Source of the DNA: Sphingomonadales bacterium
GTDB taxonomy: Bacteria > Pseudomonadota > Alphaproteobacteria > Sphingomonadales > Sphingomonadaceae
DNA length: 49,891 nt
Assembly (NCBI GenBank): GCA_025356275.1
Contig: JANXUK010000142.1
Span: 1 to 49,891 of the forward strand
Direction of reading: 5' to 3'
Shown: piece by piece, positions 1-49,891 of the stretch
Position numbering within the stretch: the first letter of the stretch is position 1
Layout of the letters: each line of letters starts with the position of its first letter
Translations under genes and position numbers: made by a program
The notes under the pieces: generated by a model
Databases searched by the model: none
Seen by the model: the letters and a program-made list of their open reading frames with translations, nothing else
Told to the model about the DNA's origin: nothing

Positions 1-204
<204 letters not shown>

Positions 205-276
205 TTAGTGCGCCGCCGCCTGATAGCAAGCATGTAAAATCGTGCCGCACCATGCCGGGACAGCTGGCCGCAGCAT

Positions 277-303
277 ATAGCGGCGCTTATTGCCCGCCGC
301 TAT
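277..303 (-). terminator. Hairpin spanning the lptA stop codon
   Basis: ATAGCGGCG (277-285) and CGCCGCTAT (295-303) form a perfect 9-bp stem with a 9-nt loop that contains the lptA stop codon. No T-run follows on either strand, so this is at best a weak or Rho-assisted terminator or an mRNA 3'-end stabiliser. The rest of the lptA-gmd gap (136-276) shows nothing recognisable beyond an AT-rich stretch that may hold the gmd promoter. Confidence 0.35.
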
Positions 304-817
304 TGCCTGTTTTCGGCACGGTAAAGCTGCCTGAAACCCGCCCGCCGTGCCCGCCGCCACTGCCGCCGCGCCCATCGACGCTCGACAGGCCGGTGTCGAG
401 ATTGGTGACCAGCCGCGACCCGCGCAGAACATCGCCGCCCCGGTGGAGCACCACGCCGCCGACCATGGTGATGATCCGCCGGTTGAAATCATAGACCGCG
501 ACATCGCCGCGCGCGCTTTCATTGGTGCGGGTAACTTCGACATTGCCCGAGGCGTCCAGCCGCTGAATCTTGACGCTGCCCCCGTTGGTATAGGCGACCA
601 CCGCCCGCGCCGCGCGCAAATGCAGGTCGCCCTGGGTAATGTCGACATTACCGCTCAGCATCACCCGGCCCTGTTTATCGAGCAGCTGGATCTGGTCGGC
701 GGCATAATTGACCGGCGCATTGGTGTCATGCCCGCTCAGCACGCTGCCATGTGCGGCAAAGGTAACGGCGGCAAGCCCGAGCAACAGGGCAGTGCAAAGG
801 ATCGGTTTCGTGTGCAT
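287..817 (-). CDS. lptA: LPS-transport periplasmic protein LptA (OstA-like)
   Basis: A 176-residue secreted protein with an N-terminal signal peptide (MHTKPILCTALLLGLAAVTF, then AAHGS) and one OstA/LptA beta-jellyroll domain. Recognisable OstA strands are APVNYAADQIQLLDKQGRVMLSG, GDLHLRAARAVVAY and GDVAVYDFNRRIITMVGGV. LptA polymerises into the periplasmic bridge that carries lipopolysaccharide from LptC at the inner membrane to LptD at the outer membrane. The C-terminal tail is glycine/serine-rich (GGSGGGHGG) and likely disordered. It follows lptC by 57 bp and starts at ATG with an AAGGCGG ribosome-binding site about 7 nt upstream. In many relatives lptB follows; here the next gene is gmd. 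Confidence 0.88.
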   Translation of the reverse strand: MHTKPILCTALLLGLAAVTFAAHGSVLSGHDTNAPVNYAADQIQLLDKQGRVMLSGNVDITQGDLHLRAARAVVAYTNGGSVKIQRLDASGNVEVTRTNESARGDVAVYDFNRRIITMVGGVVLHRGGDVLRGSRLVTNLDTGLSSVDGRGGSGGGHGGRVSGSFTVPKTGNSGGQ

Positions 818-874
818 GTTCGCCGCCTTACGCCAATGCAGCGCGCCGGTGAAGCGCCCAATTCGCCAGGCGCC

Positions 875-1519
875 TCACATCGGTTTCAACTTGCCCTGAA
901 CCATGTGCAGCCGTGCATGCCCGCTCAGCGTCAGCACCCGTTCGCCAAGGTCCGCGCTGATCCGGTCCGCGCTGAAATTTCCGGTCGGCATCTGCCCGCT
1001 CACCCCGCCTTCGCCCAGCGCGAGGCGGCGCTTGAGGTCGATCGAAACATCGCTGGTCCGCATCGTATAGCCGCCGGCGGTGTGCACTTGCACCGGGCCG
1101 CGCGCCTCGACCTTTTCCGAATTGATGTGATACGCCCCGCTGGGTGCCGCGATCCGCGCCGGGCCATCGGTCAGTTGCATCTGCGCCACCAGATCGCGCA
1201 TTTCCACCACCGGCACCTGCGCGGTTTGCTGCACTGCGCTGCCGGCGGTGACTGAGAACGCGCGGCCCTTGTCGTCATCGCCGGTATAGCGGGCGTTGCT
1301 GACCGTCAGCCGCTGATCGGTGATCGCCACCCGGTTGCGATCGAGCAGGAAGCTGACCTCGCTTTTGGGGAACAGCGGCGTGATCAGCATCACCGCCACG
1401 ATCACGCCCACGCCGGCGGGCAGTCCATTGCCAAGCAATCGCACCAGCCGGTCATGCGATCCGCCCGGACTGGCAAAGGCGCGGCGCTTCTCGCGCAATT
1501 GCTGGGAAGCGGCAGTCAC
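875..1519 (-). CDS. lptC: LPS export system periplasmic protein LptC
   Basis: A 214-residue bitopic protein. A cytoplasmic N-terminus rich in basic residues precedes a single transmembrane helix near residues 32-50 (GVGVIVAVMLITPLFP), followed by a periplasmic jellyroll with the LptC pattern (LTVSNARYTGDDDKGRAFSVTAGSA, then EKVEARGPVQV and LGEGGVSGQMPTGNFSADRI). LptC receives lipopolysaccharide from the LptB2FG extractor and hands it to LptA. It starts 3 bp after the rnd stop and precedes lptA, so the three are probably co-transcribed. The family is weakly conserved in sequence, and the identification rests on size, topology and position beside lptA. Confidence 0.85.
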   Translation of the reverse strand: MTAASQQLREKRRAFASPGGSHDRLVRLLGNGLPAGVGVIVAVMLITPLFPKSEVSFLLDRNRVAITDQRLTVSNARYTGDDDKGRAFSVTAGSAVQQTAQVPVVEMRDLVAQMQLTDGPARIAAPSGAYHINSEKVEARGPVQVHTAGGYTMRTSDVSIDLKRRLALGEGGVSGQMPTGNFSADRISADLGERVLTLSGHARLHMVQGKLKPM

Positions 1520-1522
1520 CAG

Positions 1523-2140
1523 CTATTCGTGGCTGAAAATATCATGCTCCGGCCATCCAGCCAGATCGAGTGCGGCGCGGTGCGGCAGGAAATCGAAGCA
1601 GGCCTGCGCAAGGCCCATGCGCCCCTCACGTTCCAGCCGCTCCACCAGAATGGCGTGGCAGGCATGGAGATAGCGCACGTCGCTGGCGGCGTAATCCTTC
1701 TGCGCCTCGCTCAGCACCGCGCCGCCCCAATCGCTCGATTGCTGCTGCTTGGAGATTTCCTTGCCAAGCAATTCGCGCACCAGATCCTTGAGCCCGTGCC
1801 GGTCGGTATAGGTACGCACCAGCTTGCTGGCGATCTTGGTGCAGAACACCGGCGCGGCATTGACCTTCAGATAATGCGCAATCGCCGCCAGATCGAAGCG
1901 CGCGAAATGATACAGCTTGATCCGCCCCGGATCGGCCAGCACCGCCTTCAGATTGGGCGCGGCATACAGGCTGCCCGGCGCAAAGCGCACCAGATGCTCA
2001 TCCCCGCCGCCATCGGATATCTGCACGACACACAGCCGGTCGCGCGGGGTGATGAGCCCCATGGTTTCACTATCCACCGCGACCGGGCCATTGGCCAACA
2101 CGCCGGGGGGGAGATCTTCTTCGTGGAGATGGACAGCCAT
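1523..2140 (-). CDS. rnd: Ribonuclease D, short single-domain form
   Basis: A 205-residue DEDDy 3'-5' exonuclease. Exo I is VAVDSETMGL with catalytic Asp and Glu, Exo II lies in the LYHFARFDLAAI segment, and Exo III is SDVRYLHAC with the catalytic Tyr/Asp context. The protein is only the catalytic domain; the HRDC domains of E. coli RNase D (375 residues) are absent, as is usual in alphaproteobacteria. The role is trimming of tRNA and other stable RNA 3' ends. The gene heads a minus-strand unit with lptC and lptA, an arrangement common in sphingomonads, and faces ung across a 145-bp structured spacer. Confidence 0.87.
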   Translation of the reverse strand: MAVHLHEEDLPPGVLANGPVAVDSETMGLITPRDRLCVVQISDGGGDEHLVRFAPGSLYAAPNLKAVLADPGRIKLYHFARFDLAAIAHYLKVNAAPVFCTKIASKLVRTYTDRHGLKDLVRELLGKEISKQQQSSDWGGAVLSEAQKDYAASDVRYLHACHAILVERLEREGRMGLAQACFDFLPHRAALDLAGWPEHDIFSHE

Positions 2141-2159
2141 TGTGCGAATCGCTTAGGCC

Positions 2160-2275
2160 TATCGCGGTGGAGAGGGAAGCCCCCGCATCGGGCTTTCTAT
2201 TTGGCGCGTTTTTCGCCTTCGTTGACTGACGTTTCCAGGCACGAAGTGTTCCACTTCGTTTGAAAAACGCTTTAA
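2160..2275. repeat. Structured intergenic segment between rnd and ung with nested inverted repeats
   Basis: Three palindromes lie in the divergent rnd/ung spacer. AAGCCC (2177-2182) pairs with GGGCTT (2190-2195), followed on the plus strand by TCTATTT, giving a terminator-like hairpin. ACGAAGTG (2241-2248) pairs with CACTTCGT (2252-2259) around a 3-nt loop. GCGTTTTTC (2206-2214) pairs with GAAAAACGC (2262-2270), enclosing the second hairpin. A terminator-like hairpin between two divergent starts has no gene to end, so the segment may be a small RNA, a leader or an interspersed palindromic repeat. Whether it recurs in the genome cannot be told from this window. Confidence 0.5.
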
Positions 2276-2285
2276 AGGTGCGCCA

Positions 2286-2978
2286 ATGCCATCCGAAGTC
2301 GCAATCCCCGAGAGCTGGCGCGCGGCGCTGGCCCCCGCCCTGGCCAGCGATGGCGCGCGGCGGCTGGACGGCTTCCTCACGGCCGAGGAGGCTGCGGGCA
2401 AGGCGATCTATCCGCCGCGCGGGCAGCGTTTGGCCGCGCTGGCGCTGACTCCGCTCGATGCGGTGAAAGTGGTGATCCTGGGGCAGGACCCCTATCACGG
2501 GGCCGGACAGGCGCATGGGCTGGCGTTTTCGGTACCGAAGGGCGTGCGGGTGCCGCCATCGCTGGCGAATATCTACAAGGAGCTGGAAACGGACCTCGGC
2601 CTACCGCGCCCGCCCTACGGCGATCTGTCGCATTGGGCGCGTCAGGGCGTGTTGCTGCTGAACAATGCGCTGACCGTGGAGGACGGGCGCCCCGGCTCGC
2701 ACCAGAACATCGGCTGGGAGGCGATCACCGACGCGGCGGTGGCCGCCGTGGCGGCGCGCCCGGAACCCAGCGTTTTCATGCTATGGGGCAGTCACGCGCA
2801 AAAGAAGGCCGAGCGGATCACGGGCCTGCGGCACAGCCATCACCACATCCTCACCGCCCCGCACCCCAGCCCGCTGTCGGCGCATAGGGGCTTTATGGGA
2901 TGCCGACATTTCAGCCAGGCCAACGCCTTTCTGGAGGCGCAGGGCAGGGGGCCGGTCGATTGGCGGGTAGGGGCTTGA
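2286..2978 (+). CDS. ung: Uracil-DNA glycosylase, family 1
   Basis: A 230-residue family-1 UDG that removes uracil from DNA to start base-excision repair. The water-activating motif GQDPYHG has catalytic Asp68. LLLNNALTVE supplies the uracil-binding Asn near residue 126, and HPSPLSAHRGF (His193) is the minor-groove intercalation loop with the catalytic His. Length matches the family (about 220-230). It starts at ATG with AAAGGTG about 7 nt upstream. The gene is monocistronic, divergent from rnd and convergent with gltD. Confidence 0.96.
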   Translation: MPSEVAIPESWRAALAPALASDGARRLDGFLTAEEAAGKAIYPPRGQRLAALALTPLDAVKVVILGQDPYHGAGQAHGLAFSVPKGVRVPPSLANIYKELETDLGLPRPPYGDLSHWARQGVLLLNNALTVEDGRPGSHQNIGWEAITDAAVAAVAARPEPSVFMLWGSHAQKKAERITGLRHSHHHILTAPHPSPLSAHRGFMGCRHFSQANAFLEAQGRGPVDWRVGA

Positions 2979-2987
2979 TCACAAGCC
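2972..2987. terminator. Short hairpin between convergent ung and gltD
   Basis: GGCTTG (2972-2977) and CAAGCC (2982-2987) pair around ATCA. The stem overlaps the ung stop and lies 13 bp from the gltD stop. No T-tract is present on either strand, so a role as a bidirectional terminator is tentative. Confidence 0.3.
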
Positions 2988-2999
2988 TCCGCGCACCGC

Positions 3000-4436
3000 T
3001 TATCGCGGCAGATCGCTGACCCCCATCAGCATCTCATCCACCGCGCGCGCCGCCTGCCGGCCCTCGCGGATCGCCCAGACGACCAGGCTTTGCCCGCGCC
3101 GCATATCACCGCAGGCAAATATCCCCGGCGCGCTGGTGGCATAGCTATTGGTGTCCGCCGCGACATTGCCGCGCGCATCCATCACCACCCCGGCCTGCTC
3201 CAGCAGCCCCGCTTTGCGCGACCCAATAAAGCCCATCGCCAGCAGGATCAGATCGGCCTTCAGCGTAAATTCGCTACCGGCAATCTCCTGCATCCGCCCG
3301 CCGGCCCATTCGACCCGCACGCATTCAAGGCCGGTGACCTGCCCGTTCTCGCCAACAACCCGCTTGGTCAGCACCGCCCAATCACGCTCACAACCCTCGT
3401 CATGGCTGGAGGATGTGCGCAGCTTCAGCGGCCAATTCGGCCAGGACAGCGCCTTGTCCTCCTTCTCGGGCGGACGCGGCATGATCTCCAGCTGGGTGAC
3501 CGATGCCGCGCCCTGCCGGTTCGATGTGCCGACGCAATCCGACCCGGTATCGCCGCCGCCGATCACCAGCACATGCTTGCCTGTGGCGGTCAGGCTGCCG
3601 CGCGGCGCGGCGCGGATTTCATCGTCGCCGGCGTTGCGCTTGTTCTGCTGGGTCAGGAACTCCATCGCAAAGCGCACGCCCGGCAGCTCAAAGCCTGGAA
3701 TGTCCAGCGGGCGGGGGTCCTCCGCCCCGCCAGACAGCACCACCGCGTCGAAGTTCTCCTTCAGCGAGGCGACCGAGATCGTAACGCCCACCTCGACCGA
3801 GGTGCGCACCTGAACACCCTCGGCTTCCATCTGGACGATGCGCCGGTTGATCAGATGCTTTTCCATCTTAAAATCGGGAATGCCATAGCGCAGCAGGCCC
3901 CCGGCCCGGTCGTTCTTCTCGAACAGCGTCACCGAATGCCCGGCCCGCGCCAGTTGCTGCGCCGCCGCCATGCCGGCCGGGCCGGATCCAACCACCGCCA
4001 CCGATTTTCCGGTCTTTACTGCCGGGATCTGAGGCACGATCCAGCCTTCCTGCCACCCCTTGTCGACAATCGCACATTCGATCGATTTTATCGTCACCGG
4101 CTGATCGACGATGTTGAGCGTGCAACTCGCTTCGCAGGGCGCCGGGCAGATCCGCCCGGTGAATTCGGGGAAATTGTTGGTCGAATGCAACACTTCCAAC
4201 GCACCGCGCCAATTGCCCTCATAGGTCAAATGGTTCCAGTCCGGGATAATATTGTTCACCGGGCAACCATTATGGCAATATGGGATGCCGCAATTCATAC
4301 AGCGTGAGGCCTGCGCCTTCAGCGCGCCCTCGGCCATCGGAATGGCGAATTCTTTGTAATGCCCAACCCTCTCCGCCGGATCGGCATAGGTGCGATCGGT
4401 GCGATCGAGTTCGAGAAAACCGGTTTCCTTGCCCAT
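3000..4436 (-). CDS. gltD: Glutamate synthase (NADPH) small subunit
   Basis: A 478-residue beta subunit of glutamate synthase. An N-terminal ferredoxin-like domain carries Cys46, 49, 54 and 58 ([13 protein letters not shown]) and Cys97, 101 and 105 (CPAPCEASC), the ligands of two [4Fe-4S] clusters. An FAD-binding GSGPAG motif lies near residues 150-155 with [15 protein letters not shown] after it, and an NADPH-binding [13 protein letters not shown] lies in the second half. The subunit takes electrons from NADPH and passes them to GltB for conversion of 2-oxoglutarate and glutamine to two glutamates. It begins 10 bp after the gltB stop with an AAGGG ribosome-binding site overlapping that stop, so it is coupled to gltB. 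Confidence 0.96.
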
Positions 4437-4446
4437 GATCGTACCC

Positions 4447-9096
<4,650 letters not shown>

Positions 9097-9366
9097 AGAT
9101 CAATCCTGCATATCACTGGGGCCATGGCGCCCGGGCCCGGATTACCCGGCCTCGCCGCCATGGTGGGCGACGCCAAATATCCGGAATGAAACGCGAATCG
9201 CCCTACGCCGTCACCGGCACGAAACACGCCCAGTCTCCATGCCCAGCCTGCGCAAATTTTGCAACCGCGAGAAGCGCCCGCAGCGCAATATTATGAGCCA
9301 CAGGCGAGGTTTTACAGCGTCAATGTATTGGATTCCGCGCAGGGTGACGCGTCGGCGCCGGGTTGC

Positions 9367-10530
9367 TCAGCGCAGGCTGTGCAGTGATGCCAGCGCCGCG
9401 CGCAGCTTGGCCTCGGTATCCGCCGGGTTTGCAGTGGGGGCAGTTTCCGGGCTGGCATTGGACACAGGCTCGTGGGCCGACGCGGCACGCGCAGCCATGT
9501 CCACCGGACGGTGGCACCGCTGCTGCATCACTAGCGACAGCCGGGCCAGCAATTCGACATGCGACAGCAGGGCCAGCGGCGCCGTAGCAATGCGCTCAGC
9601 GGCGGTAGGCGGGGCGGGGGGTGTAGGCTCCGGCCCGGCTGCGGGTTCGGCCTCAGCCAAGGCGGGATTGTCCGCCGTGGGCCGCTCCTCGGTTATCGCG
9701 AGCGCGGCAGGCGGGGACGGGTCTGCAGCCACGGGCGCGGCGACCGTGTCCTCCGCCAGCGCCTCTGGTTTGAGCGCGGCGGGCGCAATGTCAACGGGTG
9801 CCGGCGGCGCGAAAGCACGGGGCGCAGGTTCATCTGCCTGCGCCGGCGTAACCGGCGGGGCAGGCGCATAGGTCGGCACCGTGAATGCTGGCGGCGCGGG
9901 CGGATAGGCCGGCGCGGGCACAGCTTGGTCCGCAGGCACCGGCGGATGAATCACCGCCGCCGCCGCACCGCCCATCATCGCCGGGCCCGTGAAACGCTCC
10001 CACAGGGTCGGCGCAGGAGTGTTGGAGGTTGGCGCATACGCGCTGTGGGTTGGCGCGTCCGCGCTGTGGATTGGCGCGTCCGCGCTGGCGGTCTGCTCGG
10101 CGTAACCCAAATTCCCCGGCTGGTGCCACACCGCATCGCTGCGGCCTGGCGCTATCGGGCTGACTTCATCGCCGCGCAGCTCCTCATGCGCCCGGATCGG
10201 GCGGCGCGGCGGGCCATTGGCGAGCGGTTCGCGCTGTGACGGCCACAAGTCGTGGGCGGGGGCAGGATGCTCGGCATAGAATTCGGCGGGCGGGCGGCGC
10301 GACCCGCCGACGATCCGCTGCGCCGCAAACCGGCCCAGCCCAAAGCCGATAGCCCCGAAAATCGCCGCAATCGCCAGTCGCGAGGTCATCCCCAGCGGCG
10401 GTGAGGCATTGGGCACGATCAGATCGATATGGCTGGCCAGCACAATTTGCTCCAGCAGCGAGCCGCGTATCGCCAGCATAGACAGGCTGAACAGCGCCGC
10501 GAACCAAAGGCCGGAGGCGGTGATAAACAT
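9367..10530 (-). CDS. Proline/alanine-rich protein with N-terminal membrane anchor, function unknown
   Basis: I do not recognise a family. From the ATG at 10530 the protein is 387 residues: two hydrophobic segments lie near residues 3-20 (ITASGLWFAALFSLSMLAI) and 50-65 (LAIAAIFGAIGFGLGRF), then a long low-complexity region rich in Ala and Pro, and a short C-terminal segment (LLSHVELLARLSLVMQQR) that could be helical. A GTG start at 10626 would add 32 residues but would put a charged stretch before the first membrane segment, so 10530 is preferred; no strong ribosome-binding site supports either. The reading frame is convincing from length and base composition. It sits between gltB and the glycosyltransferase gene, on the same strand. 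Confidence 0.6.
   Translation of the reverse strand: MFITASGLWFAALFSLSMLAIRGSLLEQIVLASHIDLIVPNASPPLGMTSRLAIAAIFGAIGFGLGRFAAQRIVGGSRRPPAEFYAEHPAPAHDLWPSQREPLANGPPRRPIRAHEELRGDEVSPIAPGRSDAVWHQPGNLGYAEQTASADAPIHSADAPTHSAYAPTSNTPAPTLWERFTGPAMMGGAAAAVIHPPVPADQAVPAPAYPPAPPAFTVPTYAPAPPVTPAQADEPAPRAFAPPAPVDIAPAALKPEALAEDTVAAPVAADPSPPAALAITEERPTADNPALAEAEPAAGPEPTPPAPPTAAERIATAPLALLSHVELLARLSLVMQQRCHRPVDMAARAASAHEPVSNASPETAPTANPADTEAKLRAALASLHSLR
10029..10091 (-). repeat. 21-bp tandem repeat coding for a heptapeptide
   Basis: Three 21-bp units (10029-10049, 10050-10070, 10071-10091) inside the proline/alanine-rich gene encode SADAPIH, SADAPTH and SAYAPTS. Units 2 and 3 differ at four positions near their ends, suggesting recent in-frame duplication. 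Confidence 0.85.
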
Positions 10531-10644
10531 TGGATGCCGGACTACGCCGCCCCGCGTCGGTGACGCGCCATAATCCTGAGAAGATCGGAATGCTGCCAAT
10601 TTACAATGCCTTGCCCCAAACGTCACGCCGCGCGGCGTGCCCCG

Positions 10645-11874
10645 TCAGGCGGCGGCAGGCAGCGATATGCTCAAGGCTGTGCCTAGCAGTTTTTGGTAAA
10701 CAGCGCGATAACGCTGCGCATTAACCGCCCAATCATGGCTGACGATCACATGCGCGCGCCCAGCGGCCCGGTGCGCGGCCCAGCCGGACCGGTCATCGAG
10801 CATCGCGGCCAGCGCAGCGGCGCAGGCGGCGGGATCGTCGGGGGTGAACAGCGTCCCGGTGACGCCATCGGTCATTAGCTCGCGGTGGCCGCCCACGTTC
10901 GAGGCGGCGACCAGCTTGCCCTGCGCCATCGCCTCCAGCGGTTTCAGCGGGGTGACCAGATCGGTCAGCCGGCTGGCCTTGCGCGGATAGGCCATGATAT
11001 CGATCAACGCGTAATAGCGCTCGACCTCGGTATGCGGCACCCGCCCGACGAAGCGGATCGCATCGCGCGCCGGCGAGGCTTCGGCCTGCGCCCGCAACAT
11101 CGCTTCACGGGGGCCACCACCGACCAGCAGCAGCCGGGCATCGGCATGCCGCGCGGTTAAGGCGGGCATGGCGGCGATCAGGTCGTCGATACCCTCGTAA
11201 TCGTAGAAACTGCCGATGAAGCCGATCACCGGGCCGTCGCCCAGGCCCAACTCCGCCGCAAACGCCGGATCGCGTGCCAGCGGCGCGCCGAACAGCGCCA
11301 GATCGACGCCATTGGGCATGATGGTGATCCGGTCCGGCGCATTGCCACGCGCGACCAGATCGGTCTTGAGCCCGTCGCAGATCGTGACCACTGCATCGGC
11401 GCCGGCGACCACATGGTCCTCCAGCGCGCGGGTCAGCCGGTATTTGACCGAGCCCTCGCGCCCCGTGCCATTGCCCACCGCTGCGTCTTCCCAGAAGGCG
11501 CGGATCTCATAGGTCAGCGGCAGGCCCAGCCGCCGCGCCGCGCGCAACGCCGCCATGCCGCAAAGCGCCGGCGAATGGGCATGCAATATATCGGGTCGCC
11601 AAGTCTCACACAGCGCCACGATCGCATCGGACAAAGCCCCGATCTCGCGCCATTCGCGCAGTCCGGAGGGACCCGAGGCGGCGCCCGGCGTGCGGTGAAA
11701 TATCAGCCCATCGGCTTCCTCGGTATCCGGCCCGGCGGCAAAATGGCGTAGCCCGGTGATGCCCCGCACCTCCAGGCCCATCGCCGCCTGCGCCTTCAGG
11801 ATGGCGCGGGTGCGAAACGTATAGCCGCTTTGCAGCGGCAGCGAATGGTCGAGGACATGAAGCACCCTGGTCAT
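10645..11874 (-). CDS. GT4 glycosyltransferase of the exosortase A (XrtA) type
   Basis: A 409-residue GT-B fold glycosyltransferase. The N-terminus MTRVLHVLDHSLPLQSGYTF is the hallmark of the PEP-CTERM/exosortase A-associated glycosyltransferase subfamily (TIGR04063-like). The C-terminal nucleotide-sugar domain has GFIGSFYDYEGIDDLIAAM and the acidic EAMAQGKLVAASNVGGHREL segment typical of GT4 enzymes. It probably adds a sugar to an exopolysaccharide or glycan made with the XrtA system. The neighbouring divergent gene is another XrtA-linked protein, but the exosortase itself is not in the window. A weak AGAGAA lies upstream of the ATG. Confidence 0.85.
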   Translation of the reverse strand: MTRVLHVLDHSLPLQSGYTFRTRAILKAQAAMGLEVRGITGLRHFAAGPDTEEADGLIFHRTPGAASGPSGLREWREIGALSDAIVALCETWRPDILHAHSPALCGMAALRAARRLGLPLTYEIRAFWEDAAVGNGTGREGSVKYRLTRALEDHVVAGADAVVTICDGLKTDLVARGNAPDRITIMPNGVDLALFGAPLARDPAFAAELGLGDGPVIGFIGSFYDYEGIDDLIAAMPALTARHADARLLLVGGGPREAMLRAQAEASPARDAIRFVGRVPHTEVERYYALIDIMAYPRKASRLTDLVTPLKPLEAMAQGKLVAASNVGGHRELMTDGVTGTLFTPDDPAACAAALAAMLDDRSGWAAHRAAGRAHVIVSHDWAVNAQRYRAVYQKLLGTALSISLPAAA

Positions 11875-11989
11875 GGGCGGATTCTCTAATGCGGAAAGGC
11901 TTAACGTCCCGTCAACCGCTCGCTGGTATTGGCAGTTCGAGATGGCGCAATCCTGGCAGCGGCCGGGACGATACCGGAGAGACTATCCA

Positions 11990-12160
11990 ATGATCGACTA
12001 TTTCGCGCTGGGGATCACGCATGTGATGATGGCACTGGTGGCGCTGCGCCTTGCGCGCCGCAAGGACCTCGACAGCGACTCGCCGTTTGCCACGTCCGAA
12101 GAGGGTGCGGGCAGCCGCGACTCCGGCCGCGATAATCAGGGAGGCCTGCGCCGTGCTTGA
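11990..12160 (+). CDS. Small membrane protein (56 aa) upstream of the XrtA ligase-like gene
   Basis: A 56-residue ORF starting at ATG 11990: MIDYFALGITHVMMALVALR followed by LARRKDLDSDSPF. The N-terminal half is one hydrophobic helix (residues 3-20), followed by a basic LARRKDLDSD border and a polar tail. GGAGAG lies about 9 nt upstream. Its last 8 bp overlap the GTG start of the downstream ligase-like gene, so translation is probably coupled. The pairing of a one-helix protein with the XrtA ligase suggests a shared membrane function, but I know no assigned role. Confidence 0.65.
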   Translation: MIDYFALGITHVMMALVALRLARRKDLDSDSPFATSEEGAGSRDSGRDNQGGLRRA

Positions 12161-13529
12161 TATTGCGATCACATGTTTCGTCATCATGTTCCTCGCGCTG
12201 GGCCTGCGCCGGCCGTTCATCTGGACGCTGGCCTATCTCTACGTCGATATCGTGTCGCCGCAGCGCATTTCGTACAATCTGCTGACCTCGCTTCAGCTGT
12301 CGATGGTGGTGTTTATCCTGTCGGTCGGCGGCTGGCTGGTGTTCGAGCGCAAGGAAGGCACGCGGTTCAGCTTCCGTCAGGTGCTGATGGTGCTGCTCCT
12401 CGCCTATTGCTGGATGACCACGCAATACGCCGATTTCCCGACCGAAGCCGCCGACAAATGGGGCTGGGTGTGGAAGGCACTGTTGTTCGCGGCCTTCCTG
12501 CCGCTGACCCTGCGCAGCCGCTTGCGGCTGGAAGCGGCGGCGCTAATCATGGTGCTGTCGGTGGGGGCGATCTGTATTTCGGGTGCGCTCAAGACGCTGG
12601 CTTCGGGCGGTGGCTATGGTTCGCTGCGGCTGTTCATCGATGACAATACCGGGATTTACGAGGGGTCGACCCTGTCCTGCGTCGCCATCGCGATCATTCC
12701 GCTGATCCTGTGGCTGGCCAAGAACGGCACGATTTTCCCGACCAACCCGCGCGTCAAGCTGTTCGCGGCCGGGCTGATCTTTTCCTGCCTGCTGATCCCG
12801 ATCGGCACCGTGGCGCGCACCGGCCTGATGTGCGCGGCGCTGCTGGGCGTGTTGATGCTGTTCAACTCCAAGAAGCGCGGGATGTATCTTGGCGTGGTGG
12901 GCATTGGCCTGCTGATTGCGGTGCCGCTGCTGCCCACGGCCTATGTGGTGCGCATGGGCACGATCCAGAAGAGCCAGTCCGACGAATCGGCGGAAACGCG
13001 CATCGCGGTGTGGAAATGGACGCTGGATTATGTTGCCCAACATCCGTTCGGCGGTGGTTTCGACGCTTATCGCGGCAATCAGCTGCATATCGAGCTTCAG
13101 AACACCGACACCAATGGCATCGCCACCGGCGTGCAGGTTTCGGAAACGACCGACAAGGCCCGCGCCTATCACTCGGCCTATTTCGAGATGCTGGGCGAGC
13201 AGGGTTGGCCGGGGCTGATCATTTGGCTGACGCTCCAGCTGACGGGCCTGTTCCAATTGCAATCGGTGCGCCTGCGCCTGCGCAAGAGCAAGGACCCGGC
13301 CGACCGCCGCGACGCCGATCTGGCGGTGGCGTTGCAGGAGGGGCATCTGGTCTACCTGTTCGGCGCGGCCTTCGTGGGCATCGCCTATCAGCCCTTCGTC
13401 TACATGCTGATCGGGTTGCAGATTGCGCTGGTCGGGCAGGTTCGCCGCCGCCAAGCGGCACAGGGCACCCGCCTGCCCACCCAGCCGGCACCGCGTTTCG
13501 AAGGGGCCTATCCCGCACCGGCGGTCTGA
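12153..13529 (+). CDS. Exosortase A-associated O-antigen-ligase-like membrane protein
   Basis: A 458-residue polytopic membrane protein with about ten hydrophobic helices and a large periplasmic loop (EGSTLSCVAIAIIPL; later HPFGGGFDAYRGNQLH; SAYFEMLGEQGWPGLIIW). The pattern fits the O-antigen ligase/polymerase superfamily, specifically the putative O-glycosylation ligase of exosortase A systems (TIGR03097-like). Such proteins transfer lipid-linked glycans or polymerise them. I chose GTG 12153 because AGGGAGG lies 8 nt before it; the longer in-frame start at 12051 would add an arginine-rich segment that overlaps the small upstream gene. It is divergent from the XrtA glycosyltransferase. Confidence 0.8.
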   Translation: MLDIAITCFVIMFLALGLRRPFIWTLAYLYVDIVSPQRISYNLLTSLQLSMVVFILSVGGWLVFERKEGTRFSFRQVLMVLLLAYCWMTTQYADFPTEAADKWGWVWKALLFAAFLPLTLRSRLRLEAAALIMVLSVGAICISGALKTLASGGGYGSLRLFIDDNTGIYEGSTLSCVAIAIIPLILWLAKNGTIFPTNPRVKLFAAGLIFSCLLIPIGTVARTGLMCAALLGVLMLFNSKKRGMYLGVVGIGLLIAVPLLPTAYVVRMGTIQKSQSDESAETRIAVWKWTLDYVAQHPFGGGFDAYRGNQLHIELQNTDTNGIATGVQVSETTDKARAYHSAYFEMLGEQGWPGLIIWLTLQLTGLFQLQSVRLRLRKSKDPADRRDADLAVALQEGHLVYLFGAAFVGIAYQPFVYMLIGLQIALVGQVRRRQAAQGTRLPTQPAPRFEGAYPAPAV

Positions 13530-13630
13530 GCCCGGTTACCCGATCGATCTCCATCCACCCCAGACCCATCTATCGTTGCGCGAGGCCGGCGCATCGTCCA
13601 TGACGCGCCCGATGATATGGGAGCCGCGTT

Positions 13631-14074
13631 ATGAAGTTGGAAGACCTGCAATCGCGCATCGGCGAGGTACTCGGCACGTCGGAGTGGATCGAGGTTACTC
13701 AGGCCCAGATCGACGCTTTTGCCGATGCCACCGATGACCACCAGTTCATCCACGTCAACCCGGCGATGGCCGCCGCCACGCCGTTTGGTGGCACGATTGC
13801 GCATGGTTTTCTGACGCTGTCGCTGCTGTCTGCGATGATGGCCAGCGCGGTCGAGCCGCCGGCGGTGATGATGAGCATCAATTACGGCTTCGACAAGATG
13901 CGCTTCGTGACGCCGGTGCGCTCGGGCAAGCGAATTCGCGGCCATTTCAAACTGCTCGAAATGGTGGAGAAACGCCCCGGCCAATGGCAGCAGAAGGTCG
14001 AGGCCACGGTCGAGATCGAGGGTGGGGACAAGCCGGCGCTGATCGCCGAATGGCTGTTTCAGCATTTTGCCTGA
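13631..14074 (+). CDS. MaoC-type (R)-specific enoyl-CoA hydratase
   Basis: A 147-residue single hot-dog-fold protein with the hydratase-2 motif: FADATDDHQFIHVNPAMA holds the catalytic Asp and His, followed by TPFGGTIAHGFLTLSL. Such enzymes hydrate trans-2-enoyl-CoA to (R)-3-hydroxyacyl-CoA and can feed polyhydroxyalkanoate synthesis (PhaJ role). GGGAG about 8 nt before the ATG supports the start. The thiolase gene follows after 88 bp and PHB depolymerase lies nearby, consistent with a fatty-acyl/PHA role. The exact substrate is not evident. Confidence 0.87.
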   Translation: MKLEDLQSRIGEVLGTSEWIEVTQAQIDAFADATDDHQFIHVNPAMAAATPFGGTIAHGFLTLSLLSAMMASAVEPPAVMMSINYGFDKMRFVTPVRSGKRIRGHFKLLEMVEKRPGQWQQKVEATVEIEGGDKPALIAEWLFQHFA

Positions 14075-14131
14075 CACCCGCAATCCCTGACACCCGCAAT
14101 CCCAGACATTCGCAATCCCTGGCCCCCGCAC
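14072..14131 (+). repeat. 16-bp tandem repeat between maoC-like and thiolase genes
   Basis: The unit TGACACCCGCAATCCC occurs at 14072-14087 and 14088-14103. A third copy (14104-14119, AGACATTCGCAATCCC) has three changes and a partial fourth follows. The first unit contains the maoC stop TGA, so duplication added extra stop-bearing units to the 3' end. Confidence 0.85.
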
Positions 14132-14162
14132 CAAAGAAACGGCCCAATCAAGGATAAAAGCC

Positions 14163-15338
14163 ATGCGTGATGCCGTCATCGTCTCTGCCGCCCGCACCCC
14201 CATCGGCCGCGCCTATCGCGGCGCCTTCAACGCCACCCAGCCGCCCAGCCTCGGCGCGCTGGCGCTCTCTGCCGCTGTCGCCCGGGCGGGCGTAGACCCT
14301 GCAGAGGTGGAGGATGTGGTCTGGGGCAGCGCGCTGCAACAGGGCGGGCAGTTTCCTAATATTGCCCGGCTGGTCTCGCTGCGCGCCGGACTGCCGGTCA
14401 CCACGTCGGGGATGAGCATCGACCGGCAATGCGCCTCGGGCCTGATGGCGATCGCCGCGGCCAGCCGCAGCGTGTCCATGGACGGCATCGATGTTATCGC
14501 CGCCGGGGGTCAGGAATCGATCAGCCAGGTCCAGACCAAGGACATGCGCATGGGCTTCGACCCGGCGCTGATCGCGATGCATCAGGCGGTCTATATGCCG
14601 ATGCTGCAAACCGCCGAAGTGGTCGCGGCGCGGTACGGGATCGCGCGTGCCCAGATGGACGCCTATGCGCTGCAATCGCAGCAACGCACCGCCGCTGCGC
14701 AGGCAGCCGGTGCCTTCGATGCCGAGATTGTGCCCGCCAGCGTGACTATGTCGGTCACCGACAAGGCCACCGGCGAGACCTCTAAGCGCGACATCACCAT
14801 CGCAAGGGATGAGGGCAACCGCGCCGATACCAATCTCGCGGGCCTCGAAGCGTTGCAGCCGGTGGTTCCGGGCGGTACCATCACCGCCGGCAACGCCAGC
14901 CAGCTTTCCGATGGCGCTGCCGCTGTGGTGATCATGGAGGCGGGCATGGCGGCCCGGCGCGGTCTGGCTCCCCTTGGGCGGTTCATGGGCATGGCGGTAG
15001 CCGGCACCGAGCCTGACGAAATGGGCATCGGTCCGGTGTTCGCGGTGCCGCGCCTGCTGACGCGATTTGGCCTCAAGATGGATGATATCGGGCTTTGGGA
15101 ACTGAACGAGGCCTTTGCCGTACAAGTGCTATATTGCCGCGACCGGCTGGGCATTCCCGATGCGCTTCTGAACGTCAGCGGCGGCGCGATCTCGATCGGC
15201 CATCCCTATGGCATGACCGGCGCGCGCTGTGCGATGCACGCGCAGATCGAGGGCAAGCGGCGCGGTGCGAAGCATGTGGTCGTCACGATGTGCGTCGGCG
15301 GCGGCATGGGCGCGGCGGGCCTGTTCGAGGTTCTGTAG
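14163..15338 (+). CDS. Acetyl-CoA acyltransferase (thiolase)
   Basis: A 391-residue thiolase with all catalytic features: nucleophile Cys90 in [12 protein letters not shown], the NEAFA motif (ELNEAFAVQ), His347 in [12 protein letters not shown] and the acid/base Cys377 in [10 protein letters not shown]. It catalyses either thiolytic cleavage of 3-ketoacyl-CoA in beta-oxidation or the reverse condensation. AAGGA lies 8 nt before the ATG. The MaoC hydratase is immediately upstream. The stop codon TAG is created by a mobile element: the element begins at its G (15338), and removal restores TAA. Without it the downstream DUF4126 gene would start about 20 bp away. Confidence 0.93.
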
Positions 15339-15479
15339 GGTGTGTGGTGATTTGGCTCAGGCAGGAGCGAGAATGGCTGATTTGAGCCACCCGGCGCGCA
15401 GCGGGTTTCAGTACGTGAGCACCGGAAGCGCGCAAAGCAGCTGTTCGCAGTCCGGCATCAGCCAAATCACCACACACCC
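15338..15479. mobile_element. 142-bp MITE-like element with 20-bp inverted termini and TA flanks
   Basis: Both ends carry the same perfect 20-bp inverted repeat, GGGTGTGTGGTGATTT plus GGCT, at 15338-15357 and 15460-15479. The dinucleotide TA flanks it at 15336-15337 and 15480-15481. The interior has no coding potential beyond short open frames. TA target duplication with short perfect termini and no transposase fits a non-autonomous element mobilised by an IS630/Tc1-mariner-type transposase. It sits exactly in the thiolase stop codon. The family assignment is inferred. Confidence 0.8.
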
Positions 15480-15500
15480 TAAACCGGGGAAGGGCGTGCT

Positions 15501-16142
15501 ATGAGTGATGCGGGCGCCTTGGCAATGATACCCACACTGGGCATCGTGCCGATCCTTGGCATGGCGGCCAGCGTCAGCTTGCTGTCAGGCTGGCGGCTGT
15601 ATCTGTGCGTGCTGGCCACCGGCATAGCGATGCGGATGGGCGGCATCCCGCTGCCGGAGCATCTGGCCGCGCTCAAGGTTCTGGCCAATCCCTTCGTGCT
15701 TGGCGCCGCAGCACTAGCCGCATTGTGCGAGTTTTTTGCCGACAAGGTGCCGTGGCTGGACAGCGTGTGGGACCTTGTCCACACGCTCATCCGCCCCCTC
15801 GGCGGTGCGCTGCTGGCGCTGGCCATCGTCGATCCGGCGGACCCGGCGACTCAGGCGGTGGTGTTCATTCTTGGCGGCGGCGGCGCGCTGCTGGCGCATA
15901 GCGGCAAGGCGGGCGCGCGTGCGCTGGTCAATGCCAGCCCCGAACCGTTCAGCAATATCGCGGTCTCCACCGCCGAGGATGCGACGACCAGTGGTTTATT
16001 GTACGTCACCTTCGCGCATCCCTTCGCCGCCGCCGGCGTGGCAGCGGGGCTGCTGCTGGTGGCGGGCGGGCTGATCGTGCTGGCGTGGCGGATTTTCGGC
16101 CGGCTGTTCGGACGCCGGCCCAAGCGCGTGACGGAAGCTTAG
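15501..16142 (+). CDS. DUF4126 family membrane protein
   Basis: A 213-residue integral membrane protein with about five hydrophobic segments. The DUF4126 signature is visible as LCEFFADKVPWLDSVWDLVHTLIRPLGGALLA (catalytic role unknown), followed by a glycine-rich helix and NASPEPFSNIAVSTAEDATT. No function is established for the family. GAAGGG about 7 nt upstream supports the ATG. It was probably co-transcribed with the thiolase before the MITE inserted; any promoter in the element would now matter for it. A cluster of palindromic repeats begins at its stop codon. Confidence 0.8.
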   Translation: MSDAGALAMIPTLGIVPILGMAASVSLLSGWRLYLCVLATGIAMRMGGIPLPEHLAALKVLANPFVLGAAALAALCEFFADKVPWLDSVWDLVHTLIRPLGGALLALAIVDPADPATQAVVFILGGGGALLAHSGKAGARALVNASPEPFSNIAVSTAEDATTSGLLYVTFAHPFAAAGVAAGLLLVAGGLIVLAWRIFGRLFGRRPKRVTEA

Positions 16143-16190
16143 AGCATCGTGCCAAAAGTGGGAACCAGTTTTTGGTAATAAACGATGAGA
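16141..16190. repeat. RIME-like hairpin following the DUF4126 gene
   Basis: CATCGT (16145-16150) pairs with ACGATG (16182-16187), and inside it CCAAAA (16152-16157) pairs with TTTTGG (16170-16175). The loop carries GTGGGAACCAG. The core AAAAGTGGGAACCRGTTTTT is shared with a second copy at 41664-41713, and resembles intergenic hairpins widespread in alphaproteobacteria (RIME-type, from memory). Confidence 0.7.
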
Positions 16191-16200
16191 AAACAAAGAC

Positions 16201-16280
16201 TCTAGTGGTTCGTTTCCGACATTTGCATCCCTTTCGGCAAGGGCAGAGGCAAATGTCGCAAAAACATAAGAACCACTAGA
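16201..16280. repeat. CTAG-bounded palindromic repeat, copy A1
   Basis: Nested inverted repeats: TCTAGTGGTTC (16201-16211) with GAACCACTAGA (16270-16280), GACATTTGC (16218-16226) with GCAAATGTC (16249-16257), and CCCTT with AAGGG at the centre. Transcription would give a long hairpin. Shares its outer CTAGTGG and inner GACATTYG stem with copies at 16292, 21355, 41713 and 41802. Confidence 0.85.
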
Positions 16281-16291
16281 TATTATAAGGT

Positions 16292-16374
16292 CTCTAGTGG
16301 ATTTTATGATTTTGACATTCGAAAGCACCCTTTGCCGCAAGCGGGACTCGAATGTCAAAATCAATCTACTAGAG
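16292..16374. repeat. CTAG-bounded palindromic repeat, copy A2
   Basis: CTCTAGT (16292-16298) pairs with ACTAGAG (16368-16374), and the 15-bp arm GATTTTGACATTCGA (16308-16322) is a perfect inverted copy of 16348-16362. The loop contains GCAAGCGGG. It is separated from copy A1 by 11 bp and runs into a further hairpin. Confidence 0.85.
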
Positions 16375-16407
16375 CATGATGCGAGTCTGTTTTATCGCAT
16401 CCTCTAG
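16371..16407. terminator. Hairpin at the end of the phaZ gene
   Basis: GATGCGA (16378-16384) pairs with TCGCATC (16395-16401), flanked by AGAG and TCTAGA. The stem overlaps the phaZ stop region (16404-16406) on the minus strand and lies downstream of DUF4126 on the plus strand, so it could serve as a bidirectional transcript end together with the palindromes beside it. Confidence 0.4.
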
Positions 16408-17690
16408 ACCGCTTTCAGCTTGGGGCGCGTATCTTCGCCCTTGCTCTCGCTCCTGCTGCGATGCGCCGCCACCCATTGCTCCACCACCGGCGCGATCTGG
16501 CGCCGCCATTTGCCGCCGTTGAAGATACCGTAATGCCCGACCTCCAGCGCGAGGAAATAGCGTTTCTCCGCCTCGGGCAGACCGGTCGCCAGCGTCAGCG
16601 CGGCGCGCGTCTGGCCCAGGCCCGAAATATCGTCACGCTCGCCCTCGATGGCCAGCAAGGCGGTATCGGTGATCGTGCCCAGATCAACCGGCACGCCGCG
16701 ATGCACCAGCGTGCCATTGGGTAGTGAGTGCCGCTGAAACACATGCTCGATGGTCTGGAGGTAGAAATCGGCGGTCATGTCGCTGACCGAGCGGTATTCC
16801 TCATAGAACGCCTTGCTGGAATCCGCGCTCTCGTCGTCGCCATCGACTAGGTGGCGGAACATCTGCCAGTGGCTTTCCATATGGCTCTGCAAATTCATCG
16901 ACAGAAAGCCGGCGAGTTGCAGGAACCCCGGATAGACCTTTCGCCCCGCGCCCGGATAATGCAGCGGCACGGTGGCGATGACATTGGACTGAAACCAGCT
17001 GAGCGGGCGTTTCGTCGCCAGGTCATTGACGCTGGTCGGGGCCTCGCGGGTGTCGATTGGCCCGCCCATCATCGTCAGGGTCAGCGGGCGGCAGGGATGC
17101 GAGGACGCGCCCATGATCGCAGTCGCGGCCAGCGCCGGCACCGACGGCTGACACACTGCCAGCATATGTACGCCCCCCCCCTTATTTGACGCGCCGATAT
17201 GTTCCAGAAAACCAATTAGATAATCGATGTAATCATCCAGATCGAAGCGCCCCGCCGCCATCGGCACGGTCTTGGCATCGGCCCAATCGGTGACGTAAAC
17301 CACCGCATTCTCCAGCAAACGCGCCACCGTACCGCGCAGCAGCGTGGCGAAATGCCCGCTCATCGGCGCGACCACCAGCATTATGGGCGCATCATCGGGC
17401 AGGCCGGCATGGCTAAACCGCAGCAGGTTGCCAAACGGGCGGTGCATCACGATCGCCTCGGTTACGCCATATGCGGCGTCGCCCACGGTAACCGCCTCGA
17501 TATCAAAGGCCGGCTTGCCCCGCGCCATTGCTGCGTGCGCGAACACGTCCAGCGCCGAGGCCATCACCGACCCCATCCCGAAATAGCCAATTGGCAGCGC
17601 CGGATTGCCCATCAGCTCCGAGGCGACCGACGCCATCGTGCTCGCCCCGCTAAGTAACGCGCGCTGCATCTCGTGAATCGTGTAGAGCAT
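16404..17690 (-). CDS. phaZ: Intracellular polyhydroxybutyrate depolymerase
   Basis: A 428-residue alpha/beta-hydrolase of the intracellular PHB depolymerase family, which mobilises stored polyester granules. In place of a serine lipase box it has the cysteine nucleophile typical of this family: Cys180 in AVCQPSVPALAA. Asp353 or Asp354 (IEGERDDISGLGQT) and His386 (LEVGHYGIFNGGKW) complete the triad, at spacing matching the Cupriavidus enzyme (Cys183/Asp355/His388, from memory). I chose the ATG at 17690 because AGGA lies about 8 nt upstream and MLYTIHEMQR is the usual family N-terminus; the longer open frame to 18257 is antisense to the ABC transporter. A palindromic site resembling a PhaR box lies 70 bp upstream. 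Confidence 0.92.
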   Translation of the reverse strand: MLYTIHEMQRALLSGASTMASVASELMGNPALPIGYFGMGSVMASALDVFAHAAMARGKPAFDIEAVTVGDAAYGVTEAIVMHRPFGNLLRFSHAGLPDDAPIMLVVAPMSGHFATLLRGTVARLLENAVVYVTDWADAKTVPMAAGRFDLDDYIDYLIGFLEHIGASNKGGGVHMLAVCQPSVPALAATAIMGASSHPCRPLTLTMMGGPIDTREAPTSVNDLATKRPLSWFQSNVIATVPLHYPGAGRKVYPGFLQLAGFLSMNLQSHMESHWQMFRHLVDGDDESADSSKAFYEEYRSVSDMTADFYLQTIEHVFQRHSLPNGTLVHRGVPVDLGTITDTALLAIEGERDDISGLGQTRAALTLATGLPEAEKRYFLALEVGHYGIFNGGKWRRQIAPVVEQWVAAHRSRSESKGEDTRPKLKAV

Positions 17691-17760
17691 GGGGAGTTCC
17701 TGATGCCGGTTGCCGCGCGAGGCGGCTGCGATGCGGTACTGTCTGAACCGATTCGCGCTA

Positions 17761-17775
17761 TGTTGCAATGCGGCA
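17761..17775. promoter_or_regulatory. Candidate PhaR-type operator upstream of phaZ
   Basis: Imperfect palindrome TGTTGCAATGCGGCA (minus strand TGCCGCATTGCAACA) in the phaZ/ABC divergent spacer. PhaR of Rhodobacter-type bacteria is reported to bind CTGC-N3-GCAG-like sites; this site has the GCATTGC core. A closely matching perfect version occurs at 47114-47130. Binding is inferred. Confidence 0.4.
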
Positions 17776-17835
17776 TGATGTAAGCACCCACGTACCGGTT
17801 TCCACGCCGGGTAAAATGATTTAGGCCCCCGGCCC

Positions 17836-19791
17836 ATGACCTCTGCCCCCCTGACCTCTGACCCCATGTCCTCTGCCGGTGCTATTGCCCTCCCTGCTGA
17901 GCCTGCATCGCAAGCCCCCGCTTCGCCAGCCCCCGCTTCGCCAGCCCCCACTTCGCCAGCCTCCGCTTCGCCAGTCGATGGCGCCATCGCTGCGCCCGCC
18001 GCCAGGCCCAGCCGCAGCCCCAGCCCCAGCCGCAGCCTTGGCCCGCTGCGGATGATCTGGGCCGCTGCGGCGGCGTACCCCGGGCGGGTGGCGATGGCAG
18101 CGGTGGCGCTGCTGATCACCGCCGTGGCGACGCTGGCGGTGCCATGGGGCTTTCGCCAGATCATCGACAAGGGCTTTGCGCGCGGCAGCGATCCGGCGCA
18201 GATCGACCATTGGATCCTGACCCTGATGGGGGTGGTGACGGTGCTGGCACTGGGCACGGCGCTGCGGTTTTACAGCGTGTCCTGGCTGGGTGAGCGGGTG
18301 GTCGCCGATATCCGCCTGGCCGTACAGCGCAATCTGCTGCGCCTGTCGCCCAGCTTTTTCGAGGTCAACAGCCCGCGCGAAATCTCCAGCCGGATGACCT
18401 CAGACACCGCTCTGATCGAGCAGGTGGTCGGCACCACCGTCTCGGTCGCGCTTCGCAATGCGATCATGGCGGTGGGCGGGGTCGGCTTCCTGTTCACGCT
18501 GGCGCCGCGTCTGACTTTTGGGTTGGTGATCGGGATTCTACTCGTGGTGCTGCCGATTGTGCTGTTCAGCCGCAAACTGCGCACTGCCTCGCGCACCAGT
18601 CAGGATCGCGTCGCCGAAATCGGTACTCTGGTTGCCGAGGTGCTGGGCGCGGCGCGGATCGTGCAGGCGTTCAATCAGGAAGACCGCGAGGCCGAGCGTT
18701 TCGCCGGCGCGGTGGAGCGCACCTTTGCCGTGGCGCGCCGCCGCATCATGATCCGTGCAGCGATGACCTCGGTGGTGATGTTTCTGGTGTTTGGGTCGCT
18801 GACCCTGCTGATGTGGCGGGGCGCTTTGGGGGTGGCCAGCGGCGCGATCACCGGCGGCACCATCGCGGCATTTGTCGTGACCGGCGGCTTGGTGGCAGGG
18901 GCTTTCGGCTCGCTGACCGAGGTCTATGGCGACCTGGTGCGCGGCGCGGGGGCCGCCAGCCGGCTCAACGAACTGCTCAATGAGCGCCCCAACATCGCGC
19001 CGCCGGCCCGCCCGTTGGCGCTGCCGCTGCCGCCGCGCGGCCAGCTCAGCTTTGCCAATGTCACCTTCCGCTATCCCTCGCGGCCCGAGATCGCGGCGCT
19101 GGCCGATTTCACGCTCAATGTGGAGCCGGGTGAGACGGTGGCGATCGTCGGTCCGTCGGGTGCCGGCAAATCCACGCTGTTCCAACTGGCCGAGCGGTTT
19201 TACGATCCGCAGGCAGGGATGCTTAAGCTCGACGGTGTGCCGCTGACCGCCGCCGACCCTGCCGACATCCGCCGCCGCATCGCGCTGGTGCCGCAGGAGG
19301 GTGTACTGTTTGCCGCCAGCGCGCGCGACAATCTGCGCTATGGTGACTGGGGCGCCAGCGATGAGGCGATCTGGGCCGCCGCCCGTGCCGCCAATGCTGA
19401 GGGGTTTCTCCGCGCGCTGCCCGATGGCCTGGACACGTTTCTGGGCGAGGATGGCGGCCGCCTGTCGGGTGGTCAGCGCCAGCGTATCGCCATTGCCCGC
19501 GCCTTGTTGCGCGACGCGCCGATCCTGCTGCTGGACGAGGCGACATCGGCGCTCGATGCCGAGAGCGAGGCGCTGGTTCAGGAGGCGCTGGTCCGCCTGA
19601 TGTCCACCCGCACCACGCTGGTCATCGCGCACCGCCTTGCCACCGTTCGCGCCGCCGACCGGATCATCGTGATGGATGGCGGGCGCATCGTGGAGCAGGG
19701 CAAGCATGACGTGCTGGCCCGCGCCGGCGGGCTATACGCCCGGCTGGCATCGCTGCAATTCGACGAGGGCCGGCTGAACTCTCCGGCCTGA
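17836..19791 (+). CDS. ABC exporter, fused membrane and ATPase domains (ABCB type)
   Basis: A 651-residue half-transporter. After a disordered N-terminus, six membrane helices span about residues 75-355. The ATPase domain has Walker A GPSGAGKST, the Q-loop VPQEGVLF, signature LSGGQRQR, Walker B ILLLDEATSALD and H-loop IAHR. It should work as a homodimer exporting a lipid, peptide or drug; sphingomonad homologues resemble lipid-flippase-like ABCB transporters, but the substrate is unknown. The start is uncertain: ATG 17836 and ATG 17866 both lack a good ribosome-binding site, and the first 70 residues are low-complexity. uppP follows after 31 bp. Confidence 0.92.
   Translation: MTSAPLTSDPMSSAGAIALPAEPASQAPASPAPASPAPTSPASASPVDGAIAAPAARPSRSPSPSRSLGPLRMIWAAAAAYPGRVAMAAVALLITAVATLAVPWGFRQIIDKGFARGSDPAQIDHWILTLMGVVTVLALGTALRFYSVSWLGERVVADIRLAVQRNLLRLSPSFFEVNSPREISSRMTSDTALIEQVVGTTVSVALRNAIMAVGGVGFLFTLAPRLTFGLVIGILLVVLPIVLFSRKLRTASRTSQDRVAEIGTLVAEVLGAARIVQAFNQEDREAERFAGAVERTFAVARRRIMIRAAMTSVVMFLVFGSLTLLMWRGALGVASGAITGGTIAAFVVTGGLVAGAFGSLTEVYGDLVRGAGAASRLNELLNERPNIAPPARPLALPLPPRGQLSFANVTFRYPSRPEIAALADFTLNVEPGETVAIVGPSGAGKSTLFQLAERFYDPQAGMLKLDGVPLTAADPADIRRRIALVPQEGVLFAASARDNLRYGDWGASDEAIWAAARAANAEGFLRALPDGLDTFLGEDGGRLSGGQRQRIAIARALLRDAPILLLDEATSALDAESEALVQEALVRLMSTRTTLVIAHRLATVRAADRIIVMDGGRIVEQGKHDVLARAGGLYARLASLQFDEGRLNSPA
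17913..17972 (+). repeat. 15-bp tandem repeat in the ABC transporter N-terminus
   Basis: Four units of AGCCCCCGCTTCGCC (17913-17927, 17928-17942, 17943-17957, 17958-17972; the last two with one change each) encode repeated Ala-Ser-Pro-Ala-Pro-like pentads. Lies in the non-conserved tail before the first membrane helix. Confidence 0.85.
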
Positions 19792-19822
19792 TCTGTATTA
19801 CCAACCGAAGGACCAAACCCCC

Positions 19823-20635
19823 ATGTCGCTGCTGATCACCGCCATTCTGCTCGGCATTGTCGAGGGGCTGACCGAGTTTCTGCCGGTCTCATCCACCGGC
19901 CACCTGATCCTCGCCACCAAGATTTTCGGCTATAATGGCGATCAGTGGAATGTGTTCAATATCGTGATCCAGCTCGGCGCGATCCTGGCGGTGGTGGTGC
20001 AGTTCTGGCGGACCTTCGTGGCGGTGCTGATGGGTCTGCTGCGCGGTGAGAAGCTGGCGATCCGCTTCGTCCTCAATGTGGTGGTGGCGTTTATTCCAGC
20101 GGCGGTGCTGGGCGTGCTGCTCAAGAAGCATATCGACGCGATGCTGGGTAATGCGATGGTCGTCGCCTGGGCGCTGCTGATCGGCGGCGTGGCGATTCTG
20201 GTGGTTGAGCGGTTTTCGAAGCAGGGTGATTATGTCGGCGTTGGGCAATTGCCGGTCCACAAGGCACTGGGCGTTGGTTTCATGCAATGTCTGGCGATGA
20301 TCCCGGGGGTCAGCCGCTCAGGCGCGACGATCATGGGCGCGCTGTGCATGGGGATCGAGCGGCGCACGGCGGCCGAATTCAGCTTCTTCCTGGCGGTGCC
20401 GACGATGTGCGGCGCTACCGCGCTGCAATTGTGGGACAATCGGCATGTGCTGGCGGCGGGGACCGGCCCGGTTGGCTTCAAGCTGATCGCGGTGGGCTTT
20501 GTGGTGTCCTTCGTGGTGGCACTGGCGGTGATTAAGGCGTTCATTTCCTACATCAGCGCCAAGGGCTTTGCGCCCTTTGCCTATTACCGCATTCTCGCCG
20601 GGTTCATCGCGATTATGGTGCTGATGCGCACTTAA
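19823..20635 (+). CDS. uppP: Undecaprenyl-diphosphatase (BacA/UppP)
   Basis: A 270-residue, eight-helix membrane enzyme that dephosphorylates undecaprenyl diphosphate, recycling the lipid carrier for peptidoglycan and polysaccharides and giving bacitracin resistance. The two family motifs are present: EGLTEFLPVSSTGH near residues 14-27 and PGVSRSGATI in the second half with the catalytic Ser/Arg. Length matches the family (about 270). GAAGGA precedes the ATG by about 10 nt. It is probably co-transcribed with the ABC exporter, both being envelope functions. Confidence 0.96.
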   Translation: MSLLITAILLGIVEGLTEFLPVSSTGHLILATKIFGYNGDQWNVFNIVIQLGAILAVVVQFWRTFVAVLMGLLRGEKLAIRFVLNVVVAFIPAAVLGVLLKKHIDAMLGNAMVVAWALLIGGVAILVVERFSKQGDYVGVGQLPVHKALGVGFMQCLAMIPGVSRSGATIMGALCMGIERRTAAEFSFFLAVPTMCGATALQLWDNRHVLAAGTGPVGFKLIAVGFVVSFVVALAVIKAFISYISAKGFAPFAYYRILAGFIAIMVLMRT

Positions 20636-20658
20636 TTTGTCGCAGCGAAATTATTTGC

Positions 20659-20685
20659 GGAACTATCGACCCTTGCCTTGCGTAA
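20659..20685 (+). promoter_or_regulatory. Candidate EcfG (general stress sigma) promoter
   Basis: GGAAC (20659-20663), a 17-bp spacer, then CGTAA (20681-20685). The alphaproteobacterial EcfG consensus is GGAAC-N16/17-CGTT, so the -10 has one mismatch. It lies 33 bp upstream of a GlsB-like gene, a family often under general stress control. Confidence 0.45.
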
Positions 20686-20717
20686 CTGATATCCGTGCAA
20701 GTGTAGAGGCGTTGTCG

Positions 20718-20990
20718 ATGAGCCTAATAATTATCATACTGATCGGAGCGTTGATCGGCTGGTCCGCCGCCATCATCGCTCGGTCGGACCGGGCGCATCG
20801 CACCGCCGCCAATATCGGCGCCGGGATTGTAGGCGCGGTGGTGGTGGGCGCGCTGGGCAGCCACCTGTCCTTGCTGGAGGGTGTGACGGCGACCACCGTG
20901 ATCACCGCGATGCTGGGTGCGGTTGCCTTGCTGCTGGTGCTGCATCTGGTGTGGTACAGCCAGGGCGAGGCGTCGCACCGCAAGCGTTGA
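20718..20990 (+). CDS. GlsB/YeaQ/YmgE-like small membrane protein
   Basis: A 90-residue protein with three hydrophobic segments: MSLIIIILIGALIGWSAAII, then a glycine-rich NIGAGIVGAVVVGALG, then VITAMLGAVALLLVLHLV. The layout, with IGW near the start and glycine-rich second helix, fits the transglycosylase-associated (GlsB/YeaQ) family, small stress-induced membrane proteins of unclear function. I chose ATG 20718 because AGAGG lies 8 nt upstream and the longer frame from 20637 adds a polar leader without one. The upstream GGAAC-N17-CGTAA fits general-stress control. Confidence 0.65.
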   Translation: MSLIIIILIGALIGWSAAIIARSDRAHRTAANIGAGIVGAVVVGALGSHLSLLEGVTATTVITAMLGAVALLLVLHLVWYSQGEASHRKR

Positions 20991-21166
20991 GAGCGATCAC
21001 CGGCTTGACTCTGGCCAAAGCTTGCCCCAAGGGCGCCCATCTTGCAGGGCTGCGCAGCGGCGCGGCCTTGCTGTGTTTTTGCCGCCTGTTCGTATCGACT
21101 GCCTTGCGGAAATTCCTTTTGGATATTCGCGGGCGGCACCGGACGGTTCGTATTTAGGGAAGTATC

Positions 21167-21334
21167 ATGGCCAAGCCCGCAACCGTAAAGATCCGGCTGG
21201 TTTCCACCGCCGACACCGGCTTCTTCTATGTCACCAAGAAGAACCCGCGCAACACGACGGAAAAGATGTCTTTCCGCAAATACGATCCGGTCGTGCGCAA
21301 ACATGTCGATTTCAAAGAAGCCAAGATCAAGTAA
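21167..21334 (+). CDS. rpmG: 50S ribosomal protein L33
   Basis: A 55-residue L33 of the cysteine-free type: [20 protein letters not shown] is followed by [20 protein letters not shown] and [15 protein letters not shown]. The YVTKKNPRN and [10 protein letters not shown] segments are diagnostic. AGGGA lies 6 nt before the ATG. The absence of the CxxC pairs means a zinc-independent form. A degraded palindromic repeat begins 20 bp after the stop and may end the transcript. Confidence 0.96.
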
Positions 21335-21354
21335 GCCGGCGCAGTTCGGGCGGG

Positions 21355-21432
21355 CTGGTGGAGGGATTTTGACATTCGATTCCCACTAGCGGCGAGTGTG
21401 TGTTTGAGTGTCAAAATTACAAAATCCACTTG
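21355..21432. repeat. CTAG-type palindromic repeat, degenerate copy B
   Basis: GGATTTTGACATTCGA (21364-21379) and TTGAGTGTCAAAAT (from 21404) plus AAAATCCACT (21421-21430) match the arms of copies A2 and C1. Its ends are decayed: CTGGTGGA in place of CTAGTGGA and TCCACTTG in place of TCCACTAG. Lies between rpmG and lolA. Confidence 0.65.
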
Positions 21433-21492
21433 AATCAACATAATATCTGGTGATTAACCGCCAGTTCAACCCGTTGATGCGAGGGCCGGGTT

Positions 21493-22119
21493 ATGAAACA
21501 TACCCTTCGCCTGATCTGGCTGACTCTGGCGGCTCCGGCTCTGCTCGGCGCGCCGGCCCTGTCCGCATCACCCGCCCCCGCGGCCGAATTGATCCAGGCC
21601 GTCGCGGCTTTGCGCGGCATCGCTTCTCTGCGCGCCGATTTCACCCAGAGCGACAGCAACGGCGGCCGCGCGACTGGCGTGATCAGCCTTAAACGCCCCG
21701 GCAAGCTCCGCTTCCAATACGCCCCCGGCAATCCGATGGTGATCATCGCCGACGGCCACGCGCTGATCATGGTCGACACCGAGGCCAGGCAGATCCAGCG
21801 CTGGCCGATCGGCAGCAGCCCGCTGGGCGCGTTGCTGGACCCCAGCCGCGACGTCACCCGCTTCGGCAGCGTGGTGCCCGGCGGCCCGGCCTTCGTCAGC
21901 ATCGCGGTTCGCGACTCTACCCATCCCGAATATGGCGTGATCACGTTGACCTTCACCCACAAGGCGTCGGCGCCCGGAGGCCTGGAGCTGGCCGGATGGA
22001 CCACCGTGGATTCGCAGAGCCGACGCACCGTGATCCGACTGACCAATCTGCGCTATGGCGTGGCGCTGGACGAAGCGCTGTTCCGTTACAGCAACACGTT
22101 GGCGGGCCCGCACCATTGA
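21493..22119 (+). CDS. lolA: LolA-family outer-membrane lipoprotein carrier protein
   Basis: A 208-residue periplasmic protein with a signal peptide (cleavage near APALSASPA, residues 20-28) and a LolA-like half-barrel: IASLRADFTQSDSNGGRATGVISLKRPGKLRFQY, later GHALIMVDTEARQIQRWPI. LolA ferries lipoproteins from the LolCDE complex to the outer membrane. GAGGG lies upstream of the ATG. The gene could also be a LolA paralogue, since the family has several in alphaproteobacteria. A 14-bp palindrome (TTTTTGCGCAAAAA, 22132-22145) follows. Confidence 0.87.
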   Translation: MKHTLRLIWLTLAAPALLGAPALSASPAPAAELIQAVAALRGIASLRADFTQSDSNGGRATGVISLKRPGKLRFQYAPGNPMVIIADGHALIMVDTEARQIQRWPIGSSPLGALLDPSRDVTRFGSVVPGGPAFVSIAVRDSTHPEYGVITLTFTHKASAPGGLELAGWTTVDSQSRRTVIRLTNLRYGVALDEALFRYSNTLAGPHH

Positions 22120-22477
22120 TCCGCCAAAAGTTTTTTGCGCAAAAATTGTTGGGTGCTGGATCGGTTCATCGCCCGAATCGTGCGTTTGGACCGAACAATG
22201 CGCCTGCCGCGCGCCAAGCTGCATCCCGTCTGACAAAGCCGTTCAGCCCCGTGAAAGGCCGCCCGGGCTAGGTCATTTCTCGACAGGAACGGTCGGGGCG
22301 GGTTTCCCCCCTGTTTCCCTCCTCCGGCACCAACGGCCCTGTCATGCGTGACGAACGCACATAGGAACCCTCGTCCCCATGCCCCCGGGGGCGGGGGTTT
22401 TTGTGGCCTACCCGAGCCCCCGCCCAAGTCCCCCGGCGGCCCTATCGTCACGGTTCCCACGCGGGCAAATCCGCTCT
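22120..22477 (+). other. 358-bp intergenic region with palindrome, possible leader and terminator
   Basis: No gene is evident. It holds TTTTTGCGCAAAAA at 22132-22145, a 6-codon mini-ORF MRDERT (22344-22364) whose first codons form a hairpin TGCGT-GACGA-ACGCA, and a strong GC hairpin with T5 at 22376-22402. The last 75 bp lead into the exonuclease gene. The terminator could end a small RNA or act as an attenuator for the downstream gene. Confidence 0.5.
22376..22402 (+). terminator. Rho-independent terminator upstream of the exonuclease gene
   Basis: CCCC followed by the palindrome GCCCCCGGGGGC and GGGG forms a GC-rich stem, and TTTTT follows at 22398-22402. It lies 75 bp before the chosen start of xth rather than after a gene; lolA ends about 257 bp earlier. 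Confidence 0.65.
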
Positions 22478-23284
22478 ATGGCCCGCCCCATGATCACCAT
22501 CGCCACCTGGAACATCAATTCGGTGCGGCTGCGGCTGCCGTTGGTCCTGCGCTTTCTGACGGAGGAGGCGCCCGATGTGCTGTGCCTTCAGGAAATCAAG
22601 ACGCTGGCCGAATTCTTCCCCGCCGAGGCGTTTGCTGCGGCGGGATATACCTATCAGGCAGTGCATGGCCAAAAGGGCTACCACGGCGTCGCCACGATCG
22701 GCAAAATTCCGTTCCACGAGGTCTCGCGCCGCGACTGGCAGGATAATGGCGAGGCGCGCCACGTCGGTGTCGAATTGACCGGGCCGGGCGCGGGCCTCAC
22801 CATCGAGAATGTCTATGTGCCCGCCGGCGGCGATATTCCCGACCGCGCGCTCAACACCAAATTCGGCCAGAAGCTCGATTTTCTCCAGCGGATGACCGAG
22901 TGGGCCGAAGGCATCACCGGGCCCACGCTGATCGTCGGCGATTTCAACATCGCGCCGCTGCCCAGCGATGTGTGGAGCCACAAGGCGCTGCTCAAGGTGG
23001 TCAGCCATACGCCGCTGGAGGTCGAAACACTGGCGCGGTTTCAGGCGGCGCATGATTGGGTCGATCTGGGGCGGCAACTGGTGCCGGCACCGGCGCGGCT
23101 CTATACGTGGTGGAGCTACCGCGCGAAGGACTGGCGCGAGAATGACAAGGGCCGCCGGCTCGATCACATGTGGGCCTCGCCCGGCGTTGCTGCGCGGGCC
23201 ACCGGGCATCGCATGGTCGAGGTCGCGCGCGATTGGGAGCAATGCTCGGACCATGTGCCGCTGCTGACCGAGTTCGATCTCTGA
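22478..23284 (+). CDS. xth: Exodeoxyribonuclease III
   Basis: A 268-residue AP endonuclease/3'-5' exonuclease of the EEP fold. Metal and catalytic motifs are visible: IATWNINSVRLRL, LCLQEIKT (catalytic Glu), GVATIGK-type loop (YHGVATIGKIPF), LIVGDFNIAP (Asp/Asn) and the C-terminal RLDHMWAS and CSDHVPLL (catalytic Asp-His). Starts at ATG 22478 (MARPMITIA) or ATG 22490 (MITIA) are both possible; neither has a clear ribosome-binding site. It cleaves abasic sites in base-excision repair. Its end overlaps the possible start of the GTP cyclohydrolase gene. Confidence 0.93.
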   Translation: MARPMITIATWNINSVRLRLPLVLRFLTEEAPDVLCLQEIKTLAEFFPAEAFAAAGYTYQAVHGQKGYHGVATIGKIPFHEVSRRDWQDNGEARHVGVELTGPGAGLTIENVYVPAGGDIPDRALNTKFGQKLDFLQRMTEWAEGITGPTLIVGDFNIAPLPSDVWSHKALLKVVSHTPLEVETLARFQAAHDWVDLGRQLVPAPARLYTWWSYRAKDWRENDKGRRLDHMWASPGVAARATGHRMVEVARDWEQCSDHVPLLTEFDL

Positions 23285-24363
23285 GCGAGGCCCCTCTGAG
23301 CGAGCCTTCGCCTGCCCGGCGGGTGGCGCTGGCGCTGGATGCGCTGCGCCATGGCTGGCCGATCGCGTTCCCCGGCGCCTTCACGCTGTTGCCCGCCGAG
23401 ACGGGTTTTGCCGAACCCGCGCCGCCGCACGCGCGGCTGATGCTGATTTCCGCAGCGCGCGCCGCCACCCTGAAGCTGGCGAATCAGCGTGCTGCAGCCG
23501 AGCCGCACGCCCCGGTGCTGATCCGCGCCGCCGAGCCGTTCGACCTGGCCTCTGCGCGCGCCATCGCGGACCCGGCGCTCGATCTGGCATGGCCGCTCAA
23601 AGGCCCGTTCGTGGCCGAGCATGACGATTACCCCGCCGAGGCGGCGGCGGCGATGGAGATGGCGCGGCTGGCCGGGGTGCTACCCGCGTTCCTGGTCGAT
23701 CCGGCGCCCGGCGCCGAGGCGCAGGTGGTGCTGGCCAGCGATCTTGCCGAATGGAAGCGCAGCACCCACCTTATCATCGCGGCGCGCGCCAACCTGCCGG
23801 TGGCGGCCAGCGAGACCAGCGAGATCATTGCCTTTCGCTCGCGCGATGATCTGCGCGAGCATGTCGCGTTGATCATCGGCACCCCCGATTCGGCGCGCCC
23901 GCCGCTAGTGCGCCTCCATTCGGAGTGCCTGACCGGCGATGTGCTGGCCAGCCTCAAATGCGATTGCGGGCCGCAGCTGGACGCTGCGCTGGCCGCGATG
24001 GCGCAGGAGGCGCGCGAGGGCGGCTGGGGCGTGCTCCTGTATCTGAGGCAGGAGGGGCGTGGTATCGGACTGGTCAACAAGCTGCGCGCCTATCAGCTAC
24101 AGGATCAGGGATTCGACACCATCGATGCCAACACGCGGCTGGGCCTGCCGGTCGAGGCGCGCGATTTCCCGGTGGCGGCGCGGATGCTGGCGCTGCTGGG
24201 TGTGCGGCAGATCCGGCTGATGACCAATAATCCCGCCAAGTTGGCGGCGCTGGCCGATGAGGGCGTGGTCATCGCCGAGCATGTGCCGCACCGGCTGCCC
24301 GCGAACCCGCATAACGCGCGGTATCTGGACACCAAGCGCGACCGAGCCGGGCATTTGTTGTAA
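23242..24363 (+). CDS. ribA: GTP cyclohydrolase II with N-terminal extension
   Basis: GTP cyclohydrolase II, the first enzyme of riboflavin synthesis. Zinc ligands lie in HSECLTGDVLASLKCDCGPQ, and the RQEGRGIGLVNKLRAYQLQD and GLPVEARDFPVAARMLALLG segments are diagnostic. A roughly 150-residue N-terminal domain precedes the catalytic part and may be a decayed DHBP-synthase-like or family-specific region (RRVALALDALRHGWPI). The start is uncertain: ATG 23242 overlaps xth by 43 bp, GTG 23323 starts at the first conserved residues, and CTG 23296 has GCGAGG 5 nt upstream. A long inverted repeat follows the stop. Confidence 0.9.
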   Translation: MLGPCAAADRVRSLSEAPLSEPSPARRVALALDALRHGWPIAFPGAFTLLPAETGFAEPAPPHARLMLISAARAATLKLANQRAAAEPHAPVLIRAAEPFDLASARAIADPALDLAWPLKGPFVAEHDDYPAEAAAAMEMARLAGVLPAFLVDPAPGAEAQVVLASDLAEWKRSTHLIIAARANLPVAASETSEIIAFRSRDDLREHVALIIGTPDSARPPLVRLHSECLTGDVLASLKCDCGPQLDAALAAMAQEAREGGWGVLLYLRQEGRGIGLVNKLRAYQLQDQGFDTIDANTRLGLPVEARDFPVAARMLALLGVRQIRLMTNNPAKLAALADEGVVIAEHVPHRLPANPHNARYLDTKRDRAGHLL

Positions 24364-24377
24364 GTCTTTGTTGATGG

Positions 24378-24468
24378 AAGCCTGTGCCATCCCGCGCCCC
24401 CTCTCGACCTCCCACAGCGTATATCCTGAATGGGAGGTCGGGATGGGGGAGCGGGACGGCACAGGCTT
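24378..24468. repeat. 37-bp near-perfect inverted repeat between convergent genes
   Basis: Left arm 24378-24414 and right arm 24431-24468 are near-perfect inverted copies (AAGCCTGTGCC with GGCACAGGCTT at the outside, CGACCTCCCA with TGGGAGGTCG at the inside) around a 16-nt loop. A few substitutions and one inserted base separate them. It lies between ribA and the beta-helix gene and may terminate both transcripts or be an inserted palindromic element. Confidence 0.75.
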
Positions 24469-24492
24469 ACCCCCGCCGGCAGGCGGGCCAGA

Positions 24493-25443
24493 TCACCTCC
24501 TCGTGAAGCGTGTCAGGCCCTCGGCGATCTGATTGGTGCCGATGTCGATATGGTCGCCCGACCAGTCGGCGACGAAATCGCTGTGCCGCACCGCGCCCGG
24601 CGCAAACCGGGCGACATTGTTGATGATGGTCAGGCCGTTGGCTGAGTTCTCATGCCCTTCTGCCGCCACCGTGATCAGTGCGCCGCCGTTTTCCTTGGCG
24701 GGGCCCTGCACGAACCAATTGCCCGAAATCCGCCCGGTGGCGCCGGCGGGCAGGTCGATCATGTAATTGGTGGCCTTGCCGCCCGAATCGTCGAAACTGT
24801 TGTCGAGCACTTCGATATGCGACGCGCGGCTTTTCAGGTAATGCCCGCCGCGCCCATCCTCGAAGCGGTTGTGGGTGATGCTGACATGCGCATAGAACCC
24901 GATATAGATCGAATGCGCGCAGGCCGCATAGCCGCCGCAGCGTCCCAGATGCGTGAAGGTCGAGCGGTCGACACTGATGCTGCCCGCCGCGTCATTGCTG
25001 GTCAGGATGCCCTCGTCGCTGTCGCGGAACCAGTTGTTGTCGGCGATCAGACTGCCGGTTTCGAGCCGGATGCCGGCGGCGTTGCCCTCGTTCGAATGAA
25101 AGTCGGCGAAGATGAACCCCTCGACCCGGCTGGAATGGCCGCGCAGCACAAGGGCCGCCTTGTCCTCGCACATGCGGGGGCCCTTGAAGATGGTCTTGCC
25201 GGGGATTTCGGCCCGGAACGTGACATCGCCCGCAACCTGCACCCCGCAATCGTCCCAGGTGCCGGGCGCGATGAGGATCGTGGCCTTGTGGTCGCCGATG
25301 TCGAACAGCGCGCTTTGCAGGCGGTTATATTTCTTGCCGGTTTCCAGCACCGTATAGGGCGATGTCGGCAGATAATTCTGCTGCGCCAGCGCCGGGGTGG
25401 CATAAAGTGCAAGCAGGGCGGCAGTTGCGAATCGTATGGTCAT
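24493..25443 (-). CDS. Secreted right-handed parallel beta-helix protein
   Basis: A 316-residue exported protein. A signal peptide ends at TPALAQQ (residues 1-21). The rest has the spaced Asn/hydrophobic pattern of right-handed beta-helix (PbH1) repeats: GIRLETGSLIADNNWFRDSDEGILTSND, HVSITHNRFEDGRGG, HIEVLDNSFDDSGGK and GLTIINNVARF. Such folds occur in polysaccharide lyases and glycan-binding proteins; no catalytic residues can be assigned. The ATG at 25443 was chosen because it starts the signal peptide; the frame extends further upstream without sense. Possible role in polysaccharide handling. Confidence 0.75.
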   Translation of the reverse strand: MTIRFATAALLALYATPALAQQNYLPTSPYTVLETGKKYNRLQSALFDIGDHKATILIAPGTWDDCGVQVAGDVTFRAEIPGKTIFKGPRMCEDKAALVLRGHSSRVEGFIFADFHSNEGNAAGIRLETGSLIADNNWFRDSDEGILTSNDAAGSISVDRSTFTHLGRCGGYAACAHSIYIGFYAHVSITHNRFEDGRGGHYLKSRASHIEVLDNSFDDSGGKATNYMIDLPAGATGRISGNWFVQGPAKENGGALITVAAEGHENSANGLTIINNVARFAPGAVRHSDFVADWSGDHIDIGTNQIAEGLTRFTRR

Positions 25444-25512
25444 CGCCGGGGCATAGCGCGGCGAGGTTAAGGCGGGGTTTGCACGGGCTTTGCGATGATT
25501 TAGAAGCGCGCC

Positions 25513-25797
25513 ATGGCAGCGAAAAAGATCAAAGCGGCAGCGATCAGCGAGACGGCGCGCCGCGTACTGGGGCTGGAGGAGGAGCGCGAGATTTCGGGCA
25601 CCACCACCACCGCCGGTGATGCGCTGGTGCTGGCGCGCGCCGCGCTGCACGCCTGGGTCGATACGGCGGTGGCGGTGGTCGCGGTGCCGGGTTCGGGCCG
25701 GGTGACGCTGATCCACGCCGACGGGCGATCCTCCACCATCGCGTCCTCGGACCTCGCCTATCGCGTTAGCCCGAAGGTCAGTTTCGCCGGGGAATGA
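25513..25797 (+). CDS. Small hypothetical protein, 94 aa
   Basis: A 94-residue soluble protein starting MAAKKIKAAAISETARRVLG and ending FAGE. It has a basic N-terminus, a helix-prone middle (AGDALVLARAALHAWVDTAVAVVAV) and a beta-like end (GRVTLIHADGRSSTIASSDLAYRVSPKVSF). I recognise no family. Codon bias and length relative to its neighbours support coding. It is divergent from the beta-helix gene and convergent with metH, ending 10 bp before it. Only a weak AGAAG precedes the ATG. Confidence 0.5.
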   Translation: MAAKKIKAAAISETARRVLGLEEEREISGTTTTAGDALVLARAALHAWVDTAVAVVAVPGSGRVTLIHADGRSSTIASSDLAYRVSPKVSFAGE

Positions 25798-25807
25798 CCG
25801 CCCACGC

Positions 25808-28450
<2,643 letters not shown>

Positions 28451-28469
28451 AATGGGCTCCGCTCTCCGA

Positions 28470-29033
28470 TCAGGAGAGGCTGGGTTTGGGGATAAAATGT
28501 TGCGGGCGGGTCGGCAGGCCGTCGATGCTGGTGGTGCGGGTAGCCAGAACCTTGATCCGCTCCTCCGGCACCTGCGCCGCATGATATTTGCGCAAGGTCT
28601 GGCGCTCGCGGTCGAAGCTCATATGCGGCACGGCCCAGCCGCAGCTGGTTTGCGCGCTGCCTACGTCCACCACGAAAATCTGGCGCGTGCCGGGCAGGAT
28701 GGTGAAATGCGCGGCCAAATCCTCCCAGCCCGCATCCTGCGGCAGGACCGCGCGCCCTTGGCCATAGACACGGAAAATCAGCGCCGGCTGATCGAAGGCG
28801 CAGAACATCAGGGTGATGCGGCCATCCGCTGCCAGATGCGCGTGCGTCTCATTGCCCGATCCGCTGACATCGAGATAGGCAACCTGCGCCGGGCTCAGCA
28901 CGCGCAGGCAATCCATCCCCTTGGGCGACAGGTTGATCCGCGCGCCCGCCGCCGCCGTGGCGACGAAGAACACCGGCTGCTTGCGCACGAAAGCGATGTG
29001 ATCATCGGTCAGCGCGTCAAAGAAATGGGACAT
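28470..29033 (-). CDS. Pyridoxamine 5'-phosphate oxidase-family flavoprotein
   Basis: A 187-residue split-barrel flavoprotein of the PPOX class. Features include [20 protein letters not shown] at the N-terminus, the FMN-binding [17 protein letters not shown] segment and [21 protein letters not shown]. It lacks the full PdxH active-site pattern, so it is a relative, not pyridoxamine-phosphate oxidase. Substrate unknown. It sits between the two halves of MetH, 4 bp after the upstream stop and 19 bp before the downstream start, hence co-transcribed with methionine genes. Confidence 0.8.
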
Positions 29034-29037
29034 CGGA

Positions 29038-30096
29038 TCAATCGCCCGCCATGATGAACGGCTCCAGCCCCGCCAGCCGGGTCACCGACTCCAGCACCGG
29101 CAACCGGCGCGGCGGCAGGCCCGCCACGCCCTTGGCCATCGCCGCGATATGCGCCGGGGTGCTGCCGCAACAACCGCCGAGGATGTTCACCTGGCCCCGC
29201 TCCGCCCACTCGCCGACAAGGCCCGCCGTGGTCGCGGGCATCTCGTCATATTCGCCCAGCTCGTTGGGCAGGCCAGCGTTGGGATAGACCATGATCAGCG
29301 TGTCGGCGACCGCGCTCAACGACTGCACATGCGGGCGCAACTGCGCCGCGCCGAAGCTGCAATTGAGCCCGATGGTGACCGGCCGCGCATGCCGCACCGC
29401 GTGCCAGAACGCCTCCACCGTATGCCCCGACAGGTTGCGCCCCGACAGGTCGGTCAGCGTCATCGACAGCATGATCGGCACCTCGCGGCCCAATTCGGCC
29501 TCCAGCCGGCGCACCGCCATGATCCCGGCTTTGGCGTTCAGCGTATCGAACACCGTCTCGATCAGGATGAAATCGGCGCCGCCCTTGATGAGTGCGGCGG
29601 CCTGCTGCTGATAGACGCCGACCAGATGGTCCCAATCTATTTCGCGGTACCCCGGATCGTTGACATCGGGCGAGAGCGACAGCGTCTTGTTGGTCGGCCC
29701 GATGGCGCCGGCCACGAACCTGGGCCGACCGTCGCGGGCACTATATTCATCGGCGATCCGCCGGGCCAGCCGTGCGGAGGCGAGGTTGATCTCGTCCACC
29801 AGATGCTCGGCGGCGTAATCGGCCTGGCTGATCGTGTTGGCGGAGAATGTGTTGGTTTCCGCAATATCGGCGCCGGCCTCGAAATAGGCGCGGTGGATCG
29901 CTTCGATGACCTCGGGCTTGGTCAGCACCAGGATGTCATTGTTGCCCTTCTGGTCGGCCTTCAGCCCCAGCGTGCCAGCATAATCGGCCTCGACCAGCTT
30001 CCAGTTCTGGATCTCGGTTCCGAACGCGCCATCGGTAATCAGGATGCGCTTGGCCGCCTGTGCGAGAAGCGCCGCGCGAGCAGGTGAGGGGGTCAT
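29038..30096 (-). CDS. metH: Homocysteine S-methyltransferase domain, N-terminal part of split MetH
   Basis: A 352-residue stand-alone homocysteine-binding (HMT) domain. The zinc ligands are Cys246 (GLNCSFGA) and Cys309/Cys310 (GGCCGSTP), in the order seen at the N-terminus of MetH. The N-terminus ITDGAFGTEIQNWKLVEADY is typical. It methylates homocysteine using methylcobalamin held by the other half. Its start overlaps the metF stop by 4 bp (ATGA), so it is translationally coupled. A split MetH is normal in many alphaproteobacteria, but here a PPOX gene lies between the halves. Confidence 0.95.
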   Translation of the reverse strand: MTPSPARAALLAQAAKRILITDGAFGTEIQNWKLVEADYAGTLGLKADQKGNNDILVLTKPEVIEAIHRAYFEAGADIAETNTFSANTISQADYAAEHLVDEINLASARLARRIADEYSARDGRPRFVAGAIGPTNKTLSLSPDVNDPGYREIDWDHLVGVYQQQAAALIKGGADFILIETVFDTLNAKAGIMAVRRLEAELGREVPIMLSMTLTDLSGRNLSGHTVEAFWHAVRHARPVTIGLNCSFGAAQLRPHVQSLSAVADTLIMVYPNAGLPNELGEYDEMPATTAGLVGEWAERGQVNILGGCCGSTPAHIAAMAKGVAGLPPRRLPVLESVTRLAGLEPFIMAGD

Positions 30097-31034
30097 GCCG
30101 CATTCTCCAAGGCGCTGGTTTGGGGCCGCAGCCCCAGCAGATGGCAGATCGCATAGGCCAGTTCGGCGCGATTAAGCGTGTAAAAGTGAAAATCGCGTAC
30201 CCCGCCCGCGTACAAACGCCGGCAGAACTCCGCAGCCACGGTCGCCGCGACCAGCTGGCGCGTGCCCGGATGGTTGTCGAGCCCGGTGAACACCCCGTCC
30301 ATCCACGCCGGAAACGCTGCCCCGCAGGACCCTGCGAATTTGCGCGCCTGCGCCACGTTCGACACTGGCAGGATGCCGGGCAGCACCGGCGCGGTGATGC
30401 CGGCGGCGGCCAGCTTGTCACGGAACCGAAAATAGGTCTCGGCCTCGAAGAAGAATTGCGTGATCGCGCGGGTCGCCCCGGCGTCCAGCTTGCGTTTGAG
30501 GTTATCGATATCGCTCTGGGCACTGATCGCATCGGGGTGGGTTTCGGGATAGGCCGCCACCGAAATCTCGAACGGAGCGATGGCTTTCAACCCCGCGACC
30601 AGATCGGCGGCGCTGGCATAGCCATCGGGGTGGGGCACAAAGGCCGCGCCCGGCTCGCCCATATCGCCGCGCAGCGCCACGATATGCCGCACCCCGGCCT
30701 CCCAATATTGCTCGGCCACGTCGCGGATTTCGGCCTTGGTGGCGTCGACGCAGGTGAGATGCGCCGCGGCGGGCAGATGCGCCTCGGCAATGATCCGCGC
30801 CACCGTGCCGTGCGTGCGCTCACGCGTCGATCCGCCGGCGCCATAGGTCACTGAGACAAATGAGGGGGCCAGCGGAGCCAGCTGGGTCACGGCCTCCCAC
30901 AGCTGCGCCTCCATCTTGTCACTGCGTGGCGGGAAGAATTCAAAGCTGGTGCTGATGTCGCCGGGCAGGCCGGCAAACAGCGGCGTGTCGAGCGCGGTGC
31001 GAGCCTCGTGCAGCGCCTCATAGCTGGCGATCAT
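30093..31034 (-). CDS. metF: 5,10-Methylenetetrahydrofolate reductase
   Basis: A 313-residue FAD-dependent TIM-barrel enzyme making methyltetrahydrofolate for methionine synthase. The signature segments are STSFEFFPPRSDKM near the N-terminus with the catalytic Glu, VTYGAGGSTRERTH, and HIVALRGD, with ITQFFFEAETYFRF in the second half. Length matches the family (about 300). It starts within the stop of the regulator gene (ATGA overlap) and is followed by the metH N-part, making a single unit. Confidence 0.96.
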   Translation of the reverse strand: MIASYEALHEARTALDTPLFAGLPGDISTSFEFFPPRSDKMEAQLWEAVTQLAPLAPSFVSVTYGAGGSTRERTHGTVARIIAEAHLPAAAHLTCVDATKAEIRDVAEQYWEAGVRHIVALRGDMGEPGAAFVPHPDGYASAADLVAGLKAIAPFEISVAAYPETHPDAISAQSDIDNLKRKLDAGATRAITQFFFEAETYFRFRDKLAAAGITAPVLPGILPVSNVAQARKFAGSCGAAFPAWMDGVFTGLDNHPGTRQLVAATVAAEFCRRLYAGGVRDFHFYTLNRAELAYAICHLLGLRPQTSALENAA

Positions 31035-32020
31035 AGAGAAGGAGCCTTTGCTTTGGAAATGGCGGTTTGCGGTGATTCAGCGGTCCATATCTTGACCGTC
31101 AAAGGCTGGCCCGGCACCGCAATCGGCAGCGCGGGGGTCAGCCCGGCCGAGGTCATCAGCGCCAGCATCTGTTCGTCGGTAAAGCCGAGGCGGGCATGCG
31201 CGTGCTGGCTGCGCAATTCCTCGCGTTCATGCGCCGCAAGGTCAACTACCGCGATCCGCCCGCCGGGCCGGGTAACCCGCGCCGCCTCGGCCAGCACCAG
31301 CTCGGGAGCCTGCGCGAAATGCAGCACCTGATGGAACAAAACGCTGTCGAAACTGGCATCGGCGAAGGGCAGCGCGGCAAAATCGCCCTGCACCAGATCG
31401 ACCGGCGGCGCGGCCAGATGCTGCAACCGGGCGCGGGCGAGGCGGAGCATCTCGGGGCTCTTGTCGACGGCGATGATGCTGGCGGCGCGCGGCGCCAGCA
31501 GTTCAGCCATCCGCCCGGTGCCAGTGCCGATATCGAGCAGCGCGCCCAGCGACCCGTCACCCAGCGCCGCCAGCAAAGCGGCTTCGACCGGCTCGTCCGG
31601 GCTATGCAGCAGGCGGATCTGATCCCACATCGCGGCATGGCGCGCGAAATAGGCGGCGGCCTGTTGCTCGCGCGCGGCGCGAATCGAGGCAAGGTGTCGC
31701 CGATCCTCGGCACAACGCGCGGCGAAGCCGGCATCCTCCTGCTCGGCAATCGCCAGCAACCGCGCGGTGGCCGCGCACAGCGGCGGCGCCAGCGCCTGAC
31801 CGATTGTGCTGCGCAGGAACACCCAGCTACCCTCTTTGCGCCGCTCCGCCAGGCCCGCGTCGCACAGGATGCGGATGTGGCGTGAGACGCGCGGCTGGCT
31901 CTGCCCCAAAACCTGCGCACATTCGCCTACCGCCAGCTCCATAGCGCTGAGCAGGCGCATGATGCGCAGCCGCGTCGGGTCGGCAAGCGCGCGAAGGGTG
32001 GGGTCAATCTGCATGGTCAT
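31031..32020 (-). CDS. ArsR-type regulator fused to a SAM-dependent methyltransferase domain
   Basis: A 329-residue protein. Residues about 5-90 form an ArsR winged helix (LADPTRLRIMRLLSAMELAV, ECAQVLGQSQPRVSRHIRIL), and the rest is a class-I methyltransferase with the SAM motif LLDIGTGTGRMAELL and QVLHFAQAPELVLAEAARV. The domain order matches SahR-type regulators, reported to sense S-adenosylhomocysteine and control methionine-cycle genes. It heads the met operon and overlaps metF by 4 bp. A 40-bp perfect palindrome ends 8 bp before its ATG. The methyltransferase fold may act only as a ligand sensor. Confidence 0.85.
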   Translation of the reverse strand: MTMQIDPTLRALADPTRLRIMRLLSAMELAVGECAQVLGQSQPRVSRHIRILCDAGLAERRKEGSWVFLRSTIGQALAPPLCAATARLLAIAEQEDAGFAARCAEDRRHLASIRAAREQQAAAYFARHAAMWDQIRLLHSPDEPVEAALLAALGDGSLGALLDIGTGTGRMAELLAPRAASIIAVDKSPEMLRLARARLQHLAAPPVDLVQGDFAALPFADASFDSVLFHQVLHFAQAPELVLAEAARVTRPGGRIAVVDLAAHEREELRSQHAHARLGFTDEQMLALMTSAGLTPALPIAVPGQPLTVKIWTAESPQTAISKAKAPSL

Positions 32021-32027
32021 CGGCTTT

Positions 32028-32067
32028 GGTTGCCATCATATAAAGAATTCTTTATATGATGGCAACC
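32028..32067. promoter_or_regulatory. 40-bp perfect palindrome, probable operator of the met operon
   Basis: All 40 positions are self-complementary; the centre is AAAGAATTCTTT and the ends GGTTGCC/GGCAACC. It is AT-rich in a GC-rich chromosome and lies 8 bp upstream of the ATG of the ArsR-methyltransferase gene, so the promoter must overlap it. A TATGAT on the minus strand inside it could be the -10, giving a nearly leaderless transcript. SahR-like regulators bind palindromes of the ATAAAGA/TCTTTAT type (recalled, not checked). Confidence 0.75.
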
Positions 32068-32188
32068 GTGCGGCCGACAAAACCGTCCCGAACCCGAGCG
32101 GTGGTTTGCCGCTTGCCGTTCGCGGCCAAGCCTTTAGGGTGGGGCACCCGCCAAATCGGCCCGCGCTAAGGCCAAGAGGTTTACCGTT

Positions 32189-32497
32189 ATGCAACGCTTT
32201 TTCGCCGCCCACCGTATCGTTCTAGCTGCCACCGGGCTTGCCGCCTCGCTGGTGCTCGCTGGCTGTGGCCATTCGGACAAGGCCGGCGATCCGGTCTCCG
32301 CCGACAATGTCGAGATGCCTGCCGAGGAAGCGCTGAGCGGCGTCACCGCTGCCCCGACGCCGGACCCCTCGGCCAATGCCACCGACGCTGCGACGGATTC
32401 GCCTGTTGGAGACAGCGCGGTCCCCGCCAATAGCGCGGCCACACCCGCGGCGAAACCCGCGCCGACGGCCAAACTTGGCGCTACCCCGGCCCAGTGA
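32189..32497 (+). CDS. Small lipoprotein of unknown function
   Basis: A 102-residue protein with a lipoprotein signal: basic start (MQRFFAAHR), hydrophobic stretch and lipobox LVLAGC, the Cys near residue 26 being the lipidation site. The mature part is low-complexity, rich in Ala, Pro, Thr and Asp, without a recognised domain. AAGAGG lies about 7 nt before the ATG. It is divergent from the met regulator; its stop abuts the arfB stop with no intervening base. Function unknown. Confidence 0.65.
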   Translation: MQRFFAAHRIVLAATGLAASLVLAGCGHSDKAGDPVSADNVEMPAEEALSGVTAAPTPDPSANATDAATDSPVGDSAVPANSAATPAAKPAPTAKLGATPAQ

Positions 32498-32917
32498 CTA
32501 TTCTGCGGTAACCCGGCCCCGCCCCGCCTTCACCGCGCCGCGCCGCTTCTTGCCCGCCAGCCGCTCGGTCTTGCCGATACGGTTGAGCCGGCTGCGCGCG
32601 CGTTTTTCGGGTAGGTCGAACGCCTCGCGCAGCAATGCCGCCAGTTTCTCGCGGGCATCGGCGCGGTTGGCCTCTTGCGTGCGGAACCGCCGCGCCGCCA
32701 GCACGATCTCGCCTGCCGCCGTCATGCGGCTGCCCGCCAGCGTCTTGGCGCGCGCAAACACCGCCTCGGGCAGGCGCAAGGCATAGAGGTCCAGCCGCAA
32801 CTGCACAGCGGTGGCGAGCTTGTTGACATTCTGCCCGCCGGGGCCGGTCGCGGCGATAAAGCTCTCGCTGAACAAGGTAGCGGCGCGTTCGATCGCCAGA
32901 TCGGCGGTGTCACTCAT
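32498..32917 (-). CDS. arfB: Alternative ribosome-rescue hydrolase ArfB
   Basis: A 139-residue release-factor-like protein. The catalytic GGQ (residues 27-29 in ATGPGGQNVNK) hydrolyses peptidyl-tRNA on stalled ribosomes, and the basic C-terminal tail (KRARSRLNRIGKTERLAGKKRR) enters the empty mRNA channel. The ATG at 32917 overlaps the upstream pseudouridine synthase stop by 8 bp, and gives the family's usual N-terminus (MSDTADLAIE). Last gene of the coupled pabBC-aminotransferase-synthase-arfB run. Confidence 0.93.
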   Translation of the reverse strand: MSDTADLAIERAATLFSESFIAATGPGGQNVNKLATAVQLRLDLYALRLPEAVFARAKTLAGSRMTAAGEIVLAARRFRTQEANRADAREKLAALLREAFDLPEKRARSRLNRIGKTERLAGKKRRGAVKAGRGRVTAE

Positions 32918-33593
32918 CGGGATCGGGATCCGGCGCTTCGTCGGCAAAGCCCAGCGCCGCGAAATCTGCGGGCATCGGCGCCACCGCGCTGATCGGTGGC
33001 TTGTCGCCGCGCGCGATGCTCAGCCCTGCGGCATGCAGCATTGTGCGCGGCCCCCCCGCGACCAGCCCGGCGCCATAGACCGGATCGCCCAAGAGCGGCG
33101 TACCGAGCCCCGCCGCCGCGTGAATGCGGATCTGATGCGTGCGCCCGGTCTCGGGGCGAAATTCGATCAGGCTGAGCCCATCCCGCTCAGCCAGAATGCG
33201 CCAATGGGTGATCGCGGGCTTGCCCTTGCGCGCGGGGATCATCCGCCAGCCCGCCTCGGCGCTGCTGATCTTGCTGAGCGCCAGATCGATGGCCCCCTCC
33301 GCCGCCGGCAACGCACCCGCCACCACGCCGAGATAGCGCTTGGTCACCTCACGCGCCTCGAACGCTGCCGAAAACCGCTTTAGCGCCTTGGGATTGCGCG
33401 CCAGCAGCAGGCAACCCGACGTGTCCCGATCAAGGCGGTGGACCGGCATCGGCAACCGCTGAAACCCCAAAGCCAGCGACGGCAGATAATCCTCAAGGCA
33501 TCCCCCCCCGGCGCGCGGGCGATCGAGCGGCAGGCCGCCGGGCTTATCGATGACCAGAGCCTCGCCGTCTTCGAACAGAATGGGAATTTCCAT
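32910..33593 (-). CDS. RluA-family RNA pseudouridine synthase
   Basis: A 227-residue synthase with the catalytic motif HRLDRDTSGCLLLA (Asp in the LDRDTSG core) and RTHQIRIHAAAGLGTPLLGD, the RluA-family signature. No S4 domain is present, and the protein is short like RluA. The RNA target (23S rRNA, tRNA) cannot be read from sequence. Its ATG overlaps the aminotransferase stop by 1 bp and its stop overlaps the arfB start by 8 bp. Confidence 0.9.
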   Translation of the reverse strand: MEIPILFEDGEALVIDKPGGLPLDRPRAGGGCLEDYLPSLALGFQRLPMPVHRLDRDTSGCLLLARNPKALKRFSAAFEAREVTKRYLGVVAGALPAAEGAIDLALSKISSAEAGWRMIPARKGKPAITHWRILAERDGLSLIEFRPETGRTHQIRIHAAAGLGTPLLGDPVYGAGLVAGGPRTMLHAAGLSIARGDKPPISAVAPMPADFAALGFADEAPDPDPDE

Positions 33594-34774
33594 CAGATTG
33601 CCTTCGCAATTCGGCGCAAGGCCTCGGTTAATTTGGCCTCGTCGGCGGCAAAGCTGATGCGGAAACCATCGGCGCCGCCAAACGCGCTCGCCGCCACCAC
33701 CGCGACCCCGGCCTCCAGCAGATGCAGTGCCAGCGCCTCGTCCCCGTCTTGGTTGCTGCCCCAGGCGCCGAACCGGTGCATCAAGGGCGCGGCGTCGACC
33801 ATGCAGTAAAACGCCCCGTCGGGCAGCGGCGCGCTGAGCCCCGGGATAGCGTTGATCGCGGCGACCACGCTGTCACGCCGGTTTCGAAACCGCTCGCGCC
33901 ATTCGGCCAGGAACGCCTGCGGACCCTCGAAAGCCGCCACCGCCGCCGCCTGCGAGATCGAGGAGGGGTTGCCGGAGGAATGCGACTGCAACCGCTCCAT
34001 CGCCGCGATCAGCCACGCCGGCCCCGCCGCCACGCCGATGCGAAAGCCGGTCATCGCATGGCTTTTGGAGACGCCCGAGACGGTCAGCACCCGGTCAGCC
34101 AGATCGGGGCACACCACCGCCAGCGTGGCATGCGCGCCGGGCGTATAACGCAGCGGGGCGTAAATATCGTCGCTCAGCACCAACACATCGGGATGCCGTG
34201 CCAGCACCGCGCCCAGCGCGAGCAAGTCCTCGGCCGAATAAGTCGCGCCGGTCGGGTTACCCGGGCTGTTGAGCAGCAGCCAGCGCGTGCGGGGCGTGAT
34301 CGCGGCCTCCAATTGCGCGGCCGTGATGCGAAAACCGCCCGCCGCCGTGGTGGCAATTGGCACCACCACGCCGCCGGCAAAGCGCGTGATCTCTGGATAG
34401 CTGACCCACCACGGTGCCGGGATCAGCACCTCGTCGCCTGGGTTCAGCGTGGCGAGTAATGCGTGGAAGATCGCCTGCTTGCCTCCGGCGCTGACGGTGA
34501 TCTGGTTCGCCGGCACATCCAGGCCCAGATCGCGCGCGAAATGCAGCGCGGCGGCATTTTTCAGCCGCGCGGTGCCCCCAACCGCAGTATATTTGGTGTC
34601 ACCGGCATCGAGCGCGGATTTGGCGGCGGCGATAACATGCGGCGGGGTGGCGAAATCGGGCTCGCCTACCGAGAGCGAGATGATGTCGGCGCCCCCTTCA
34701 CGCAAGGCGATGGCGCGGTCGGTCATCGCGGTGGTGCGCGATGCTGCGATCCGGCTGAGGGCGGCGGAAATCAC
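33593..34774 (-). CDS. PLP-dependent class-I/II aminotransferase
   Basis: A 393-residue aspartate-type aminotransferase. The PLP lysine lies in SGVSKSHAMTGFRIG; other fold-type-I marks are SVGEPDFATPPHV, YTAVGGTARLKNAA, NSPGNPTGATYS and SDDIYAPLRY. Close relatives are aspartate or aromatic aminotransferases (AatA); the amino-donor specificity is not clear. It overlaps the pabBC stop by 4 bp and the synthase start by 1 bp, so it is embedded in a coupled unit with folate synthesis. Confidence 0.9.
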   Translation of the reverse strand: MISAALSRIAASRTTAMTDRAIALREGGADIISLSVGEPDFATPPHVIAAAKSALDAGDTKYTAVGGTARLKNAAALHFARDLGLDVPANQITVSAGGKQAIFHALLATLNPGDEVLIPAPWWVSYPEITRFAGGVVVPIATTAAGGFRITAAQLEAAITPRTRWLLLNSPGNPTGATYSAEDLLALGAVLARHPDVLVLSDDIYAPLRYTPGAHATLAVVCPDLADRVLTVSGVSKSHAMTGFRIGVAAGPAWLIAAMERLQSHSSGNPSSISQAAAVAAFEGPQAFLAEWRERFRNRRDSVVAAINAIPGLSAPLPDGAFYCMVDAAPLMHRFGAWGSNQDGDEALALHLLEAGVAVVAASAFGGADGFRISFAADEAKLTEALRRIAKAI

Positions 34775-36705
34775 GTCAGTAACACCGCCGGCATCAAGCC
34801 CCGCAAAGCATTGCCGATAAAGAACCCCCCCGCCAGATCGTCCAGCGTAAGCTCGGCCTCCACCGCGCGCCCACCCTCGATCAGCGAGCGCCGCAGCACC
34901 CCACCGAGCAGGCCCAACGTAGCTGGCGGGGTCAGCAATCCCCCTCCTTCACTGACAATAGCACTGCGCGCGACAAACAGATTGGTGAAGCACCCCTCGG
35001 TCAGCAAGCCATCGTCGCGCAGGAACAGGCATTCATCGGCCCCGGCACCGCGCGCCGCCCGCACCCCCGCCTCGTAAAAGCCCCGGTCGCTGGTTTTATG
35101 CGCCAGCCGCCAGTCGCCGCTATCGACGGGCAGCGGCAGTACCGCGCAGACCATCGGCCTGGCGGGCACCTCTGGCAGCGGACTGACCTCCAGCGCGGTC
35201 GCCCCGCTGCGCGCCAGCACCAGCCGCAGTTTGGCGGGCGCCTCGGCCGCAAAGCACAGCGCCTGAATCGCGTTGCGCGCGGCGTGCCGATCGAACGCAA
35301 AGCCCAAGGCGGCGGCGCTGGCGCCGATCCGCTCCAGATGCAGTGGCAGCAGCGCGATGCCGTCCTCCGGGGTAAAACGCATAGTCTCGATCAGGTCGAA
35401 CTGGGCAATACCATTTCCGGCAACGCTTTCCCCCGGCATTGGCTTGGCCACGAAACCCCCCTTGATCAGACACTCACGCCATTCGGCGTGCCCCCGCGAA
35501 TCGGCGACGATGGCCGAGCCGACCCCCATCACCGCCCGGCCATCGCCATGCGGTCCGGGCGTCAGCCGCAGCGTGCGGATTGCCACATTGAATGCCGCAT
35601 CGCCAGCGGCTTGTTCGGCATCACGCGCCGGATCGATCCGGCCGATGGCACCACAATAGGCTCCGCGCGGGCTCGCCTCATGTGCGGCGATCAGCTCCAT
35701 CGCGCGGATTTTGGGCGCACCGGTGATCGAGCCGCAGGGGAACAGCGCGCGCAGCAGGTCGTTGATGCCGCGATCGCCGCGCAATTGCCCGCGCACCGTG
35801 CTGACCATCTGATGCAGGCTGGGGTAGGTTTCGATGGCGAAGGCGCCCTCCACCCCCACGCTGCCCGGCGCTGCCACCCGCGACAGATCGTTGCGCATCA
35901 GGTCGACGATCATCAGGTTCTCGGCGCGGTCCTTGCCCGAATTGACCAGCGCCTCCTTCAGCGCGGCATCCTCGGCCACCGTGCGCCCGCGCGGCGCGGT
36001 GCCCTTCATCGGGCGCGCGGTGACCGTGCCCGCATCGACCGCGAAGAACAGCTCGGGCGACAGGCTGAGCAGCCAATGTGCGCCGTCGAAGATAACCCCG
36101 CCATGCGCCCCGCCACCCGACCGCCGCAGCCCGGCATACAACGCCAGCGGATCACCGCGCCAGCTGCCCGCCAGCGGAAAGGTCAGGTTCGCCTGATAGA
36201 TGTCGCCCGCGACGATGGCGCTTTGCATCGCCGCGAACGCGCGGAGATATTCGCCCTGCGACACCTGCGGCTCCATCGGGCCGATGCGCGCGGGGCCGAA
36301 ATCGCGGCGGCTCTGCGCCAGCCACTCCGGCACCGCCGCCACCTCGATCGCCTCGCAGGCGTCAAAAGCGCCGAACCACACCAGCGGGCCGTCCGCGCCG
36401 CAACGCGACGCCGCCAGTGGAGCCAGCCGGGGCTCCAGCGCCAACCCCGCCTCATAGGCGAAATAGCCGGCGAGATGGCGCCCGGCGCGGTGCAATCGGT
36501 CCAGCCTGGCCAGCGCGGGTTCGACCTCGGCGGAGGTCCGGGCGATCACCACCTCGGCAGGATCGCGATAGAGCATCGCGCCGCGCGCCGCCGGGCTGGC
36601 ATCATCCAGCAGCACGAAGGGCGCATCGGAGCGTGCGGGAGGCGGGGGCAGGGGTGGTGGGGGCAGGGGTGGCGGAGGCGGGGGTGGTGGGGGCGGGGCG
36701 GGCAT
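34771..36705 (-). CDS. pabB: Aminodeoxychorismate synthase component I fused to a PabC-type lyase
   Basis: A 644-residue fusion. Residues about 27-390 are the chorismate-binding PabB domain (FPLAGSWRGDP, the FPCGSITGAPKIRAMELIA signature, GAYCGAIG and AFNVAIRTL). Residues about 400-644 are a class-IV PLP fold like 4-amino-4-deoxychorismate lyase (LAHKTSDRGFYEAG, with the PLP lysine, and EGCFTNLFVA). Together they convert aminodeoxychorismate steps toward p-aminobenzoate for folate; a glutaminase partner (PabA) is not in the window. An N-terminal polyproline tract of about 23 residues precedes the conserved start. Couples to the aminotransferase by ATGA. Confidence 0.93.
   Translation of the reverse strand: MPAPPPPPPPPPPLPPPPLPPPPARSDAPFVLLDDASPAARGAMLYRDPAEVVIARTSAEVEPALARLDRLHRAGRHLAGYFAYEAGLALEPRLAPLAASRCGADGPLVWFGAFDACEAIEVAAVPEWLAQSRRDFGPARIGPMEPQVSQGEYLRAFAAMQSAIVAGDIYQANLTFPLAGSWRGDPLALYAGLRRSGGGAHGGVIFDGAHWLLSLSPELFFAVDAGTVTARPMKGTAPRGRTVAEDAALKEALVNSGKDRAENLMIVDLMRNDLSRVAAPGSVGVEGAFAIETYPSLHQMVSTVRGQLRGDRGINDLLRALFPCGSITGAPKIRAMELIAAHEASPRGAYCGAIGRIDPARDAEQAAGDAAFNVAIRTLRLTPGPHGDGRAVMGVGSAIVADSRGHAEWRECLIKGGFVAKPMPGESVAGNGIAQFDLIETMRFTPEDGIALLPLHLERIGASAAALGFAFDRHAARNAIQALCFAAEAPAKLRLVLARSGATALEVSPLPEVPARPMVCAVLPLPVDSGDWRLAHKTSDRGFYEAGVRAARGAGADECLFLRDDGLLTEGCFTNLFVARSAIVSEGGGLLTPPATLGLLGGVLRRSLIEGGRAVEAELTLDDLAGGFFIGNALRGLMPAVLLT
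36638..36703 (-). repeat. Polyproline-coding G/C tract at the pabB 5' end
   Basis: An imperfect tandem array of CCCCCACCACCCCTGCC-type units on the minus strand encodes residues 2-23 of the PabB fusion, almost entirely Pro with a few Leu. It lies before the conserved part and probably grew by slippage. The long Pro run would need EF-P for smooth translation. Confidence 0.8.
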
Positions 36706-36766
36706 AGCGGTGCGGGCTTACAGGGGGATGGCCTCAGCGCGCAATCGCTTCGCGCGCAATCAAGCC

Positions 36767-37972
36767 TCAGCCGAAGCCTTCCTCCAGAAACCGCTCAGCC
36801 AGCGCGGCCATAAACGCCGCACCCATCGGCATTACGCTTTCGTCCAGAACCATGCGCGGCGAGTGGATGCCGCAGCAGCTGGCCCAGTCACTGCCATCAT
36901 GCGCCGCGCCCAGAAAGAACATCGCGCCGGGCACTTTCTCCAGCACATAGGCGAAATCTTCGGCACCCATGATCGGCGCGGGCAGGCGGTGAAAGGCCTG
37001 CGCCCCGAACAGGTCTTGCGCCGCACGCTCCCCGAATGCCACCGCGTGCGCGTTGCAGAGCGTCACCGGAAAGCCCGGGCTGATCGTTACCGCCGCGGCC
37101 TGCCCATGCGCTGCTGCGATGCCTTCGGCCAGCTGCGTGACCGCCGCGTGCAGCCGTGTGCGATGTCCGGCAGAAAGACTGCGCAAAGTACCCTTCAGCC
37201 GCGCGGTGTCGGGGATGACATTATGCGTCGTGCCGGCGTCGATCCGCGCCACGGTGACCACCACCGGGTCATGCGCATCGAACTGCCGCGTGACCAGGCT
37301 CTGCAAGGCCAGCACGATCTCACACGCCACCGGGATCGGGTCGCGCGTCTGGTGCGGCATCGAGGCATGGCCGCCGCGCCCGGTAATTTCGACCTCGAAC
37401 ATATCGGCCGCAGCCATCAGCGCGCCGGCCCGCCCTGCGATCAGCCCGTGTGGCGAATTGGGCATAACATGCAGCGCGAAGGCGGCATCGGGCAGCGGAT
37501 CGAGCAGCCCATCATCCAGCATAAACCGCGCGCCGTGCCAGCCCTCCTCGCCCGGCTGAAACATCAGATAGACCTCGCCGGCCCAATTTGCGCGCCGCGC
37601 CGCCAGCATCTCCGCCGCGCCGACCAGCATCGCGACATGCGCATCATGGCCGCAGGCATGCATCACCCCCGGCGTCGCCGAGGCATAGGCGAGGCCGGTC
37701 TCCTCGGGCATCGGCAGCGCGTCCATATCGCCGCGCAGCAACACCCGGCGCGGGGCCTGGCCGGGGGCATGGCCAGAAATCCCGCCGGTCAACACGCCGA
37801 CCAGCCCGCTGGTCGAAGGCCCCTCGCGCCAGACGATCGGCACATGCGCCAGCGCGGCGCGGATCTTGGCGGCGGTGCGTGGGGTGTGGAGGCCAAGCTC
37901 GGGCTCTGCATGGATCGCGCGGCGCAGCGCGGTGAGCTTGTCGCCTAGCCTGATAGATACAGCGGTGGTCAT
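36767..37972 (-). CDS. M20-family amidohydrolase/peptidase
   Basis: A 401-residue zinc amidohydrolase of the IAA-amino-acid/hippurate hydrolase branch of M20. Metal and catalytic motifs are LLRGDMDALPMPEETGL, HACGHDAHVAMLVGAA, FQPGEEGWHGARFM and the C-terminal GAEDFAYVLEKVPGAMFFLG. It would cleave N-acyl amino acids. ATG 37972 is preferred to TTG 37999 because it matches the usual start. It lies 62 bp upstream of pabB on the same strand. Substrate is not predictable. Confidence 0.9.
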   Translation of the reverse strand: MTTAVSIRLGDKLTALRRAIHAEPELGLHTPRTAAKIRAALAHVPIVWREGPSTSGLVGVLTGGISGHAPGQAPRRVLLRGDMDALPMPEETGLAYASATPGVMHACGHDAHVAMLVGAAEMLAARRANWAGEVYLMFQPGEEGWHGARFMLDDGLLDPLPDAAFALHVMPNSPHGLIAGRAGALMAAADMFEVEITGRGGHASMPHQTRDPIPVACEIVLALQSLVTRQFDAHDPVVVTVARIDAGTTHNVIPDTARLKGTLRSLSAGHRTRLHAAVTQLAEGIAAAHGQAAAVTISPGFPVTLCNAHAVAFGERAAQDLFGAQAFHRLPAPIMGAEDFAYVLEKVPGAMFFLGAAHDGSDWASCCGIHSPRMVLDESVMPMGAAFMAALAERFLEEGFG

Positions 37973-38262
37973 GCCGCGATGATACGCCGCCCTCGGCAAA
38001 GCGCAATCGGGGCAGGATCAATGGCGTGTTGGGCCGCCGCCCTCGGCTTGAGCTTGCCCATCGCGCCGTTTCGGGCAAATACCCGCGCAATGTGTTGAAA
38101 AACGACTGCGTGCCTGATGCGAAATCCCCAGGCCGACGTCCAAAACGCCCGCAGCTGATGGTAAATAGCAGGCTTGGCGAGGACGATCAATTGCGCCAGA
38201 CCCTATGCCCAGACCCTATGCTATGCTCCGACAGCAGCTCATCCTCCAATACCGCCGGGGCT
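37973..38262. other. 290-bp spacer with a 13-bp tandem duplication
   Basis: Between the CDP-alcohol transferase and the amidohydrolase. CAGACCCTATGC occurs at 38197-38208 and again at 38210-38221. A 73-residue minus-strand frame (38190-37969) exists but has no recognised family or ribosome-binding site and is left uncalled. No terminator is obvious. Confidence 0.4.
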
Positions 38263-39138
38263 TCAGCCCACCTGCGCCAAAATTCGCCGCGCCGCCCGCT
38301 CATGCGCCGCGATGGACCACACCATCAGCGGGTTCAGCGCAGCCACCAGCCACAGGAAATACCAGGCCGGGCTCCCCGCCAGCATCGACAGGCCGAGGAT
38401 GATCGCGCGCGGATTGGGGCCCAGCACCTCCAGCGGCCTGAGAAGCGGCGCGGCCTTCGCGCGGGCGGCGGCGCGAATCGCCTCACGCGCGGCCGGATCG
38501 CCATCAGATCGCGCTACCGCCGCATCGACAAGCGCAGCCCCCGTCGAGGTCGCCGCCGCGACTTTCAGATAGATCCCCACCAGCGTCCCCAGCCCGTGCC
38601 GCCGAGTCGCCGATCCTTCGCCATCATGCGTGTGGCGCAGCCAGGGCTTGTCATAGACCCAATATTGATAGGAGCGCCGCTGCACCTCGACATGGTTGGC
38701 CTGGACCGCATGGCTGATCCCCGCCGCCACCGCCAGCAGCCATCCCCAGCCGCCGATCTGCCGCGCCAGCAACCAGCCCAGAATTAGATACAGCACGGTA
38801 TGGCTGAGGTAATCGCAGGCGCCGTCCACCATCTCGCCGATCGGGCTGGCACGTCCGGTGATCCGTGCCAGATCGCCATCGGCACCGTCCACCACGTGCC
38901 AGATCATGTGCAATGCCATGCCGATCAGCGTTGAGATTGGCCAATATTCGGGATGGGCATAGGCGATCCCCGCCGCGACCACGCAGGCCCCGCCTATCAC
39001 CGACACCATGTTCGGGGTGATCGGTGTCCGCGCCAACAGCAGTGCCAGCCGCCATGACAGCGGGTGATAGATGCGGAAATTCAGCCAATCTTCCAGCTCG
39101 CGCGGGCGCAGGTGGGGCTGGGTGAGGGGTGCCGTCAT
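38263..39138 (-). CDS. CDP-alcohol phosphatidyltransferase family protein
   Basis: A 291-residue membrane enzyme with the full catalytic motif D-x2-DG-x2-AR-x8-G-x3-D-x3-D: Asp84, Asp87, Asp105 and Asp109 in VDGADGDLARITGRASPIGE followed by MVDGACD. About six membrane helices follow (SHTVLYLILGWLL, GWGWLLAVAAG, PRAIILGLSMLAG). Family members transfer an alcohol phosphate from or to a CDP-activated partner. Because it faces an inositol-phosphate synthase and an inositol-phosphate cytidylyltransferase-like gene, likely partners are inositol phosphate with CDP-diacylglycerol, or CDP-inositol with another alcohol. The actual substrate is inferred. Confidence 0.82.
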   Translation of the reverse strand: MTAPLTQPHLRPRELEDWLNFRIYHPLSWRLALLLARTPITPNMVSVIGGACVVAAGIAYAHPEYWPISTLIGMALHMIWHVVDGADGDLARITGRASPIGEMVDGACDYLSHTVLYLILGWLLARQIGGWGWLLAVAAGISHAVQANHVEVQRRSYQYWVYDKPWLRHTHDGEGSATRRHGLGTLVGIYLKVAAATSTGAALVDAAVARSDGDPAAREAIRAAARAKAAPLLRPLEVLGPNPRAIILGLSMLAGSPAWYFLWLVAALNPLMVWSIAAHERAARRILAQVG

Positions 39139-39595
39139 CTGAGTTCCCGTTTATGCGCTGCGCTGCGCATGCGCCGCGATAGGCTGCGCCGCCGCTATAC
39201 AGACCTGCGCGGAATCCACTAGGGCGGGCGGATGGGCCGGCGGGAACCGGCGCCGAATCGCCTTGCACGGGTTGCGCATCGGCATGAGGAGTTCGCGGCG
39301 AATCGGTGCGAAGCGAATTTTCGGCAAAACAATCGCTGCGCAGGCTGGACCTTTGGGCCCTGATCGTGTCAAGCGGGCTCCTTGCCGTCGCTACCTGGCG
39401 GCGCGGGCGGGCGGCGACGGGGCGACAATAGTGGTGGGACCGGGCGTGGCCATCCGGGTACACCCGCCTGGAACATCCCGGTATGTGCCAGCCAACGTGC
39501 TTGACCAAACGCAAACTTCTTGCTTTTGGCGCTCGATTTCACAATGACGCGGGTTTGCACCAGACCATCGCAGTCTGCCTAGAGGGACCGATTTG
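39139..39595. other. 457-bp divergent control region of the inositol module
   Basis: No supported gene. A GC-rich self-complementary stretch lies near 39155-39200 just upstream of the minus-strand gene (GCGCTGCGCTGCGCATGCGC and its inverse). TTGACC (from about 39500) lies about 95 bp before the inositol synthase start but no clear -10 pairs with it. Open frames here are short, without ribosome-binding sites, and I leave them uncalled. It probably holds both promoters. Confidence 0.4.
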
Positions 39596-40696
39596 ATGAA
39601 ACCAATTAAGGTCGCCGTGATCGGGGTCGGCAATTGCGCCAGCTCGCTGGTCCAGGGCGTCGCCTATTATCGCTCGAACAATTCCTCGCAGGGGCTGATT
39701 CACGACCGCATCGGCGGATATGGTGCCGGCGACGTGGACTTCGTGATGGCGGTCGATGTCGACGCGCGCAAAGTTGGCAAGGACATCTCCGAAGCGATCT
39801 TCTCCGCGCCCAATTGCACCGCGGTGTTCCAGGAAGACGTGGCGAACAGCGGCACCAAGGTGATGATGGGCCGCATTCTGGACGGCGTTGCCGACCATAT
39901 GACCAATGCCGGCGACAAGGGCTTCATCCTGTCCGACGCGCCCGAGGCCACGCACGAGGGCATTGTCGCCGCGCTGCGCAGCACCGGGGCGGAGGTTCTT
40001 CTCAACTTCCTCCCGGTCGGTTCGCAGGAAGCGACCGAATTCTACCTCGAATGCGCGCTGGAGGCGGGCGTTGCGGTGGTCAATTGCATGCCGGTATTTA
40101 TCGCCAGCCGCCCCGAATGGGAAGCCCGTTTCCGCGAGAAGCGTGTGCCGATCGTCGGTGACGACATTAAGGCCCAGATCGGCGCCACCATCGTCCACCG
40201 CGTGCTGTCCAGCCTGTTCGGCGCGCGCGGCGTCAACATCGAGCGGACTTATCAGCTCAACACCGGCGGCAACACCGACTTTATGAACATGCTCGACCGT
40301 CAGCGGCTGGGCAGCAAGAAGACCTCCAAGACCGAAGCGGTGCAGTCGATGCTGGCGCAGCGGCTGGCGGATGAGAACATCCATGTCGGCCCGTCCGACT
40401 ATGTGCCTTGGCAAAAGGACAACAAGCTGTGTTTCCTGCGGCTTGAGGGCACGCAATGGGGCAATGTGCCGATGAACCTGGAGCTGCGGCTCTCGGTCGA
40501 GGACAGCCCGAATTCGGCGGCCTGCGTGCTCGACGCGATCCGTTGCTGCAAGATCGCGCTGGAGCGCGGTGAGGGCGGGGCGCTGATCGGTCCCTCCGCC
40601 TATTTCTGCAAGCATCCGCCGCAGCAGTTCAACGACGATACCGCCGCGCAGATGGTTGAGGAATATATCGCCGACGCTGCCCTCGCGGCCGAGTGA
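39596..40696 (+). CDS. ino1: myo-Inositol-1-phosphate synthase
   Basis: A 366-residue synthase converting glucose 6-phosphate to L-myo-inositol 1-phosphate with NAD. NAD motif VAVIGVGNCASSL is at the N-terminus; NTGGNTDFMNM and the KKTSKTEAVQSML segment, with catalytic Lys, are family hallmarks. Length fits the short bacterial/actinobacterial form (about 360) rather than the 530-residue eukaryotic one. ATG 39596 is preferred over the TTG one codon earlier because GAGGGA lies about 8 nt upstream. It starts an inositol module on the plus strand, divergent from the CDP-alcohol transferase. Free inositol phosphate is probably consumed locally. Confidence 0.95.
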   Translation: MKPIKVAVIGVGNCASSLVQGVAYYRSNNSSQGLIHDRIGGYGAGDVDFVMAVDVDARKVGKDISEAIFSAPNCTAVFQEDVANSGTKVMMGRILDGVADHMTNAGDKGFILSDAPEATHEGIVAALRSTGAEVLLNFLPVGSQEATEFYLECALEAGVAVVNCMPVFIASRPEWEARFREKRVPIVGDDIKAQIGATIVHRVLSSLFGARGVNIERTYQLNTGGNTDFMNMLDRQRLGSKKTSKTEAVQSMLAQRLADENIHVGPSDYVPWQKDNKLCFLRLEGTQWGNVPMNLELRLSVEDSPNSAACVLDAIRCCKIALERGEGGALIGPSAYFCKHPPQQFNDDTAAQMVEEYIADAALAAE

Positions 40697-40710
40697 TTTC
40701 AGAAAGGTAG

Positions 40711-40779
40711 ATGCGATGGGGGGTACCCACTCGCGCTCCCATTTATGTCGACGGCGTGTATCGATCAGGCAGGGCATGA
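40711..40779 (+). CDS. Candidate small ORF after inositol synthase (22 aa)
   Basis: ATG 40711 with AGAAAGG just upstream encodes MRWGVPTRAPIYVDGVYRSG followed by RA. The sequence is neither low-complexity nor obviously a shadow, and the spacer between the two inositol genes is otherwise empty. No family known. Its coding status is uncertain. Confidence 0.25.
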   Translation: MRWGVPTRAPIYVDGVYRSGRA

Positions 40780-40801
40780 GGCCGCACCGCCGGAGGTTAT
40801 A

Positions 40802-40873
40802 ATGCTTCGGCGCGGCATTGCGCAACGCCGAACCGGCGCAAAATCGCCGAAAAATAACGGGGTTTGGGCCTAA
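40802..40873 (+). CDS. Candidate small basic ORF between inositol genes (23 aa)
   Basis: ATG 40802 preceded by GGAGG at 5-nt spacing encodes MLRRGIAQRRTGAKSPKNNG followed by VWA. The strong ribosome-binding site is its main support. The first codons overlap a hairpin (TTCGGCG 40806-40812 with CGCCGAA 40826-40832). The same DNA contains a perfect TATAAT (40798-40803), so it may instead be the promoter of the next gene. Confidence 0.3.
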   Translation: MLRRGIAQRRTGAKSPKNNGVWA

Positions 40874-40918
40874 GGCTCCAAGACTTCCACTTCCCTCCCT
40901 GGAAACCGGACGGGCCGC

Positions 40919-41665
40919 ATGGATGCGCTGATCATTGCCGCCGGTTTCGGCAGCCGGCTGGCCGGGCTGTCTCCCTGCAAGCCGCTGACTCCGATTGCCG
41001 GGGTGCCGCTGATCGAGCTTGGCGTGCGTCAGGCGCGGGCCGCGGGCGCGGCGCGGGTGGTGGTGGTGACCGGGCATGAGGCCGAGCGGCTGGAAGCGTT
41101 CCTGCCCGGCCTCGGCGCGCGCGCCGGCATTCCCGTTGTGGCGGAAAGGGTGGCCGACTGGTCGCTGCCCAATGGCTATTCGGTGATGGCGGGCGCGGCG
41201 CGAATCTCCGGCGACTATCTTCTGATGATGGCCGACCATATCTTTGCCGCGCCGATCCTGAACAATCTGGCGCAAACCGGCGGCGCGGACGGGGCCAAAG
41301 ACTGGGGCGTGACGCTGGCGATCGACCGGCGCGTCGTCAGCCCGCTGATCGACCCCGACGATGCCACCTGGGTCCGCACCGCATTAAATGGCCGGATCAT
41401 CACCATCGGCAAGACCATCGCGCCCTATGATGCGGTCGATTGCGGCGCCTTCCTTGCCACACCCGAACTGGCCGGGGCCATCGCTGCGGCCATCACTGCG
41501 GGCAAGGCGGGCAGCCTGTCCGACGGGATGCAGCGCCTTGCCGAGGCCGGCCGCGCGGCAACCATGGATGTCGGCGAGGGCTGGTGGATGGACGTCGACG
41601 ACCCGCGCGCCCACGCCATCGCGGAGGTTCAGGCGCCGCACTATCTGCCCGAGTTCTATCGCTGA
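40919..41665 (+). CDS. Nucleotidyltransferase, probable CTP:inositol-1-phosphate cytidylyltransferase
   Basis: A 248-residue nucleotidyltransferase. The NTP-binding motif is LIIAAGFGSRLAGL at residues 4-17 and a metal-binding Asp106 lies in MMADHIFAAPIL; VDCGAFLATPEL and GWWMDVDDP follow. This pattern (ADHIF in place of the usual hexose-1-phosphate motifs) resembles inositol-1-phosphate cytidylyltransferases of CDP-inositol pathways. It follows inositol-1-phosphate synthase and faces a CDP-alcohol transferase. Other sugar or MobA-type activities are possible, so the substrate is inferred mostly from context. Only a weak ribosome-binding site precedes the ATG. Confidence 0.7.
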   Translation: MDALIIAAGFGSRLAGLSPCKPLTPIAGVPLIELGVRQARAAGAARVVVVTGHEAERLEAFLPGLGARAGIPVVAERVADWSLPNGYSVMAGAARISGDYLLMMADHIFAAPILNNLAQTGGADGAKDWGVTLAIDRRVVSPLIDPDDATWVRTALNGRIITIGKTIAPYDAVDCGAFLATPELAGAIAAAITAGKAGSLSDGMQRLAEAGRAATMDVGEGWWMDVDDPRAHAIAEVQAPHYLPEFYR

Positions 41666-41713
41666 GCGTGATGACAAAAAGTGGGAACCGGTTTTTGTCG
41701 GCAAATCACGCTC
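41664..41713. repeat. RIME-like hairpin after the cytidylyltransferase gene
   Basis: GAGCGTGAT (41664-41672) pairs with ATCACGCTC (41705-41713); inside, ACAAAAA pairs with TTTTTGT across GTGGGAACCGG. It overlaps the stop of the upstream gene and shares its core with 16141-16190. Confidence 0.75.
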
Positions 41714-41792
41714 TAGTGGATTGATTTTGACATTTGCATCCCCTGGCGGTTGGGATGGGTCTGTAAATGTCAAAATCGTAAAACCCACTAGA
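41711..41792. repeat. CTAG-bounded palindromic repeat, copy C1
   Basis: CTAGTGG (41713-41719) pairs with CCACTAG (41785-41791), and GATTTTGACATTT (41723 on) pairs with AAATGTCAAAATC (41765-41777). Central ATCCC pairs with GGGAT. Directly follows the RIME-like hairpin and precedes C2 by about 10 bp. Confidence 0.85.
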
Positions 41793-41801
41793 ATCAGAAT
41801 C

Positions 41802-41881
41802 TTCCAGTGGTCCGAAAAGATTCGGACATTCGAGCGCGACTTGGCCTCAAGCGGTATCGAATGTCAGAATCGGACCACTAG
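41802..41881. repeat. CTAG-type palindromic repeat, copy C2
   Basis: AGTGGTCCGA (41806-41815) pairs with TCGGACCACT (41870-41879), and GACATTCGA (41825-41833) pairs with TCGAATGTC (41857-41865). The right end keeps CTAG while the left has CCAG. It ends 11 bp before the DUF2141 stop, so it may terminate that minus-strand gene. Confidence 0.85.
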
Positions 41882-41891
41882 GTCGGCGAGA

Positions 41892-42398
41892 TCAGGGATA
41901 GGTCAGGTGGATATGCGAGGTCAGCCCGTTGCGGTGGATCGTCATCCGCACCGAATCGAACGAAGGCAGGCCCAGCAGCGTCGGCGGATTGTTCGAAAAT
42001 CCGTAAGCCTCCGCCGGTAGCCCAATCGCGGTGCGGTCGAATTTGCGGTTGCCGTTTTCATCGTGATAGATCGCGATGCCATAGACGCCGGGGCGCGGCA
42101 GGAACACGCAGGTCACCGTATCCCCCGCCACCGCGCGCGTCCGCCCGACATAGAGCGAGCCGTTGTGGATCAGGAACCGGCTCGAATCGTCGGGGTACAC
42201 GGTGATGGCGATCTCGCCGCGCGAACTGCGCACGCCGGTCACCACCAGGCGCAGCCAGTTGCCGCTGACCGGGCCAGTGCAGCCTTCGGGCGCGCGGGCC
42301 GCTTCGGTCGCTGGCTGGGCCATAGGCGTCGACAGCGGCAGGATGGTCCCGCACAGCGCGGCGACAAACGCGCAGAGGCGGAATTTGGGCAGGGACAT
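41892..42398 (-). CDS. DUF2141 family secreted protein
   Basis: A 168-residue exported protein from ATG 42398, where AGGA lies 8 nt upstream; an alternative ATG at 42407 would add three residues. A signal peptide (LCAFVAALCGTILPLSTPMAQPA) is followed by DUF2141: RLVVTGVRSSRGEIAITVYPDD, GVYGIAIYHDENGNRKFDR, GLPAEAYGFSNNPP. The family is conserved and secreted, but function is not established. It is convergent with the inositol module across palindromic repeats and divergent from rpe. Confidence 0.8.
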   Translation of the reverse strand: MSLPKFRLCAFVAALCGTILPLSTPMAQPATEAARAPEGCTGPVSGNWLRLVVTGVRSSRGEIAITVYPDDSSRFLIHNGSLYVGRTRAVAGDTVTCVFLPRPGVYGIAIYHDENGNRKFDRTAIGLPAEAYGFSNNPPTLLGLPSFDSVRMTIHRNGLTSHIHLTYP

Positions 42399-42739
42399 AC
42401 GATTCATCCTGGAAGGCCGTACTCGCCCGGAATTTTATCCGGTTTCGACTGGCATGGCGCCGCGTGGTTCCCCCGCCCCCCCCGGGCAGACAGATCGTTT
42501 TGTGTCTCTAGCGGTTAAAATTCCGGTTGACCAGAGCAGCGCCGGGCAGCGGCGGGCATCCTGCGCCATTTTGGTCTAACTGTGTGGAAAATGGTGGGTG
42601 CGCGGCTTGCCCGCGCGATGCCGGCTGGTTAAGCGCAAGGCAGAGGCTTTCCGCCTTTACAGGTCGATCTTTTCCGGCTCGCCGCGCCCGAACGAACGAT
42701 TGGCCTTTGAAAAGGTTCGGCCTTCAAAAAGGTTCGCTA
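42399..42739. other. 341-bp divergent spacer between DUF2141 and rpe
   Basis: CCGGAATTTTA (42427-42437) and TAAAATTCCGG (42516-42526) form an 11-bp inverted repeat 78 bp apart. CCATTTT and AAAATGG near 42570-42600 form another. The sequence AAAAGGTTCG occurs twice just before the rpe start (about 42711-42735). No supported gene. Confidence 0.4.
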
Positions 42740-43429
42740 ATGCCCGCGTCGATGCCAGCTGCCCCTGCGTACCCGCTGATTGCGCCGTCGATCCTGTCCG
42801 CCGATTTCGCGCGGCTGGGCGAGGAAGTGCGCGCGATCGATGCCGCCGGGGCCGATTGGGTGCATGTCGACGTGATGGACGGGCATTTCGTGCCCAACCT
42901 GACGATTGGCCCGGCGGTGGTGAAGGCGCTGCGTCCGCATACCGCCAAAGTGTTCGATGTGCATCTGATGATATCGCCGGTCGATCCGTTCCTGGCCGAT
43001 TTCGCGGCGGCGGGCGCCGATATCATCACCGTCCACCCGGAGGCGGGGCCGCACACGCATCGCACGGTTCAGGCGATCAAGGGCCTCGGCAAACTGGCCG
43101 GCGTGTCGCTCAACCCGGCCACGCCTGCCAAGATACTCGATTACCTGATCGACGAGGTGGATCTGGTCCTGGTGATGAGCGTCAACCCCGGCTTCGGTGG
43201 TCAGCGTTTCATCAGCAGCCAGTTGCGCAAGATCGAGGCGATTCGCAAGATGATCGACAAGACCGGGCGCGATATCAGGCTGGAGGTCGATGGCGGCATC
43301 GATGTCGAAACCGCCAGATTATGCGTGACGGCCGGGGCCGATGTGCTGGTCGCCGGCACCGCGACGTTCAAGGGCGGCGCGGCGTGCTATGCCGCCAATA
43401 TCGCCGCGTTGAAGGGGGGCATTGCCTGA
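42740..43429 (+). CDS. rpe: Ribulose-phosphate 3-epimerase
   Basis: A 229-residue TIM-barrel epimerase interconverting ribulose 5-phosphate and xylulose 5-phosphate. Diagnostic segments are [33 protein letters not shown] (metal-binding His/Asp), [11 protein letters not shown] and [15 protein letters not shown], with [14 protein letters not shown] 42740 (AGG about 7 nt upstream) gives the family length; an earlier frame is not sensible. Its stop overlaps the heparinase start by 1 bp (TGATG). The order rpe-heparinase-purH is typical of sphingomonads; rsmB, its usual upstream neighbour, is absent. Confidence 0.96.
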
Positions 43430-45381
43430 TGGCGGATACCTGGACTGTCGCCGAAAAGCGGCGCGGCAAGGGTGCGCGTGATGCGGCTGCGGTCCAGCCC
43501 GCCCCCGCCCCCGCCCCCGCCACGGCCCCCGCAATGCCGCTGGGCGTCGACGGCGATCCCGATGGCAATGGCCTGCTGATCACTCCGCTGGCGCCGCATA
43601 CCCCTGGCCCGATGGATGGTCAGGTGATCGAGCCGGGCCGCGCGCTGGCGCTCGCTGATTTCGCCCCGCCCAGCCTTGGCGCGGGGGAGCGGCTGATCCG
43701 GCTGGCCTACCGCCTCGGCGTGCCCGGCCCGGCGCTGACCGCGCCGTTTCGCAAGCCGGCCAAGCCGCGCCTTCTTGCCACCGTGACCAATCCGCTGCCC
43801 GGCGACCGCGCCGCGGGCACCGCGCTGCGGGCCGGGCATTTCCTCGTTCACGGGCTGAAGCTGGCGATTGCGCAGGTCGATTTTGCCGGCGCCGGGCGTC
43901 TGGCGCCGCCGGTGGCGCGGATGGTCCATGGCTTCCGCTGGCTGGCCGATCTGGAGGCGGCGGGGCACCGCGAGCAGGTCTCGCCGGTTGCCGAACGCAT
44001 CCTGGCCGCGTGGCTGGCGGCCAATGGCAAGCTGCCCTCGCGCCCCGGCAAGGGTGACGCGTGGAGCGTGGCCAACACCGGCTCGCGGCTGCTCGGCTGG
44101 CTGGTCCATGCGCCGCTGATCCTGTCGGGGCCGGACAAGGCGCTACGCGCACGTACCCTTGCGGCGATCACCGATACCGCGCGCTGGCTGGACCGCAACA
44201 TCGCGCGCGGCGAGGATGTGTTGGCGCAGGTGGCGGGGTGGTGCGCGATCACCGCCGCCGGGCTGCTGCTGCCCGAGGGGGCGCCGCGCCGCCTGTATGG
44301 CGAGGCCGGGCTGATCCACGCCTTGGGCGAGCTGGTGGGCGATGATGGCGGCATTCTGTCGCGCAGCCCGCTGGGCCAGATCGAGGCACTGGAACTGCTG
44401 GTGCGGCTGATCGCCTGTTATCGCGCTGCCCGCCGGGAGCCGCCGGCGGCGGTCACCGCGATGGTGGCGCTGCTGGTGCCGCCGCTGCTGGCGCTGACGC
44501 ATGGCGACGGTACGCTGGGCAGCTGGCAGGGCAGCTGGGCGGTGTCGGCGGAGGACATATCGGGGCTGATCGCCGCTACTGGCGTGCGCACCCGCCCGCT
44601 GCGCGATGTGCGGCAATGGGGCTATCAGCGGGTGTCGGCGGGCAAAAGCCTGCTGGTGTTCGATGCCGCGCCGCCGCCCTTGGCCCGCCACGCGCGCAGC
44701 GGCTGTGCATCGAGCCTGGCCTTTGAGCTCAGCCATGCGGGGCAGCGGATCATCGTCAATTGCGGCGGGGCGGCGGCGGCAGGCGGCTTGATGCCGGTGC
44801 GGCTGGAGCAGGGCCTGCGCGCCACGGCGGCGCATTCGACGCTGGTGCTGGATGATGCCAATTCCACCGCGGTGCTCATCAATGGCGGGCTGGGCACCGG
44901 CGTGTCGGAGGTCGAGGTCGATCGCCGCACGCTGGACGGCGAGGGCGGGGGGCGCAGCGCTTTTGGCGCAACAAGGCTGGAGGCCAGCCACGACGGCTAT
45001 GCCGCGCGCTATGGCCTGACGCACCGCCGCATCCTGATCCTGCGCGACGATGGCACCGAATTGCGCGGCGAAGACGTGCTGCTGCCCAGCGGGCGCAAGG
45101 CCAAGCGCGGCATGGTCGGTTTCGCGATCCGCTTTCATCTGGGCGCCGGGATCGAGATCGGGCGCTCCGACGATGGGCAGGGCGTGGGCATGGCACTGGC
45201 CGATGGCAGCTATTGGCAGTTCCGCATCGGCGGCGGCGCCGATGTGGCCGAGGTCAGCATTGAGGAAAGCATCTGGGGCGATGGCCAGGGCCGCCCGCTG
45301 CCGGTGCAGCAGCTGGTGATACAGGGCAAGGTGTCGCGCGGCGGCGGCAATTTTGGCTGGCTGCTCAAGAAGATGGGGTGA
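43429..45381 (+). CDS. Heparinase II/III-like protein
   Basis: A 650-residue protein of the heparinase II/III family: an N-terminal alpha/alpha-toroid region (residues about 100-350) and a C-terminal beta-sheet domain (about 380-640, FELSHAGQRIIVNCGG, TLVLDDANSTAVL, HDGYAARYGLTHRRILIL). Family members degrade or modify acidic polysaccharides, but many alphaproteobacterial ones are of unknown activity, and no signal peptide is seen, so it may act in the cytoplasm. Residues 20-35 are an Ala/Pro repeat. Translation is coupled to rpe. Confidence 0.85.
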   Translation: MADTWTVAEKRRGKGARDAAAVQPAPAPAPATAPAMPLGVDGDPDGNGLLITPLAPHTPGPMDGQVIEPGRALALADFAPPSLGAGERLIRLAYRLGVPGPALTAPFRKPAKPRLLATVTNPLPGDRAAGTALRAGHFLVHGLKLAIAQVDFAGAGRLAPPVARMVHGFRWLADLEAAGHREQVSPVAERILAAWLAANGKLPSRPGKGDAWSVANTGSRLLGWLVHAPLILSGPDKALRARTLAAITDTARWLDRNIARGEDVLAQVAGWCAITAAGLLLPEGAPRRLYGEAGLIHALGELVGDDGGILSRSPLGQIEALELLVRLIACYRAARREPPAAVTAMVALLVPPLLALTHGDGTLGSWQGSWAVSAEDISGLIAATGVRTRPLRDVRQWGYQRVSAGKSLLVFDAAPPPLARHARSGCASSLAFELSHAGQRIIVNCGGAAAAGGLMPVRLEQGLRATAAHSTLVLDDANSTAVLINGGLGTGVSEVEVDRRTLDGEGGGRSAFGATRLEASHDGYAARYGLTHRRILILRDDGTELRGEDVLLPSGRKAKRGMVGFAIRFHLGAGIEIGRSDDGQGVGMALADGSYWQFRIGGGADVAEVSIEESIWGDGQGRPLPVQQLVIQGKVSRGGGNFGWLLKKMG

Positions 45382-45471
45382 GGCGGGCTTATTCGCGCCG
45401 ATGTCCACGGGTTTTACGGGCCGGGATTGGCCGAATCGGGCAATATCCCTATGAGGCGGGCGCATCCCCAA

Positions 45472-45505
45472 CCCCAACCTCAACCCGAACCCCAACCTCA
45501 AACCC
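45472..45505 (+). repeat. 18-bp CCCCAACC-type tandem repeat before purH
   Basis: CCCCAACCTCAACCCGAA (45472-45489) is followed by CCCCAACCTCAAACCC (45490-45505), preceded by further AACCCC. It lies 20 bp upstream of the purH start and is unlike the usual GC-rich leader sequences here. Confidence 0.75.
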
Positions 45506-45524
45506 TTGCCTGTGAGACGCCCCA

Positions 45525-47099
45525 ATGACCGATATCGTCCCTATCAAACGCGCGCTGCTTTCGGTTTCGGACAAGAGCGGCCTGGTCGAACTGGGCCGGG
45601 CTTTGGCGGCGCAGGGCACGCATCTGGTCTCGACGGGGGGCACTGCCAAGGCATTGCGCGAGGCTGGGCTGGCGGTGTCCGACATTTCCGACCTCACCGG
45701 TTTCCCCGAGATGATGGACGGGCGGGTCAAGACGTTGCACCCCAAGGTGCATGGCGGGCTGCTGGCGGTGCGCGACAATCCGGAGCATCTGGCATCAATG
45801 GCGGAGCATCAGATTGGCGCGATCGATCTGGTGGTGGTCAACCTCTATCCGTTTGCCGCCACCGTGGCGAAGGGCGCCGCGCGCGACGAGATCATCGAGA
45901 ATATCGACATTGGCGGGCCCTCGATGGTCCGCTCGGCGGCGAAGAATCATGCGCATGTCGCCATCGTCACCGACCCTGCCGATTACGCGATGGTGGCGCG
46001 GGGGCAAACCACGCTGGAGGAGCGGCGCAAACTGGCCGCCAAGGCCTATGCCGCCACCGCCGCCTATGATGCCGCGATCAGCCAATGGTTCAGCAAGGTC
46101 GATCAGGGCGAACAGTTCGGCCCATGCCGGGTGATGGGCACCCGGCTGGTCAGCACGCTGCGCTATGGCGAAAACCCGCATCAGCAGGCTGCGCTGTACC
46201 TGCCCGATGGCCCGCATATCAGCGGCATCGCCGGCGCGTTTCAGGTGCAGGGCAAGGAGCTGTCCTACAACAATTACAATGACGCCGATGCCGCGCTGGA
46301 ATTGGTGGCGGAATTCCGCGATGGGCCGCCCACCGTGGTGATCGTCAAGCACGCCAACCCCTGCGGCGTGGCAACGGGCGCGACGCTGGCCGAGGCCTAT
46401 GAGGCGGCGTTGCACTGCGATTCGGTCTCGGCATTCGGCGGAATCATCGCGGTCAACCGCCCGCTTGACGGCCCGACCGCCGAGGCGATCAGCGGCATCT
46501 TTACCGAGGTTGTCGTCGCCCCAGATGCCGACGAAGCGGCCAGGGCGGTGTTCGCGAAAAGGAAGAACCTGCGCTTGCTGCTGACCGGGACGTTGCCCGA
46601 TCCGATGCGCGGCGGCCTGACGACGAAGATCATCGCTGGGGGCGTGCTGGTGCAAAGCCGCGACAATGGCCATGTCACGCAGGCGATGCTCACCCAGGCC
46701 AGCAAACGCGCGCCGACGCCGCAGGAGCTGGCCGATTGCCTGTTCGCTTGGACCGTGGCCAAGCACACCAAGAGCAACGCCATCGTCTATGCCAAAGACG
46801 GGGTGACGGCGGGCATCGGCGCGGGCCAGATGAACCGGCGTGACAGCTCGCGCATCGCCGCGATGAAGGCGAAGGAGGCCGCCGAAACCTACGGCTGGAC
46901 CGCCCCGCGCACCGTCGGCAGCGCGGTCGCCTCGGACGCCTTCTTCCCCTTCGCCGATGGCTTGCTGGCCGCGGCCGAGGCGGGCGCAACGGCGGTGATC
47001 CAGCCCGGCGGATCGATGCGCGACGGCGAGGTGATCGCGGCGGCGGATGAGGCTGGTCTCGCTATGCTGTTCACCGGCATGCGGCATTTTCGGCATTGA
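45525..47099 (+). CDS. purH: Bifunctional AICAR transformylase/IMP cyclohydrolase
   Basis: A 524-residue fusion doing the last two steps of IMP synthesis. The N-terminal IMP cyclohydrolase domain has [21 protein letters not shown] and [18 protein letters not shown]. The C-terminal AICAR transformylase domain has [24 protein letters not shown] (catalytic Lys-His), and [25 protein letters not shown]. Length matches the family (about 525). It starts 143 bp after the heparinase gene. A 17-bp palindrome lies 14 bp after the stop. Confidence 0.97.
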
Positions 47100-47113
47100 C
47101 GGGTCCGTAGTTG

Positions 47114-47130
47114 TTGCTGCATTGCAGCAA
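47114..47130. promoter_or_regulatory. 17-bp perfect palindrome after purH (PhaR-box-like)
   Basis: TTGCTGCA-T-TGCAGCAA, containing CTGC-ATT-GCAG, the CTGCN3GCAG pattern reported for PhaR. It closely matches the imperfect site upstream of phaZ. It could be an operator for the small ORF at 47249, or a short purH terminator, though no T-run follows. Confidence 0.35.
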
Positions 47131-47248
47131 TTCGTCGCATCCGACCGCCGGTTCGTCGCAGGCTGGCGCATGTTTGGCTGTTGTTAACGCGGATGGGTGG
47201 ACATAGGGCTCGCCGATTCGCCGGCCCTCCTCATCGAAGCGCAGAACC

Positions 47249-47401
47249 ATGATGCCGCTGTTCCACTCAGGTCTGTACCGCTCCTTCGGCATCGGCTTTG
47301 TGCTGGGCGCAATTGCGGTATGTGCGGTGTTCGGCGGCGGAGCCGGATCGGTGCCGGGCGGCGGCGTGGTGCCTTCGGCGATCGCCGCGCCGCATCGCTG
47401 A
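47249..47401 (+). CDS. Candidate small membrane protein (50 aa)
   Basis: Encodes MMPLFHSGLYRSFGIGFVLG followed by AIAVCAVFGGGAGSVPGGGV and VPSAIAAPHR. Residues 13-31 form one membrane helix. No clear ribosome-binding site precedes the ATG. A minus-strand frame overlapping it (47412-47071, with GAGG before a GTG start and a soluble [19 protein letters not shown] segment) is a competing call; only one is likely real. Confidence 0.35.
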   Translation: MMPLFHSGLYRSFGIGFVLGAIAVCAVFGGGAGSVPGGGVVPSAIAAPHR

Positions 47402-47480
47402 AGCCCCAGCACTGAGGCCTCAGGACTGAGGCATGCCGGCGGGGGTTTCGCTTTGCTGCCCCGCGCCCTATATCGCCCCT

Positions 47481-47942
47481 ATGGCGCAGCATCAGCATCA
47501 CGAACACGCTGGCGAGGGACTGGTCGAGGCAGCGCAGCACGCGTTGATCGCGGCGGGCGAGCAATGGACCGATATGCGCGGCGCGGTGTTCGCGGCGTTG
47601 GCGGCGCAGGACAGACCGGTCTCGGCCTATGACATCGCCGATGGCGTCACCGCCGGGCGGGGGCGCAGGGTTGCACCCAACAGCGTCTATCGCATCCTCG
47701 ACCTGTTCGTGCGTACCAACCTCGCGCGGCGGGTCGAAAGCGCCAACGCCTATATCGCCAACAGCCACCCCGGTTGCCGGCACGATTGCATCTTCCTGAT
47801 CTGCGACCAATGCGGCCAGGCGGTGCATATCGATGATGACCGGCTGACCGGCGCATTGATCGCCGCGGCGGGCGAGGCGGGCTTTGCCCAAGCGCGCCCG
47901 GTGGTGGAAATCCGGGGAATTTGCGCGGATTGCCGGGGTTAG
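47481..47942 (+). CDS. Fur-family transcriptional regulator (probably Zur)
   Basis: A 153-residue Fur-family regulator from ATG 47481. The His-rich start (AQHQHHEHAGEG) precedes the winged helix (TDMRGAVFAALAAQDRPVSAYDIADG, NSVYRILDLFV), then two CxxC metal sites, CDQC and CADC, typical of structural zinc in Fur/Zur. The pattern is closer to Zur (zinc-responsive repressor) than to Fur, but the metal is not certain. A longer frame from 47433 adds a Cys/Pro leader and is less likely. dxs follows after 33 bp on the same strand. Confidence 0.83.
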   Translation: MAQHQHHEHAGEGLVEAAQHALIAAGEQWTDMRGAVFAALAAQDRPVSAYDIADGVTAGRGRRVAPNSVYRILDLFVRTNLARRVESANAYIANSHPGCRHDCIFLICDQCGQAVHIDDDRLTGALIAAAGEAGFAQARPVVEIRGICADCRG

Positions 47943-47975
47943 ACAGTCCGCTTTCTACCGTGTAATACGCCCGGC

Positions 47976-49891
47976 ATGGACCATACGAACGAGCCGAGCC
48001 TGCTGGACGGGGTGTTGTATCCTTCGGACATGCGTGGGTTTAGTGGGGGTGAGCTGCGGCGTTTGGCGGATGAGGTTCGTGCTGAGCTGATCGGGTCGGT
48101 GGGTCAGACTGGGGGGCATCTGGGGTCGGGGCTGGGGGTGGTTGAGCTGACCGTGGCGCTGCATTATGTGTTTGACACGCCGCGTGACCGGCTGATCTGG
48201 GACGTTGGGCATCAGGCCTATCCGCACAAGATCCTGACCGGGCGGCGGGGCGCGATGCGCAGTCTGCGGCAGGGCGGCGGGCTGTCGGGCTTCACCAAGC
48301 GGTCCGAGAGCGAGTATGATCCGTTCGGCGCGGCGCATTCGTCCACGTCGATTTCCGCCGCGCTGGGCTTTGCGGTGGCCAACAAGATCGCAGGCGCGGC
48401 CGGCAAGGCGATTGCCGTGATCGGCGACGGCGCGATGTCGGCAGGCATGGCCTATGAGGCGATGAACAATGCCGGGCAGGCTGGCAACCGGCTGGTCGTG
48501 ATATTGAACGACAATGACATGTCGATCGCGCCGCCGGTGGGCGGGCTGTCGGCCTATCTGGCGCGGCTGGTGTCAAGCAGGCCATTTCTGACCTTTCGTG
48601 ATCTGGCACGGCGGATCTCGCGGCATCTGCCCGAGCCGCTGCATATCGCGGCGCGCAAGACCGATGAGTTTGCGCGCGGGCTGGCGATGGGCGGCACGCT
48701 GTTCGAGGAGCTGGGGTTTTATTACGTCGGGCCGATCGACGGGCATAATCTGGATCAACTGATTCCGGTGCTGGAGAATGTGCGCGATGCCGGCGAAGGC
48801 CCGTGCTTGGTCCATGTCGTCACGCAAAAGGGCAAGGGTTACGCCCCGGCCGAGCAATCGGCCGACAAGTATCACGGCGTGCAAAAATTCGACGTGATCA
48901 CCGGCGAGCAGGCCAAAAGCGCCGCCGGGCCGCCGTCCTATACCGGGGTGTTCGCCAAGGCGCTGGTCGCGGAAGGCACCCGCGACCCCACGATCTGCGC
49001 GATTACCGCCGCGATGCCATCGGGCACCGGCCTCGACAAATTTGCCGAGCTGTTCCCGAACCGCGCCTTTGACGTCGGCATCGCCGAGCAGCACGGGGTG
49101 ACCTTTGCAGCGGGGCTGGCGGCGCAGGGCATGCGGCCGTTCTGCGCGATATATTCCACGTTCCTGCAACGCGCCTATGATCAGGTGGTGCATGACGTGG
49201 CGATCCAGAACTTGCCCGTCCGCTTTGCGATCGACCGCGCCGGGCTGGTCGGCGCGGACGGGGCGACGCATGCGGGCAGCTTCGACGTCACCTATCTGGC
49301 GTCGCTGCCCAATTTCGTGGTGATGGCGGCGGCGGATGAGGCCGAGCTGGTGCATATGGTCCACACTGCGGCCTGCCACGACAGCGGCCCGATCGCGCTG
49401 CGCTATCCGCGCGGCAACGGCACCGGGGCGGCACTGCCGGCAACCCCCGAGCGGCTGGAGATCGGCAAGGGGCGGATTGTGCGCGGCGGTTCCGGGAAAG
49501 TCGCGATCCTGTCGCTGGGCACGCGACTGGCCGAGGCGCTGAAGGCCGCCGACACGCTGGAGGCCAAGGGGCTGCCCACGACGGTGGCCGACCTGCGCTT
49601 TGCCAAGCCGCTGGATGAGGCGCTGATCCGGCGCCTGTGCGCGACGCATGAGGTGGTGGTGACGATCGAGGAAGGCGCGATCGGGGGCCTTGGCGCCCAC
49701 GTCCTGACCATGGCCAGCGACGAGGGCCTGACCGACGGCGACGCGGGAAACAGGGGCCTGAAAATCCGCACAATGCGCCTCCCCGACATCTTCCAGGACC
49801 ACGACGCCCCCGACAAACAATACGACACCGCAAAACTCAACGCACCACACATCGTCGAGACCGTGCTCGGCGCGCTCCGGTGGAATGAGGT
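47976..49891 (+). CDS. dxs: 1-Deoxy-D-xylulose-5-phosphate synthase, 3' end cut by window edge
   Basis: At least 638 codons with no stop before the window ends; the family is about 620-645 residues, so only a few residues are missing. Thiamine-diphosphate features are [54 protein letters not shown] and the second-domain [17 protein letters not shown] with catalytic Glu, plus [14 protein letters not shown]. It condenses pyruvate and glyceraldehyde 3-phosphate as the first step of the MEP isoprenoid pathway. Codon choice is uneven: G/T-ending codons dominate before about 48165, and A/C-ending ones near 49740-49860. No clear ribosome-binding site precedes the ATG. Confidence 0.95.

Follow-up and report, generated by a model that had tools for sequence, protein, structure and literature searches.

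A palindromic element inside a thiolase stop codon belongs to a probable IS5-type MITE family lying mostly at gene 3' ends in Sphingomonadaceae

According to the available sections of the published accounts, insertion sequences of the IS5 family have the target consensus Py-T-A-Pu, mostly CTAG (PMC5493358), and members of its IS427 group, including IS1248 and ISPaes1 of Paracoccus, are about 850 bp long (832-865 bp), often contain two overlapping ORFs, carry short inverted repeats and mostly produce 2-bp duplications, one of them having 4 bp (PMC3281130). Similar excerpts describe short repeats from other hosts. RUP of Streptococcus pneumoniae is a 107-bp intergenic non-autonomous repeat with TA insertion and IS-like ends, for which an IS630 element (IS630-Spn1) is the proposed mobiliser, and the Correia/NEMIS elements of Neisseria are hairpin repeats whose transcripts are proposed to be RNase III substrates affecting neighboring mRNA (PMC2229807). 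The enterobacterial ERIC or RU-1 is a 127-bp stem-loop repeat with TA ends and a TA duplication, insertions of which extend proteins or fuse in frame (PMC2759123). MITEPsy1 of Pseudomonas syringae is a 100-nt MITE with the target CTAG or YTAA and a 4-nt duplication (PMC3189936).

Here we analyzed the window, by which we mean the whole stretch of 49,891 nucleotides from contig JANXUK010000142.1 of a Sphingomonadales bacterium (genome G000), read on the forward strand. It contains a 142-bp palindromic mobile element (15338-15479, plus strand, oriented as in alignment A1) located inside the stop codon of a thiolase ORF (14163-15338, plus strand), the TAG (15336-15338) being composed of the left TA of the target duplication (15336-15337, no strand) and base 1 of the element. 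The left and right terminal inverted repeats (15338-15357 and 15460-15479, both plus strand) are perfectly complementary over 20 bp, or over 22 bp counting the TA, and the 52-nt arms are 81% complementary. The conserved core (15355-15463, plus strand) scores 92.9 bits with covariance model R1 of the family core, the window copy being one of the 35 sequences from which this model was built. The right TA (15480-15481, no strand) forms, together with the next base, the TAA of the joined flanks, and a DUF4126 ORF (15501-16142, plus strand) lies downstream; both gene names are those of the preliminary description. That description had placed a 142-bp element with perfect 20-bp inverted ends, flanked by TA, inside the thiolase stop, and had claimed that its removal with one TA restores a stop, leaving the protein end unaltered and the spacing to the next gene enlarged by the insertion. 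All of this held: the ORF ends with CTG-TAG when filled and with CTG-TAA-ACC when the flanks are joined keeping one TA, thus with CTG and then a stop in both states, and the distance from the stop to the DUF4126 ATG (15501) is 162 bp with the element and 18 bp in the joined flanks.

Short, devoid of a transposase ORF and bounded by terminal inverted repeats, the element has the traits by which MITEs are recognized. Its RNA fold reaches -83.8 kcal/mol (z -8.9), and the opposite strand gives -82.7 kcal/mol (z -9.1). A terminator scan of positions 15200-15700, restricted to loops of 3-8, returned no terminator-like sites and no U-run at the window copy, and an Rfam search of 10 loci (E up to 1) returned nothing on the element that reached a gathering score, the one sub-threshold match overlapping an element being MIR1883 at L134 (37.4 bits vs. 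128 required). The window has just one further perfect 20-bp inverted repeat with a span of 220 bp or less, a 40-bp hairpin at 32028-32067.

The window segment is a copy of a MITE family with a conserved structured palindromic core, not a one-off. The family repeat is about 146 bp long and occurs across Sphingomonadaceae and on rhizobial plasmids. The search for further copies that the preliminary description had proposed found them both in relatives and in the bacterium's own genome, where BLAST identified 22 other places (40 of 45 candidates scored), three of them with 88-93% identity over at least 139 bp, and where the covariance model has 25 matches, including the window copy. BLAST matches were present in 20 of 61 genomes, the own one included, all 20 belonging to one genus. 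Judging by its named neighbors, the window probably comes from Novosphingobium. With R1, 112 matches were found in 39 of 59 genus genomes (own genome included), and an order-wide search gave 127 matches in 35 of 196 genomes (nine from the same genus, the own one among them, 25 from different genera within the family and one from a different family). Matches to the window copy or to a copy from Shinella were also found on named plasmids of Novosphingobium, Sphingobium, Shinella, Phyllobacterium, Agrobacterium, Ensifer and others. In the own genome (L002, L009, L012, L013, L014, L018), copies are joined end to end with two further palindromes flanked by TA (TAGTGGATTGATTTTGACATTCG... and TAGTGGTTC...), with a single TA in common; the arrangement looks as if every insertion supplies the next CTAG. 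Genome G021 has another palindrome between TA dinucleotides (L279, C88:9820-10035), about 215 bp long and with the ends TACGTCGGATCGACATTCAAG.

In our main reading, to which we assign a probability of roughly 0.85, the element is a non-autonomous IS5-type MITE with a structured palindromic core, inserted at YTAR, the central TA of which is duplicated; it draws on the anatomy given above, the family, the excess of copies at stop codons, an empty site at the folC/MFS junction and the IS5 elements with family ends found in relatives. The folC/MFS junction (folC and MFS, like lolA and xth below, are protein genes named by eye) is the base-exact empty-site case for the family. Both genes are present in 17 of the 29 relatives that were fetched; in nine of the 17, the two stops overlap by 4 nt on one TA (YTAR), with no core present. 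In genome G030, the element lies in this shared TA, and both stops are TAG, 140 bp apart. In copies at TTAG and CTAA, the base inside the far TA (inner G or C) belongs to the element, which means that 2 bp, not 4, are duplicated. At the thiolase/DUF4126 junction, the comparison suggested by the preliminary description was borne out only in part. Both gene ends were identified in 27 of the 29 genus loci fetched for the DUF4126 gene, with five compact junctions, and the core was absent from these 29 loci, as it was from 29 named relatives and 29 folC loci; no base-exact empty site was obtained at the junction itself, because thiolase identity there is 66-83% (leaving aside one short partial match) and the spacers differ or other genes intervene.

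Most of the family is found at the 3' ends of genes, and most of its TA-tipped copies in stop codons; how common this position is had been overlooked in the preliminary description, as had the conserved core. We examined 172 copies with flanks, 112 in set one and 60 in set two, the latter being those of the 127 order-wide matches found in six copy-rich genomes (five of other genera and G291 of the same genus). A copy was counted as TA-tipped when it had TA at both tips and matching arms. In set one, 25 copies were called so, and five (L178, L184, L188, L212, L253) were dropped since their TA lies inside the stem. TA at both tips was thus found in 36 of the 172 copies (20 in set one; 16 in set two, all from other genera), while the remaining 136, including the five dropped, fall outside the stop test, and the rule misses part of the copies that have a 20-nt insertion. 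In 28 of the 36 (17/20 and 11/16), a tip coincides exactly with the stop of a neighboring ORF, the genes at most copies coming from a simple GC-position ORF caller; restoring the five dropped copies, of which L178 alone had a stop there, gives 29/41. Four of the 36 have stops at both tips (L171, L226, L265, L407). When the flanks are joined, the stops of set one are natural except at L266, where the stop needs the element, and the empty sites of all 11 stop cases of set two give TAA or TAG. The targets are CTAG in 21 copies, TTAG in eight, CTAA in four and others in three, that is, YTAR in 33 of 36.

In the mechanism we propose, the element would insert into YTAR with the central TA duplicated. 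As it starts with G and ends with C, landing in the TA of a stop (TAA or TAG) yields TAG on either strand, so that the exact protein end is kept and one insertion can spare two overlapping convergent stops. We consider it possible, and propose tentatively, that the family is fitted to stops, with G...C tips rebuilding TAG on both strands, YTAR in stops used beyond its site density, and landed copies then kept as RNA-level 3'-end hairpins, some of them fixed in the genus by tRNA-Ala and housekeeping genes. A somewhat doubtful alternative is an ordinary YTAR-specific MITE with no special targeting, in which YTAR survives in stops and intragenic insertions are lost. YTAR is indeed scarce in coding DNA, and 17-22% of the noncoding YTAR at the same loci lies within stops (73/436 and 38/176); however, 28/36 is about four times that share (pooled binomial p 1e-14; set two alone 7e-5). 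A stricter test confined the sites to the stop and the 60 nt downstream of it, where YTAR in the stop vs. downstream amounts to 76 to 75 and 39 to 30, so that 52% are expected in the stop; 28 of 30 copies lie at the stop and two only downstream (p 1e-6), again contrary to the untargeted reading, although set two alone reaches only p 0.03 (set one p 9e-6). The rate of stops at tips was 7/7 in genome G006, 4/4 in G204, 5/7 in G000 and 3/8 in G314, which taken alone has no excess at stops, in favor of the untargeted reading; copies within one genome may not be independent insertions. As the stop rule was spotted in set one, it is tested afresh only by set two and the named plasmids. Sixteen copies were fetched from the named plasmids, 15 of them with annotated genes, and nine of the 15 have the stop of an annotated CDS at a tip (the exceptions being L472, L474, L481, L482, L486 and L488), with CDS stops at both tips in three copies, one of which (L480) carries one additional base in the left tip.

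Where TA-tipped copies lie at unrelated places, they look as if they had moved recently; flank clustering left 52 copies as singletons, 20 of them in G000. The same clustering identified shared orthologous sites, in 17 genomes at tRNA-Ala(CGC)/obgE, in 14 between lolA-like and xth-like genes, in five at tRNA-Ala(GGC)/ffh, and in smaller groups elsewhere. In our reading, copies adjoining tRNA-Ala and other genes are passed on by vertical descent and accumulate compensatory changes. At the tRNA-Ala(CGC) site, for which 16 of the 17 genomes were aligned (A2; L193, with its right arm displaced, was left out), the tips vary among species yet remain paired. Changes on both sides were found in 31 of 57 pairs, and 91.6% of the cells pair, values that none of 500 shuffles reached, although such counts are favored by related sequences and by a structure taken from the tested alignment. 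G-U outnumbers A-C by 136 to 7 in the core and by 76 to 21 at the tRNA-Ala site, one constant G-U pair supplying 33 and 15 of these G-U counts, respectively. The G-U excess and the covariation speak for selection on RNA-like or single-strand structure, and orthologous persistence together with the 31 covarying pairs suggests that some old copies may be kept for their structure, the leading idea for their putative role being that of an RNA-level 3'-end element. A family copy downstream of the tmRNA gene in genome G033 (L200) has the same orientation as the copies adjoining tRNA-Ala.

These observations also favor a different order of events, with structure first and mobility second, in which the core, kept beside tRNA-Ala and other genes as a structured RNA or as an element of 3' ends, would have gained mobility through IS5-type ends. 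We regard it, too, as somewhat doubtful. Against it, the strand that carries the genes neighboring the tRNA-Ala site is the one with the weaker fold, the window copy lacks a U-run terminator, template-switch correction of palindromes could also yield matching changes, and, as stated above, the structure came from the alignment on which it was tested. In the mechanism that we prefer, a mobile element that lands at gene ends, the window copy would now add a long hairpin to a putative thiolase-DUF4126 transcript and may loosen the coupling of the two genes.

As regards the mobilizer, a tip search in genome G314 yielded a tip pair 852 bp apart (L450), and the two overlapping ORFs between these family ends are pieces of an IS5-family transposase (NF033580; PF13340, PF01609). 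An 854-bp element from a plasmid of Sphingobium sp. TomTYG73 (L475), annotated as an IS5 family transposase, has the ends TAGGCCGGATCGACATTCAG and TAGGGCCGATCGACATTCAG, resembling the tips of family copies. The ends of both (GGGCYGATCGACATTCAG type) differ from the window copy's tip, GGGTGTGTGG, and two other named IS5 relatives (L476, L477) have no such family ends. In the own genome, a draft of 143 contigs, tip patterns revealed no IS with GGGTGTGTGG, and the loci around tip matches contained no relative of the L450 transposase; ends were found with the tip pattern in only three of 79 genus genomes, the own one included. Eleven contigs of G030 have a 20-nt family tip as their very start or end, a pattern expected of a longer repeat present in many copies. 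Since IS5 elements with family ends exist, and given the target and duplication habits of IS5 and its IS427 group, the family is most likely mobilized by a transposase of IS5 type, and we infer that one moved the window copy itself.

The preliminary description had instead ascribed the TA duplication to an IS630/mariner-type mobilizer, a reading (an IS630/Tc1-mariner MITE) that now appears improbable. TA flanks the element on both sides, as expected of a TA target duplication, and the own genome contains IS630 elements. A search with the PF13358 profile in the own genome and five relatives gave six matches in G000 and nine in three of the five relatives. Among the matches inspected for ends (all but L339), these were readable in only a few, L028 in G000 and L332, L335 and L338 in G006, all unlike those of the family; the readable ends thus give IS630 no support as the mobilizer, most other matches being cut by contig ends or having no visible ends. 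The readable G006 ends are GAGCGGTTTYC, even though that genome has seven TA-tipped copies, and IS5 elements with matching ends exist, as does the YTAR preference (33/36). L028 (contig C31) has the ends TA-GTGGATTGATCGAGAC and is likewise placed in CTAG with G-first ends; however, its ends (GTGGATTGAT...) resemble those of a second repeat family, which it may mobilize. Finally, a chance inverted repeat, or a host hairpin without a link to mobility, has a negligible probability, having nothing but the intergenic position in its favor and being refuted by the copies at unrelated places, the empty site and the z of -8.9.

TA is frequent in stop codons, and there the element's first base can stand in for the displaced one; by using them, a transposable element can spread through a genome packed with genes and leave proteins intact. 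Since the protein is unchanged, annotation based on proteins only would miss such insertions. The series from fresh-looking insertions to long-kept hairpins makes the question of how a mobile repeat becomes a gene-end signal testable in cultivable bacteria.

The element is novel in detail but of a known type (IS5-type MITE), and no published description of the repeat was found in the partial collection of literature searched. Like IS427-group elements, L450 and L475 are of about 850 bp, L450 with two overlapping ORFs, and have short ends shared with the family, a grouping made by layout only; unlike them, the window element has no transposase and has a conserved palindromic core, and family copies lie in stop codons. 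Judged by description, RUP resembles the family in being intergenic, non-autonomous and TA-inserted with IS-like ends; it differs in its proposed IS630 mobilizer, and the available section of its account mentions no stop-codon rule (PMC2229807). The Correia/NEMIS repeats, from another host, share the hairpin form, again by description and not by sequence. MITEPsy1 has similar targets, but it duplicates 4 nt, whereas the TTAG and CTAA sites of the present family duplicate TA only. ERIC/RU-1 is similar, by description, in its stem-loop, TA ends and TA duplication; its insertions extend or fuse proteins, whereas the window element keeps the protein end.
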